A stretch of DNA of 64,000 nt from Entophlyctis helioformis (lineage: Eukaryota; Chytridiomycota; Chytridiomycetes; Chytridiales; Chytriomycetaceae), in assembly GCA_025526915.1 (NCBI GenBank), contig JAHLKH010000070.1, forward strand, positions 1 through 64,000, written 5' to 3'. Shown in pieces: positions 1 to 64,000 of this stretch. Made by a program: the position numbers and the translations under genes. Each line of letters begins with the position of its first letter. Within the stretch, counting starts at the first letter, position 1. Below the pieces are notes generated by a model. It had not been told where the DNA came from, made no database searches, and saw nothing but the letters and a program-made list of their open reading frames with translations.

Positions 1-27
1 GGATGGATGGATGGATGGATGGGGGAT
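1..27. repeat. GGAT tetranucleotide tract at window edge
   Basis: Six copies of GGAT/GATG followed by a short G run. The stretch up to 354 otherwise holds only the presumed 5' leader of the next gene. There is no telomere-type repeat here. Confidence 0.8.
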
Positions 28-354
28 GGGAACCATGCTCGGCCATCGCTCGATCAGGCAAAGCACTGCGGGGAGCGAGTGAGCGAGAGCGTTCTGCTGC
101 GTCCAGTTGGCGTGCGCCACCGCGTCTACTTTCAGGCACAAACACGCAAGCACGCGCTTGCCACATTCCCGGTGGAGCGGCTACTGTGCGGCGCAACACG
201 GCCGCATCGGCCGACGGGAACAATGCAGTTGTTCCGGTGCACAGCCCGCTGTTGCCGATCCGCGCACAAAAGCCGCCCACTCCGCGCTTCTCCCTCCTCC
301 CATCAACCGCAACCTCCTCACACCACCGCAGCAGTCGCAACCTCATCGACCACA

Positions 355-1340
355 ATGCCCGCCGACAGCATCGATGCCAAGACCCGCCAGCAGCTCAAGG
401 ACGAGCGCCACAACTACGTGCTCGTCGAGGGCACCAAGTCGGCGCTCATGTTCGGCGCGGCCGGCGTCTTTGGCCACCTGCTGGCCCAGCGCACCTGGCC
501 GCTCTACCAGCGCCAGTCGCTTCCCTTCAAGGTGCGCCTTCCTGCCTGCCTGCGTGCCTGCCTGCGTGCCTGCCTGCCTGCGCCTCCACGCTCTTAGCGT
601 CTGTGCTGACTCTCGCTTGCCCACTCTCGCTTGCCCTCGCACGCATGCCGCCCGCCTGCAGTCGTTCCTCCTCATCTGCATCCCCATGGCCGCCTTCTTC
701 ACCACCACCGACAAGGCCGCCATGGCTGCCGACCGCCAGTACGCCCAGCGCTTCTCCATCACCTCTGCCGACGAGCTCGAGGTCAAGGAGCTCGTGCCTG
801 CCGCCGCCAGCGACTCGGCGCTCGACCGTGCCAAGAGCTTTGTCTGGGCAACCCGCTTTGCCCTGCTGGGTGAGTCGTGGATGCCTGCCCGTCTGTCCGT
901 CTGTCCGTCAGCCTGCCTGCAGGGTTGCCCGTCAGCCTGCTCGTGAATGTCGCCCGCAATCGCTGGCAGGCAGTGGCAGTGGCAGTCGATGAGTCATGAT
1001 GAATAGTCGCGCTTACACACACATGCACACACACACGCACACGCACACGCACACGCACATCCCATCGATCCAGGATACGGATGGCTCGGCGCCGTCGGCC
1101 TGGTCGCTCATGTACAACTTTAGCCGCAAGGAGATCTCGCTGCCGCAGAAGCTCATCAACTCGCGCATGGTGGCCCAGTCCGCCGCGCTCGCTGGCTTTG
1201 CCGGCCTGGCTGTCCCTGACAACGACCCGGCGAGCACGCCTGCCGTGCGCATCGACCCGTACTTCCAGCGCGTCGTCGAGGGCACCGCAGGGCCTTCGCT
1301 CAACAGCAACGGCACCGCCGTCTCTTCTTCTACCCACTGA
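355..1340 (+). CDS. RCF2: RCF2-like respiratory supercomplex factor (HIG1 domain), with a frame break
   Basis: Proposed exons are 355-531, 662-869 and 1074-1340. Exon 1 encodes a KDERHNYVLVEG segment, a glycine/alanine-rich membrane stretch and YQRQSLPFK. Exon 2 adds a second hydrophobic stretch and a WATRFALL segment. Exon 3 carries KLINSRMVAQSAALAGFAGL, the HIG1-type end of fungal Rcf2 proteins, which sit in the mitochondrial inner membrane and associate with the complex III-IV supercomplex. The splice phase of exon 2 reads exon 3 as GYGWLGAVGLV and meets a TAG at 1121-1123, while the HIG1 part lies in another frame, so one base seems wrong near 1090-1110. An in-frame ATG at 223 would add an Arg-rich leader that could be a targeting peptide. 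Intron 1 is rich in CCTG units and intron 2 holds a CA tract. The family call rests on remembered resemblance. Confidence 0.6.
1019..1060. repeat. CA-rich microsatellite in RCF2 intron 2
   Basis: Alternating CA and CGCA dinucleotides between the donor at 870 and the acceptor ending at 1073. Confidence 0.8.
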
Positions 1341-1573
1341 TCTCGTCTCTTGTTGCAATGAATAATGTATTGTGTCCTTGGCATCCAGCTCGCTCTCTTG
1401 GCATCCAACCGTGCCATGCATAGCTCTTTTCAGGCGATTCAGTGAAACCGCAACTCAACCTTGTTGCTGTCCCTGCCATGGTTGATGGCTCTTGATGCCT
1501 TAAGCAGCGACGATCGGACAAGAGCGAGGCACGCCTGTGACTGATGACATATGCTCATTCATTCATCTGCAGA

Positions 1574-4500
1574 TCATAAATACTCGTCATCGTCATCTTG
1601 CTCGTCTGAGTGGTCGTTCCATGCTTCGTCCATGTCCACATCATCGCCAGTGACCTCGTCCCAATTGCTGGTGCTTCAGCGTGCACTCTGCCCGCTCATC
1701 CATTGCCGCCAGGTCTCCTGATGCTTGCCACCATGTCAGTTTCACAGAATAGGCTGCAGACATGGACACGGCCACTCGTACCAGATGCCCTTGCATTTCG
1801 GACTTCCTCAAACAGGTCATTGTATGTATGCTGAAATGCTGCAGAATTGCTAATGACGCGGCACACCACTCTGTCGGTAGATGCAGCGGGCGTGAGTGAC
1901 AGATATGCCGTGCATGATCATGTTGACTTACGCGGCAAACAACAGAATGAACTGCTTGCATGACCATTGCTGCGTGTCTGGATGCGCCATCCATTCATCG
2001 AGCAGCTCGCTGCATCGCATCATGGCATACTTGCTGGGCCCATGCCGCAATATCAGCTGTATGTCTTCCCTGCCATACAGTGCCATTCAGCCGTGTCAGT
2101 TTCCAGCCACACACACAACAGCCATCGAAAGGGCAACCTTTGAATGCGCGACTCTTCCTCTGTGAGTGGTCTTCGCTTGCTGTTGATGCCTCGTTTGTTT
2201 GCATTTGGAAACAGGCGACGCTTGGTCCGCTCAAGAGATGAGCCAGCTGGATCAGGCAGCTGACCAATATGCTTTGGTGCAACGCCTGTGAGCATCTTGG
2301 CATTCGTCGTCCTGAGTGCTGTGACAAGCTGCTGTTGTTGATCTTGAGTCAATGAGGCGACTGCCAGATCCAGAGACGGGACATCGAGCCGGCTGTTGAT
2401 TGTCTCGTCATCCACAGACTGGCATGCGTCCTGCCACGTTTGCGAGGTGGTGCGGGCTACATCGGCTGCTCTCTCTGAGACAGCCCAATCATCGTATTAA
2501 TGGTCTCACATGCCAGCTGCTCATGCAAACATCCAAGGCAGATCCATCCATCCTGCTTACCAGATGCGGTTGCATTTCGGACTTCCTCAAACAGTTGACT
2601 GTGTGACTGCTGGAACGTTGCAGAATTGCTAATAACACGACGCACCACTCTGTCGGCAGATGCAGCAGGCGTGAGTGACAGATATGCCGTGCATGACCAT
2701 GTTGACTTACGCGGCAAACAACAGAATGAACTGCTTGCATGACCATTGCTGGCGTGTCTGGATGCGCCATCCATTCATCGAGCAGCTCGCTGCATCGCAT
2801 CATGGCATATTTGCTGGACCCATGTTCCAATATCAGCTGTATCTCTTCCCTGCCATACAGTGACATTTAGCCGTGTCAGTTTCCAGCCACACACACAACA
2901 AGCATTGAAAGAGCAACCTTTGAATGCGCGACTCGTCCTCTGTGAGTGGTCTTCGCTTGCTGTTGATGCCTGGCTTGGATGGATTTGGAAGCAGGTGACG
3001 CCTGATCCGCTCAAGAGATAATCCAGCTGGATCGGGCAGCTGACCAATACTCCTTGGCGCAACGCCTGTGAGCATCTTGGCATTCGTCGTCCTGAGTGCT
3101 GTGACAAGCTGCTGTTGTTGGTCTTGAGTCAACGAGGCGACTGCCAGATCCAGAGACGGGACATCGAGCCGGCTATTGATTGTCTCGTCATCCACAGACT
3201 GGCATGCGTCCTGCCATGCTTGCGAGGTGGTGCGGGCTACATCGGCTGCTCTCTCTGAGACATCCCAATCATCGCATTAATGGTCTCACATTCCAGCTGC
3301 TCATGCAAACATCCAAGGCAGATCCATCCATCCAGCTCACCAGATGTGCTTGCATTTCGGACTTCCTCAATCAGGTGGCTGTATCTCTTCTGGAATTTTG
3401 TAGCATTTACAATGACGCGGCACACCACTCTGTCGGCAGATGCAGCAGGCGTGAGTGACAGATATGCCGTGCATGACCATGTTGACTTACGAGGCGAACA
3501 ACAGAACGACTTGCTTGCATGACCATTGCTGCGTGTCTGGATGTGCCATCCATTCATCGAGCAGCTCGCTGCATCGCATCATGGCATATTTGCTGGGCCC
3601 ATGCCGCAATATCAGCTGTATCTCTTCCCCTGCCATACAGTGCCATTCAGCCGCGTCAGTTTCCAGCCACACACACAACAGCCATCGAAAGGGCAACCTT
3701 TGAATGCACGTCTCGTCCTCTGTGAGTGGTCTTCGCTTGCTGTTGATGCCTGGCTTGGATGGATTTGGAAACAGGCGACGCTTGGTCCGCTCAAGAGATG
3801 ATCCAGCTGGATCGGGCAGCTGACCAATGTTTCTTGGCGCAACGCCTGTGAGCATCTTGGCATTCGTCGTCCTGAGTGTCACAACAAGCTGCTGTTGTTG
3901 GTCTTGAGTCAATGAGGCGACTGCCAGATCCAGAGACGGGACATCGAGCCGGCTATTGATTGTCTCGTCATCCACAGACTGGCATGCGTCCTGCCATGCT
4001 TGCGAGGTGGCGCGGGCTACATCGGCTGCTCTCTCTGAGACATCCCAATCATCGCATTAATGGTCTCACATTCCAGCTGCTCATGCAAACATCCAAGGCA
4101 GATCCATCCATCCAGCTCACCAGATGCACTTGCATTTCGGACTTCCTCAAACAGGTCACTGTATCTCTTCTGAAAAATTGTAGCATTTGCAATGACGCGG
4201 CACACCACTCTGTCGGCAGATGCAGCAGGCGTGAGTGACAGATATGCCATGCATGACCATGTTGACTTACGAGGCGAACAACAGAACGACTTGCTTGCAT
4301 GACCATTGCTGCGTGTCTAGATGTGCCATCCATTCATCGAGCAGCCCGCTGCATCGCATCATGGCATATTTGCTGGACCCATGTTCCAATATCAGCTGTA
4401 TGTCTTCCCTGCCATACAGTGCCATTCAGCCGTGTCAGTTTCCAGCCACACACACAACAAGCATTGAAAGGGCAACCTTTGAATGCACGTCTCGTCCTCT

Positions 4501-7500
4501 GTGAGTGGTCTTCGCTTGCTGTTGATGCCTGGCTTGGATGGATTTGGAAACAGGCGACGCTTGGTCCGCTCAAGAGATGATCCAGCTGGATCGGGCAGCT
4601 GACCAATGTTTCTTGGCGCAACGCCTGTGAGCATCTTGGCATTCGTCGTCCTGAGTGTCACAACAAGCTGCTGTTGTTGGTCTTGAGTCAATGAGGCGAC
4701 TGCCAGATCCAGAGACGGGACATCGAGCCGGCTGTTGATTGTCTCGTCATCCACAGACTGGCATGCGTCCTGCCATGCTTGCGAGGTGGCGCGGGCTACA
4801 TCGGCTGCTCTCTCTGAGACATCCCAATCATCGCATTAATGGTCTCACATTCCAGCTGTTCATGCAAACATCCAAGGCAGATCCATCCATCCAGCTTACC
4901 AGATGCACTTGCTGTTCTGACTTCCTCAAACAGTTGACTGTGTGACTGCTGAAAATTTGTAGCATTTGCAATGACGCGGCACACCACTCTGTCGGCAGAT
5001 GCAGCAGGCGTGAGTGACAGATATGCCATGCATGACCATGTTGACTTACGAGGCGAACAACAGAACGACTTGCTTGCATGACCATTGCTGCGTGTCTAGA
5101 TGTGCCATCCATTCATCGAGCAGCTCGCTGCATCGCATCATGGCATATTTGCTGGACCCATGTTCCAATATCAGCTGTATGTCTTCCCTGCCATACAGTG
5201 CCATTCAGCCGTGTCAGTTTCCAGCCACACACACAACAAGCATTGAAAGGGCAACCTTTGAATGCACGTCTCGTCCTCTGTGAGTGGTCTTCGCTTGCTG
5301 TTGATGCCTGGCTTGGATGGATTTGGAAACAGGCGACGCTTGGTCCGCTCAAGAGATGATCCAGCTGGATCGGGCAGCTGACCAATGTTTCTTGGCGCAA
5401 CGCCTGTGAGCATCTTGGCATTCGTCGTCCTGAGTGTCACAACAAGCTGCTGTTGTTGGTCTTGAGTCAATGAGGCGACTGCCAGATCCAGAGACGGGAC
5501 ATCGAGCCGGCTATTGATTGTCTCGTCATCCACAGACTGGCATGCGTCCTGCCATGTTTGCGAGGTGGCGCGGGTTACATCGGCTGCTCTCTCTGAGACA
5601 TCCCAATCATCGCATTAATGGTCTCACATTCCAGCTGCTCATGCAAACATCCAAGGCAGATCCATCCATCCAGCTCACCAGATGCACTTGCATTTCGGAC
5701 TTCCTCAAACAAGTGGCTGTGTCTCTGCTGAAAATTTGTAGCATTTACAATGACGCGGCACACCACTCTGTCGGCAGATGCAGCAGGCGTGAGTGACAGA
5801 TATGCCATGCATGACCATGTTGACTTACGAGGCGAACAACAGAACGACTTGCTTGCATGACCATTGCTGCGTGTCTAGATGTGCCATCCATTCATCGAGC
5901 AGCTCGCTGCATCGCATCATGGCATATTTGCTGGACCCATGTTCCAATATCAGCTGTATGTCTTCCCTGCCATACAGTGACATTTAGCCGTGTCAGTTTC
6001 CAGCCACACACACAACAGCCATCGAAAGAGCAACCTTTGAATGCGCGACTCTTCCTCTGTGAGTGGTCTTCGCTTGCTGTTGATGCCTGGCTTGGATGGA
6101 TTTGGAAGCAGGCGACGCTTGGTCCGCTCAAGAGATGATCCAGCTGGATCGGGCAGCTGACCAATGCTCCTTGGCATAACGTCTCTGAGCATCCCGGCAT
6201 TCGTCGTCCTGAGTGCCGTGACAAGCTGCTGCTGTTGGTCTTGTGTCAATGAGGCGACTGCCAGATCCAGAGACGGGACATCGAGCCGGCTATTGATTGT
6301 CTCGTCATCCACAGACTGGCATGCGTCCTGCCATGTTTGCGAGGTGGTGCGGGCTACATCGGCTGCTCTCTCTGAGACAGCCCAATCATCGCATTAATGG
6401 TCTCACATGCCAGCTGCTCATGCAAACATCCAAGGCAGATCCATCCATCCAGCTCACCAGATGCACTTGCATTTCGGACTTCCTCAAACAAGTGGCTGTG
6501 TCTCTGCTGAAAATTTGTAGCATTTACAATGACGCGGCACACCACTCTGTCGGCAGATGCAGCAGGCGTGAGTGACAGATATGCCATGCATGACCATGTT
6601 GACTTACGAGGCGAACAACAGAACGACTTGCTTGCATGACCATTGCTGCGTGTCTGGATGCGCCATCCATTCATCGAGCAGCTCGCTGCATCGCATCATG
6701 GCATACTTGCTGGACCCATGTTCCAATATCAGCTGTATGTCTTCCCTGCCATACAGTGCCATTCAGCCGTGTCAGTTTCCAGCCACACACACAACAGCCA
6801 TCGAAAGAGCAACCTTTGAATGCGCGACTCTTCAGCTGTCAGTGGCCGACGTTCCTTTGAGCCTTTCTTGGATGGATTTGGAAGCAGGCGACGCCTGATC
6901 CGCTCAAGAGATGAATCGGCTGGATCGGGCAACTGATCAATACTCTTTAGCATAACCTCTCTGAGCATCCCGGCATTCGATGTCTTGAGTGCCACAACAA
7001 GCTTCTGCTGCTGGTCTTGTGTCAACGAGGCGACTGAGCAGCCAAGCAATGGAGACAGGCCGAGACGATCCAGTGATCTGGCTGTTTTGTCCGGCATTGG
7101 CATACTTTGCAGTTGACGCAAGACATCGTCTGTTGCTGTTGATGATGGCGAGCCTGTGCGTTGTTCGAGTGGCTCGGCCCTACGTCTGCGAGTCTGGCGA
7201 TGCTGATCAGACGATGTAAGCGAAAGGCTGCTGTCTGCATCAGATACGTCAGATGCGACCGATGTGGCCGCTGATGAGCGAGATCGCTTGGCAAGGCGGC
7301 CGGTGTGGATGGCATCTGGTGCGTCTGCATCGACAGCCATGCTGCGCTGTGCCATCCACAGCGGCTGTCCATCATGGCGTGCCTCGTGCTGCTGGACCAT
7401 CGACAACGGTGGCTGTGTTGTGCTGCAAGCGGTCAGCCAGACGGTGCAGGCTGGACAGCAGAGGCAGGCCAGAGCGACGGACACGCAGACTCACTCGGTG

Positions 7501-7922
7501 TCTGCACGAGAGGCAGGCTGCTCAACAGCAACAGCAACAGCGACCGCCCGCGTGGGCCGTCCGTTGGCTGCAGCGGGCTCGCTGGACGCTTGTGCCGGCT
7601 CGTCGCTCGGCTGCCCGTGTACCTCGTATGGGTGGCCGGCCCTGCCGCGAGGTTGCCGCAGCAGCTCCTGTGGTGCATGCAGTGTGAGCCAGCCAGCCAG
7701 CCACGGCAGCCAGCCACGGCAGCCCGCCGCACTCACCGCCACATCCGCCAGTGTCGGCTGGCCGCCGCTGTCTTGTGCGCTCATTCGTGCTGCCGCTTGA
7801 GCGTGTTGCTGCGAGCCAAGCAAACCATCCGCTTGCCATCCTTGACATCCCAGATCGCGGCTGGTCAGCACCATCAGCGACCGGAACTCGGCCATGAACC
7901 CTTCCATCGACTGTGCTACCAT
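1574..7922 (-). CDS. Unrecognised protein with 188-residue repeats made by tandem exon amplification
   Basis: Not a family I recognise. Unique exons are 7922-7737, 7667-7495 and 7422-6814, with phases that match. They encode a start with MVAQSMEGF, a basic/Ser-rich stretch and then the first, diverged repeat core (LTQDQQQKLVVALKTSN). From there a three-exon cassette repeats: B (138 nt, e.g. 6745-6608), C (89 nt, 6546-6458) and A (337 nt, 6371-6035). These sum to 564 nt, or 188 codons, so the frame is kept from unit to unit. Introns are 68, 61 and 86 nt. The introns after B and C have GTAAGT and GTGAGC donors. The A core contains LTQDQQQQLVTALRTTN and LPDPAGSSLER; B contains KYAMMRCSELLDEW; C contains LFEEVRNAS. 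There are six genomic periods. Two B exons, near 3627 and 2751, carry one extra base that breaks the frame. The 3' end is unresolved; an acidic reading frame ends with TGA at 1576-1574. The predicted length is about 1,500 residues if all units are spliced as modelled. Confidence 0.55.
1781..6745. repeat. Tandem array of 779-780 bp units (exon cassettes)
   Basis: The same block recurs with landmarks at 2415, 3195, 3975, 4754, 5533 and 6312 (the reverse-strand codons for MDDETINSRLD). The spacings are 780, 780, 779, 779 and 779. Exons and introns are both conserved. The units near 4754 and 5533 encode identical core proteins, while the copy nearest the gene start (6814-7060) is clearly diverged. 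The two 780-bp periods differ by single-base insertions at a CCCC run (about 3627) and at GG (about 2751). Both strands give long overlapping open frames; only the minus frame is consistent with splicing. Confidence 0.95.
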
Positions 7923-8077
7923 CCAGCGTGATGGATCCTGTCAACCACCACATACGCTCTGCTCCAGACGGCAGCCTGGTTAGACAGCTGACGACGGCCG
8001 CTGGCAGATGCTGCCTGCAGATAAAAGGCATCTCGTGTGCAAGATGGCCAGGAGACTCGCGGCTCGCATCAAGCGCG

Positions 8078-8109
8078 TGGTTGAGCGTGGTTGAGCGTGG
8101 TTGAGCGTG
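8078..8109. repeat. Short tandem repeat upstream of PUF6
   Basis: Three direct copies of a 10-bp unit, TTGAGCGTGG, lie in the divergent promoter region between the repeat-protein gene (start 7922) and PUF6 (start 8220). A T9 tract follows at about 8170. Confidence 0.8.
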
Positions 8110-8219
8110 GCCGGCCTGGCTGTGCCCCGTGTTGGCGAGTCGCGGTGCGGCGAGGATCGCACGTTTCTTCTTTTTTTTTGTTGTTGGCTGCTTCCTCGCA
8201 TTGAATCCATCCACGCAGC

Positions 8220-10797
8220 ATGGGCAAGGACGTCGCCAAGAAGAGCAGTTCAAAGAGCAAGGGCGGCAAGAGCGCCGCCGGTGCACCGCACGCAAAGAGT
8301 GCCTCGAAGCCGCCAAAGAAGCACGCAGCTGTGCAGCAGGACGATGCCGACGAGCAGGCGGCCTTTGACGAGTCGCTCGAGGCTGGCGACGCTGTCGATG
8401 GCAGCGAGCAGCAGTATGGCGACGACGACGACTACGCAGAAGCCGACGAGGCGGCTGGAGGCGACGAAGCAGCAGAAGACGACGACGACGACGAGCAGCA
8501 GAGTCCGGTCGCCAAGCGGGCCAAGACCGAGGAAGAGGCCGAAAAGAGCCGTGCGTCTCGCGCCGAGCAGCAGCGTCTGCTCAAGGAGCGCAAGCTGCAG
8601 AAGCCGCATGCGTCGCTCATCTCCGAGGCCAAGAGCATTTGGGAGCAGGTGCGCCAGAAGCGCATGACCAAGCCCGAGCGCCGGGTGCTCATGAACCGCA
8701 TGATGGAGCTTGTCGGCGGCCGTGCCAAGGAGGTGTGTGCCCGTCGATGCGTCTTGCTGGCTGGCTATCTGGCGGGTTGTCTAGTTGTGTATATGGCTGG
8801 CTGGCTATATGTCTGCCTGCCTGTCTGCCTGCCTGGCACCTGCGTTGTGCACTCGCGATCGCCGTCCTTGTGGCCCGTGCGCTGACCCTGCTCCCGCCCA
8901 TAAAAAGATCATCTTCAAGCACGATGCCAGTCGCATCGTCCAGTGCTGTGTCAAGTACGGCACGACCGAGCAGCGCGACCAGATCGCCGAAGAGCTCAAG
9001 GGCCAGTACGCCCGCCTCTCGCAGTCGCAGTACGGCCGCTTTATCGTGTCCAAGATCCTGACGTACTGCCCCAAATACCGCAACACGGTCATCTCTGACT
9101 TTTATGGCAAGGTGCGCACGCTTGTGCGCCACAAGGAGGCCTCGCTCGTGCTCGATGAGGCCTATTCGCAGTTTGCCAACGCGTCCCAGCGCTCCGCTCT
9201 CATGGAAGAGTTCTACGGGCCCGAGTACGCCGTCTTCAAGAAGCTCGACGACAAGCGCAGCCTCGACTCGCTGCTCGCTTCCAACCCCGAGCGCAAGCCC
9301 GCCATCTTGCGCCATCTGCGCCAGACGCTCGACTCGGTGCTCCAAAAGGGCTCCTTCAACCTCGGCAAGACGCCGATCCTACACCGTGCTGTCTGGGAGT
9401 ACGTGAGCCACGCCGAGACCAAGGTCGCCGCCGACATGATCGAGCTGCTCAAGGACCACCTTGTGCACATTCTGCACACGCGCGACGGTGCCCGTGTCGC
9501 GCAGTACTGTCTCCTCCATGCGTCCCCCAAGGACCGCAAGCACATTCTCAAGTCGTTCAAGGGATTTGTGCATGCGATTGCCCGCGAGCAGTACGGCCAC
9601 GCGGTGCTCATCACGGCGTTTGAGACGATTGACGACACGGTCATTGTGTCCAAGACGATTGTCAGCGAGCTGCTCACGACTGCGGCGGCGGCGGCGGGCA
9701 CGGGTGTCGGCGGCGGCGGCGACTCGGGCGGCGTTGCGCTGAGCATCTCGGAGATTCTGCGCGACAAGTACGCGTCGCGCGTGGTGCTGTTCTTGCTCAG
9801 CGGCCGCAACAAGCGGTTCCAGCCGGCGTACCTCGTCGAGGAGCTGCAGGCCATGGATGCCGTGCGGCGGTCGACGTCCAAGAAGGACGATTCGCTGCGA
9901 CGCTCTCAGCTGCTCGAGGCTGCGGCCCCTGTGCTCGTGGCTGCGGTTGCTGAGCATGCCAACGAGCTCCTCCGCGACCGTATTGGCGGACAGGTTCTGC
10001 TCGAGACGGTGGCTGTGCTCGGAACGTCTGCGTCTGGTGTTGACGCGATCATGGCGGCTGTTGTCGATGCTGTGGCGGCCAACCTTGATCCTGCCGGTGT
10101 CGTTGATGAGGACGAGGCTATGGATACGGACGCTCCTGCTGGTGCTGCTGCCGCCGCCACGGACGATGATGACGCGAGCGTGTCGTCTGACGATGGCGAC
10201 GACGATGGCGACAACACTGAGCTGGTTGTCAAGAGCGGCAAGGCGTACAACGCCGTCACGGTTCTCAAGGCCGAGCGCGATGCAGCCAAGCAGGCTGCCC
10301 AGGGCCTCGACATGGCGTCGTCGCTCCTCGTCAACCGGTCCGCCACCTTTACCCTCAAGGCGCTTGTGTCGGCCAAGACCCCCGACATGGGTGCCGCTCC
10401 CTGGCGACCGGCCCTGATCTCGTCCCTCATGTCCGTCCTCGCCCCCGTGCTCAGCACCTGGATCGCGTACTGCGCTGCCGACCCTGCGTCGCGCTCCGGC
10501 ACGGCGCTCATCTTTGTTGCCATGATCGAGACCGCGGGCGATGCGCTCGCCCGGCAGATGCGCGAGGCCGTCGTTGCGGGCGGTGTGGACGTGGCGGCTG
10601 TTGCAAAGGACGCGGCTGCGGCGGTTGCCGCGGCGAGAGAGGCAAGAGACGCAAACGAGGCGGCCGGTGCGCCGGCTGCCAAGGGCAAATCCCAGAAACG
10701 TAAGCGCGGCGACAAGGAGTCCAAGGCCGGCAGCGACAAACCGGCGGTCGTGCACAAGTCGGCTGTTGAGACGCTGCTTGGTTTCTTGTCTGCCTGA
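8220..10797 (+). CDS. PUF6: PUF6-type Pumilio protein (nucleolar ribosome-biogenesis factor)
   Basis: Exons are 8220-8732 and 8908-10797 (phase 0 junction), giving 800 residues. The first 100 residues are lysine- and acid-rich low complexity, as usual for nucleolar proteins. From about residue 150 come Puf-like repeats (IIFKHDASRIVQCCVKYGT, SQYGRFIVSKIL, DGARVAQYCLL, EQYGHAVLITAF), then a CPL-type C-terminal half and a lysine-rich tail. Yeast Puf6 and human PUM3 bind RNA and double-stranded nucleic acid and take part in 60S assembly and ASH1 mRNA repression. The length and the KHDAS opening repeat fit this branch rather than cytoplasmic Pumilio. The single 175-nt intron contains CCTG repeats. 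The gene converges on the RING gene, with 99 bp between stop codons. Confidence 0.88.
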
Positions 10798-10896
10798 TCG
10801 ATGTGTGCCTGTGTTTGTGCGTGTGTTGGGGTCGACGGTTTTTCTCTATTAAACTCGTTACTTTTACTGAGCCATAATTACGTTTATTGGACGCTG

Positions 10897-13165
10897 TTAC
10901 ATGGGCTGCCGCGAGATCGAGGCAGAAGGCGGCGTTCCCGACCCCGACCCCGACCCAGACGGATAGGGCTGCTGTTGCTGCTGCTGTTGCTGTGGGCTCG
11001 ATGTCTGCACAGGCGATTGGAACTGCTGCTCTTCTTCTCGTCGTTGCTGCGGCTGCTGTGTGCGAGCCTGCAGGTTGACAAACGACGCGGAGCGGAACCA
11101 CCGGAGCACGCGGCCATTGGCAGCAGGCCGCAGATTCAACCGCGGTGCGCGTCGGCGTCGACTCTCTGGCGACGGCACATCCAACAACGGCTGTTGTGCT
11201 TGCTGCGACGCTCCAGCCTCGGCAGCCTCCAGACTGGCCGTGCTCGATGGAGCAGCACCGGTAGCCGGTGATGAGACGGGCCGGCTTCCGCTCCCCCCAG
11301 TCCGATCCTCGAGCCACGGCGGCACGATCGTCCCATCATGTGGCGACAGCACACCGCGGCCGCTCCGTGCGCCGCCACCGACGACACCGAGCGCGTCGCA
11401 GTTGCAGACCGGACACTTGCGTTTGCCCTGGACGAGCCACTCGTCGACACACTCGGCATGGAACCGGTGGCGGCAGAACAGCTCGCGCAGCCGGTCGCCG
11501 TTCTCGTAGTCGCAGAGACAGAGCGCACACGTGTGGTCCGTCGTGCGCTCGTGAAGAGACACGGCATCCGACTCTGTGACGGTATCTGGTGCAGCCGACA
11601 CGACAGGCACTGGCATGGTCGTCGAGGTGCTACCCATCGTGGCGGATTCCGGCTCGGGGACAAGCACGTGCCGGCCAATGGCCGCGTCATCACTGTCGTT
11701 GCCACTGAGGACGGTCGAGACGGTGGAGACCAGGTCGCGGTCACGGCCTTGGGCTGGTGCGTCCATGTGCGCGCTGGCTTGCTCGAGATCCACGAGAGCA
11801 ATGTCGCGTGACGGAGATGGAGCCGACCATGCCAATGACGATGACGACGAGGATGCCGGATGCGCAGCCATATGTGCAGACAGAGACATCATCGACGACG
11901 ACGCAGTGCCGGTGCCAGGCAGGATCGCGAGCGAAGGTGCACCCGTATCGTCAGCGCTGACAGGCGTGTTGAGTCCAGACGACACCACAATAATCGTGCG
12001 CGTGTTGTCTGCGTCGCTCGACTGCTGCTGCTCCTGCAAGTCCATCGCCTGGCCCGTCTTTGGATCGCCTGATTGCACCTGCGGCGGCGGCGGTGGCGGG
12101 TAAAGCGGGCTGCCGTTTTGGCGCTCTGCATCACGCTGCTCGACGCCGACTTCGTCCGAGAACACAAACGTGCGCAGCTGCCCAAGCTCCTGCTCCGACA
12201 GCCCACCACGCTGCGGCGTCTGCATCGGAGCAGTGGCCGCCGGCTGCGACGACACCACGCCAAGTGCCTCAAACTCGGCGCGGCGTCTCTCGCGGTACGC
12301 ATCCAGACTCTCGCCGCTGCGCCGCCACGCCGTCCTGTCGACGCGAATGGTTGGGCACGAGTCCGGCCACCGCGAGTTGTCCAGCGCAAACCCGGGGCAA
12401 CAGACGCCCTTGGACGCGCGGTTGAGCACAAACACGCCTGCATAGGTGATCATGAACAAAAAGTACACTACGCTCGCAGCGTTGAGTTCCCAGTAGGCTG
12501 TGATGGCGAGCGGCGACTGCGGCCGGCAGGCAATGTCGGTGCGGATGGTCCATGTGCCGTAGATCCAGAAGATGTAGGTGAGCCAGTCGACGGACGTGTA
12601 GAGGCTCAGACCGCACACGCGGCCGTAGAGCAGTGAGCCGAACGTCGACGAGGTGAGGGCAGCGGGGTTTTCCCAGTTGGATCCCGTGGCCTCTAGCCGC
12701 TTGTTGGCGTAGTAGTGCAGCGGGTTCTTGACCTGTGGCGGATGGTCAGCCAGAGCGTGCGGGATGACGCCACGAGCGGCGAGCGTGGATGTGACGACAG
12801 CAGATCTGCAGCGACGGCAGCAGCAGTGGCGGGGAAAGAAATGGCATGGCATGGCATGGCATGAAATGGCAGGGCAGTGCAAGGCGGGCCAGGGCGGGGG
12901 GAGGGCGGGACAGGACAGCGGTGGCGGCGAGGCGGGGACGCACCAGCCGCAAGCACGACAGGATGATGTCGATGACGAACCACGAGTAGACGCCGCGGCC
13001 CTCGTCGGACGAGTGCAGGCACGGGTCTGCGCCGAACGAGACGAGCAGGAAGATGTGGGCGGCGGCAAGGGCCGAGTCGCGCAGCGTGCACCAGGCGAGG
13101 TCGGCCCGCGAGAACGAGGTGACGGTGACTTTGACGGCGGTGAGGCCGACGAGCACGCACGACAT
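10897..13165 (-). CDS. Multi-pass membrane RING-H2 E3 ubiquitin ligase
   Basis: Exons are 13165-12944 and 12732-10897 (phase 0), giving 685 residues. The N-terminal third has hydrophobic segments (AAAHIFLLVSFG, WFVIDIILSCL, WLTYIFWIYGTW, VVYFLFMITYAGVFVL), so four or so membrane spans are likely. A long Ser/Gln-rich linker follows. A RING-H2 finger lies near 11540-11395: CALC, then CRHRFHAEC and CPVC give the C3H2C3 pattern. The C-terminus is polyGln and a GSGSGSG tract. RING-H2 fingers recruit E2 enzymes, so a membrane-anchored ligase is expected; the substrate is unknown. An open frame continues upstream to 13431 but is His/Ser low complexity with homopolymeric codons, so I placed the start at 13165. 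A start further upstream is possible. Confidence 0.72.
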
Positions 13166-13470
13166 GCTGCACGGCGGGCGGCGGTAGGTGGCGGGTGGCC
13201 GGTGGTGGTTAGGTGGTGGTGGTGGTGGTGGTGGTGGTGGTAGCGAGCAGACAGCGCCTTGCTGTGCGAGTGTAACTGTGACTGTGACTGTGCGAGTGTG
13301 CGACTGTGCAAGTGTGCGACTGTGCAAGTGTCTGTGTCTGTGCAGCAGCTCGAGTGGCCGCCTAGTTCGCTGTTGCTGTCGTCGCTGTTGCAGTTGTCGC
13401 TGTCGTTGCTGCCGTCGACGACGTTGAACAAGCAGTCGTTGTTGCGGATGAATGGAGAAACGTGTGGGTT

Positions 13471-14515
13471 TCATTGCGACGACGACGACGACGACGACGC
13501 CGACGACACGGCCCGCGCCACGACGTCGATCGCCACCGAAAAGTCGTCCCACGCCGTGTGCGCCAGCCCCTCGCGCTCGCACCACTTGTGCAGGTCCTTG
13601 CCGCGCTTGGCCAGCACCACGTCCGCCTCGCGCGCCGCCGACAGGTCCGACACGCCGTCGCCCGCGTACAGGATCAGCGGCCGCTGCCCGACCGGCACGT
13701 CGCCGAACGCCGCCCGGGCCGCGCGCAGCGTCGTGCCCTTGTCGTGCCCGTAGTGCGTGCTGTCCAGGTACTTGATCTTCCAGCCCGCAGGGTCCAGCTC
13801 GATGCCGTTGGCCACGATCGTCAGCAGGCCCGGCGCCACGGCCGCCGCGCGCTCCAGGTACTCCTTGAGGAACAGCTTGACCAGATCGTCGATGCCGCTG
13901 CCCGCCCGGCACGCAGATCAGCAGTCAGCAGTCAGCACGCTGCTGCCATGCCACGCCAAGCCACGCCACGCCAAGTCCAACCACCACGCCACGCACCTGC
14001 TCACAACCGTGATCGGAATGCGGTGCTGCAGGCACAGCTCAAAGAAAGCGTCAAACTTGGGGTCGATCGGCACGTCGGCGAGCAGCGCAACCGCCTCGTC
14101 CCAGCCCATGGTCACGGCCCCCCACATGCGCTCGACTGCGTCTCGGAACGTCGTCGTGCCGTTGAGGATCTCCAGGTCTGTGCACGCTCGCCGGTCAGCA
14201 TTCTGTGCATTCTGTGTGCATTCTGTGCATTCGCCGCTCGCTCAGAGCCAGAGCCCTCCTTGTGCCTGCGTGCACAAGTCTCCTGGCCGGCCGCATTCGC
14301 CCCCATCGGCGCTGCGGGCCAACGCTACTCACCAAGCGCGCGGCGGGTCTCGTAGCCCATGCCGGCATCAATGATGATGGTGCCCGTGTCCTTGGTCATG
14401 ATGGTGCTGTGCACCGTCGCTGGTCAGCGCTCGGCAGCTATGCCGCTGTGCCCCGCAAGCAGCGCCGCCTACAAACTCACCCATCAAAGTCCAAAAACAC
14501 CTGCACGGGAACCAT
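13471..14515 (-). CDS. HAD-superfamily phosphatase (YNL010W / PHOSPHO-like)
   Basis: Four exons, 14515-14481, 14406-14333, 14177-13997 and 13897-13471, have matching phases and give 238 residues. HAD motif I is DFDGT (residues 9-13, rebuilt across intron 1, which confirms that junction). Motif II is ITVVSSG across intron 3, and motif IV is YAGDGVSD. A KDTGTIIIDAGMGYE cap-side segment follows motif I as in small HAD-IB phosphatases. These enzymes use the first Asp as nucleophile on small phosphomonoesters; the substrate cannot be read from the sequence. The C-terminus ends in a Ser run encoded by a TCG/TCA repeat. The promoter shares a conserved block with the CDC50 gene. Confidence 0.82.
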
Positions 14516-14564
14516 TGCAGCTCTGTGGGGCATCGAGAGGGGCATCGAGAGGGGAAACAGGAGG

Positions 14565-14717
14565 GTCAGCAGCCTGCATGGACGGCCAGTGGGCAATGTG
14601 CATCCACGGGCATGCCTCGATTGCTCAGCGACCGTCGAGGTTGATCAACCGAACCCGCATCCAATAAATCGGCGCCGGAATGGCTTGGTGGAATCCTGAT
14701 CACGTGGAACACACGTG
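14565..14717 (-). promoter_or_regulatory. Promoter-like block A (copy shared with 40506-40670)
   Basis: On the + strand it reads GTCAGCAGCCTGCA at 14565, then ATTGCTCAG, CCAATAAATCG, TGGCTTGGTGGAA and CACGTG (14701 and 14712). The same elements occur in the same order upstream of CDC50. The first motif is exactly 50 bp from the start codon in both. In gene orientation the CCAAT box is inverted. It is probably a core promoter or upstream activating region, inferred from position and conservation. Confidence 0.55.
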
Positions 14718-15499
14718 ACTGCATGGCACAACAACACAGCGCGCCAATCAGAGCACGACTCTCAGGCCCAAGATTCACCTGCCGTTCGCACAATCATTGC
14801 ATTCCGAGCCGGAAACGACAACAAGGCCCAAGGAACGAGGTACATTCAGACGCTGGCAGGCGACACTGGGGCAGTCATTGCGACCACCGCCATCCGATGA
14901 TCAATCGCAGCCATGCTGCCATCGGCAGGCTGCGCAGCGCTCGGCTCGATCTGCATCACGGCATCACTGTCGAGCACAGCCGGCTGGCACCGAGTGGCAT
15001 AGCAGCCGCTTGTTGTCTCTGGCCACCAGTGTGCCGATGGCTGTTGCTGCGGTGCTGCTCTCGCTGCAATTGCAGACATACCGTGTGCCCAGCCAGTGAC
15101 TTTTACTTTCTGTCGCTGACTCCCATGTTCCCTTTGTGCACACACTCGCCATGCATTGCGCGTCGTGCCGACTCGATCATGTGGCCCGTGCCGCGGCCCT
15201 CAGCCAGCCAGCCAGACAGCTAGCCAGCCAGCCAGCCCTTCCGCAAGCTTGCAAGCCAGAAAGCCCGTCCGCAAGCGAGCAAGCCGACGAGTAAGTGGCG
15301 GCCCATCAAAACTTGATCACCACAATAGGATAGCCACCCCGCCGACCCGCGATTACTAAACGCCGATAGTTGCTCCATCACCATCGCATTTGGTCCTCCA
15401 GTCTCCACACTTATTCTGCTCTCCTGGCCGCCATCGTCTGCAGCACCAAGCGCCGATTGCGACGGCCAGCCATCCCCTCGTGACCCGCCAGGCATTACA
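14718..15499. other. Intergenic region between HAD phosphatase and kinase
   Basis: About 780 bp without a supported gene. It contains CCAG/CCAGC repeats at 15200-15240 and presumably the kinase promoter and leader. Small open frames here are not protein-like. Confidence 0.5.
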
Positions 15500-18400
15500 A
15501 TGGATCTACGCGTCCGCCAGCCATCTCAGTGCCACAGCCAGTCACGATCTCGGACACACTCGAGATCAAAGTCCGACTCCATACAGACCAAGCAGCGGCA
15601 TCCGTCCCCTCTGCCGCCCGACCCCACACCTGCGGGGCTCTCGGTTTTCAGTCCCGCGATCCCTGCAAATGGAAACGGCGTGCACCCCGCAAACCGCTAT
15701 CAATCTCACAACAGAAGCAACAGCAACACAAACAGCATCTCCACCAATCCTGCTCGGCATCCCGTGAGTAGTATCGCCCATGGAAGCGGTGCGGCTGCTG
15801 CCAATGGGAACGGCCCCAGTGACAGCACCAGCAGCGGCCCCACGGCGGCGGCTGTCCACGACAAAATGCTTTCCAAGCTGAACCATGGCAACTCGGATGC
15901 AGCCTCGATCGCCAGCCAGTCGCGTCGCGGTCGCTTGGGCAGGCCGCTCGACACACTTGTTGATGCTGTCATGACCAAGCTGCGCACGCTCACGTCGGCC
16001 GTGTCCTCAAGTTCGCTCAATGACAGCATCCGCAGCAGAGGCGGCTCCAATGCACGCAACATGGGCGGCTATGCCAACGGACACACGAATGGCTTCGCAG
16101 GAACAGACGCAACGCTAGAGCCCAAGAGCTCGTCAGCATCCCTCGAGCTGCCCGATTCTGGCATCGCCCGACGCTACGCGACAACCTCTGGCGCCATGAG
16201 CGGATATGCCGGTGCGTCTGGTGCACTCGGCAGCAAGCAGTTTGCCAAGCGACCGCCGCCCGGTCCACATACTGCCAGTGCCATCTCACTTGGCAAGCCG
16301 CGCTCGGCAAACGGCAAAGACGGCGTGGCAGGATCGCAAGAGTACACGCACAACAGCGAGTCGACCATCGCCATCAACACAGAGAGCCCGTACTCGTCAT
16401 TTTACCAGCGATCGACGTCCCAGTCCCAGTCGCGCATCGACCAGCAGGCAGGACCGCTGCCACTCAACATCCTCCATCACCACCACTACCACTACCAGCA
16501 GCCGCAGCCACAGCAGCAGCCGCAGCAGCTGCGAAGCACGCCGCCGCTGTATGCAAGCACGCCGTCCATGTCTGCGGTGGGCAGATCAAGCACCATCAAC
16601 CCAATGCGCAGCACAGACAACTTTGAGAAGCCGGCCACGCCTGACATGGAGGCATACGCGTCCGACAACACGTTTGGTGGCCGCTACTCGGCAACACACA
16701 GCCATTACAAGAACTTTAGCGAAGACAGCAACAAGACGACAACAACGACGGCAGATGGCGAGGGTCGCGATGCTGCGGCTCTCGAAAAGACGATCGGGTC
16801 TGCCGTATCGTCTGCAAGCATGTACCTGACGGCCACGTCAATTGCGTTGCCTGAATCGCCAGGCACCAACAACTCGGCAGATTCGGTCGAGTCTGTGCTC
16901 TTGTCGACGCCCATGCCGGTCGCACCTCTTGGCAGCGATCCTGCCGCAAACGGTTTGGTGCACATGCGGCCCGGGTACCCATCCGAGGCATTTGGGCTGG
17001 ACGATCAGCAGATGTCGCTATCGCCCAGGACTCTGTACCAGCATCAGCTGCAGAGTGCAACCACAACACCGCCTTCAGTACTGCTGCACAGTCTGTCGAC
17101 ACAGGCCATGGCCAATGGACAGAACAACCTTGACGATGACTCCTTGTTCATCCCGCCCGAGCCCTCGCCTCTGTCCCAGCAGCCTCCTACGCTGCTTGAC
17201 CCAATCACCAACCTGCAGGGCGTAGTGCCCATCGCCGTGCAGCCGGACACGGTCATCTACACGACGCCCTCGGTCACGTTCAAGGGCAGCTCCAACTTCA
17301 GCCGTCGCATCCTGGGCAGCGCCGGCCCGAGCGTCACGTCGCCCCTGACCTTTCACCTCCGCGGCGCGTCTGAGCGCAACCATGGACGCGACAAACACTC
17401 GTCGGCCGCTCCGTCATCCCACCAGAAGCAACAGTCGCAGTCAGCCAAGTCGACGGCGGCTCACCAGAAACAGCAGTCGCAGCCCAAATCCGTGCAGAAC
17501 CACCATCAGAAACAGCACTCGGTAACGCGCCAGCTGTTCCACCACTCGCACTCGCACCAGCACTCGCACCAGCAGATGCAGCACGTATCGTCACAGACCT
17601 TGCACTCGTCGCAGGACTCGGTGTCTGGAGCTGCCACGCACTTTGAGAAGCGGTCGTCGCACGATCATATTGAGATGCACGCGACGCGCACACCACCACA
17701 CTCGCAAACTCCACCACACTCGCAAACTCCGCCGCATGCGAAAACTCCGCCGCTGGCTGTGTCCTCTGCCTCGATCGCGAAGCCGTCACCACCGGGCTCG
17801 GCGCGCCAACCATCCACCCACTCGAGCCAGGCAGACATCTCCGCGTCGCCCGCGAGCCCGTCCGTCCAGCCCTTAAGCGCCACACCGGCAACCCTCGCCA
17901 CATCACCACTGGCCCAGCCATCGCCATCTCTCCCCGCCAAAGACACCAAGAAAAAGTTTTCGATCCAGGAGCGTATACTGAGCCTGTTCCGCGGCCCGCG
18001 GTCCTCCATGTCATCATCCTCGTCTCCGTCGTCTTCCTTGCTGGTTCCGGGTGTACAGCATGCTGGAAAATTCACGTTGCGTGGCCCGTCGCCATTATCC
18101 ATGCCTCCTTCATCGCCCATGTCGTCGTCGCGCAAATCGTCGCTTGGGTCTGTCAGTGCACACCACCCGACCGCGTCGTCCATGGACACAGCATCCGTGT
18201 ATGATCCCTCTGCCGCGGCTGCTCCAAGCATCGCTGAATCAATACCCGAGGAGCCGGTCGATGTGGCTGGTGGTGGTGGAGCAGGTGGGGCAGGTGCCAA
18301 TGCAGCCACAGGTGGGGATCATTCGAATGGGCTTGCGAGACGCCAGCAGCCGCCGTTGCGCTTCGTGCCAAGAACCGAGCCGACGCCAAGGATTTCACGC

Positions 18401-20235
18401 AGCAGTGCAAGTGGCGGGGCTATGGACGATGCGGCCAAGTTGCCGCCAATGGCGCCAGTGGTCCATCACGCGTCTGGCGCAAGTATAACCGTGCCCGCTG
18501 GTGGCGAGACCGGTTCTAGCAGTGGCAGCAGTGGCAGTGGCAGTGGCAGTGGCAGTGGCGTTCCCGACCATGGCATACTGGTGCGCAGATCAGCCGGCGA
18601 GATGCGGCCGGCAACTGCGGCTGTACCGGTGCCCATCAACCACAAGTCACGATCGCACGAAGCACATCTTGAGCTGCGTGCGTCCATTGACATTGACATG
18701 GGCGGCAGTGGCAATGGCAGTGGCAGTGGCAGTGGGCAGGCCGTGCCTGTTGTGCCACATGCGACCGTGACCTTCAAGGTGGATGTAACGCCTGCTTCAA
18801 CAAACCTCTCGCAGCACAAGCATTTGACGTCGGCTTCGGCCATACACGCGCAGTATCTGCAGTCTCCACAGCCGCCGCCGACTAACGTTCGGACGGCATC
18901 CATCAAGAGCCATGGCAGCAGCCACCACGGCTCTCACCGCCGACACCGCCACAGCCACAGCCGGCCAGCCACTAGCAGCAGCAGCGGAAGTGACGGCGGT
19001 CGGCTCACTATTCCCGGCGCTGCACATCACAGTGCCGCCACTGCTACCAACGCGTCCGTGTTCAAGCAGGGCAACCTCGTGTCGGAGCCGTCAGATGATG
19101 GCGGCACAAGCGGCGGCGGGTCGGACTACATGCAAGCGACAGCGTCGCGCTCGCGGTCGTCGCGCAAAAAGAAGTCGTCGCAGAAGCATCACCAGCAGCA
19201 CCAGAGTCAGCAACAGGCATACGAGGCATACGAGCAAGAGTACCAGGAGCAGCTCAAGCGACAGGACTGGCTGTTTTCCCGCAAGGACAAGAGCCCGGTG
19301 CTCAAGCGGTCGCAATCCGACAACTTCAAGGACCCGTCATCGACTGGCGGCGCAGGTCCGTCTGGTGCATCTCGAAGTGGCAACCGCGACGCGATGCAGA
19401 GAGCCACGCCGCTGGGGGCCGACCATCTGCGCCAGTTCTCGTCGCAGCAGATCCCACAACGCCAGCCGTCAAAGTCCATGCAGCCGTTCCACCATCTGCT
19501 CATGTATCCGGGCCAGCAGCCTGCCTCGTCGCAACAGGCGTCCGCCGAGTCGCACCGACACTCGCAGTCCATGTCGCCCGTCTCGCACGCTGCCGCCGCG
19601 TTATCAGCATCGCAGACGGCTCGTCCACCGCATGCTCCCTCGTTCCATGGCATCCATATGTCGCTAGGCGGGTCCGGATCAGCCTCGTCGACGACAACCC
19701 ACAACCGCCATGGGTCTCGTCAAGGGCCCGGCCCGTCACTGCCACCGCCTCCACCGCCACCGCAGCCAGCATCCGCCGCGGCCCAACCCATTGTCGAAAC
19801 GTCTGTCATATACTTCAAGAACGAGTATCCCGACACCGTACTGGATCCCTGGGGCGAGCCCGAGCTCCGCCAAGGCAAAGTCAACCAGTACCATATCCTC
19901 AAAGACATTGGGTCCGGCGCGTTTGGCCGCGTCGTGCTCGTCCGCTCGGACCAGACGGGCCGCTACTATGCCTGCAAAATCATCTCCAAGAGCCGGCTGC
20001 GCAAAAAGTACCGGTGGACCCACGGCGCCGGGCCGCCTGGTCGGCCCAGCATGAGCTCCATGAGCTCTGGTGTCAGCTCGATGACAGACGGCCGAGGCGA
20101 CGATGCGTTCATGGAAATGATCAAGCGCGAGGTGGCGATCCTGAAGAAGCTCTCCAAGCACCATAATATCGTGTCGCTGGTCGAGGTGCTTGACGATGCC
20201 AAGGAAGATAATCTTTACATGAGTGAGTTGCGCTT

Positions 20236-20318
<83 letters not shown>

Positions 20319-21749
20319 ACCGACCGGCTGGCTGGATGACTGACTTGGTTGCCTTATAGTCTTCAATCTGTGCGAGTTTGGCGCAGTCATGTCTATACAG
20401 GTCGGCCAGCCTGCACGGCCATTTTCAGAGGAGCTTGCGCGCAAGTACTTCCGCGATGTCGTGCTCGGTCTTGAATACTGTAAGCACTGTTCGTCGCATC
20501 TGGCCCATGACACGTTGTTGGTAAACAGCGCTAGCACACACCATCACTCACACTCGACGGGCGGCTGGTCAACAGTGCACTACAAGCGTATCATTCACCG
20601 CGACCTGAAGCCCGAGAACCTGCTGCGGACTGCCGAGGATGTGGTGCAGATTGCTGATTTTGGAATCTCGCATATGCTCGAAGACGGCAACGAGGAGGGC
20701 CTCATTATAGCCAAGATCGCGTCGCCGCTGTTCACGCCACCTGAAGCCTGTGCATGTACGTACATTGCATCATCATGCTGTTCCTTCCACTGCCACTCAC
20801 CCACCACGCACTCCCCGACACCAGCCGATGCCAATGTCATCAATGGAAAGGCACTCGACATCTGGTCGCTAGGCGTCACGCTCTACTGCTTCGTCCATGG
20901 CCGCTGTCCGTGGGAGGACGAGAATCCCATGGACCTCTACAAGAAGATCGGGCTGAGCGAACTGATGCTCGCCGATACTCTCACCGACTCGCTCAAAGAC
21001 CTGCTCCAGTGCATGATGCAAAAGAACCCTCGTGACCGCATCCTGCTGTCGCAGATCAAGGTTCATCCGTGGACCACCAACAACGGCCGCGAGCCGATGC
21101 TTAGCACAGACGAGAACTGCGTGTTTGAGGACGTCACCGAGGAGGAGGTTGCCAATGCGTTCCGTCCCGCCATGATGTTTGTCAACAAGGCAAGACACCC
21201 GTCTGTGCATGGTATTCATTTGGCTTGGAGCGCTGACACTTGCTGTGCACTGGCTGCGCTGTCCAGATCATGAACAAGTTTCGTGGAGCAGGCCGCAAGG
21301 CGTCCAAGTCGCGGCAGCCGACCAACGGCAATGGGATGTCGGTTTCTCCACGAAAATCCGAGACGCAGATGTCGCCAACGGCGTCGGTGTCTCCTACGTC
21401 GCCCAACTTGGCGGCCGCCGTGCCGCCGTCGATGCACGTCAACCCGGCACCGTCGCCGTCCATCTCGCGACGCTTCATTTCCATGGCATCGACCGCGTCG
21501 CCCTTTGCTCGCCGTCGCCATGAGTTCGGATCGATAGAATCCCTGACGCGGCCGTCCGTGCAAAGCCTTATCGACCCGCCCGTCTCGGCGTCCATGTCTG
21601 CCCTGGCAAGTGGGCCGACCGCGTCCAGCCAGCTTGGTGGCCAGATCCGACTGTACCAGACGTCGCCCAACCTCACCTACACGTCGCCAGCGGCAGCGTC
21701 TGCAACCCTGCACCCCAACCTTGCTCTGCACCGGCCGCCTTCGCATTCC

Positions 21750-21781
<32 letters not shown>

Positions 21782-22394
21782 GCAGCAAGGGCCGCTGCAG
21801 GGCCATCAACGGCCCAGCCACTCGCGGTCGTCGCAGCTCAACCGCCAGCGGTCGCGGTCGCTCCAGCTCGACGAAATCGACCACGACTCGCTCATGTCGT
21901 TCAACGTCTACGAGCCCGCCGAGTCTCCCAAATCCGCCACGCCCTTCTCCATCTGGAACATCTCGGGTGCACGGCGGCTTATGCTGGGCTCTGACTCGCA
22001 CCACCATTCGTCGCGGACCCGCTACGACAGCAACGACGCCACCATGTTCTCGTCCTCGTCGTCGGCTGGCCCCAGCAACCCCGTGTCCGCCAACGGCAGC
22101 GGTTCTGGCAGTGCGTACGGCTACGCTGCTGCGACGTATGGCGGTGGCGGTGGCAGTGGCAGTGGTGCGTATGCCAGCATGGGCGTGCCGACACTCCAGG
22201 CTGGCCATGGCAAACGGCTTTCAGAAGCACCCCCTGTACCGCGCGGCGTTGGGTTTGGCAGCAGCAGAGAGCTGGGCCGCGCAAGTATCGGCCCGGTTGG
22301 CGGCCTGCACATGAGTGCGAGCAGCAGCTCGACATCGAGTGGCCGCTCGCACAGTGTGACGGGCGCGTCCCGTCGCCGGATGCATGATGACTGA
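15500..22394 (+). CDS. CaMKK/Sak1-like serine/threonine kinase with very long disordered N-terminus
   Basis: Exons are 15500-20222, 20360-20479, 20576-20755, 20825-21189 and 21267-22394; phases agree and give 2,171 residues. Residues 1-1,450 are Ser/Gln/His-rich with no domain I recognise. The kinase domain spans about 1463-1770: GSGAFG loop, ACKII lysine, a basic insert RLRKKYRW after the lysine (typical of CaMKK/Sak1/Tos3), HRDLKPENLL, DFG and DIWSLGVTLYCF. The tail is Ser/Gln-rich with a CAG/CAA run near 21750. Relatives activate AMPK/Snf1 by T-loop phosphorylation. The segment before the PPE motif reads IASPLF rather than the common GTPAF. Intron 4 begins with GC (AAG|GCAAGA at 21190). 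Intron 1 holds a long TG repeat. Confidence 0.82.
20240..20317. repeat. TG dinucleotide microsatellite in kinase intron 1
   Basis: A nearly perfect run of about 37 TG units lies directly after the donor at 20223. It makes up most of the 137-nt intron. Confidence 0.97.
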
Positions 22395-22594
22395 TATGGG
22401 TCGCATGGTGATCACTTTGAATGAAACTGCGATGCGCGCGACACGCGATCAAGTGAGAGCGAGGCTTGCAACAACAAAAGCCTCCGCGCGGCTTTGGGCC
22501 ATTATAATTCCAGCCTGTTTCCTCTCACCTTTCCCAAACATACACAACCATACACAACCATACACATACACACACCCTTAGACACCTGCAAACA

Positions 22595-25500
22595 ATGATG
22601 ACATTCGCTGGCCAGTCTGTCAAGACAAGCGCCACGTCGCAGTCGTTCTCGTCGCTGCCGTCGCCATCATCGCCGTCTGCTAGCACGCCGGCCGCTGGCA
22701 GCGGGGCGAAGCCTGTATCTGCCGAGCCTGCACGCCAACCTCTTGCCGACCCCGTCATGGACATGATGACCGCAATGATGCAGTCCAAGCTCAACCTGCA
22801 GCAGTTTCATTCCAACGGAAGCGATGGAAGCGGCAACGCCAGCGCCAACAACAGCAACAACAACAGTAGCAATGGTGGCGGTGCGTACAGTGCGTCCAAC
22901 TACAGCGGGTTTGGCCATGACGCACACGGAGATTGCCAGCCCACCAACACGGGCGGGAACGCAAACGCCTTTGCTGGCAGACGCGACTCGGGCTTATATG
23001 CCGGCTTTGGCGGCCCTTCGTCGGCATCGGCTGTCCAGATGGCGTCCGGCGGGCTTGTTGGAGCAGCCTCGACATCATCGGCTCCGTCTTCGTCGTCTTC
23101 GTCAGCGTCTGTCTCGTCGTTTGACAGCCTCGCCCCCTTCTGCTCGTCCGCTGTGAGTCGCCCCTCTGCTCGCGCCGTGTTGTCTCGCTGCTGTTGTTGC
23201 AGAACACGCGCGCGTTGGACCGTGTCGGGCCTGCTCTTGTTGTTGTTGTTGTTGCTGTTGTTGTTGTTTCTGACTCCTCGGTTGCATGGGACCTTCCTTG
23301 GCGACATGGCACACATGCGGCACTTGCTGGCACCCCACAGCATCTCAGCCATGGTCTGGGGTCCAAGCAGAGCCTCGCCAACTCGAGCACGGCCAGCCTC
23401 GCATCCCTGGCCTCGCTCTCCAATGACCGTGCGTCGTCGAAACCGCTCGCACCCATCCAGTCGCGCTTCTCGGCCGCTGGTCTCTCGGTGGCGGCGGGCG
23501 AGACTCGGTCGCCTCCGACGGATAGCCGACACGTGACCGATGCGATGGTTGTATCAATGCAGGCTCGCGTGCGCGGGAATAACGCGCGCAATGCGGTCAT
23601 GAGCAGTCTGCGCCAAGAGTGTCTGCAGCTGCGCGCCGCCGTTCGTGAGAAGGACATGCTGCTGTCGCACAGTTTCCAAGAGCTTGGCCACCGTGCCTCT
23701 CTCATTGAGCAGCTCAAGATGGCAAGTTGTGCGAGAGTCGGCCTGCCTGCCTTCCTGCCTGCCTGCCTGCGTGCCTGCCTGCTTGTGTACATGCGTGTGA
23801 TGCTTGCTGACACGTCTTCTCACGTGTGCTCTTCCGGCCTGACAGCAAGTGGACAGTCTGCAGCAGATGCTGGGAGGCTCCGCCGCTCTTTCGCAAATGA
23901 CGCCCATGAACGCCAGTGCGTTGGGCGGTCAGCATGATCGGCTCCAGCCGACGCTGGCACGCAAGCAGTCCAGTGGCCATTTCTCTCTCCTTGCCAGCGT
24001 CCACGACGCGTTCGACAGCAGCCCCCTGGCCACGCAGTCCATGTCCATGCCGTCGACTACTGCTTCATCCGCCGCCATTGTCGCCGACCATCATCGTGTC
24101 GACGACATGTTCCACGAGATCAAGAACCTGTCGCTCGAGTTTGCTGCAGACGACCTCCACGCCGAGTCGCCGCAGCAGTCGCAGTCGCAGCAGTCGGGTC
24201 TGGGCAATCCTCATGGCGCCATGCTGCACGAGATGCCTTCGTCCATGTCGGCCTCGTCTTTGTCATCGTCGGCTGGTACCTCAACTGCCACGCTTGCCAA
24301 TGCTCGCGCTCGCTCTTCGTCGTCCATTTGGGCTCCGGTAAGCATCCTTTCTGCCTGCATCCCATCAAATACGACACATTGCAAGAGTTATACTTATCCC
24401 CCGCGTGTCGTGATCAGCCTGCCGCCAGCGATGCCAGCCGAGGTCTTGGTGTTACTGCGGCTGCTACTGAGCAGAACAGCCTCGACTATGTACGATACAT
24501 CTGGACACCGCCCGTCGCAGGTGCCTTTTCTGTTTCCATGTCAAAGGTAGGCGGCTCGTCTTGCTCTGCTGTTTCCATGCCTACATCCCTAACGCCTGAT
24601 CCCCAACCATCACAAACTGCTCTTGATGCCATGCCGCTCTCACCGCAGGACGCGTACCAGCCCAACGAGTACAACAGCTACGCCAACCAGACCACGATCG
24701 ACACCACGTCCATTGGCTACGAGTACGGTCTCCTGGACTACACGTCCGCGTCGTCGCAGCAGCCCATGGACATCATCGAGCTCCGCCACACGCTCAAGTC
24801 GATGGTTGAAAAGATCATCAAAACCAACGACCAGCCGGCGTCCATCTACCTCCAGCAACGCATCAAGTCGGACACGCCTGAAATCAAGGCGCTCATTTTT
24901 GATGCGGTCTTCCAGCACGTCATCCTGCTCATGAAGAACCGCTTCGGCAACTTCCTTGTGCAGTGCTGCCTCGAGTATGGGTCGCCAAGCCAGATGCGGT
25001 CTCTTGGCACACGCATGCGCGGACATGTGCTGCACCTTGCTTGCGACCGCTTCGGCTGCCACGTCATGCAAAAGGTGCGTCTTCAGCATGCGCTGTCCTG
25101 GTGTTGGACTTGCACTCACCACCCCTTTCGTCTCTCTCGTTTTTTGGCACGGCAAAGGCCATCGAGCGCATGGACGAGGATATCAAGACTGCCATTGTCT
25201 CGGAGCTCCTCAAATGCGTGACCGAGACGTTCACGCACAGATTCGCGTGCCACGTGTGGCAGCGTGTGTTTGAGACTCGCTGGATGTCCGAGCCGCCGCC
25301 GATCATGTCGTACATCCACGCCACACTCAAGGGCAACTGGGCCATGATCGCCAACGACGAGAACGGCTCGCTGGTCGTCCAGTGCATCTTTGAAAACTGC
25401 TCGGATGCCGAGAAGATGCCGATTGTGTCCGAGATCTTTGAGCACACGGTCGATATCGCCAAGGGTAAGAGCACCACTCTGATGGGCAGCTTGCTGACAG

Positions 25501-26085
25501 TGTCTGGGCCTGGAACTAACGCTCTTTGTCGTGGTTGTGTGCAGGTCAATGGGGCAACTGGGTCATCCAGCACCTGCTTGAGCACGGCAGCCTCCACCAG
25601 CGTGCACACATTATCGAGATTGTCACACACAATGTGTTCCCGCTCAGCATCGACCAGTACGCAAGCAAGGTCGTGGAAAAGTGCATCCGTGTCGCGTCCA
25701 AGCCCGAACTCCACCTGCTCATCGACTACATTCTTTCTCTGCAGCCATCCGAGCAAGGGTAAGCTCATGCCAGCACGTCCTTTGGTTGGATCAAACTGCG
25801 GCGATCTGACTCATGCTCCGCCTCGATCTCTTCACCAGTCGTCCGTACTTGCTTGGCATGATGAACAACCAGTACGCAAACTATGTCGTCCAAAACGTGC
25901 TCAGCTCGGCCGAAACGTCGCAGCGCGACACGTGCATCCGCCTCCTTGCCCCGCACCTGCACATTCTCCGTGGCTCAAAGTACGGCCAGCGCGTTGCCAC
26001 CATGTGCGAAAAGTACATGCGTCTCGCTCAGCACAAGTTCAACGGCGTGTCGCACATGGGACAAGGCCACCTTGGCTTCCACTGA
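22595..26085 (+). CDS. Puf-family RNA-binding protein with N-terminal coiled coil
   Basis: Eight exons are proposed: 22595-23152, 23203-23721, 23846-24337, 24418-24546, 24649-25074, 25158-25464, 25545-25758 and 25839-26085 (963 residues). Residues about 620-955 hold eight Puf repeats with cores such as NRFGNFLVQ, DRFGCHVMQ, NGSLVVQ, GQWGNWVIQ, DQYASKVVE and NQYANYVVQ. The divergent cores resemble the Jsn1/Puf2 side of the family, which binds 3' UTRs of mRNAs. Residues about 330-375 form a coiled coil (ECLQLRAAVREKDMLL ... LIEQLKMQVDSLQQML). Intron 2 inside that coil fits only as GC-AG (ATG|GCAAGT at 23722). Exon 2 may start later, at 23341, because the 23203 start would encode an odd Val run from a TTG repeat. 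Confidence 0.82.
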
Positions 26086-26592
26086 TTCCCTCTTGCTCAC
26101 CATCCGTCTCTACCACCACCCATTTAGAATCCCCTTCCACCGTGTCTACAGTTCTTGTTTTCTTGTTTCTTGTTTGCCTCCTATCACAACCATCCGTTCT
26201 TATTTCTTCTTATAACCACTCCGCACCGTTAATACCACCATCTTTGAGATTCAGCAGCCTGAATGGATACCAGTGGGATGGCATCAATGAGCATGCCACC
26301 TTTAAGCGAATGGCCTGCTTGGTCGATCGGAAGGATCCCTGGATGGAAGATGGATCACTTAATGAGTACGTGACTGTATTCTGGCCGTCTGCAGGGCTTT
26401 GCTGCCTACAAGGTGCGACCGGGGAAGAGAGGCTGCCTTGCAACAACCCTCTGTGCTGTGTCTGTGAGTGTCTGCTGCTGCAGATGGCATCGAGAATGCT
26501 TGCTTGCAACAGTGTCCACAACCAACAGATGCAAGATCCGCTCAGATCTATCTGTTTCTGAAACTCTCTCTTGTCTCTCGCTTTGTCCCAAA
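26086..26592. other. Intergenic region between Puf gene and LRR-guanylate kinase gene
   Basis: About 500 bp holding the Puf 3' end and the next promoter. It has pyrimidine-rich stretches at 26140-26215 and no supported gene. Confidence 0.5.
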
Positions 26593-28944
26593 ATGACTGC
26601 ATCTGCGCCGTCGCCACCAGCTGTCGCGCAGCCCAACGCGTCGAGCGCGGCCGGCCCAGGAGCCGCAGCAGCCAGCGGATCAGCGCCGCCCAATGCAAGC
26701 GGGCTGCCACCGAAAACCAAGAGCAGGAGCAACATTCTCAGCTCGCAGCAGCGGCTTGCCAAATCCAAGTCGCGCAGCCTCGGCAGCACCTTTTCGCTCG
26801 TCGTCACATCGCCTTCTCGAGCAAACCTGGCTGCCATTGCCGCGTCGCCTCCCACGACGCTCGCTGGCGGCGAGGATGTCCAGGAAGATCCGGCTGCACG
26901 CGAAGAGCGCGAGCAGCGAGAGATGATCGAGGAGTATCAGAAGCGACTGGAGCAGCTGCCGCTGCCGGCGGATATGCTCAAGCGCGGCTTGTCGCAGATG
27001 GGTCCGTCGGCTGATGGGCTCAAGCAAGTGTATCAGAAACTGTCGATTCCGGTATGGCGTTTCTTTGGTGGGCTTTCTGGATTGCAGAGGCGGCGTGACT
27101 GACTGGCAGGACGCTGTTGGCCTCGCAGTTTGCTGGTCTCAACAACATCGCAGCGTTGCGCGACTACCCGTACATCCAGAACCTTGAGCTCCGCGGCAAC
27201 AACATCACCGATGTTTCGGCACTTGGCAGCATGCGGTACCTTGTCCAGCTCGATCTGTCCAGTAACCGTTTGACCGAGGTGCTCGCCTTTGACCCGCCGC
27301 CGTTCGACCTGCAGCAGGTCGATCTGTCGCGGAACCAGATCACCATGATACGGGACTTGTCAGAGCATCGGTTTCTGAGCAGCCTGAATCTGGACCGCAA
27401 CCTCATCAAGACGGTGACGGGCTTGTCGCAGTGCAGGCATCTCAAGCATCTGAGTCTGGCACACAATGGCATCACCCGAGTCGATGCGTTGAGCAATCTG
27501 CCGCTTCGCACGCTAGATCTGGTTGGTTCTTTCGATGCTGCATGCTGCATAGGCCGGCCACTGACACTGGGACACACAGCAATCCAACCGGATCGTGTCC
27601 TTGCAGGGCATCGAGACACTCAAGGACTTGCAGGAAGTGCGGCTCGCACACAATTTCATCACGTCCATCCACGAGCTCAGGGACCATCCAGCTCTGCGGT
27701 ACATGGACGTTGAATCCAACCAGCTCACGCAGCTCGAACAAGTGCAGATGCTCGACACGCTGCCACACCTTCGCGAGCTGCGGCTCCGCAAGAACCCGCT
27801 GGCAAATCTACCCGCTGCAACATGGCTGCCCACCAACAAAGCGATACCCATGCACAGCACGGCGCAGTACCCGCCCTCCTACCGCCTGCGGTCTGTTTAC
27901 CTGCTGCAGAGACTCACGGTGCTCGATGGGCTCCCTGTGACGCCTGAAGAAAAGGTCGCGGCTGTAAATGCGTACGAGCCGCCGCAAGACGTTGTCGTGA
28001 GCGTGCAGCATGCGCATCTACAGAAGAAACAGGCGTGGGCATATGCGCGTATCAAGGCCGAGGATCTCATGCGCGCCAAGCGGCTGCGTCCAGTGGTGCT
28101 GTGCGGTCCAAATGGCGCTGGCAAGCGGTGAGCTGCGTTTTTGCTACTCTGACGCAGTTTTACCGTGTTGACTGCCATAGCTGACGCGGGGGGCAATGAG
28201 GGGGCCAGGACGCTCACGAGCCGCCTGCTGCAAGAGTTTCCGCATATATACGGGCTGTCGATCTCGCACACAACGCGCCGTCCACGTCCAGGCGAAGAGA
28301 ACGGCGTGCACTACTACTTTGTGAGCCGTGACGAGATGGAGAAGATGAACGAGGACGGAAAGTTTATCGAGGTAGTGACGCTGTTTGGGAACATGTACGG
28401 CACGAGCATGGAGGCGGTCGACAAGGTGACCGAAGAGGGCAAGATCTGCATCATGGATCTCGAGATTGAGGTATGAAAGCACGCTTCCTGGACAGGGGGG
28501 ATGTGCTGTGCCGTGCCGTGCAAATGTGAACCGACGGCTCACGGCGAAATGCATGCACAGGGCGTGATGGCACTGCGCAAGTCGCATCTGAAGCCGCGGT
28601 ACATCTACGTGACCACGCCCAACATGGCTGTCCTGCAGCAGCGACTGCAGTCGCGCATGACGCCCCAGAGCCGGGGAAGTGGAGTCAAGCCGGACGGGTT
28701 TGGCAAGCTGCCGCCGACCAAGGAAGAGGGCGTGGCAGAAGCGGCAGGCACCGGCCAAGGCGACTCCAAGGACAGCGGAGGCGACGTGTCGAGCTGGCTC
28801 ACCAAGGCGAGACACACGATCACGGACTACGACTCGTCGCTGTTTGACTTTACGCTAGTGAACGACGAGCTGGAGCGCGCATACGCGGAGCTCAAGGCGT
28901 ACTGCATGCGCGTGTACTGGGCGGACTTTGAGGACGACGACTGA
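26593..28944 (+). CDS. Leucine-rich repeat and guanylate-kinase domain protein (LRGUK-like)
   Basis: Exons are 26593-27051, 27129-27521, 27580-28127, 28209-28470 and 28561-28944 (681 residues, phases consistent). Residues about 155-330 are leucine-rich repeats of the SDS22 type (IQNLELRGNNITDVSAL, LVQLDLSSNRLTEV, LRTLDLQSNRIVSLQGI) ending in an LRR cap. A guanylate-kinase domain starts near residue 458: CGPNGAGKR, then SISHTTRRPRPGEENGVHYYF and GTSMEAVDKV. The phosphate loop ends in Lys-Arg where active kinases have Lys-Ser/Thr; the Arg codon is split by intron 3. As I recall, animal LRGUK also has GKR. Animal LRGUK is needed for sperm tail assembly, so a flagellar role is possible here. Catalysis is doubtful. 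Confidence 0.82.
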
Positions 28945-29010
28945 TGTGGTGCCGCATCAGCGTGGTGCGGTCGGGGCATGTCCTGCACCGCACATGAACG
29001 GGCAGGCCGA

Positions 29011-32000
29011 ATGAAGACGGATTGCGACGCTGCCGCTGCTGCTGCTCCTGGAGCGATCTCGCTCGGCATGGGCAGACACTTGGTGCTCGCCGCGTGCGTG
29101 TCCGCTTTCTTCGGACATCTCCGCTCACAACTGGCAAATGGCTTCAACGGGCGGCCCGGTGGTGGTGGTGGTGGTGGTATCGGCGGTGCGGGCGGAGCAG
29201 GTGCCCGACAGCGCAATGTAAGAGAACGCAGCGCGGCCGTCTGTGCGTGTGTGTCTGCTGCGCGACCGCCCGCCGGCTGCCGGCGTCCGAGCCTGGGCTG
29301 GCCGCAGTCTCCGCTGACCACCAACTGACGCACGCACATGAACTCCTGCAACCGCCTGCACAACGGCAGCCGCTGGCAGCAACAGGACGTCCCAACGAGC
29401 ACTTTAACATTGGCGTGCAGGGAAGGTCCGTTCTCCTTGCACCTTCATCTGCCTGCACCTGCCTGCACCTGCCTGTATCTGTGTCTGTGCGTGCGACTGA
29501 CGCTGCTTGTGCCGGCCTGCGGTCCCGTGTGTCCGGACTCGTGTCGCTGGTGCTGCACAGAAAGACGGGCTGGCAGCCCACAAAGGACGTGCGCAAGGAC
29601 GCCGACGGCATGGAGAACTTTGACGTCTACTTCAGCAGCGACGGTGAAGACGATGCCGACAACGTCGCCGGCGGAGCCAGCAACCAGCAGCATCGCTCGG
29701 CGCACGGGCAAGTGTTGGCACCAGCTGCCGGTCATGCAGGCGAGCGCGTTGATGCAGACGCAGACATGGGCGGCAACGACGGCGACGACGGCGACGACAG
29801 CTACTTTGACGAGTCCTTCCAGCAGGAGCAGGAGCAGATGCAGCCGATGCAGCCGATGCAGCCGATGCAGCCGATGCCGCATGGCCAGCGTGGCCAGCGC
29901 ACGCCTCGCGGCTCGATGGCCTCTGCCTTTACGACGCCCGGCACAGCGCGTGTAAAGGGAGGAATGCCGCGCAAGATGGCCGCTGCCGCCATGGCTTCCG
30001 GCGGCCAGCTGCAGTCGCCAGCCGCAGCCCTGCAGCACAGCGTGCGCGTGCAAAAGACGCCCAGCCAGTTCGCGGCTCGGCCAAAGGTGGCTCGCACGCC
30101 CATCGCCCACTCAGGACCCATGCACAACCAGCAGATGCTTCAACAGCAGCAGCAGCAGCAGCAGCAGTCCGGCGGCGTTCACCAGCAGATGCCGCACCGT
30201 CAGCCCCAACCCGTGCAATACGATACATATGAGAGTCCGTACGGCTACAACCAGATGGGCCATCCCATGCAGCCAAACGCTGGACGCAACGGCCAGTTCG
30301 CTTCTCGCCAGATCCAGGGCAATTCGATGAACATGGACGGCGGCCAAAGGGTGGCTGTATACAACCCTGCCATGCAAGAGTATGCAGTCCAGCATCAGCG
30401 GCCCATGATCTCAGCCCCCAACTCTGTCGGTCCTCGACGCGGCCCGGCGTATCACCAGCAGGTCGTGTACGACGACCAAGGAGAGATGTATCCAGTCGAG
30501 CGTGGCGTTATCGACCCGTACGGACATCACAGCGTAATGGCCCATCATCCAAACCGTGGCATGGGCGTTCATGACATGCAGCGTGCCTCGATTCGCCCTC
30601 ATCAACACAACCAGCAGTTCCAAGGCTACCAAGCTGGTGATGACGATGGCAGTCAGATCTTTGATGACGAGCGTTTTGATGACATGTACGACCAGCAGCA
30701 AGCCTATCCCGCTCAACCTCAGCACCATCTTCAGCAACAGCACCATCTCCAGCAACAACAGCAGCAGCCGAAACAACAGCGACAACAGCAGCATCACCAT
30801 CACGGCCAGATGATCCAGCAGCACCAGCAGCCGCAGCAGCGACCTCTGAGCGCTGTTGCTCAACGACCCATGGCAAAGACACCTATGCAGCTTCAGCAGC
30901 TTCAGCATCCATCGAACCCGGTTGCGGGCGATGATATGGATCTGCATGCTCCTGTCTACGAGGACGAGGGCGAGGCTCACGGCCGAGCCTTCAAGCGTCA
31001 GCGTGCGGCAAAGACGCCATCTGTCGCTACCGTTGCTTCCGCTGCCGATTTTGCAGACAGCCCCGCAGCACGTTTCCAAACGAGCAAGTCTGCCATGCCG
31101 GTCGTGTCTTCTCCACTTGCAACACACGCCTCCATTCCAGCAACAAAAGCAGCGACAGGCTCTTTGACCAAGAAAGGATCCGTGCCCAGATCTGCACCTT
31201 CTCTGCCGTCTGCCGCACCGACACCAAAGGCATCCATAGCAGCAACTTCCAGCCTTGCTAGTGATGTGCCAGTCGCTGGTGACGGCTTGCAGGTCAAGGA
31301 CGAGGAGTCACAGTCGCCGCCTGCCAACACAACCACATCTGGGAAAGCGTCAACTGCTGCAGCCGCACCAACCGCCAAACCCAAGCCGTCAACAAAGGCC
31401 GCCAAGGAGAGGCCCGTGTCGAATGGCGCGTCGTCGCCTGTTGCAGCACCTGCCATTGCTCCTGCGACTGCGACTGCCGAGGCACCTACTGCTAAAGCCT
31501 CGGCTGCTGTTGTCGAGCCGGCTCCCGTTTCCGTGGCACCTGCTGCGGTGCACTCACCTGCCCACACAGACGCGTTCCAGGACGATGGCCAGGACTACAA
31601 CGATTACTATCCGGATCACGACGAGAACGGGTTCGAGCCACAAGAGGACGTCGAGGACGAAGAAGCGCAGCAGAAACAGCAGCAACAACAGCAGAAGCAG
31701 AATCAGCCAAAGCAGACAAAGGCGCGATCGCCACACGCCGACCGAGACGGGCTTGAGCGCCGCGATTCGTCCGTCGAGGCTCAGGCCAAACCAGCAAGCA
31801 AGGCAGCGAGCAAGAAGGCGTTGGCAGCATCGTCAAAGGCAGTATCGAGGAAAGCTGCCGACGGGCACTCGGACAGCGACAATGACGATCGAGACGGTCA
31901 CGAGAGTCCCGACGAGGAAGAACCACAGCCGGCTGGCCGTAAAAAGTCCACGAATCGGCAGCAGCAGCAGCAGCAGCAGCAAGCTGTGCAGCACAAAGCA

Positions 32001-33222
32001 AAGCCCAGACGAGCTGTTTCAGTAGAGGATGATGAAGCGAATGAGGACACGCAAGGCGAGCCGAGCAGCACGCACGTGGACGACGTTGCCCAGCAGCAAC
32101 AGCAACAACAGCAGCAGCAGCAGCAGCAGCCACCTGAGCCACCCGCTCCCGTTGTTCCGGTCAAGCGCAAGCCCGGTCGGCCACGAAAGTACCCAATCAA
32201 GGATCTGGCGGACGAGACTGGCCAACAACAACAACAACAACAACAACAACAGCAGCCTGCCCGCGCTGCGCCGACCAAAAAGTCCAAGGCCAGATCAAAG
32301 ACTGCAGCGGCAACAGAGACGGCTGGTGCTAGTGGCGAGCCTGTCAAGATGGAGGACTACATCGAAGAAGGGTCAGATGGCGTGCTGCGGCGGAGCACAC
32401 GTGCCCGAATCCCGCCGGTCGAATACTGGAACGGCCAGCAAGTCGTCTACGTCCCCAGCGAAACAGGTACGGCTGTTTTGTACGCGCTTCACTGCATTGC
32501 ATTGCATTGCTTGCTTTGGTTTGAACGGCGAGTGGCTGATGGCTGGTTTGGGGGAGCAGGTGTCGGCCGTGTTCCTGTCGTCAAGGAATACTTTTTGATC
32601 AAGTCGGACGACGAGAAGCCGCAAGCATCACGGCGAGCTCGCTCAAGCAAGGTCAAGAAGGAGGATGTTCCCCCGGTGCCGAGCGAGATTCCCGTTATCA
32701 ACTACTTGAGCAACAAGGAGGAGCTCCAGTGTGAGTGCTTGCCAACTCCCCTCTTCGTGTAGCGGTGCTGTTATGATTGTGACTGACCAGCCGCGCTTTG
32801 CATTCGATGTACCAGCCGTGGTGGTCACATCGGACATGCTGGCGCTCAAGTACATGGGTGCAGGCTCTTACAAGTTTCAAAAGGTGTTTAGCGAAGGCAA
32901 CCTTCTCGCTTCTGGCATCCTCGTGCTCCCCAAAGGCTCGCAGAAACCGCCCAAGAGCTCGGGCAACTCCGCCTTGGTAACGCTCGCAGCCTCGTTGTAC
33001 GGCCATCGTCTCAACGGGTTCTAACACCGCTGCTTTGGCACGCTACAGATCTTCATGGTGCTCAGCGGCCAGATCGAGGTGCAGGTGCACTCTAGCACGT
33101 TTACCATATCGACTGGCGCACAGTTCCTTGTGCCGCGTGGCAACAGCTACTCGATCGCCAATGCAAGCAACCGCGAAGCACGGCTCTTCTTCTGCTACGG
33201 CACCGGAAACGCGTCGGCATAG
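29011..33222 (+). CDS. MIF2: CENP-C / Mif2 kinetochore protein
   Basis: Exons are 29011-29217 (least certain), 29370-29425, 29561-32466, 32560-32730, 32816-32976 and 33049-33222, about 1,224 residues. The N-terminus has FNIGVQGRKTGWQPTKDVRK, rebuilt across intron 2 and matching the Mif2 opening (RKTG ... KD), followed by an acidic DVYFSSDGEDD stretch. The middle is Gln-rich with CAG/CAA runs, Lys/Ala-rich segments and a PGRPRKYP AT-hook-like motif. The CENP-C motif is RRSTRARIPPVEYW near 32390. The C-terminus is the cupin dimerisation domain (SGQIEVQVHSSTFTIS, FLVPRGNSYSIAN). Mif2 binds CENP-A nucleosomes and recruits the inner kinetochore. The gene starts only about 65 bp after the LRGUK-like stop, so the first exon needs transcript support. 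Confidence 0.85.
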
Positions 33223-33388
33223 TCTGTCCTGAGTCTCTGCTCCGCATCCCCTCCTCTCTCTCACACACAGACCCATACGCTTTCCCTTCTTTCTTCATTT
33301 TCTTTTGGACCCGGATTCTCTAAGAACGCAGATGGTTTTTCACTCCAGTTTATCGTGCCATGGCTTCGTGGGAGGGCTTTGGGAGGGA

Positions 33389-33805
33389 TCAGCGGATGAT
33401 GGCAAAGGTCGTGGCAGCGATGGGGGGCGTGTCGTTGAACTGTGCAGAGTCGATGCGCGACTTGGGCGAGCCTGTTGACGACAGCCACGTCTTGAACTCG
33501 GCGATGGCGGGCGACGGGCCTTGCGCGACACCCACAACGCTGCCGTCTGGCGCGTTCTGGACTGTGCCGACCAAACCGAGCGACTGTGCTGTCTTGTGTG
33601 TGTGTTTGCGGAAGAAGACGCCCTGGACTTTGCCCGTGACTCTGTATGCTATCGTTGATGTTGTCGTCGGCTGTGCTGCTGAAGAGGCCAGTTTGGAGTG
33701 AAAGACTGTCTGTTTGACAGCTGGCTTTGTTGCAGGTGGCTTTGCTGCTGGCTTTGCTGCTGGCTTGGCTGTCGGCTTGGGTTTGGAAAGCATCGGCAGA
33801 GTCAT
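33389..33805 (-). CDS. Acylphosphatase
   Basis: A single exon of 138 residues. The last 90 residues are the acylphosphatase fold: VTGKVQGVFFRKHTHK holds the catalytic Arg, and LVGTVQNAPDGSVVG holds the catalytic Asn. It hydrolyses carboxyl-phosphate bonds such as acetyl phosphate or 1,3-bisphosphoglycerate. The N-terminal 45 residues are an unusual extension made of KPAAKPAAK-type repeats, absent from the roughly 95-residue classical enzyme. A second in-frame Met at residue 5 is an alternative start. A TCACGTGA palindrome lies 31 bp upstream of the start. Confidence 0.93.
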   Translation of the reverse strand: MTLPMLSKPKPTAKPAAKPAAKPPATKPAVKQTVFHSKLASSAAQPTTTSTIAYRVTGKVQGVFFRKHTHKTAQSLGLVGTVQNAPDGSVVGVAQGPSPAIAEFKTWLSSTGSPKSRIDSAQFNDTPPIAATTFAIIR

Positions 33806-33835
33806 GCCACAGCTGGGATCGAGATCTTTGCCGCA

Positions 33836-33843
33836 TCACGTGA
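33836..33843. promoter_or_regulatory. TCACGTGA E-box upstream of acylphosphatase
   Basis: A perfect palindrome 31 bp from the start codon at 33805, of the kind bound by Cbf1/bHLH factors in fungi. The same 8-mer lies in two other promoter regions of the window (40663-40670 and 48264-48271). Confidence 0.45.
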
Positions 33844-33924
33844 GCGATAGGTTGGCGAGACAAACCGGCTGTTTGAGAGATGCTGCGTCAGCGCGTCTCA
33901 TTGTCAGCGCTTGGGGGCATTTAT

Positions 33925-36900
33925 TCAGGCAAGACGCGTCGAGCCATTTGCCCATGCGTTGCCAAACAGGTCGCTAGAATCACCCGATCCGCCATCACAC
34001 CACTCGTCGTTGTCAGCGGCCGCCTGTACCTTGGGCCGCTGCTGCTTCTTTGGAAGATGAACGGCTTCGGTCGACAGCTGGCGTCGTGCAAGCGGCGCAG
34101 AACGGCCCTTGGCAGTGCCCTGCTTGGCTGTCGTGGTCGGCTTGGCTGGCTTGGAGGCATTGACGGACGTGCTTTGAGAGGCTGATCCCGATGGACTTGG
34201 TCTGGTGGGCTTGTTGGCAGGCGTGGGCGTCAACGACTGAGCGGCTGTGACTGCAGCGGTGCCTGGCTTTCCATGGGTGCGAGACTCGTACACGCGCTGC
34301 ACGGTTGTCGTAGTCTCGCGCACAATCTCAAGCGACGATGGCTGCACTGTGCGGCCAGCTCCTTTGGTCGGCGCTGCCGCGGATGCCTCTGCCGATGTCG
34401 AGCCCGACGTCTTGTGCGGGTCAAACGCAGTCCGCAGTCTCTTTCTGCCTGATCTACCAGATGGCTGCTGCTGCTGCTCGTCGCTGCGATCATGGGCAGC
34501 GTCGTGATCAGGACTCGCACGCTTGGCGGCATTCGCGGCACTGCCCTTGCGCGATGGGGCAGCTGGGGCCGGCGTGGATGCTTGCTTCGTGGCCGATTCA
34601 GGAGCAGTTTCAGCGGCTGGAGGCACTTGCTTGCGAGCCCGACCAGATCTGCTGCCTGCGTCCTTTGCGACTGCTTTAGGCTCCTGCGTCTGCACTTTTG
34701 GTGCGGCTTGCTGCTGTGGATGCTGATGCGTGGCATCTTGGTGGCTCTCTGTTGAGTGGCCGGCATCTCCCAGGAGCGCATCCAAGTTCAGCTCGCGCAG
34801 CATGTCGTCGGCAGTTTCCATCGACTTGGACGCCTCGATCTGAGCCAGACTGGGCACGTTGGCAAGGGCATTCAGACGCGACACATCTGCCTTGAGACTG
34901 GCAATCTGGTTGTCCTTTTGCCGCAGTGCGTTTTGGTACTCCATCTCCTTGTGCTTGGCAATCGAGTTCCACTGCGCAGTCTTGTACTCAATGTCCCGTG
35001 TGCGCTGCGTCTGCATCAGCCTAAGGCATATTTTGTCATTGATCGCCTCCGCCAGCAAGCACAAACCTGCTCATGCGTCTCGTTGCGCTCTCGCTCCAGC
35101 TTGCGGATATGTGTCGCCAGCTCTTCCATGCGATGCGTGCTCTTCTCCACAATGGTCTGCAAGGCTGCAATCAGTATTGGAGTCGATGCATATACGCCGG
35201 ATCACGCACCGTCAGCTTACTCACCCGGCACCGGTCGCGTTCTTGCTGCAGCTCTTCCTGCAGTCGGCGCTCGTTGCCTTTCCGCTTTCCACGCTTCGCA
35301 ATTCGCGTTCAAGACGATCGACCGTCTCTTGCATCGACGCCTTGTCTTTGAAAGCCACATCACGTTCAGCCTCGGCAGCGTCGGCCTTGGCAGCATTGTC
35401 TCGCATAGAGTGCTGCAACAGTTCCATTTCCTTCTCGACTGCAGCCGCCTTGGCTTCAGCCTCCCTATGGCTGTCATGGTGTCAGTCTTGCTGTTTGGCT
35501 TGCCATACATGTTGCCATATCGCGGCCAACACATACAAATGCAAAGCATCTGCCAGAGCCTGCTGGAGCGTGGAAATCTCGGCTTGGTGCACTGCATCCA
35601 CCTGTGCATGTTGGTCCTTGAGCATTGCCATTGCATTTCCGGCGGACGACTCCATGTTTGCCATCTCGTCCATCATGCGGTTAATGCTGCGTAAGCAGTG
35701 TCAGCAACGGGCATCTCGAGCGTCATGTACACATCGTCGGCGGATGCATGTTCACCTGATCTGCAGTTCAGCACACTCGCGTTTGGCTTGCTCCAGGTCG
35801 CCCGTCAGCTGATCCTTTGCTGCTTCAAGACCAGCCATACCATCCAGCGATCGCTTGCGCTCCTGCTCAGCACTGCATCCATTGAGCATTGCGCTGCCGT
35901 CAGTCATGTACACATGCCGCCTGCTTTGGAAAACAACCAACCTGGCTATGCACTGCGCCATCTCGGCCGTCAAACGGTCAATCTCGATCTTTGCAGACGC
36001 CAGTGCCATGGCCTTGTCAGACTCAACCTGCAGTACTCGTTCGAGTGCCTCCCGAGCAGCCTTTTGAGCATCAACCAGCGCATCTTTCAGACTTTTGATG
36101 CTCTCCTGCAGCTCTCTGCACTTTGTCTCGCGAGCAAGCAGTTGCTGTTGGATCTCCTGAGCCGTGTCCTTGGCGCATCCAAGGTTCGTCTCGAGCGTCG
36201 TGCAGTACGCATCCATCTTGACCTTGTCAAGAGCCTGAGCTGTGGCTCTGGTCTGCATTTCAAGCTCGAGCTCTGCGATACGCGTCTTGAGCTGCTCCAT
36301 CTCAGCAACCCTGGTCTTCATCGCTGCCTCAAACTCCTGCTTCGCCGTGGCGTGACTTTTGTCGGCATTGCCCAGCTGCTCCTTGATGCTGGAAATGTCT
36401 TCAAGGAGCGACGCCTTCTGATCAGCAAGAGACTGGATATGGCTTGTCATTGCATCGCGAGTCTCTTGGTCTTGTTGGGGGATCACTCAAATGCGTTAGA
36501 TGAGCCGGACATAGTGGACAACAAATGCAGCACAACTCACGGCTCTTGCGCAGTTCTTCCGCTTCCTTGCCGATCCTGTCTTTCTCTTCTGCGAGCATCT
36601 TGCATTCTGTCGACTTGGCCTCCATCTTTCTGGTCAAGTCGCGTATCTGCTGCAGGACCAGCCGCCCCTTGTCTTCGAGCTTGTGGATCGTCGTCTGGTA
36701 CAGCCTGACCGTCTTTTTGAGCCGATCAATGCTTCGAACGTCAAGCATACCACATTGAATGTCAGCCAAGAGTCCATCGACAATGGAAACTCTCATGAGA
36801 TCAATCTTACCCTTCTTGAGCCATGGTGATGGCTTTACGTTGGACGACACTGGCATCACAGACAGCGGCAGACTCTTGCTTGAGCTGGTCGAGGGCAACG

Positions 36901-38111
36901 GCCTGGGCAGCACAGATCTCACTCGACTCGTCTCGCTCGGCTCGCACGGCCGCCAGCTCACGCTGCAGCTCCTCCTTTTGGATGTGCAGTTTCTGCGTGA
37001 GCAGCAGGATCTCGCCCATTTCGTCAATATTCTGCGACGGCATGAACTGAGGCTGCTTGACCGAGGGCGATCTCTGCCGCTGCTGATGCTGCATCTGGTC
37101 TGGCGGCTCCTGGAATGAATGGCGGTGTGGAGAAGGGATGCTCGGTGGCAAAGTATCAGGAGTCGGCACGCTGCCAGTCAACCCATGCCGCTTGAGACGA
37201 GACAGCAAGCCGCTGCTTGAGGGTGCAGGCATGGACTGATCCTCATCCTGGGCGATTTGCGCTGGCTGATGGCGGCTCGGCGCAGTGGACGCCTCAGAGT
37301 CTGAGGGCGACGCCTGCTTCTGCTTCTGCTGAAATGGCGATCCAAGCGGATGCGACGACTTGGATGCTGACAGAGACGCGTCAAACGACTGCGGCAGAGA
37401 GAGGCTCGATGATCGAGAGGATGCTTGTGCGAGCGGTGTGGTCGGTCTGGATGATGGCGACGGCAGATGCGTGCGTGCAGCAAACAGCGCCGTCGGTGCA
37501 GGCTGGTCGTCTTGGTTGTGCGACCCAAACTGCCTGCCATCCGTTGGCTGTGCTGCCTTCTGGTGTGGCGCATGGTCGCTGTCTTGCACGGCACGGCTGT
37601 TGGGCGGTGAGACAATACCCGAGTGTGGCTGTGGTGTCTGAAAGCGGTTCTGTGGCTGTGCGAGATGGGTCTGCGGCAGGCGGAAACGCGTCTGACCAGA
37701 GGGCAGCGTCACAACGGGCGATCCAGGCGTGTGAGACAGCGAGCCGGCCTGCGCGTCAGAGCTGGATGCGGGCTGCCTGCCTGGCGTGCGAGACAGCGAC
37801 GACGAGCCTGGCCTGGACGAGGCAGGCTGGTGCAGCTGCGTGTGAGGCAGGGACGATTGCAGTGTCGTCGGGACGTGTCTCTGGAACCGAAAGTGCAGTG
37901 GCGATGCACCTTGGCCGGCGGATGCGCCGGGGCGTCGCGGCGCCTCAAAGGAAAACTGCCGTGGCGGGCCAGCAGCCGCGTGGGCTGCTGCTGGCGTGTC
38001 TCCTGGCATTGCCGATCCCATCGGGGCGTGGTGGCCACTGGCGATGGCGCTGGGATGGCCGCTGTCGGCAGCATCAGGCGTGCGGTCGTCCATGCGGTCG
38101 TTGCCGTCCAT
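33925..38111 (-). CDS. Long coiled-coil protein of unknown function
   Basis: Not recognised by family. Exons are 38111-36811, 36731-36541, 36485-35942, 35872-35756, 35686-35537, 35464-35225, 35156-35067 and 35010-33925, about 1,240 residues. The first 300 residues are Ser/Pro/Gln-rich with repeated SRTPG/SHTPG segments. A long coiled coil runs from about residue 350 to 870 (for example LQRELAAVRAERDE, MKTRVAEMEQLKTRIAELEL, MRDNAAKADAAEAERD, ATHIRKLERERNE). The last 330 residues are basic and low complexity and end with an acidic SGDSSDLFGNAW motif. The coil in exon 6 changes frame near 35285: ELRSVESGK is in one frame and NERRLQEELQQERDR in another, and the exon length is off phase, so one base is probably wrong. 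Overall shape suggests a cytoskeletal, spindle-pole or golgin-type scaffold; that is only a guess from composition. Confidence 0.65.
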
Positions 38112-38397
38112 GAGGCGATCCCTGCCAGACAAACGAGTGGCACAGGGGAAAGAGCGTCAGTGCAGCAAGCGAATGGATGAATAGACTGCGATGAATAGGG
38201 CGGGATGGCTAGGTGGCTGGCTGGTTTAGTAAGCTGTTTGTTATTGGTGCTGTGGCTTGAATGGAAATGTAAGGATAACAGGGCGGGATCAGACACGACA
38301 GAGGGACGCGACGAGGATGGCGTTGCAGTCAATTCCACAGCGATCTGATGGGAGGGAGAGGTGGGCAGCAGGCGCGTCGAGACGACAGCCTTGGCCA

Positions 38398-40456
38398 TCA
38401 ACCAAGGAGCGAGTTGTCCGGGGCAGCAGAGTTGCCCGGCGCGCGCTGGTTCTGCGGCTGGTTCCAGGAGAGATATGTGTGGTCGCCGAGTTTTCTGTGT
38501 GCAAAAGAGCGGCATGCCAGTGAGATTGCATGCCAGCAAAACAACAGCTAGGGCTACAACGGAGCACATGTACCTGGGCTTGAGCATGTGGCGGGCAAGG
38601 AACGCGATTCCAAGAGCCCAGCAGATGGTGCCGACGCAAATGTATGCAATGCCAAGGAAGGGGTTCTTGCCACCAAGGACAGACACAGACGACAGCACAA
38701 TCGACTTGGTGCCACTGTAGCGACCCACGTCAAAGTTCTGCTTGATGTCGACCTGCCAGGTGCCGCGGGGAAGCACGCTCTCGACGTTGCGGCCCCAGAG
38801 CTTGCGGAACGTGGGCAGGCCAGCAGTGCGCATCCACACGTGCAGACGCTCAAGAGTCTTGAGATCGGGCAGGTTGGTGGAGTTGTAGCCGTTTGCGTAC
38901 TTTTCGGGCCACGCCTTGCGCCAGTAGGGCGGCGGGATGAGCGTGGTGGGGATCTTGCTGGCGTCGAAGGGGAGCTTGGTCGGGTCAATGGCGGCAAACT
39001 TGTCCGCATCAGACGGCCAAGCGATGCCGTTTGGCGAGAACTTGTAGATGACACTGGTTGAGCTGGACGGCGAGCAGACCTGGCCGCCGCTGAACTGGAA
39101 CGGCGACGTGATGCAGCTCAGGTCCGAGATCTCATCTGCAAGAGCGAACCAGAGGGCTGGTCAGCCGACAGTGCCTACAAGAGGAAGAGTGCAAACGCGA
39201 GCATTACCAGAGAACAGAGAGTTGGCAATAAGACCGCAAGGGTAGTACTGCGGGTCGGGATCGTTGGCAGCCTTGTTTCCGATGGTAACGTTGACGCCAT
39301 TGGCAATGACCCACTCGGTGCCGTTGGCTGGGACGCGAAGCGGCTCGCAGTTGTTGTCGAGCGCGTTGGCAGGCCTGTACTCGAGCAGCTGCTTGCTGTC
39401 AAAGGACTTGACATAGCGACGGTTGTTCTGGAAGAAGTTGGTGAGGCGGTAGTACATGAAGACGGGGGCGGGGATGTCGTTGGCGATGTTAAACTGGATG
39501 GAGCAGATCTGCGACGCCGGGTCGTATTTCCACTGCGAGATCGGGCTGCCAGCCTCGGCGGGCCCAAAGACGTTCGTGGCTGTCGTGGAGCACTTTGTGT
39601 AGTCGAATGCGACCTGGACAACCTGCAGGGGGCGTGTGCAGCAGCGTCAGTATGGTGTGCCGATGCTGATGGTAGTGCAGCTGGCTCGCTGGCTGGCAAT
39701 ATGGCTCGGCAGTGCCACACATTGCCAGAACAACAGCACAGCAGCAGGCAAGATGGGGGGAGGCCAAGCGGCTACTGGCGAACGAGGCTTGCGGCAATAC
39801 GTACTCTGTCCGAGGCCAGATACAGGCCGATGCCGAGCGGCACAAAGACGATGCCGATGAGGAAGAAGGTCGGCAGCACGGTCTTGGGCGTGAGCAGCGG
39901 CTGCCAGGCCTTGAGGCGCTGCTGTTTGAACGCCGTGTCTGTTGGATCCATCCACACCGCCGCCCATCAGCCGCCCCGACGTGCCATCCACAGGCAACAA
40001 CAAACGAGGACGGCGGCGGCACAGCACAGCAGCACGACGGCAGCAGCAGCAGCCAGGATGGCGGTGGCAGTGGGATGCAGCAGCAGCGTCAGTACAGCGG
40101 CAGGGAGAGCAGGCAGATGGGGCAGCAGTGGCGCCGTGAAAGCAGCGCCGGTGTGCGCTGCCACTCTCGCTGCTCATCCCGCCCGCCAGGCCCGGCAGCG
40201 CATCCATCCACCGCAGCCACTCGCTCGCTACGCCAACAAACGGGCCGGCCAAAGCCTCGCTGGCACCGAGTGGCTGTCTGCCGGGTGCCGCAGAGCGAGA
40301 GAGCCAGCAAGAGGGCGAGCAAGGAAGAGGGCGAGAGCAGAGGACGGACGAGCAGCGGCAGACGGCGGACAGAGCAGGGGCCGGGCATCTGTCCCGCCGG
40401 CACACGCTGGGCATATACGCACTCTGCGGCTTCTTGGACTCGGGGTTCTTGCTCAT
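38398..40456 (-). CDS. CDC50: CDC50/LEM3 family, beta subunit of P4-ATPase lipid flippase
   Basis: Five exons, 40456-40423, 39938-39805, 39622-39208, 39135-38574 and 38494-38398, agree in phase and give 413 residues, the normal family length. The N-terminus has the hallmark [14 protein letters not shown] before the first membrane span ([22 protein letters not shown]). The lumenal domain follows with paired cysteines and N-glycosylation sites (VNVTIGN, YNSTN). The second span is [22 protein letters not shown], followed by a short tail with HTYLSWN. CDC50 proteins fold with P4-ATPases and carry them out of the ER; the partner is not in this window. The promoter holds block B, and the gene is divergent from the sugar-isomerase gene. 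Confidence 0.93.
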
Positions 40457-40505
40457 GGTGCCGGCGTGCCTTGAGATGGCCAGCGAGCCATGCCGTGGTC
40501 GTGGG

Positions 40506-40670
40506 GTCAGCAGCCTGCAAAGACAGCCAGCGGACGGCGCACATCTGCGAGGGCAGCCCCGCCTACCTAGATTGCTCAGTGACTCGTCAGGTCGATCGGA
40601 GGAGCCCCGAGCCAATAAATCGATGTGGGAGTGGCTTGGTGGAAGTCGGGTCACGTGCCTGGTCACGTGA
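40506..40670 (-). promoter_or_regulatory. Promoter-like block B (copy of 14565-14717)
   Basis: It carries GTCAGCAGCCTGCA at 40506, ATTGCTCAG, CCAATAAATCG, GTGGCTTGGTGGAA and two CACGTG boxes (40652 and 40664), in the same order and similar spacing as block A. The first motif is 50 bp from the CDC50 start codon, as in the HAD gene. It also lies within 310 bp of the divergent gene start at 40811, so it may act both ways. Confidence 0.55.
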
Positions 40671-40810
40671 CTTTCTGACTGGCTACGTATGTCGAGTGCG
40701 CCGAGTGCGTCGAGTGCGCCAAGGAGAGATGCAAGTGGCAGCATGCGGCAGCACGCACCAGATCCCGCCGGCCATCTGGGCCACCGCCCAAGCCACCTGA
40801 TCCGTTGACG

Positions 40811-41818
40811 ATGCCTGCCGTCGTTTGCGCGACAGCTGGCAACACGACGATGCCGATTGCGCTGTTCAGATCGCTGTGGGGCCTGTCCGAGCCTTGGGAG
40901 GAAGCGTTCCCCAAGCTCAAGGCGTCGGGCTTTGCAGGAGTCGAAGCCTCGCTTCTGGGCAAGTGTCTGCTCCTCGCACCATCCCCGCTCTCCCCGCTCT
41001 CCTTCCTCGCACTCGCTAAGACCTGCTCTCATCCGCGGTCACCAGACGTCGGCTTCCCAAACGTCGACCGCTTTGTGTCGCTGCTCAGAGAGCACAACCT
41101 AAAGTGGATCTGTGGCCTGTACACGTCGTGGGCCGACTACCAGGGCAAATGGGAGCGTCTGCCCGTGGCAACCCACCTGTCCAACTTTGCCTCGCAGATC
41201 GCGTCGGTGCAGTCCATCTCCGAGCCGCCCGTGCACATCAACTGCCACTCTGGATCCGACGCATTCACGCTGGCGCAGTCGCTCGACTTTTTCAGGGCTT
41301 GCAAGGGCATCCAGGACGCTGCCCGTCTGGACATCCCGCTGTCGCACGAGACGCATCGCGGGAGGAGCCTGTACTCGCCGTGGATCGCCATGGAGATTGC
41401 CGCCGCCGTGCCCGAGATCCAGTTCACACTGGACGTGAGCCACTGGGTCGTTGTGGCCGAGCGGCACCTGGAGCCTGAGGACATTGATCTGGTTCTGCGG
41501 CGCACGGCGCATATGCATGCGCGTGTCGGTACGCCGCAGGCACCGCAGATTGATGATCCGCGCGACCCCGAGAACGAGGTGCATGTCAAGGCTCACGAGC
41601 GGCTGTGGCGCGCTGTTGTTGCGTACCAGTCCCAAAACGGCCGACTCACGACGACTGTGACGCCAGAGTACGGTCCGATTGACGAGCTGTACATGCCGCG
41701 CAACGTGCTCAAGGTCGAAGGATCGGTGACAACGCGCACGACCGCCCGCCAGCTGGACGAGCTCATCTTTGACGAAGGCGAGCGACTCAAGACATCGCTG
41801 CTTAGCCAGCCAGCCTGA
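40811..41818 (+). CDS. Sugar phosphate isomerase/epimerase-like TIM-barrel protein
   Basis: Exons are 40811-40958 and 41046-41818, 306 residues. The protein has the xylose-isomerase-like/AP-endonuclease-2 TIM-barrel look: FAGVEASLL near strand 1, HINCHSGSDAFT, PLSHETHRGRSLYSPW, FTLDVSHWVVVAERHL, MHARVGTPQAPQIDDP and VTPEYGP. His, Glu and Asp residues in those segments are the usual metal ligands. The natural substrate is unknown. The 87-nt intron is a multiple of three and in frame, so read-through is possible. Phase and consensus favour a GC-AG intron (CTGG|GCAAGT at 40959). The true start could also be the Met at 40850. Confidence 0.78.
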   Translation: MPAVVCATAGNTTMPIALFRSLWGLSEPWEEAFPKLKASGFAGVEASLLGKCLLLAPSPLSPLSFLALAKTCSHPRSPDVGFPNVDRFVSLLREHNLKWICGLYTSWADYQGKWERLPVATHLSNFASQIASVQSISEPPVHINCHSGSDAFTLAQSLDFFRACKGIQDAARLDIPLSHETHRGRSLYSPWIAMEIAAAVPEIQFTLDVSHWVVVAERHLEPEDIDLVLRRTAHMHARVGTPQAPQIDDPRDPENEVHVKAHERLWRAVVAYQSQNGRLTTTVTPEYGPIDELYMPRNVLKVEGSVTTRTTARQLDELIFDEGERLKTSLLSQPA

Positions 41819-42011
41819 TACTTTTCTTGCCTTCAATCTGCCTGCCGGCCCAACCACATGAACCAACATGCGATGAAATTCAAAAGTGTATTTTGCAACG
41901 CCAACCCTATGGCCTTGAGACGGTCCGGTCCGGTCGTGCACCCTGCACCTCTTTCCTACCACCGCGATCCACCCCTTATTCTCTCTCAAGTGCACAGCCA
42001 GCACCGCATCC

Positions 42012-45000
42012 TTATCCAGCCAGCATCTCTGTGCTTTGCACTGGCGACTTCTCGCCGTGGTCGAGGAAACACGGCTGACACCACGGCCGGCCGTCCATCT
42101 CGTAAAACACCGTGGCTGACAGGTCCTTGCCACAGCCGCCGCAGCAAAAGTGGTTGAGGTGGTAGAACCTTTGCGGCTGTCCTGCAATGAGCACCTCGCC
42201 GTCGATGCGCTGGTGGCAGACTTGGCATGTAATGATCGCGTCGCGGTGGTCGATGCAAAACACTTGATCGCCCAGTGTAAAGTGCTCTTTTCCTGTCAGA
42301 CCCTGCCCGCATTGCTGTTGCGTCAAGCATCGGCGTGGGTTAGCCACAGCATATGAACAGTACAGCATATGAACGGCATAGTGCGGCCAGCATAGCAACT
42401 CGTCACACTCACGTCACACTTGCGACAAGAGACATGGAACTGCCGTCCATTGACCGTCAGATACTCGGCGTAGATGAGCTCGTTGCAAACGCCGCACACC
42501 AGGCCCTCGCGCCTCAAGAAACACTCGCGACAGACAACGTCGCCGTCCAGCGGAATCAGCGACGTCGTGAGCGCGACTTTGCATATGGCGCACGTGAGGC
42601 ATGCAGGATGGTACCGCTTGCCATCAGCCTCAAACATGGCATCCTGCAGCTCAAGCCCGCACCGCCCACACAAGTTGCCTGCCAGGATCTGCTCGCGCTT
42701 GGTGACGGTCGCTGACCGGCTGCGGCCCTGTGGGGCACCGTTGGGTGTACCGCCAGTTGGCGTCCCGATGCCTGGATTGCCCATACTGCTGGAATCGCTG
42801 CCATCGCGCGTGCGCCGTGGCCGCTGGCCGCGCATAAACTTGGCGTTGGCAGCAGCTGATGCCGCTGTGCTGCCCGGGAAAGGCGCAGAACCCGTTGTTG
42901 TGGACATTACATCGGCTCCGGCGAGTGGCGATCCGACAGACGGCGATCCAGCAGCCGCTTTGCTGTTTTCACGTCTCAGGACAGCCATGGGTTGGGCGAC
43001 CTTGCGCTTTCCGCACTTGGTGCATAAGACTTCTGCTGATGCGTTTGTTGCTGGTGCCGTTGTTGCCTGCGGTACATTTGGTGTGCCTGCGGTCCGCGAG
43101 TTTTCTCGATGAACTGCGCGCTGGTCAGACTGTACGCTTGGCTGCACCGCATCAAAAGCGTCACACTCGCAGACATTGTCCAGCCACGATCCCTCAAACG
43201 CTGGGCTCGACAGTAGCGAGGCCGCAAGAGACGACTCGCCCGACACGAACGAGCCAACCAGCTGAAGCGAGGCTGGCCCTTGCTGGTCAACGCTTGTTGC
43301 GACAGATGACAGACGGCCGGCTTCGTCCACCTCTTCGGTCTGCTGTAGCGGCCCTATCGTCACGGATGGATTGATGGACGCAACGAGGGGCGTGGATGCA
43401 GAGGGACTACCGACCTTGCCTGATGCTGCCGAGGCAATGTTGGACTGCGACTCGCGGCGGCCACGACGTCGGAACGACGGGCTCCCCGTGCGATCAGGAC
43501 CTTGCCCTGGAGACGCCTTATCTTGCCCATTCACGCCTTCAGCACCTGACCCGCCCTCGGCAGGCGAGCCGTCAAACAGCAGTTTGTTGAGGTATCCGAA
43601 ACTAGAGGCCACCCGCGATGTGATGCTTTCGCGCTTGGATTTCCCCTTGTCGCTGCCAGCAGTGGATCCCGCACCGCCGCCAGTGATGGACGCGTCACTT
43701 CCAGCGCGGCCAATACGCGGTCCTTCTGTCTGACGCACGCGCTGTAAGGATCGATCGTCAACGCGCTCAACGGAGCGAGCAGCAACGGCAGCGTCTTCCA
43801 GCGCGATATCATGAAGGTCGTCGCCGGCACTGGATGACCGCATGGCAAGTCGGTCTGGTGCCGCCAAGTGCTGTGATGGTCTGTCACGGAACGAGCCGCC
43901 AGCCCCGGTCGGCACGGCCAGCGAAGGTCCAGTGGATCCTTGAACAGGCACGATGGACGCAAACGGAACATTGGGCTCGCCCTTGACCGTGCCACGCAGG
44001 ATCGACTCGCGCAAGTCAGTCGAGTGCCTGAAACTGCCGAGCGACGTTCGGATTGATGTCGACGAGCACCGCGTCAGCATGCGGATGATTTTCCGTTCAT
44101 CGTCATCCTCCCTGGCCGTATCGTTTGCAGCACCATCGCTCTGGCCTTCGCTCTCGGTGCCAGAATCGCCAATGACCTCCTGGATGGCGTCCGAGACATC
44201 TTCGTCATAGAACCAGGGCAGGAGACGGGCATCGACGTCGTCACCGAGGCTTTGCTCGCATGCCTTGCGAGACTCTTCGATCTTGGCGAGCTCGGCAGCC
44301 AGTTTCTGCACAGTAATGCTGGACGGATCAGCCGCGAGCATCTTGTCGAGTGACGCGTTGAATATGCCGTGGAGCTCCGCGCACGCACGCGCCAGAAGGA
44401 TGCACTCTTTGGGCACGTTGGCGAACAGCTCATGCAGCGCGATGTTGGGTGGTGGATGGACAAGCGTTGAGCTGGGATCCTTGAGCAGAGGCTTGTTCTG
44501 TGTGCCACAAGCAAGTCAGTTGTCTGCCAATCGGATGCCTGCGTGCGCTCGTATGCAGCTTACTGAAATGGCCTCAATGAACAGCTTCATGTCTGGAATG
44601 CGGCTCTGAATGAACGGATTCATGGGTGCCATGTACGGCTCCTTTTGTCCAAACTCGACCAGATTGGAGATGTTCTGCAGCGTTTTGGCAACGAGCAGCA
44701 GATTGCGGCCTGCTCGTCCGTCAATCGGCCCTGTCGAGTTGATCAAACGCAGCGCCGCCACAGCAGGTAAGACGCCTGTCCAGCGGACGCTATGAGGCCA
44801 GTCTACTGGATACTTACCGACATCAAGTCCAAAGAGCTTTGGACCAAGCACAGCCGGTGCAAAGAACCGCAAGAAAATGAACCCGCTGATGGACGTGTAT
44901 CGGACTGTGTGGTCGCTGCCAAACTTTTTGGTGGCCGTATCTTGCAAGAACCAGAAAAAGTCTTTCAGAGATCTGACATGCCACCATAGCCAGTCAGCCA

Positions 45001-47886
45001 CTGCATTGCCAGCCATTCATGCAAGCCGGCATACGTAGGGATCTTGTACAGGCTGGCAAAGATGCTGTCAATGACGATCGTGTTGAAGCGAGTCAGGACG
45101 GCAAGATTCTTTGCAGTCTCCTTTTCAGGCTTGTCCGTCTTTTCGATCTTGAGTGGATCAAGCTACAGTGCACCGTCCGTGGCGTCAGCGTCAGGGTTTC
45201 AATAAACCGGATGAGGGACATGTTGGCATGCCAGATGCACCTCTGCAGACTTGTTGGACTGCACAATCTCGCGAAGGGGGGCTTCCAGTGCTGCCTTGAG
45301 ATAGTCTGGCATCCGGACATGGCAAATGTCAGTCGCGCAAAAGTTGAGCAAGATGTATGGATCGCAACTTACTCAGACCAACATGCTTCATGAACACGTC
45401 AACTGCCTTGGATGCCATCGAGTTGGCTCGAAACAGCGTCTTGGCGTCGGCTGTAAAGGGCTCAATGGTCAGTGAGGGGAAAATGCGTCAAGAAGGGAGC
45501 CAATGCAAGCGACTTGCATGCTTGCGAGATCTCTTGCGCAATGCATGCCTTGAGGAAGCGGACCACCGTGCCATTTGACTCAAACAAGCGGATCTGAGAG
45601 ACGGCGGCATTCATGGATCAGTCACAGCCAAGGCAAGCAACAGGTGCGTTGAACAGCTCACCATACAGCGAGCGGCATCCTCTCGGTCCTGGCTGACTTT
45701 GCCAAGAATGCATGGCACAAGATAGTCGTCTTCTTGAAGGATGTTGACAAAATCCTTGTACATCTCGAGCGGGAGGACAATCGTATCCTGTCGCGCCACA
45801 TGCAGTCAGCATGCCATCACATGCCATTCACGCAGACTCTGCCCACCGAGATGCGTATCCTCAAGCGGAGTGCACCTGTGTACCAACCCACTGCATCAGG
45901 AACAAAGGCGACAGGAAAGCACGTCACTTCAGGCTAGTCTTACCAACACCACCACAGATAGGGACGACTGAATCCTTGCATTTTTGGTGGCACACCATCG
46001 AGCAGTCGGAGCACTGCAGATGCGTGCCAATCAGAACGCCGTTGCAGTGTGCACATGCTGAAAAGGTCATTCCTGCTTCAACGAACTGGTGTGCCTTTCT
46101 GCCTTGGGGCGAAGCGTCTGGCAAACATCGAGGCAGTCAGCATATGGATACCAGGCCATCAATGCTGGTTGAAGCGTGGACATACTTGAATCCATCAGAT
46201 GCAAGCTTTTGACAAGCTCGCGAGGACGGTTGCGCTTCTCTTCTTCTGTCAATGATCGTTTCCGGGCACGCACTGTCTCACATTGTTAGCACCCAATCCA
46301 GCTTCACGGCTTTGCACTATTCCACCACGTATCACTCACCTCGTCTTTCAAGAGTGCCAGGTCCTATAGCGTCGAGTCACCAGGGTCAGCAAGGACACGG
46401 CTGACCAATCATGACAGCCAGCTTACCAGTCGAGTCAGAGGGCATTGGGTTGAGCGAGTACCATCGCTCTGTTCGCTGTCTCAGGATGACCGTTTTGAGC
46501 GGGATAGCCACCTGACCCAAGAATCCAGTAAAGTCCGATTCAGACGTGCTCTGGTCCCACAGTGAACAATGCAGCTCTTTGTCTGTAATGTCTGACGCGT
46601 TGTACGTGCTGCAGCCCGAGCCAGCACGATGCGCGTTAGACTGGGCAATGCAAGATGCAGGGCGTGGGGAGAGATGTGCACCCACAAGAAGAATGTTTCT
46701 GAAAAGGACGGATTGACTGTGCGAGCCTGCACACGTGTCTGCTGTGTTGATATTGCGTCTGGATCTGGCAGGATGTGAAACACGGCGTATGGGTTTGGGT
46801 AGTCTGGAGACGGAACAAACGGTTAGCCTCTGGCCATCTGCGGATGCCGTGATGCTTGCCATGAGCAGACAGACGTACGCTGGGCGTCTTTGGCATAGAG
46901 ACCGCGCGCAGACACAATTCGCACAGAGAAGCCGTGGACTTGTCGTCTGCGCTTGGGTGGAAAGTGCCTGCAGCGCCGTGAATGCAACACGGCTGCCAAG
47001 TCAGCATCAGAAGCAGAGGCAGAGGCAGAGGCAGAGGCAGAGGCAGAGCAGAGTCTAGCCCATCACGGCACGCACTTGATTCGGATGCGCACTTCGCCCG
47101 TGACTGTGGCAGCGATCCGTGCAGTGCATCAGTCGCGCATCCGACAAATGCATACGTCGACATGCACCTGCACAAACCTGTCAATTCGTTGTCTGCATTC
47201 TGCAGCATGTACCATTGCTCATCCTCGTTCTTTACGGACGTTTTCGGAAACACAATCTACCACGCACGATATCCATTAGCAACCGACGGTCGCCATCGCA
47301 GACACAGCACGCATCGCACCTTGCCCAAAGGTCTGTCAATGGTAGATTTGCCGTTGTTCTCGTTCCACACCACAAACTTGAGGTCTCTGAATCCCTGAAC
47401 GCTCTCAAAGACAAAGTCTTCAGACTGTGGACAAGAAGGAGACGTGATCGTCAGCCGAGAGTTTGGCTGGCACAGTGCACGAGGCGCATGGCACAAACCC
47501 AGAACGGCGACGGCGTGTTGTACGATGTATGTGTGCGCGACTCGGTCCCAGCATTGTTGTCGACGCGGACGACACAGTATGGATCGCACGAGCCATCTGC
47601 TTGGATACACAAGCATCCAATTATGAGTGCCTTGTCGCAAGTCTCCTGGACCAGGCCAGCAGATGGCAGGCCAGCAGATGGGCTTGCCTGACTTGTCCCA
47701 CTCGAGGTACTTGGCTTCGAGCACCTTGCCGCTGATCTTCTGGCTTCTCCAGAACCGATCGGTCGTGATGGCTGACGGCGACTGGACGGCCAGAGATGGC
47801 AGCGGATGGAGCGGTGGGAGTGTTGGCGTCGCCTGTGACGGATGCGTCGGCTGCGACGAGCGGCTTTGCAACGGCGGCTCCATCAT
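42012..47886 (-). CDS. RasGAP with two C2, one C1 and three LIM domains
   Basis: About 16 exons and 1,600 residues. The order is C2 (47780-47320: DPYCVVRVDNNAGTESRTHT), second C2 (46967-46427: FSVRIVSARGLYAKDAQ, TVNPSFSETFFF), C1 zinc finger (46102-45944: HQF, CAHC, CHQKC), RasGAP (45800-44570), a Ser-rich linker, then three LIM domains (42700-42413 and 42314-42060: CGRCGLEL, CGVCNELI, CQVCHQRI). The GAP has the arginine-finger segment TLFRANSMASKAVDVFM and the SGFIFLRFFAPAVLGP motif, so it looks active. It would switch off Ras at membranes through its C2 and C1 domains, with LIMs for protein contacts. Intron 1 (AG|GCAAGC at 47687) fits only as GC-AG and joins two halves of the first C2. The splice between the C1 and GAP exons (about 45944 to 45799) does not close in phase by my reading. 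Confidence 0.82.
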
Positions 47887-48263
47887 CTCGCGAATGGAAG
47901 GTGATCTGTCTGCGCTGCTGAGTGGAGATGTGCGTGGTTGGGCCAGAGAGGGTAGCAAAGCCAGAGCGAGGCGGCATAGGCGGTGCCGGAAAGGGACGGC
48001 AGCATCGCGGGGACATTGTGTGCATGACGATGCAGATGAGGTGGCCACAAGGCGCCAGCGTCAGTTCCAAGAGTCGCACGGCTCGCATGGACCAGCATGT
48101 GGGCAGGAGGGCTTGTGCTGCCATGCGCACCTGTGTCCGTCGTGCCGCGAGTGTCTGGCGAGGGCGGGTTCTCTGCACGCTGCTTGCTGCTCGCTGCTGC
48201 CTTTTGTCAAGTCGAGCGCTGGTCCGCATCACGCCACATTCACAAACCAGCCAACAATACTGG

Positions 48264-48271
48264 TCACGTGA
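48264..48271. promoter_or_regulatory. TCACGTGA E-box between divergent genes
   Basis: A palindromic box in the 450-bp region between the RasGAP start (47886) and the start at 48339. The rest of this interval is GC-rich with no supported gene. Confidence 0.4.
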
Positions 48272-48338
48272 CTGGATCTGGACATCGGGGGGCGGACTTT
48301 GCGGGCTGGGCTTTCCGGTCGGCGTCACGAAGCGAGCC

Positions 48339-49469
48339 ATGTCGACATCGTCAGGGTCACTACCGGGCATTGGAGGCATGCAGTATGATGGCGCACCGGG
48401 CGGAGCTGCCAACAGCAGCAGCAGCAACAACAGCGCTGGCCCGTCGTCCATATCGCGCAGCACAACAAAGGAGCTTCCCAACCACCGCCGCGTCGCGCAG
48501 CTGACACACAGGCGCATGGCCACGTTCGAGTACATCCGGCGGCTGCTGGGCGGTTCTGGCCACCACATGGGCACCATCGCCATCCCCATGTCGACTCTGG
48601 TGCGCAAGCTCCTCCATTAATGTAGCACAAGGCGGGCTGACTGGCTGACTGACTGACTGATTGCTTGAAAACGACAGTCTCGCCTGTTTGACACTCCAGC
48701 CATGCGCAAACGGTGCGGCTTGAAACGCGGACACGGATGCATCCAGCCACACATCTCTACTAACAGCGACACGTATGGATCCGACAGGGCAGGACAGCTG
48801 TTCCAGCTCGGTCTGAGTGTTGGCAAACTGCTGCAAGTCAACGATCGCATGGACTTTGCAAAGGCAATGGATAAGCTGCTGTCCGAGTTTGATGTCTATG
48901 TGGGCGAAGCCCCAGCAAAGCGAGTAAGAATTGCCGATCGAGCGAGCAGCCGATCCGTGAGATGCAGCAAGCTGACGGCGGCCATGAGCGACAGCAAAAC
49001 ATTTTTGCCAGGTTACGGACGTTTGGCGACCAGCAGACAGGCGGCACAGATCCCGGTCTTCTCGAGATTGTGCATCTGGTATGCTGATCTGAAATGGCGG
49101 GAGTGCTGCTTGATCTGACCAGCATGTGCAACGCGGTTGACGCACAACAGCCGTTTGACCTTGACTTTATCGAGATCATGGTCACGCTGTGCGACCTGAT
49201 GCCGTCCATATACACCAAGCTCACGCCCAGCAAGGGCGGTGACTGCCCAGACTCATACCTGGAGACTCTCTTGCGTCTGGACGACAAATCAAGGCAAGAG
49301 AGTCCCCATGTTGGCTGCCAGCTTTGTGGCGTTGCTGACGATAGTCTATCTTGAACAGAGGCACGTGATTGACCGTGTCATCAAGGAAGTGGACGTGGTC
49401 TCGACAGTGCTACTACGCGAGCAACTGCAAGCACTCTTGGTGTCTGATCCCTCAAATGCATCCTATTAA
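48339..49469 (+). CDS. Unrecognised small helical protein, multi-exon
   Basis: No family recognised. Exons I can support are 48339-48599, 48678-48713, 48767-48924, a middle part near 49050-49160 and about 49130-49293, and the last exon 49361-49469. The protein starts with Gly/Ser-rich sequence, then ATFEYIRRLLGG, GQLFQLGLSVGKLLQ, KAMDKLLSEFDVYVGEAP, FDLDFIEIMVTLCDLMP and VIDRVIKEVDVVSTVLLREQ, all helix-like. It ends with SDPSNASY. The intron at 48714-48766 has a clear CTAAC branch site. The last intron fits only as GC-AG (TCAAG|GCAAGA at 49294, acceptor CAGAG). The join near 49085-49130 is unresolved in phase. Expected length is about 270 residues. Confidence 0.5.
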
Positions 49470-49477
49470 TCCTCACT

Positions 49478-51130
49478 TCACACGTTCATTTGGCTGCGGC
49501 AAGTCGGCACGGCCATCATCAGTCCATGAACGACAGTCCATATCGACGCTGCAGTATCCACCAACCACGGCGTGTCAGCATGGCACACCTGCATCACAAC
49601 GGACAGTCGGTGCGGTGCACTTACCTGGACGCCCCGCAGCTGATCAATCTTGTGCATACTGCCTCGTAGCAGGTCTTTGACAGGATCCATCTGCTTGCTG
49701 GCAGTGTGCCAGCGAATCGTCTCATTCAACCACGATACCCAGAGCTTGAGCTCGGTGCCGCCCGGCTCGCGCAGATCGTAATCCATCTCCGTGATGCGAT
49801 GGAGATGCTCGACCATCTCGCCGTTGATGGACGTTGGCGGGAAAGTCAGCAATGCGTCGCGGAGGGTGGATATGGGCAGTGCTGCCAGAACGGGCTCTGC
49901 TGGGATTGGCGATGCTGCGCTTGATGATGCTGATCCCTGTGACGATGCGGTTGCTGTTGGTTCTGTGGATGCTGATCCAGTGGCTGATCCAGAGGCTGAT
50001 CCAGATGCAGACGATGAAGATCAGGAGAGACGGGCGATGTGGCGAAATCGAGATGGTTGCCGACACGGGTGGCGGTAAGCGTGGCGGCGCTTCCCGTGAC
50101 GGCGAGGCCGGAAGCGACGCTGGAACAGGATCGCCAGGCCTCATGGATGCGATGTGCTGCGCGGCGATTCTTTTCCGAAGGTGGTTTGGGCACCGGCATC
50201 GCTTCTTGCTGTTCCTTTGCTTTACCTTTGCCCTTGGATGTTGAAGATCCAGACTCTGCATCGTCTCGATTGTCTGAAGAGTCAGGAAGCAGCACTCGAC
50301 TTGCGACACGGAGTCGTCCTCGTCAGATCGATCAGTTGAGAAGTAGGGCAGGATGCTGCTCTGGTGCAATCTGATCGCTTTCGTCACCATCGTCGCTGTC
50401 GTCGCTGTTGTGCTCCTTGCTCGTCTTCGTTGTCGTCCGTGCTGGTGCTCGCGTCTTGCTGTCCACCAGCTCCCTGACCGCCTCGGCGTCCGACTCAACC
50501 AGACCAGGAATCGGCGGCCGATTGGCTGCAGCGCCAGGTCTCGCCGACGCCTGCCGACCCTGCAGCGCCGTGATGGCATCAACCGCATCTGGCGAACGCC
50601 CCTCCATGATTGCCAGCAACTTGGACACATTCACGACCGCGCAATCCTCAGCGCCGAGTAATAGATCATGCAGTAGCAGTCAAGAAGCCGCTGTGATGAG
50701 GACGTGACAAACTGCACTTGGAGCAGCAGAGCGGTCGAGATGGAGCTAAGAGCCGTGCGGCACTTGGCCATGACGAGCGGCCGGATACAGCGGACGACAT
50801 CGGAGCCGACATTATGCCAGACGGCCGGAATTCTCCCTCAAAAGACTCGAGAAGCAGAATGATGGTGAGGTATGCCTTGTCGACCGACAGACCGAACCCG
50901 CCCCATTCGGGAAGCCCGATCAGCCAGCGTCGACACGCGCGGATCAGGAGCGTGAGAGTTGTCGATGCCGGCTGAATAGGCTTCCACGATCCAGACAACG
51001 AAGCGGGCGACTGCCGTATGCGGTCCAAGTAGTCGCAATGCGCGACACGCTCTCGACGCCTTGCTCTTCCATTTCCTTGAGCGATGTGCACAGGCCGCTG
51101 AGCAGGTAGAAGATCGAGTCTGGCACAGGA
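49478..51130 (-). pseudogene. Helical protein locus with repeated frame breaks
   Basis: Protein-like segments appear in changing frames: IFYLLSGLCTSLKEMEEQG, then RVAHCDYLDRIRQSPASL, GLSVDKAYLTIILLLESFEGE, IPAVWHNVGSDVVRCIRPLV, QRLLDCYCMIYY, LGAEDCAVVNVSKLLAIMEG, and at the 3' end LTFPPTSINGEMVEHLHRI with TELKLWVSWLNETIRW. Frame shifts fall near 51075, 50835 and 50660 with no splice sites to explain them. They could be assembly indels, very short introns I cannot see, or decay. It may belong to the same gene as the F-box exons just upstream. No family recognised. Confidence 0.4.
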
Positions 51131-51139
51131 ATAGACGTC

Positions 51140-52152
51140 TCAGAGTGAGCCGGCGGGGCAGGTACATCTCCAGCAGCTGCTGGCAATGGAGCGACGGCGT
51201 GGGCCCGCGGTGATGGACAAGGTAGCGGAACAGACTGCTGTGGATTGCACGGAGGTTTTCAATGCCTTCGATTGCGGGGAGTGACCCTGGTGATCGAGTG
51301 ATCCCTGCAAGCATGGCTCGAACACAATCTTGCGCACGATGCGGTAGTATGGAACGGACGTGCGGTTCGAGACAACGCTGTGGGCGAGGAGCGCGGTAAA
51401 CTTTGAGATGGCAGCCGGAGACCCAACATGTGCCTCTTTGTACAAGATGCGAGTTGCGACTGCATTCCACTTGTGGCACACCTTGGATGCCTCCCACAGA
51501 GACGCCTGATGCGGCTTGAGAAGCGCTAGGATGTCGTGCAGCAGCTCGTTGGGCAGCGACTGGATTGTTGCTTGTCTGGGCATCTGATTGCCTGTGCGAC
51601 GAGCCGCGGCGATTGTTGACGCGGCCGAGACCGCGTCGTGGCTTTGTTGATTCTGTTGGCACGGTGCACAGTCTGTTTGGGCAGTGATGGAGTGGAGAAG
51701 GTCTGGCGACTGCGATCCTGGCAACAAGGACGGCAAGGACGATATCGAAGACGATGATGGAGACGACGACGAAGACGACGTGGACGGCGAGGCGTTGGTA
51801 TCCGTTGCTGAAAGGCCGGCAAGTGGACGGGCGAGTGCAGCCAATGCCAGATGCAATGCAGAGCGAGTGTTTGTGTTGGAGGCAGCCCTGCTGTTGCCGA
51901 TGCCGCCAAGGGTGTTGTTTTGGCCTCTGCAAGCCGTGAGGTTGCCTGGAAGAATGCATTCCAGAGCTCGGCAGGCACGGCTTCGTCAGGTCCAGCATCG
52001 GCATGCCAGCGGATGCAGATGGCGAGCGCAGCAAAACGCATTGATGCTTTGGAGCGAGGCCCGATCGGCAGCGAGCTGTCCGGACTGCCGCTTGAGTCTG
52101 AAGCGGATGAGACCGAGTCGCCAGCTGGCGATGTCAGGCCTGCGTCAGCCAT
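51140..52152 (-). CDS. F-box protein (fragmented model)
   Basis: An F-box lies near 51590-51450: IQSLPNELLHDILALLKP followed by KVCHKWNAVATRILYKEA, the usual Skp1-binding motif. F-box proteins bring substrates to SCF ubiquitin ligases. Upstream a second frame, starting at ATG 52152, gives a Ser-rich start and RFAALAICIRWHADAGPDEA with ELWNAFFQATSRLAEA. The two frames do not join by a visible intron near 51870, so an indel or a separate gene is possible. Downstream the frame continues with ENLRAIHSSL and QLLEMYLPRRLTL and then runs into the broken helical locus. Confidence 0.5.
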
Positions 52153-52387
52153 GGTGCAACAGTCAAGCCAATGGCTAGTTGTCAATAGATGGGAAAGGTT
52201 GCCAGTGGCAGATCGTGTGACCCTAAACGTGCTCGCCACAATGACATGGCGAGATACGGGGCATGGAGGACACTGTGTACACGGCCGACAGCCGAACCAC
52301 ACTGATATCATGTTCATTGCACAGAAATACAGCCCCGCTTGCCAGATCCGCAATGGTGCGCAGCCATGCTGACGCTGCAGGGACAGC

Positions 52388-53558
52388 TCAAGTGTCCATC
52401 GACGTCGTGTCTGCCAGCAGCGTGTTGACAGAAGGCGATCCTGGTCAGCACGACATCAAGATGCAAGCGATGGCGGAGAGCGACGCTAAGCTTACAGTCG
52501 TATTCGAGCGTGGGTAGCACGGCAGACATGAACTTGAGAAAGAGCATCAGATACTGGTCGACACGCAGCTCCTTGGTCTGATCGCCAGACTCTGACATCT
52601 GGTCCAGAATGCGCTTCATGACATTGGCGTGCTTGCACGGGTGAATGGAAGCCAGCGTGACGTTCTCGTGCGGGTGGGCTTCGATCGTGACCGTCTTTTG
52701 CGCATGGTCCTGCGAGATGTCTTGGAAGACCTGCGTGGAGTCAGCGGCCGACGGTGCTCGTCATAGCCAAACAGCCAGACGCGCGGGGTCTGGTAGTACT
52801 TGTCGTACGTGATGGACATGTCGTATGTGCGGGTTTTGAGGATCTTGTCGGTCTGGTCCGGCTGCGGGGCGTTGGACGAGGAGGATGCGACGGGGGCAGC
52901 GAGCGCTCCAGGGTCGTCTTCCTCAACGATGCCCGCTCCCGCGCTGCCTTGGAGCTCCTCGTCAATGTCCAGAATGTCGTCCAGGTCGGGGATGTCATCG
53001 TCATCGTCGTCGTTGTTGTTGTTGTTGCCACCGCCGCCGGCCGCCGACGCACCCTGGCCCGCAGCACCGGACGCGATGGAGACCTTGGCGAGGCCGGCGG
53101 CCAGGGCGGCCGGCTCGGCGCCGTCGTCCATGTCGGCAATGTCTGCGAGCGGCTGCGACGAGCGGCCCTGGTGCGTCGTGACCCACAGATCGTCGTCGCT
53201 CGAGGCAGCGGTGGGCACCATCGGCAGCACCACCGGCAGCGCCGAGCGAGCCGAGGTCCAGCAGGCCCTCGACGTCGTCGTCGGTGTACTCCATGGCCTT
53301 GACGCGGCGCAGACACGGCACGTTGCGGGTGACGAGGTACTGCTTGTCGGGCGGCAGGAAGTCGCGGGCCTTGGCCGGGTCGCCGGCCACCCACGCCCAC
53401 GTCGGGCACTTGAACACCAGAAAGTCGCCCGCGGCCACAAACTCGTCGGGCGTGAGCACGCCCGTGTCGCGGAACTTGGAGTTGCGCAGCAGCGGGTTGA
53501 GGTACTCGCGCGCCGAGTGGAACATGGCGTGCACGGCCGAGAACGTTGTGCGCTCCAT
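52388..53558 (-). CDS. ATG3: ATG3, E2-like enzyme for Atg8 lipidation, with two frame breaks
   Basis: The start at 53558 gives the ATG3 N-terminus ([35 protein letters not shown]). A long acidic/Ala-rich flexible region contains [12 protein letters not shown]. The catalytic part has [36 protein letters not shown] and the active-site HPC motif ([12 protein letters not shown]). The final exon 52410-52388 completes LEYDYTTSMDT. ATG3 transfers Atg8 to phosphatidylethanolamine in autophagy. Two single-base breaks interrupt the frame: near 53230 (LLDLGS to [10 protein letters not shown]) and near 52735 (RRPLTP to QVFQDIS). In both, adding one base would restore the expected family sequence, so an assembly error is more likely than loss of this essential autophagy gene. 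Confidence 0.85.
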
Positions 53559-53565
53559 GGGCGTC

Positions 53566-53594
53566 GGCGTGTGTGGTGTGTGTGGTGTGTGTGT

Positions 53595-53628
<34 letters not shown>

Positions 53629-53630
53629 GG
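53566..53630. repeat. TG-rich microsatellite in the ATG3/bZIP divergent promoter
   Basis: GTGTGTGGTGTG units grading into a pure TG run, immediately upstream of the ATG3 start codon (53558) and about 70 bp before the putative bZIP start. Confidence 0.9.
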
Positions 53631-53697
53631 AGTTGTTTGTCGAGCTCTTTGTTAGTAGAACCGGGCTCCAAATCTTTACCGGAAAGCGACATTCGAA

Positions 53698-56475
53698 ATG
53701 GCCCGTGGACGACAGCAGCCGCCTTTGACCCGTTCGCTGCGTTCCTCAACATCCCCGACGACGACGGCGGCGACGTCGGTAGCGGCATCGACGGCAGGCA
53801 GCCAGCAGCAGCAGCAGCAACGGAAGCAGTGGCATCGACGCCCGCTCTGCGGCTGGCGCCAAGCCCTGCAGAGGCAGCGCTGCGGCATCCGCCTCGTCGT
53901 CGCTGGGCTGGCACTGACGCCGCCACGTCAGCGGCGCTGGCGTCCAACGCCACAGCGGCCACGGCGGCCACGCTGCCCGTCTCCCGCACGACCTCGTCTG
54001 CGCACGCCCCGTCTGCGCATGCGCATGCACATGTCCCGTCCATCGGCCCTGCCACGCCGCCGCCGTCCGACTCTGACTCGGGCTCTGGCGCCGGCTCGCC
54101 GCCACCTGCGTGCGCCAGCGCCGTTGGACCGACGCCTTCGCGTGTTCAGGGTCCACCGCCGTGATCTCCAAGCAGCAGCCACGCCTCCGAGCACAGCACT
54201 GCAAGCACCACAGCAGCAGCAACAGGTGCCCGGTGCGACCTCGCCTGCTGCAGCGTCGACGTCTGCTGCTGCATTCACAGCTGCCATCAGCGCCGCCATC
54301 AGTGCCGCTGCTGCTGCTGCCGCCGCCTCAGCCGCATCGTCCGTGCCAGCCGCTCCTTTGCCAGTCTGCCTGCCTGCAAGCCCAACGGCCAGCAATGCTT
54401 CTTCCTCGTCCTCGTCGGCGTCCTCATCAGCGTCGGCTCCTCGGACACCGCCGCCTGCGTTGAATTCTGCGCCGTCTGTTCATGCATGGCTAGCTCTCTT
54501 GGCTCAACAACAACAACACACAGCAGCAGCAGCAGCAGCAGCAGCAATGGTCGTCTGCACCCGCCGCTCCTGCTGTTCCTTCATCTGGAGCTCTCGCCAA
54601 CGTCTCAAAGCCGCCGATCCCACCTGCCACGCCCATGCTGCCCATGCAGCTACCATTCACACTTCCTCTTGCGTCGCAGCCTCCCGTCCAGACACAAGAG
54701 CAGCCGCTCACAGACCTGCAGAAGCACAAGCAGCGACTCATGAAGAACCGCGAGGCTGCAGACATCTCTCGCAAGCGCAAGCGCGAACACATGCAGAACC
54801 TCGAGTCGTCGTTTGAGGAGATCAACAAGGAGAACACGCGTCTCCGAGTGCGCGTCTCGGAGCTGAGCAGCTCAACAAGGCGCTTGTCGAAGAAAACGCA
54901 CGCCTCAACCGCAGTTAGGCGATCTGTCGCTGACTCCATCCAGCCACTCGTTCTTTGGATCGGCATCGGCTCGGCGTCTGCCAAATCGTCCTCATCCGCT
55001 GCTGGGCATTCGTCGCTCGTGCACCGCCAGGCTCTCCAGTCGCAGCCCCATTGCAGCATCAGCTGCTGCCGCTGTCAGCCGACATGTCTTGCGACTCTTT
55101 TGACGATTTGTGGCTGCAGCAAGGGTTCGACCACCAGAGACAGCTCGCCAGCGCACCGTCGGCTGGAAAGCTCATGGGCACGATTCCCACGCCAATGGAC
55201 GACACCAGGCCCAAGCACGACGATCTCCGTTCCGGATCCATTGGTGCGGTCTTCATGGTGGCCATGTTCTCCTTTGCGACCATGTTTCTTCCTGGCTCCA
55301 TCTTCTCGTCGCCATCCATCGACGACAGAGCCCGAAGCACGTCCAGCTTGGTTCTGTCGGCATCACCTGCATCTGTTCGCACTGAGCAAAAGCGATGCAC
55401 CCTGCCACGATGGCTTTGGCTCGTGCTCCATCAGCAGTATCCCGACCATTGGATCAACCATGGTAGAGCCGCTGCCAGAGTCGTTGGACCGTCGATCGCT
55501 GTCGTCGGCCCGCCTGCCGACACTGCCCGCTCCTGCCGAGCTGCCGCGCATTGCCGGTCCACCGTCAAGCACGCCGCTTTCAGACTCTGTGGCCGCCATT
55601 TACTCGTCCGTCTCACGCCGCTCTTCTGCGGCGGACTCGGCACTCATGGGAAGCAATGACAGTGCAGCTGGATCTGCGCCAGCATCAGCAGCGCCAGCAT
55701 GGGTCGCCTTGTCTCTGGCACGCAATGACTTTCTTGGAGCATTGGCGGCCATTTCGCGCATGAGCCCGCCCAATGCTGTTGGATCCCTGCAGCAGCTGTT
55801 TCCCCAGCAACTGTCGCGCACACGCCGTCCACGACCAACACTGTTTCGTCGGTCAGCCAGCCATCGGTGCTGTCTCCGATTGTTCCTTCAATCGTCCCGT
55901 CGGTTGCACCTGTTGCCGCCAAGATTCGCCACCGTCTGTCACAGATCTTCAAGCAAACGACTGGGGCAGTAATGCTCTGCAGGCGTGGAACAACGCTCGC
56001 CTCTCTGCTGCCGTCTCTCAAACCAGTCAGGATGGTCTGGCAGCAGTCGATCATGCAGACATTCCTCTCGTGCACGGCAACAAGACAATGGGCTCTGCAC
56101 CGTCGTCATCGTCATTGCCGCACTCTGGCTTCCCTTGCAGCAGCCCCTCACCATGGACGGACATGCCTTCTCGCTTCCGCTTGGATTGGACAACATCAAG
56201 CTGGTCCCATACCACTCTCCACGCCCGCACAGCTCTGCCATGCCGTCTGCATGTGGCGGTCTCGACCCTCTGCTCTGTGCCCGCTACTTTGCGTCTTCGT
56301 CAACATCGTCGTCGTCATCCAACACGCACCCGTCGCCGTTCCTCAGATTCTCGCTTTGGCCACAGTTCCGGCCGCATCGCGTATGGATGCTGCTGGCGAC
56401 GCGACATACCCTGGCGGCGTCCTGCACCTCGACCTGGAAGTTGTTGCTGCCAAATGGGTCGGCGCTACTCTCTGA
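53698..56475 (+). CDS. bZIP transcription factor with a possible membrane anchor (fragmented model)
   Basis: The basic region is at 54721-54790: [20 protein letters not shown], with the NxxAAxxSR core. The leucine zipper follows ([20 protein letters not shown]). At about 54864 one base seems missing; in the next frame the zipper continues as [15 protein letters not shown]. The region before it is Ala/Ser/Gln-rich low complexity with an acidic segment [16 protein letters not shown] that lies in a different frame from the ATG at 53698. After the zipper, 55239-55305 encodes a hydrophobic stretch ([19 protein letters not shown]) preceded by [14 protein letters not shown], a single-span candidate. 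The C-terminal frame ends [11 protein letters not shown] at 56475. Start, frame and end are uncertain; only the bZIP is firm. Confidence 0.55.
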
Positions 56476-56638
56476 TCCCCCACTTTATGCCCCTTCTTCT
56501 TTCTCACGTATATCTTTCTGCATTCTTGCAAACCACAAGCACAATTAAATGTATTACTCGGTGCCAACAGTCTTGTCACATCCACTTCATACTGATTGGC
56601 CCTGATCGTGGTGGCAATACACCGGTCCCATTCACGCG

Positions 56639-59600
56639 TCATCGCCAGTCACCTGTCTCGAGCTGGTCTGGTGCCAATGCTGCAAACGGACTCTTGGATC
56701 TCGTCCTGTACTGCGGATCGATCCTGTCCATCAGCCCTTCCGTATCTAGCGGTATCGAGCTTGGCGAAACCGCTGACCGTGACGACGGCCGTCGCCGCGA
56801 GACCCATTGTGGCGATCTCGCGCCAACAGACGAGACCGACTGCCGCGATGCTGGCCGGTGCTGCTGTGACGGTGTCTCACCACGCGATCCTTGCTCGCTG
56901 GCTGGCACATTGAATGCCACCACATGAGTGCGAGACGTGCAGCCGTGCCTTGATGCTGCACTCGACGGCCTGTATCCTGCATCGCCAATGCCATACTGGC
57001 GCCATCGTTCCATGTCGCGTGCGGTGACGAACTCGGCATCCAGTGGTGGGACCTGCACGGGGATCCGCGAACCCGAGCGATCAGGCGACACTGCCCGCGA
57101 CGGAATGATGCCGTCTGGACCCACAATCGGGTTCGGGTGCTCTTGCGTGTGTGGACGCAGAAGCTCGGCTGCCTGCCGCATGCGTGATTGCTTGTCGTGC
57201 ATGTACCGGTCGCCATGGACACGTGCACCGCTCTGCTGTGTGCGTTCTGGCGACGGATAATCAAACCGCTGCTGCTGCCGATGCCGTGTGTAGGTGTCGT
57301 CGCGTCTGAGATAGTCTTGGCTGGTCGATTCGGGATCGGCTGCATGCAGCCTATCCGAATAGTCGCCGCGATCGCCAGAACTCAACGATCGATGCACGCG
57401 AGTGGTGCCAGACTGGTCATCCGGTGCAGGTTGAGGCATCCATCGGGACTGGTCGTCGTCTTCCTCATGCTCGCGCGGCTCGATACCCAGCTGTGACATG
57501 GTTGCCGTGTTTGCAATGAACGAGTCTGACGGCATCCGTAGGCGTCCAAGGAGCGTCCACAGCCCATAGTTGCGTCGCCGGACGACATCCAGTACAGCGT
57601 CCAGCCGCTGCCGGCACACATCAATCTCGGACTTGATGAACAGGTACTTCTCTTGGATACCAGCCTTGAGTCGCTCGCGGCTTGTTTCGGCGAGATCAAG
57701 GGTCATGAGATGGGATGTGCGGTACAGCACGCGTTCCATGAACGTGAGGCGGGCCTTGAGACCCTTTGGAATGTCAGTGAGAGCCTCCAGCGGCGGATTC
57801 CGCCCAGATGCTGCTGATGAAAAGGTGGCTTTGAGATCGCCACCTGGTGGCCGGAATGAGTTTCCGGTCGTAGCAGGCGGTCTTGGCACTGGCTTGGTTG
57901 GCGACGCACGCAAGGCACTGTTGTCATGCCGCTGCTTGAGTGCTGCTTCATCGGGCGGATGAATGCGCAATATAGCCGTATACCTGATGTAAGATCGAGT
58001 GATGGCTCAGTGAGCTGGACGGAGAAGCTGGCACAGCACACGCACTGGCTTACCGCTCTGGCTCTTGCTCGACGCCAGACAGGTAGTCCCCTGCAATCAC
58101 GCCAATCACACCACCGACGCCGTCATCTGGATGGAACCCAAGACGAGCCTCTCTCGCACGCTGACGATTGCGAGACGTGAATGTGGGATGCCTGGGCTCA
58201 TGGCCAGCAGACGCGGCGCGTAATGGGTTGACCCGTCCATGATCACCAACAAGACTGCTACTGTTGCCTCTGTTGCCGCGACCGCTCGATCGACTCCCAT
58301 CCTCTGTGTACACATTCAGGTGCCGAGTGAGCTGCAGAAAACGCTCAGGCGTGATATCCTCCGAGGTGTAGTGAAAGAACACATCCTCGCGGTCCGTGAC
58401 AACGACGAAATACGCGTCTGGCGCATCGGGCAGTCCTTTGGCGTAAAACGTAAACGTCAGACGTCGAGAGACTGCGTCGCTTTCAGACTGGATATCCGGC
58501 TCCATCACGCGTACAAACGCCGTCTTGCTGTACAGTGCCTCGGCTGTCGTCTCGTCTGGCATGGTTGTGAGTACAAACGCCTTCTTGCGGGTCAGTCGCT
58601 GGTGGTCCGACATGATGCGGCGGGACTCGCTTGGCGTAACAGCCGTTGGAAGCAGATGGCTGAGCGTGTCGGTCCATCGCTGTGGCTGGCGCAGCGGCGT
58701 GGTTTCAGGCCCCAGATCGGATGCGAGCAAAAGGCTTGGCTGGTACCGAGAGACCGTGTCCAGCACCTGGATCAAAGACTGCTTGATATCATCGTGATAC
58801 ACCTGTTGGTAGCGCATCCCGTCAGTCAGCCGACTGTCAGTATGAAGCCCACGCAGCCATCACGACACAGAAAGACAGCCACCTTCATGCGCGCATAGTC
58901 TGCCTTGATGTCATGCACCACATCTATCCACTCTGACGGCCGAAACTCGAGCGTCAACAGATCAATCTGCCGATACTCGCGCACAACCTCATTGAAGTTG
59001 ACAACGAGCACGCCGGCCGCTTTATCTGTCCAAACTCTGGCACGATACCGTGTGGGCATAAGAGCTGTTTCCGTCACCCGGTCACGCACAAGCCGACCAA
59101 ACAGATCAAACGCCTGCGCATGGACATCGCCGGCTGACTGCGGCATGTCCCATCGCATGGTGCGTACCAGCGACTTGAAGCTGAACGGCGTACATAGGAA
59201 CGTGTAGTGGAAGAAGGCGTCTTCGAGCGGGCTTGTAATGACGATGCGGTGGTGTTGGGGGAACGGCTTGCTGGTCAGCGGGTACACCATCATGCGCACA
59301 TGACTGTGCGTCCGGCTGGTGCTGACGGTGCGAGTAATCCGGATAATGGGAATCCAGACAGCCCGCTTGCACTGGGTCGGTCGCCGATGCTTCCTTTGGC
59401 TGTTCAGGCGGTGCCCATGCAGCTGGCCGCTCGTTTGCGCTCGACGGCTGCGAGTGCGATTTGGTCGGTCCCTCGATATGCACAGCAGGAAAGTCCTTGA
59501 CCCAAACACGACGCGTCGCGTCCACGCTCATGTTGCCAACCTCGTCGTTGCTGTTGGCGCCTGACTCGCAGTGACCGCCACTTGCCGCCTCAGAGTCTGC

Positions 59601-59909
59601 TGCAGCGCCAGTCGCAGCATACGGCTGTTCTGCTGTTGGCGACAAAGAGCCATGGCCGCCAGAGCCGTATGAATGCAGGTTGGGCTTTGACAGCGGAACC
59701 CTTCGTGCGAAGGCTGGCGTGATGTGTGTGTGGATGATGGACGACGCCGATGGGATGTCCAGCGAGCGCGGCGGCAGGAATGCATATGGCGCCGGCGGCC
59801 CTGTGTCTGTGCCGTGGGGGTTGAGCCGCGACAGCTCATCCGGTGTCAGAAACTTGCCGTGAGCCTGCCTCGCGACCGACTGCGGCAGAGGCGGATCTAG
59901 CAGCAGCAT
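56639..59909 (-). CDS. Large protein of unknown function with two FFHYT motifs
   Basis: Not recognised. The C-terminal exon is 57983-56639, joined in phase to an upstream exon ending at 58054 (EQEPERYTAILRIHPP). Another 51-nt intron joins VAVFLCRDGC to VYHDDIKQSLIQVLD. Further upstream lies SFKSLVRTMRWDMPQ, then TDKAAGVLVVNFNEVVREY. Two similar segments, PLEDAFFHYTFL and DREDVFFHYTSED, sit in separate exons and may mark a repeated domain. The last 450 residues include KARLTFMERVLYRTSH and then Arg/Ser-rich low complexity. The N-terminus is uncertain; the ATG at 59909 is 65 bp after the stop of the next gene upstream on the same strand. A frame change near 59370 is unresolved. About 1,000 residues in total. 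Confidence 0.5.
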
Positions 59910-59974
59910 GTCCAGATCCACGCACAAAACAAGATGGTCAAGGAAAGCAAAGCATTGTATCGTTTTATTGGGTC

Positions 59975-61342
59975 TCATTGGGCAGCCGTCTCGTCCAGCT
60001 TGAACACATAGTACCGGAAGTTGATCGTGTCCTTTTCAATCCACCGCGAGTCTTCGAGGATCCAGCCCTCGAGCGGCATGTTGGCCTCGAACGTCTTGAG
60101 CTCCTCGCGGAACTTGGTGCGGTGCGGTAGGAGCACATGGAAACGTGCACTCGGATGCCTCGAAATGTACTTTTTGGCGACCTTGGGCACCAGCTCGCTG
60201 TGCATCATGTCAAAGATGCAGTCGGCGGCAATCACAAGCCGAAAGTCTGTGCTGGTGAGAATGGGGTCCTCGTACTCGTCGTCGAGTGCATACTGGCGCT
60301 GCATTTCTGGGGTCTCGTGCGCGGCATCGCCGCCGTGGGTGAAGAGTCCGTCTTGGGCTTCGCGGTCGGATCTGGGCAGGCTCCACAGCCAGTCGAGACG
60401 CACAACGCGAGCGGTGCGCTCGAGGTTGTTGGCTTCGACGTTGCGCTGCACGTTGTTGAGAACGGTTGGGTGGTAGTCGGTTAGCACGGTCAGGCGGCTG
60501 CCTGCGCGTGCGGCAACAAGGCCAGTGAGCCCCGTGCCGCAGCCGAGCTCGAGCACGTTGTGGTCGGTCACATCGATCACCATTTGGTCAATCATCCTGC
60601 CCGCCAGATGGCACCATGTGTAAGCAGCTGGTAAGCAACCCCGACACATGCGGCTGTGCACTCGTGGCGAGACTCACTTGGCCAGCATCACACCGCCGCC
60701 CCACGTCTGGAAGCCGATCTCGGCCTCGGTGTACGTCGTCTCGATCAGCTCAAACGTGCCGGTGTTCTGCAGGTGCCAGGCAGTGGTGCATTCGCCGACC
60801 GCTGTGCAAGCGCACACAGGCAGCCGGCTGTCAGTGAGCGGAGAGGCCAACAGGGCATTCACAACAACAGCTGCGACAGAACGCTGCGACAGACTGACTG
60901 CTGCAACAGACTGACTGCTGCGGCAGAACGCTGCGACAGACTGTTGCTTACCAGTGCGGCCGCTCAGCATCGACATGACGCCCGAGATGTCGTCCATGAG
61001 GTCGCTGTCATCCTCGCATCCAGCAGGCGTCTCAGGCACCCGGTGCAGCACGCTCACAAGCCACGGCGTGCAGTGTCTCTGCAGCGCCTGCAATCCCGTC
61101 TCGGAAGCCGTCGCTGCATCGTCCGTGTCCTCCTGCGGCGTCGACACCGAGTCCTCTTCGTAGAGGTACCGAGTCGCATTCGCTCGGATGTGGATGGACA
61201 CGAGCTCCGAGATGCGGGACAGGATGCGGCGCACTTGGCCGTAGTCGCGGCGGTCGCAGTCGATCAGGTCTGCGACCAGCTGGTGCGACTCGGCCGTGTA
61301 GTCTCGGTGCTTGCTGTGGTCGTCAACAGCCGCCTTGGGCAT
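59975..61342 (-). CDS. METTL22-like class I methyltransferase
   Basis: Exons are 61342-60952, 60801-60678 and 60596-59975 with matching phases, giving 378 residues. The SAM-binding core is VLELGCGTGLTGLVAARAG with an acidic end at VLTDYHP. Later family features are VVRLDWLW and LVIAADCIFDMMHSELVP, then a C-terminal NFRYYVFKL. Family-16 protein methyltransferases of this type (METTL22, METTL21 group) methylate lysines; METTL22 acts on KIN17 in human cells. The exact target here is inference. The N-terminal 130 residues are acidic and less conserved. Intron 1 has ACAG/CTGC repeats. Confidence 0.8.
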
Positions 61343-61846
61343 CCCGTCTGTTTTATTGCGGTGAAAGCCTCAAAATATGTTTGGCCGGTGAGCGAGACCA
61401 AGACAGAGGTCGAGGGATGCCACCTTGACAGGCAGCGGCGCGAGGACGCCGCTGGACGCATAGTCTGTGATGCGAAGCTGTACAGAGTGCCTTGGCCTGG
61501 CTGCGGCGCGAGGCTGCTGCTCGATGCTGCCCGCCTGCTGTCCCTGCGACGGCTGCGTTGGCAACGCGGGCAAGCGCGACTCGCGACGTGTTGGGAAGAA
61601 CCTGGTTAGTGTTTGCTGTTGCATCTGCCTGTGGCTAGTGTACCATACCAATCATACCAGCACCTAGGAGTCAGCAGCCTGCATGGACGACCAGTGGATG
61701 ATGAGCATTTGCGAGCATGCCACCTGCAAGTGTGCGACTTTTAGATCGGGTTGAAGATCTGCGATGATGACACCAAACAGAGTGCCGTTATCTTGCCTGT
61801 AAAACGTCGATGCCGACTGCCTAGACAACGGCTCGTCAATAGAGCT
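61343..61846. other. Intergenic region with partial promoter block C
   Basis: About 500 bp between the TBC gene 3' end and the methyltransferase start. At 61670-61700 it repeats GTCAGCAGCCTGCATGGAC and CCAGTGG from blocks A and B. The CCAAT and CACGTG parts are missing here. Confidence 0.5.
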
Positions 61847-63930
61847 TCATTTCGACGACTTTCGTGGTTCAAAGTGCGGGCCAGGGCTTGCAAGTCCGAC
61901 ACCAAGTGGGTCTGCATCGGAAGACGATGGGTTGATCGGGGGATACATCTGCATGTTGCCAGACCGTGCTGGAGCGTGTGTGGCCAGAACAGCCGTTGCA
62001 GGCCGCGTCGGTGAAGAAGATGCACTCAGGGGCACGCTGGTGGGCACGCTGGTCGCCTTGAGCTGCGCCGATATCGTCTTGGATGGCATGTTAATGTCGT
62101 GATAGCTTTGTCTCAGGTCTGCAGGAGACGGCGCAACGGCTGCTTGAGTCGTGACACGAGCCGAGGCTGACAGCGGTCCTTGGCTTACAGGACCGGCATA
62201 TTGGAGAGACTGCACCTCCCAGCGGCCCCGATCCAAGTACCGTCCTCTGTGCTGAAGTGGATGCGTTTTGGGATGACGAAAGAGATCCCACTGCCGCCAG
62301 CCGTTTTTGCAAGTTTGCAGCAGTCGCTGATGAGCTCAACGATGCAGTCTGGCTTGGTGGGGCCGTGCCTCTATTGGCTAAAGACGACTGTGGTGCCGAT
62401 GCTGACGTGGCGGACTCGTCAAAGAGACTTGAGAACGCCTTATTGACACCTGCAAAGCCGGCCTTGACTTGGCCAAGCAGTGCATCTGCACCCTGAGCGA
62501 GCAACTGCGTCGGACCGTCTGCGACGGATGCCGACTGTACTGGCAACCCTTGCGAGAACGACTCGAAAGGAACGCGCGCTCGTGGTGCAGTTGTTGCGCT
62601 GACAGTGCTCGCAGATAAAGGATGTGACTTTGGAGCGACTGATGCAGATGCAGATGATGCCGAAAATGGCGTCGGCAGCTGTGAGGCAGGATCGGTTGCA
62701 AGGCTGCTCTGCAGCTCATCAGAGGATAGGCTGGTATTCGGTCGATATCCAGGCGCAAACTCTTGCAATGCTGCCATGCTGGTTGCAGGTGTCATTCCCG
62801 AATCGTCCATGAGTGGCCGTTCGAGCCGCGCTTGAATATCTGCGAGCCGATCAAGGGCGATTGCCAGACCAACGAGCGTGTCTGTAACGGCCGTGCCATT
62901 GATGTCTCCCGGCACCGCCGCTGTCTCAGTTTTGTGGTCGTCATGCTCCGATACTGCTGAGCGGTCTTGCTGCACTACCGCCTTTAGCGACTGAAGTTGC
63001 TGCACGACTGTCGCCAGATCAGCAGCAAGCCGTTGATCGCGTTCCTGGATGTGCTTGAGGAAAGCCACGGGTGATGGCCTTGCTGTGCTGCTTCGATGGC
63101 TTGAGGGCTGTGGCGATCCTGGATACAGAGCTTCAGAAACCCGAGCCGGCTCGGTGGAGAGTGGATCCTGCGACCGCTTCTGCGACTGCGATTGCTGGTT
63201 TGCAGGTGAGGTTGGTCTGGCAGCAGCTATCTCGCCAGACTGTACAGCCTGCCCAGCACTGGCTTGAATGGCGCTCGAACCGCCTGCTGGGCGGCTCGTG
63301 TTGCCGGCGTCGTATCCTGTCCATGGGGTGTTTGCACGCTTGCTACGCACAGGCTGTGCAATCCGTTGGCCGGGCCCAAACTTGCCGGTTTTCGCAGATG
63401 CATCGGCTGACGAAGAGTCCACCAACCCCGAGACCGACGTTCCGAGGGATCTGGCATAGTAGCGATCACGAAGACCTCGAGCACTTGCAATGACCTCGCT
63501 CGACGACACGTTTTCAAGTGGTGGATACTTCATAAGCGTGAACATGGTGCCGGAATAGTCCGATTCGAGAACTAGAAGCATTCCAAGCGTCAGAGCGGCA
63601 GCCATCACAAGCGGATAAGAACATAAAGCAATACCTTCTCTTCTGACAAAGGTCAGCATCGCCACAGCGATCCACTCGGCAAGGGCCAGCGAGGCATCCT
63701 CGGCAAAGAGACCGTCCCAGAGTTGCAGCAGCTTTGGGAGCGTGAATTCCCGTGCAAATAGCAAGCGAAGCCATCGTCTAGATCGACCAACCAAGTCAGC
63801 AACAACGCCATTAGCAATGTTGATACATCTGCAAACGTACAAGCCATAGAGCTGCGGCTCGATTCCGTGGCTTTCAATGTGTCGCGATAGCTCAAGATCC
63901 AGTGCTGCAAGAAGCTCGTTCTGGATGCGT
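61847..63930 (-). CDS. TBC-domain Rab GTPase-activating protein (TBC1D5-like), 5' partial
   Basis: The gene runs off the window; the first exon seen starts at 63930 after an acceptor. Exons are 63930-63841 and 63777 onward. Together they read IQNELLAALDLELSRHI, PQLYGLRWLRLLFAREF and LQLWDGLFAEDASLALAEW, the C-terminal half of a TBC domain. The PQLYGLRW order rebuilt across the intron supports the join and resembles TBC1D5. The catalytic Arg and Gln fingers are upstream and not visible. A Ser/Ala-rich tail with one coiled coil (QRLAADLATVVQQLQSLKAV) follows. Near 62238 the frame appears to shift by one base into RGRWEVQSLQYAG and on to a stop at 61847; without the shift it stops at 62091. Confidence 0.78.
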
Positions 63931-64000
63931 CTGCATGCCGCCACAATCGGAATTGTCTGTGCCGAGCACATGGTGGTAAGTAAACACCAATCCAACCACT

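Follow-up and report, generated by a model that had tools for sequence, protein, structure and literature searches.

What kind of gene is encoded by a tandem array of 779-bp units in the first kilobases of contig C70 of the chytrid Entophlyctis helioformis, how did the array come to its present form, and what might its protein do? The window, by which we mean the whole 64,000-nucleotide stretch of DNA analyzed (C70:1-64000), belongs to an assembly of 29.6 Mb in 482 contigs; according to PMC11797018, E. helioformis JEL805 is one of the comparison genomes in that paper. Anchor motifs, an offset scan and a repeat finder gave a minus-strand array of seven copies, the last one partial, with a period of 779 or 780 bp. 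The anchor motifs were spaced 779 or 780 bp apart at 1.9-6.7 kb of C70, and the offset scan showed 55% identity at a 779-bp shift across 1.4-8.2 kb. The array did not appear among the periods listed by Tandem Repeats Finder, the longest of which was 500. A chance repeat is ruled out by the 91.9-98.2% identity of the six full units to one another across 779 bp.

Each unit comprises three exons, E1 (138 nt), E2 (89 nt) and E3 (337 nt), which add up to 564 nt or 188 codons, and three minus-strand introns, A (68 nt), B (61 nt) and C (86 nt), all of them GT-AG. The period, the exon lengths with their sum and the compatibility of the phases had been proposed in a preliminary description of the locus and were borne out by the anchors, the offset scan, the repeat finder and the GT-AG introns. 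In C70, introns A and B are in phase 2 and intron C in phase 1, so that the cassette starts and ends at phase-2 introns. Such matching phases do not explain the amplification, because unequal exchange between homologous points preserves the frame at any phase. We refer to the part of E3 with LTQDQ..RIQR as module X, to E1 plus E2 as module Y, and to X plus Y as the unit (approximately 188 residues). C70 has six complete cassettes plus a seventh that consists of E1 and E2, and the proposed gene has the following parts:

Exon 1, 7737 to 7784, minus strand: proposed start codon 7784-7782 (MSAQDSGGQPTLADVA), with ATG in 12 of 12 aligned rows; intron 7736-7668 (GTGAGT..CAG).
Exon 2, 7495 to 7667, minus strand: a coiled coil in short paralogs, altered in C70.
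Exon 3, 6814 to 7422, minus strand: Ser/basic linker (KRSR, RRRR) and the first X module.
Cassette 1, 6035 to 6745, minus strand: E1 6745-6608, E2 6546-6458, E3 6371-6035.
Cassette 2, 5256 to 5966, minus strand: E1 5966-5829, E2 5767-5679, E3 5592-5256.
Cassette 3, 4477 to 5187, minus strand: E1 5187-5050, E2 4988-4900, E3 4813-4477.
Cassette 4, 3698 to 4408, minus strand: E1 4408-4271, E2 4209-4121, E3 4034-3698.
Cassette 5, 2918 to 3629, minus strand: E1 3629-3491 (139 nt, out of frame), E2 3429-3341, E3 3254-2918.
Cassette 6, 2138 to 2849, minus strand: E1 2849-2711 (139 nt, out of frame), E2 2649-2561, E3 2474-2138.
Cassette 7 (partial), 1782 to 2069, minus strand: E1 2069-1932, E2 1870-1782.
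Last exon, 1574 to 1717, minus strand: follows intron 1781-1718; encodes an acidic tail in relatives, whereas its frame in C70 does not match that of cassette 7.

For intron A, an alternative donor, GTGTGTGTGG, which would give a 47-nt intron, also keeps the frame in C70. It was rejected because several paralog units hit a stop a few codons past RIQR and because the GT of the 68-nt site is the same in all 48 units compared. The accepted donor (GTTGCY) is a weak one.

The array is not the only one of its kind. A six-frame search of the assembly, with scores for 150 of its 162 candidates, returned at least 160 exon matches, and the sequence of 24 loci, then of six more, was taken for comparison. 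Beside C70, twelve further close loci carry 1 to 9 units each. Counted by X modules, C70 and C168 hold seven, C116 nine, C136 six plus at least two at its other end (C136s), C24 six, C32 two and two, C255, C4 and C50 two each, and C1 one, while C94 has an X fragment at the contig end. Divergent relatives at 32-48% identity (C10, C16, C164, C310, C311, C184, C279, C283 and C37) mostly have two or three units; C26 has one X-Y place and C81 two, approximately 2.3 kb apart. The near-identical sets C164/C310/C311, C279/C411 and C283/C477 may be allelic. We considered a mobile element with fixed ends and rejected it: the homology blocks are about gene-sized, but their ends vary and some loci share longer flanks, which makes dispersed gene duplication the simpler reading. 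The two-unit copies of C32, at 147 kb and 178 kb (C32a, C32b), lie in opposite orientation with units approximately 95% alike, and their likeness beyond the gene hints at a recent segmental inverted duplication. C94:94000-97794, a contig end, aligns to the start of C168 at 97% identity across numerous gaps and terminates inside the array, as if at an assembly break.

Whether these arrays encode protein was judged from the 48 aligned units. When segment lengths were measured as deviations from the mode (the last two segments being counted in 36 units), exons deviated in multiples of three in 22 of 31 cases and introns in 2 of 27. By segment, the multiples of three amounted to 21/23 in X, 1/1 in the rest of E3, 0/4 in E1 and 0/3 in E2; the seven non-triplet deviations of E1 and E2 are frame shifts or contig-end positions. 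The predicted frame is interrupted by a stop in 1 (X), 2 (E1) and 1 (E2) of the 48 units, and 10 of the other 15 frame/exon combinations have a stop in at least 37. Approximate dN/dS from parsimony counts was 0.52 overall (X 0.52, E1 0.32, E2 0.73), with 45 of 148 codons under constraint at the nominal level. In one of the three units of the divergent locus C10, a single open frame lacking introns B and C runs from Y into X, which independently supports the removal of these introns elsewhere. Together with the gene models, the unit alignment and the exon-length deviations support the idea, put forward in the preliminary description, of a gene grown by amplification of a 188-codon cassette, and place it on the minus strand.

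Gene modeling covered 11 of the loci (all of the close ones except C94 and C136s), and complete models were obtained for two of them. C168 gave 24 exons with 23 introns, all GT-AG, and an uninterrupted protein of 1,526 aa; C24 gave 21 exons with 20 GT-AG introns and an uninterrupted 1,346 aa. C255 and C1 are open for 575 and 414 aa but include frame-shifted stretches, C70 and C4 reach a stop at aa 1053 and 518, and C116, C136, C32a, C32b and C50 stop at 35-224, some of these early stops possibly reflecting automatically placed exon boundaries. The expectation that the cassette multiplies without breaking the frame therefore fails in C70, where E1 of units 5 and 6 is one base too long (139 nt) and the last exon does not continue the frame of unit 7; C168 has none of these defects. 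In C70 they may have arisen by mutation or through misassembly of a long repeat.

These interruptions bear on one alternative explanation, namely a drifting and largely dispensable family in which unequal exchange multiplies cassettes, many copies are pseudogenes, and the diversity of E2 marks a local hot spot of recombination or mutation. It would account for the early stops in C70, C116, C136, C32a, C32b and C50 and for the loss of the intron C AG acceptor in units 3, 5 and 8 of C116, the longest array with nine units, and in unit 1 of C4 (C116 may be decaying or spliced differently). It agrees poorly with two complete multi-unit reading frames (C168 and C24), a dN/dS near 0.5 with nearly a third of codons under nominal constraint, and exon indels that come mostly in threes, and some of the early stops stem from single-base length changes, which may be assembly errors, or from automatic boundaries. 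We regard this explanation as rather unlikely. What is well supported by the sequence comparisons is a coding family in which a composite exon cassette is present in 1-9 copies and evolves largely in concert, found so far in one species.

The ends of the gene were revised in one respect. The preliminary description had set the start codon at 7922; the ATG at 7784 is likelier, being present in every aligned row against 5 of 12 for that at 7922, and the stretch between the two can be aligned in approximately half of the rows, with a frame that differs between C70 and C168. The gene end given there, 1574, fits the acidic C-terminus of intact relatives. An acidic C-terminus was found in C168, C116, C24, C4 and C1, and a D/E-rich YIxLxF ending in C116 and C32 (by eye also in C255), with similar endings in C24 and in the divergent C311.

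The clearest view of how the array changes comes from the comparison with C168. C168:1-9900 is collinear with C70:196-10106, a Puf6-like neighbor included, and the two C70 stretches tested against C168 (9.0-10.7 and 43.0-44.2 kb) match at 99%; we therefore take C168 as the other haplotype, a segmental duplication being possible. The left and right flanks of the two are 97.9% and 98.7% identical, whereas the array reaches 93.5% and the N-terminal region 88.2%. Units of C70 and C168 are mostly not paired by position: the nearest relative of C70_2 is C168_1 and that of C70_6 is C168_4, and C70_3, 4 and 5 form a private group in the unit tree and in the identity matrices. For each of the final units, C70_7 and C168_7, the closest match beyond its home array is the other one. 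The six full units of C168 are 83-93% identical in protein. Both near-allelic copies hold seven units, and hence no length polymorphism was seen. This array divergence, together with the unit trees and identity matrices, justifies the description of the protein as fast-evolving.

Outside this pair, in the unit alignment (from which C94 was left out), units cluster by locus in C116, C136, C24, C255 and C4. In C32a and C32b, units match their positional counterparts in the other copy, and no grouping is seen among the units of C50 or of C136s. With these exceptions, the clustering by locus and the non-positional pairing are what concerted evolution through unequal crossing-over and gene conversion would produce, processes that would add, remove and homogenize units. 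A single genome holds genes in which this kind of unit occurs 1, 2, 3, 6, 7 or 9 times, along with two near-allelic arrays that are already reshuffled, so that one can measure directly, in an early-diverging fungus, how a composite exon repeat arises and turns over.

Two features of the surroundings were noted in passing. The Puf6-like gene beside the array (window 8220-10797, plus strand) has CPL and PUF domains in Pfam and, by eye, a single intron at approximately 8736-8905. Between C70:9000-43000 and C168:8792-57714 the offset changes from approximately -0.2 kb to +14.7 kb, and C168 has approximately 15 kb extra in between.

Variation between close units peaks in the 89-nt exon in some of the arrays. 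Among close unit pairs (less than 4% apart outside the tested segment; 6-16 non-independent pairs per segment), E2 was 4.51-fold more divergent inside than outside, compared with 2.52 for X, approximately 1.4-1.6 for introns A and C and for E1, 1.18 for the start of E3 and 0.43 for intron B. The twelve last units were left out of these distance tables and of the table of closest pairs. Between C70_3 and C70_4, 10 of 14 differences fall in E2. Of the 22 closest pairs, 12, most of them from C70, C168 and C136, had an excess of differences in this exon at p<0.05; the other 10, among them the C116 and C32 pairs, had no such excess, and two pairs had zero E2 differences.

The cause of this peak is less clear-cut. 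Among the six C70 units, E2 had a pS of 0.196 and a pN of 0.111; as synonymous difference is raised along with nonsynonymous difference, a recombination or mutation hot spot fits as well as selection does. An excess of nonsynonymous change was seen at nominal p<0.05 in 8 of 148 codons, about the number expected by chance, and a helical (100-degree) periodicity of E2 variability was not significant (p 0.15 and 0.18). Both the raised synonymous difference and the lack of an excess of positively selected sites favor the largely dispensable family described above. Exchange of E2 alone, as a special claim, was rejected since mosaicism occurs all through the unit: with the truncated or shifted E2 rows C136s_2, C1_1, C136_4 and C24_3 left out, the AU test rejected the rest-of-unit tree for six of six windows tried, and the nearest-neighbor test gave 30/44 for E2 and 21-34/44 elsewhere.

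The protein may have a helical, oligomeric build. Gene exon 2 of the shorter paralogs has a heptad pattern with 80% hydrophobic a/d positions (shuffle p 0.0004), and this segment is shorter and altered in C70 and C168. An AlphaFold2 model (mean pLDDT 75.2) was all-helical, a predicted trait in common with alpha-solenoids (HEAT, armadillo, TPR); a further model, that of P0006, was of poor quality, with a mean pLDDT of 47. A coiled-coil base carrying helical repeats is probable, and a diversifying binding surface is possible. The sequences show a short N-terminal exon, then a segment of coiled-coil type that is intact in shorter paralogs, a Ser/basic linker, 1-9 units and an acidic tail, each unit of approximately 188 residues being spread over three exons in the large members.

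The same features would suit a structural or nuclear scaffold with no recognition role, a factor for multivalent assembly or for transcription or chromatin in which repeat number tunes length or valency only. In the C168 protein, KRSR occurs at residue 117 and the tail of 45 residues carries a net charge of -17, and acidic tails recur in other paralogs and in the divergent C311. A scaffold role alone does not explain the divergence peak in E2, and we consider this reading somewhat unlikely. Fungal adhesins commonly have tandem repeats of variable number, and a cell-surface adhesin of amplified repeats had been among the initial suggestions. It found no support: the N-terminus of the intact C168 protein is hydrophilic, with no hydrophobic stretch (best 19-residue mean -0.15), the C-terminus is acidic, and the most hydrophobic windows (approximately 2.0) sit in the repeats, so that the hydropathy profile shows neither the signal peptide nor the surface anchor of a fungal adhesin. 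An adhesin is highly improbable.

Database searches agreed with the earlier proposals that the unit matches no known family and is lineage-specific, the latter as far as searched: Pfam, NCBIfam, PDB and Foldseek gave no consistent match for the family, and protein matches were confined to E. helioformis. These protein searches, one of which was of low sensitivity and missed the members P0001-P0003, had queries from the family other than C26 and C81 and returned no relatives outside the species. Matches to two Pfam families were treated as spurious because most members lack them: Mtr2 (above its cut-off in one unit pair, E 1.5e-6, and in one of seven members) and SpoOE-like (two of seven members, best E 1.7e-5, also precomputed for P0001). 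A viral origin was also rejected, as viral contigs held no relative and Foldseek returned nothing among viral models at E<=0.001. A literature search of titles and abstract openings of open-access papers returned no earlier description of the family. The unit domain has no known relatives in the searches done.

Two known systems come closest. Fungal NLR sensor repeats (Podospora HNWD/het-d and het-e; ANK and TPR types) are, according to PMC12222747 and PMC4986451, more than 80% alike and evolve in concert, with exchange within and between paralogs, hypervariable positions and non-functional alleles. The homogenization typical of such repeats was found here as well, in the amino acid identity of the C168 units and in the clustering by locus of five arrays. 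Unlike fungal NLRs, the C70 family has no NACHT/NB-ARC, HET, WD40, ANK or TPR in its Pfam lists, and its unit is 188 aa in three exons compared with 42 aa in the fungal sensor repeats. No NACHT/NB-ARC match was present in Pfam for the N-terminal part, the unit, four paralog proteins and seven aligned members (best 25 of 32 families), and no WD40, ANK or TPR match for the unit at E up to 10 or for the seven aligned members at E up to 1 (again the best 25 of 32 families). The other system, the LRR exon arrays of Tetrahymena, is described in PMC6564038 as tandem units between phase-2 introns, with ectopic recombination proposed; C70 shares the phase-2-flanked tandem exon units and a copy number that varies among lineage-specific paralogs. 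In contrast to these ciliate arrays, the chytrid fungus has three unequal exons with mixed internal phases and no LRR match, and its exons of 138/89/337 nt are not the 90-bp LRR exons. Fungal sensor repeats and Tetrahymena phase-2 exon arrays are the closest parallels, and by the features tested the family is a member of neither.

We favor, with a probability of roughly one half, a coiled-coil, helical-repeat binding scaffold in concerted evolution with one diversifying helix region. In such a protein, selection would keep the 89-nt exon diverse, and, as the least certain part, the array would form a helical scaffold that oligomerizes via the coiled coil and binds partners through the E2 helix region. 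By analogy with the fungal sensor repeats of high internal conservation, and equally uncertain, repeat number and E2 variants might set the binding specificity. If E2 does so, this would point to a recognition system in chytrids, a group in which the survey PMC4986451 found no NLR. A full non-NLR recognition system, with oligomerizing receptors built of helical repeats, cassettes that undergo copying, loss and exchange across loci and haplotypes, and a hypervariable short exon that sets specificity, as a convergent counterpart of dikaryan NLR sensors, is a speculative extension that we hold to be doubtful.

The best protein matches of the array were deposited hypothetical proteins of E. helioformis. 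By eye, the deposited model P0004 (265 aa) agrees with the last exon of C70 together with units 6 and 7 of its array, and no deposited model was seen for the rest of the C70 array; the same splice junctions, again by eye, are used in the deposited models P0001, P0002 and P0004. Just downstream of the divergent two-unit paralog on C184, near 5400-7150 on the plus strand, a long open frame with ankyrin-like repeats was noticed by eye.
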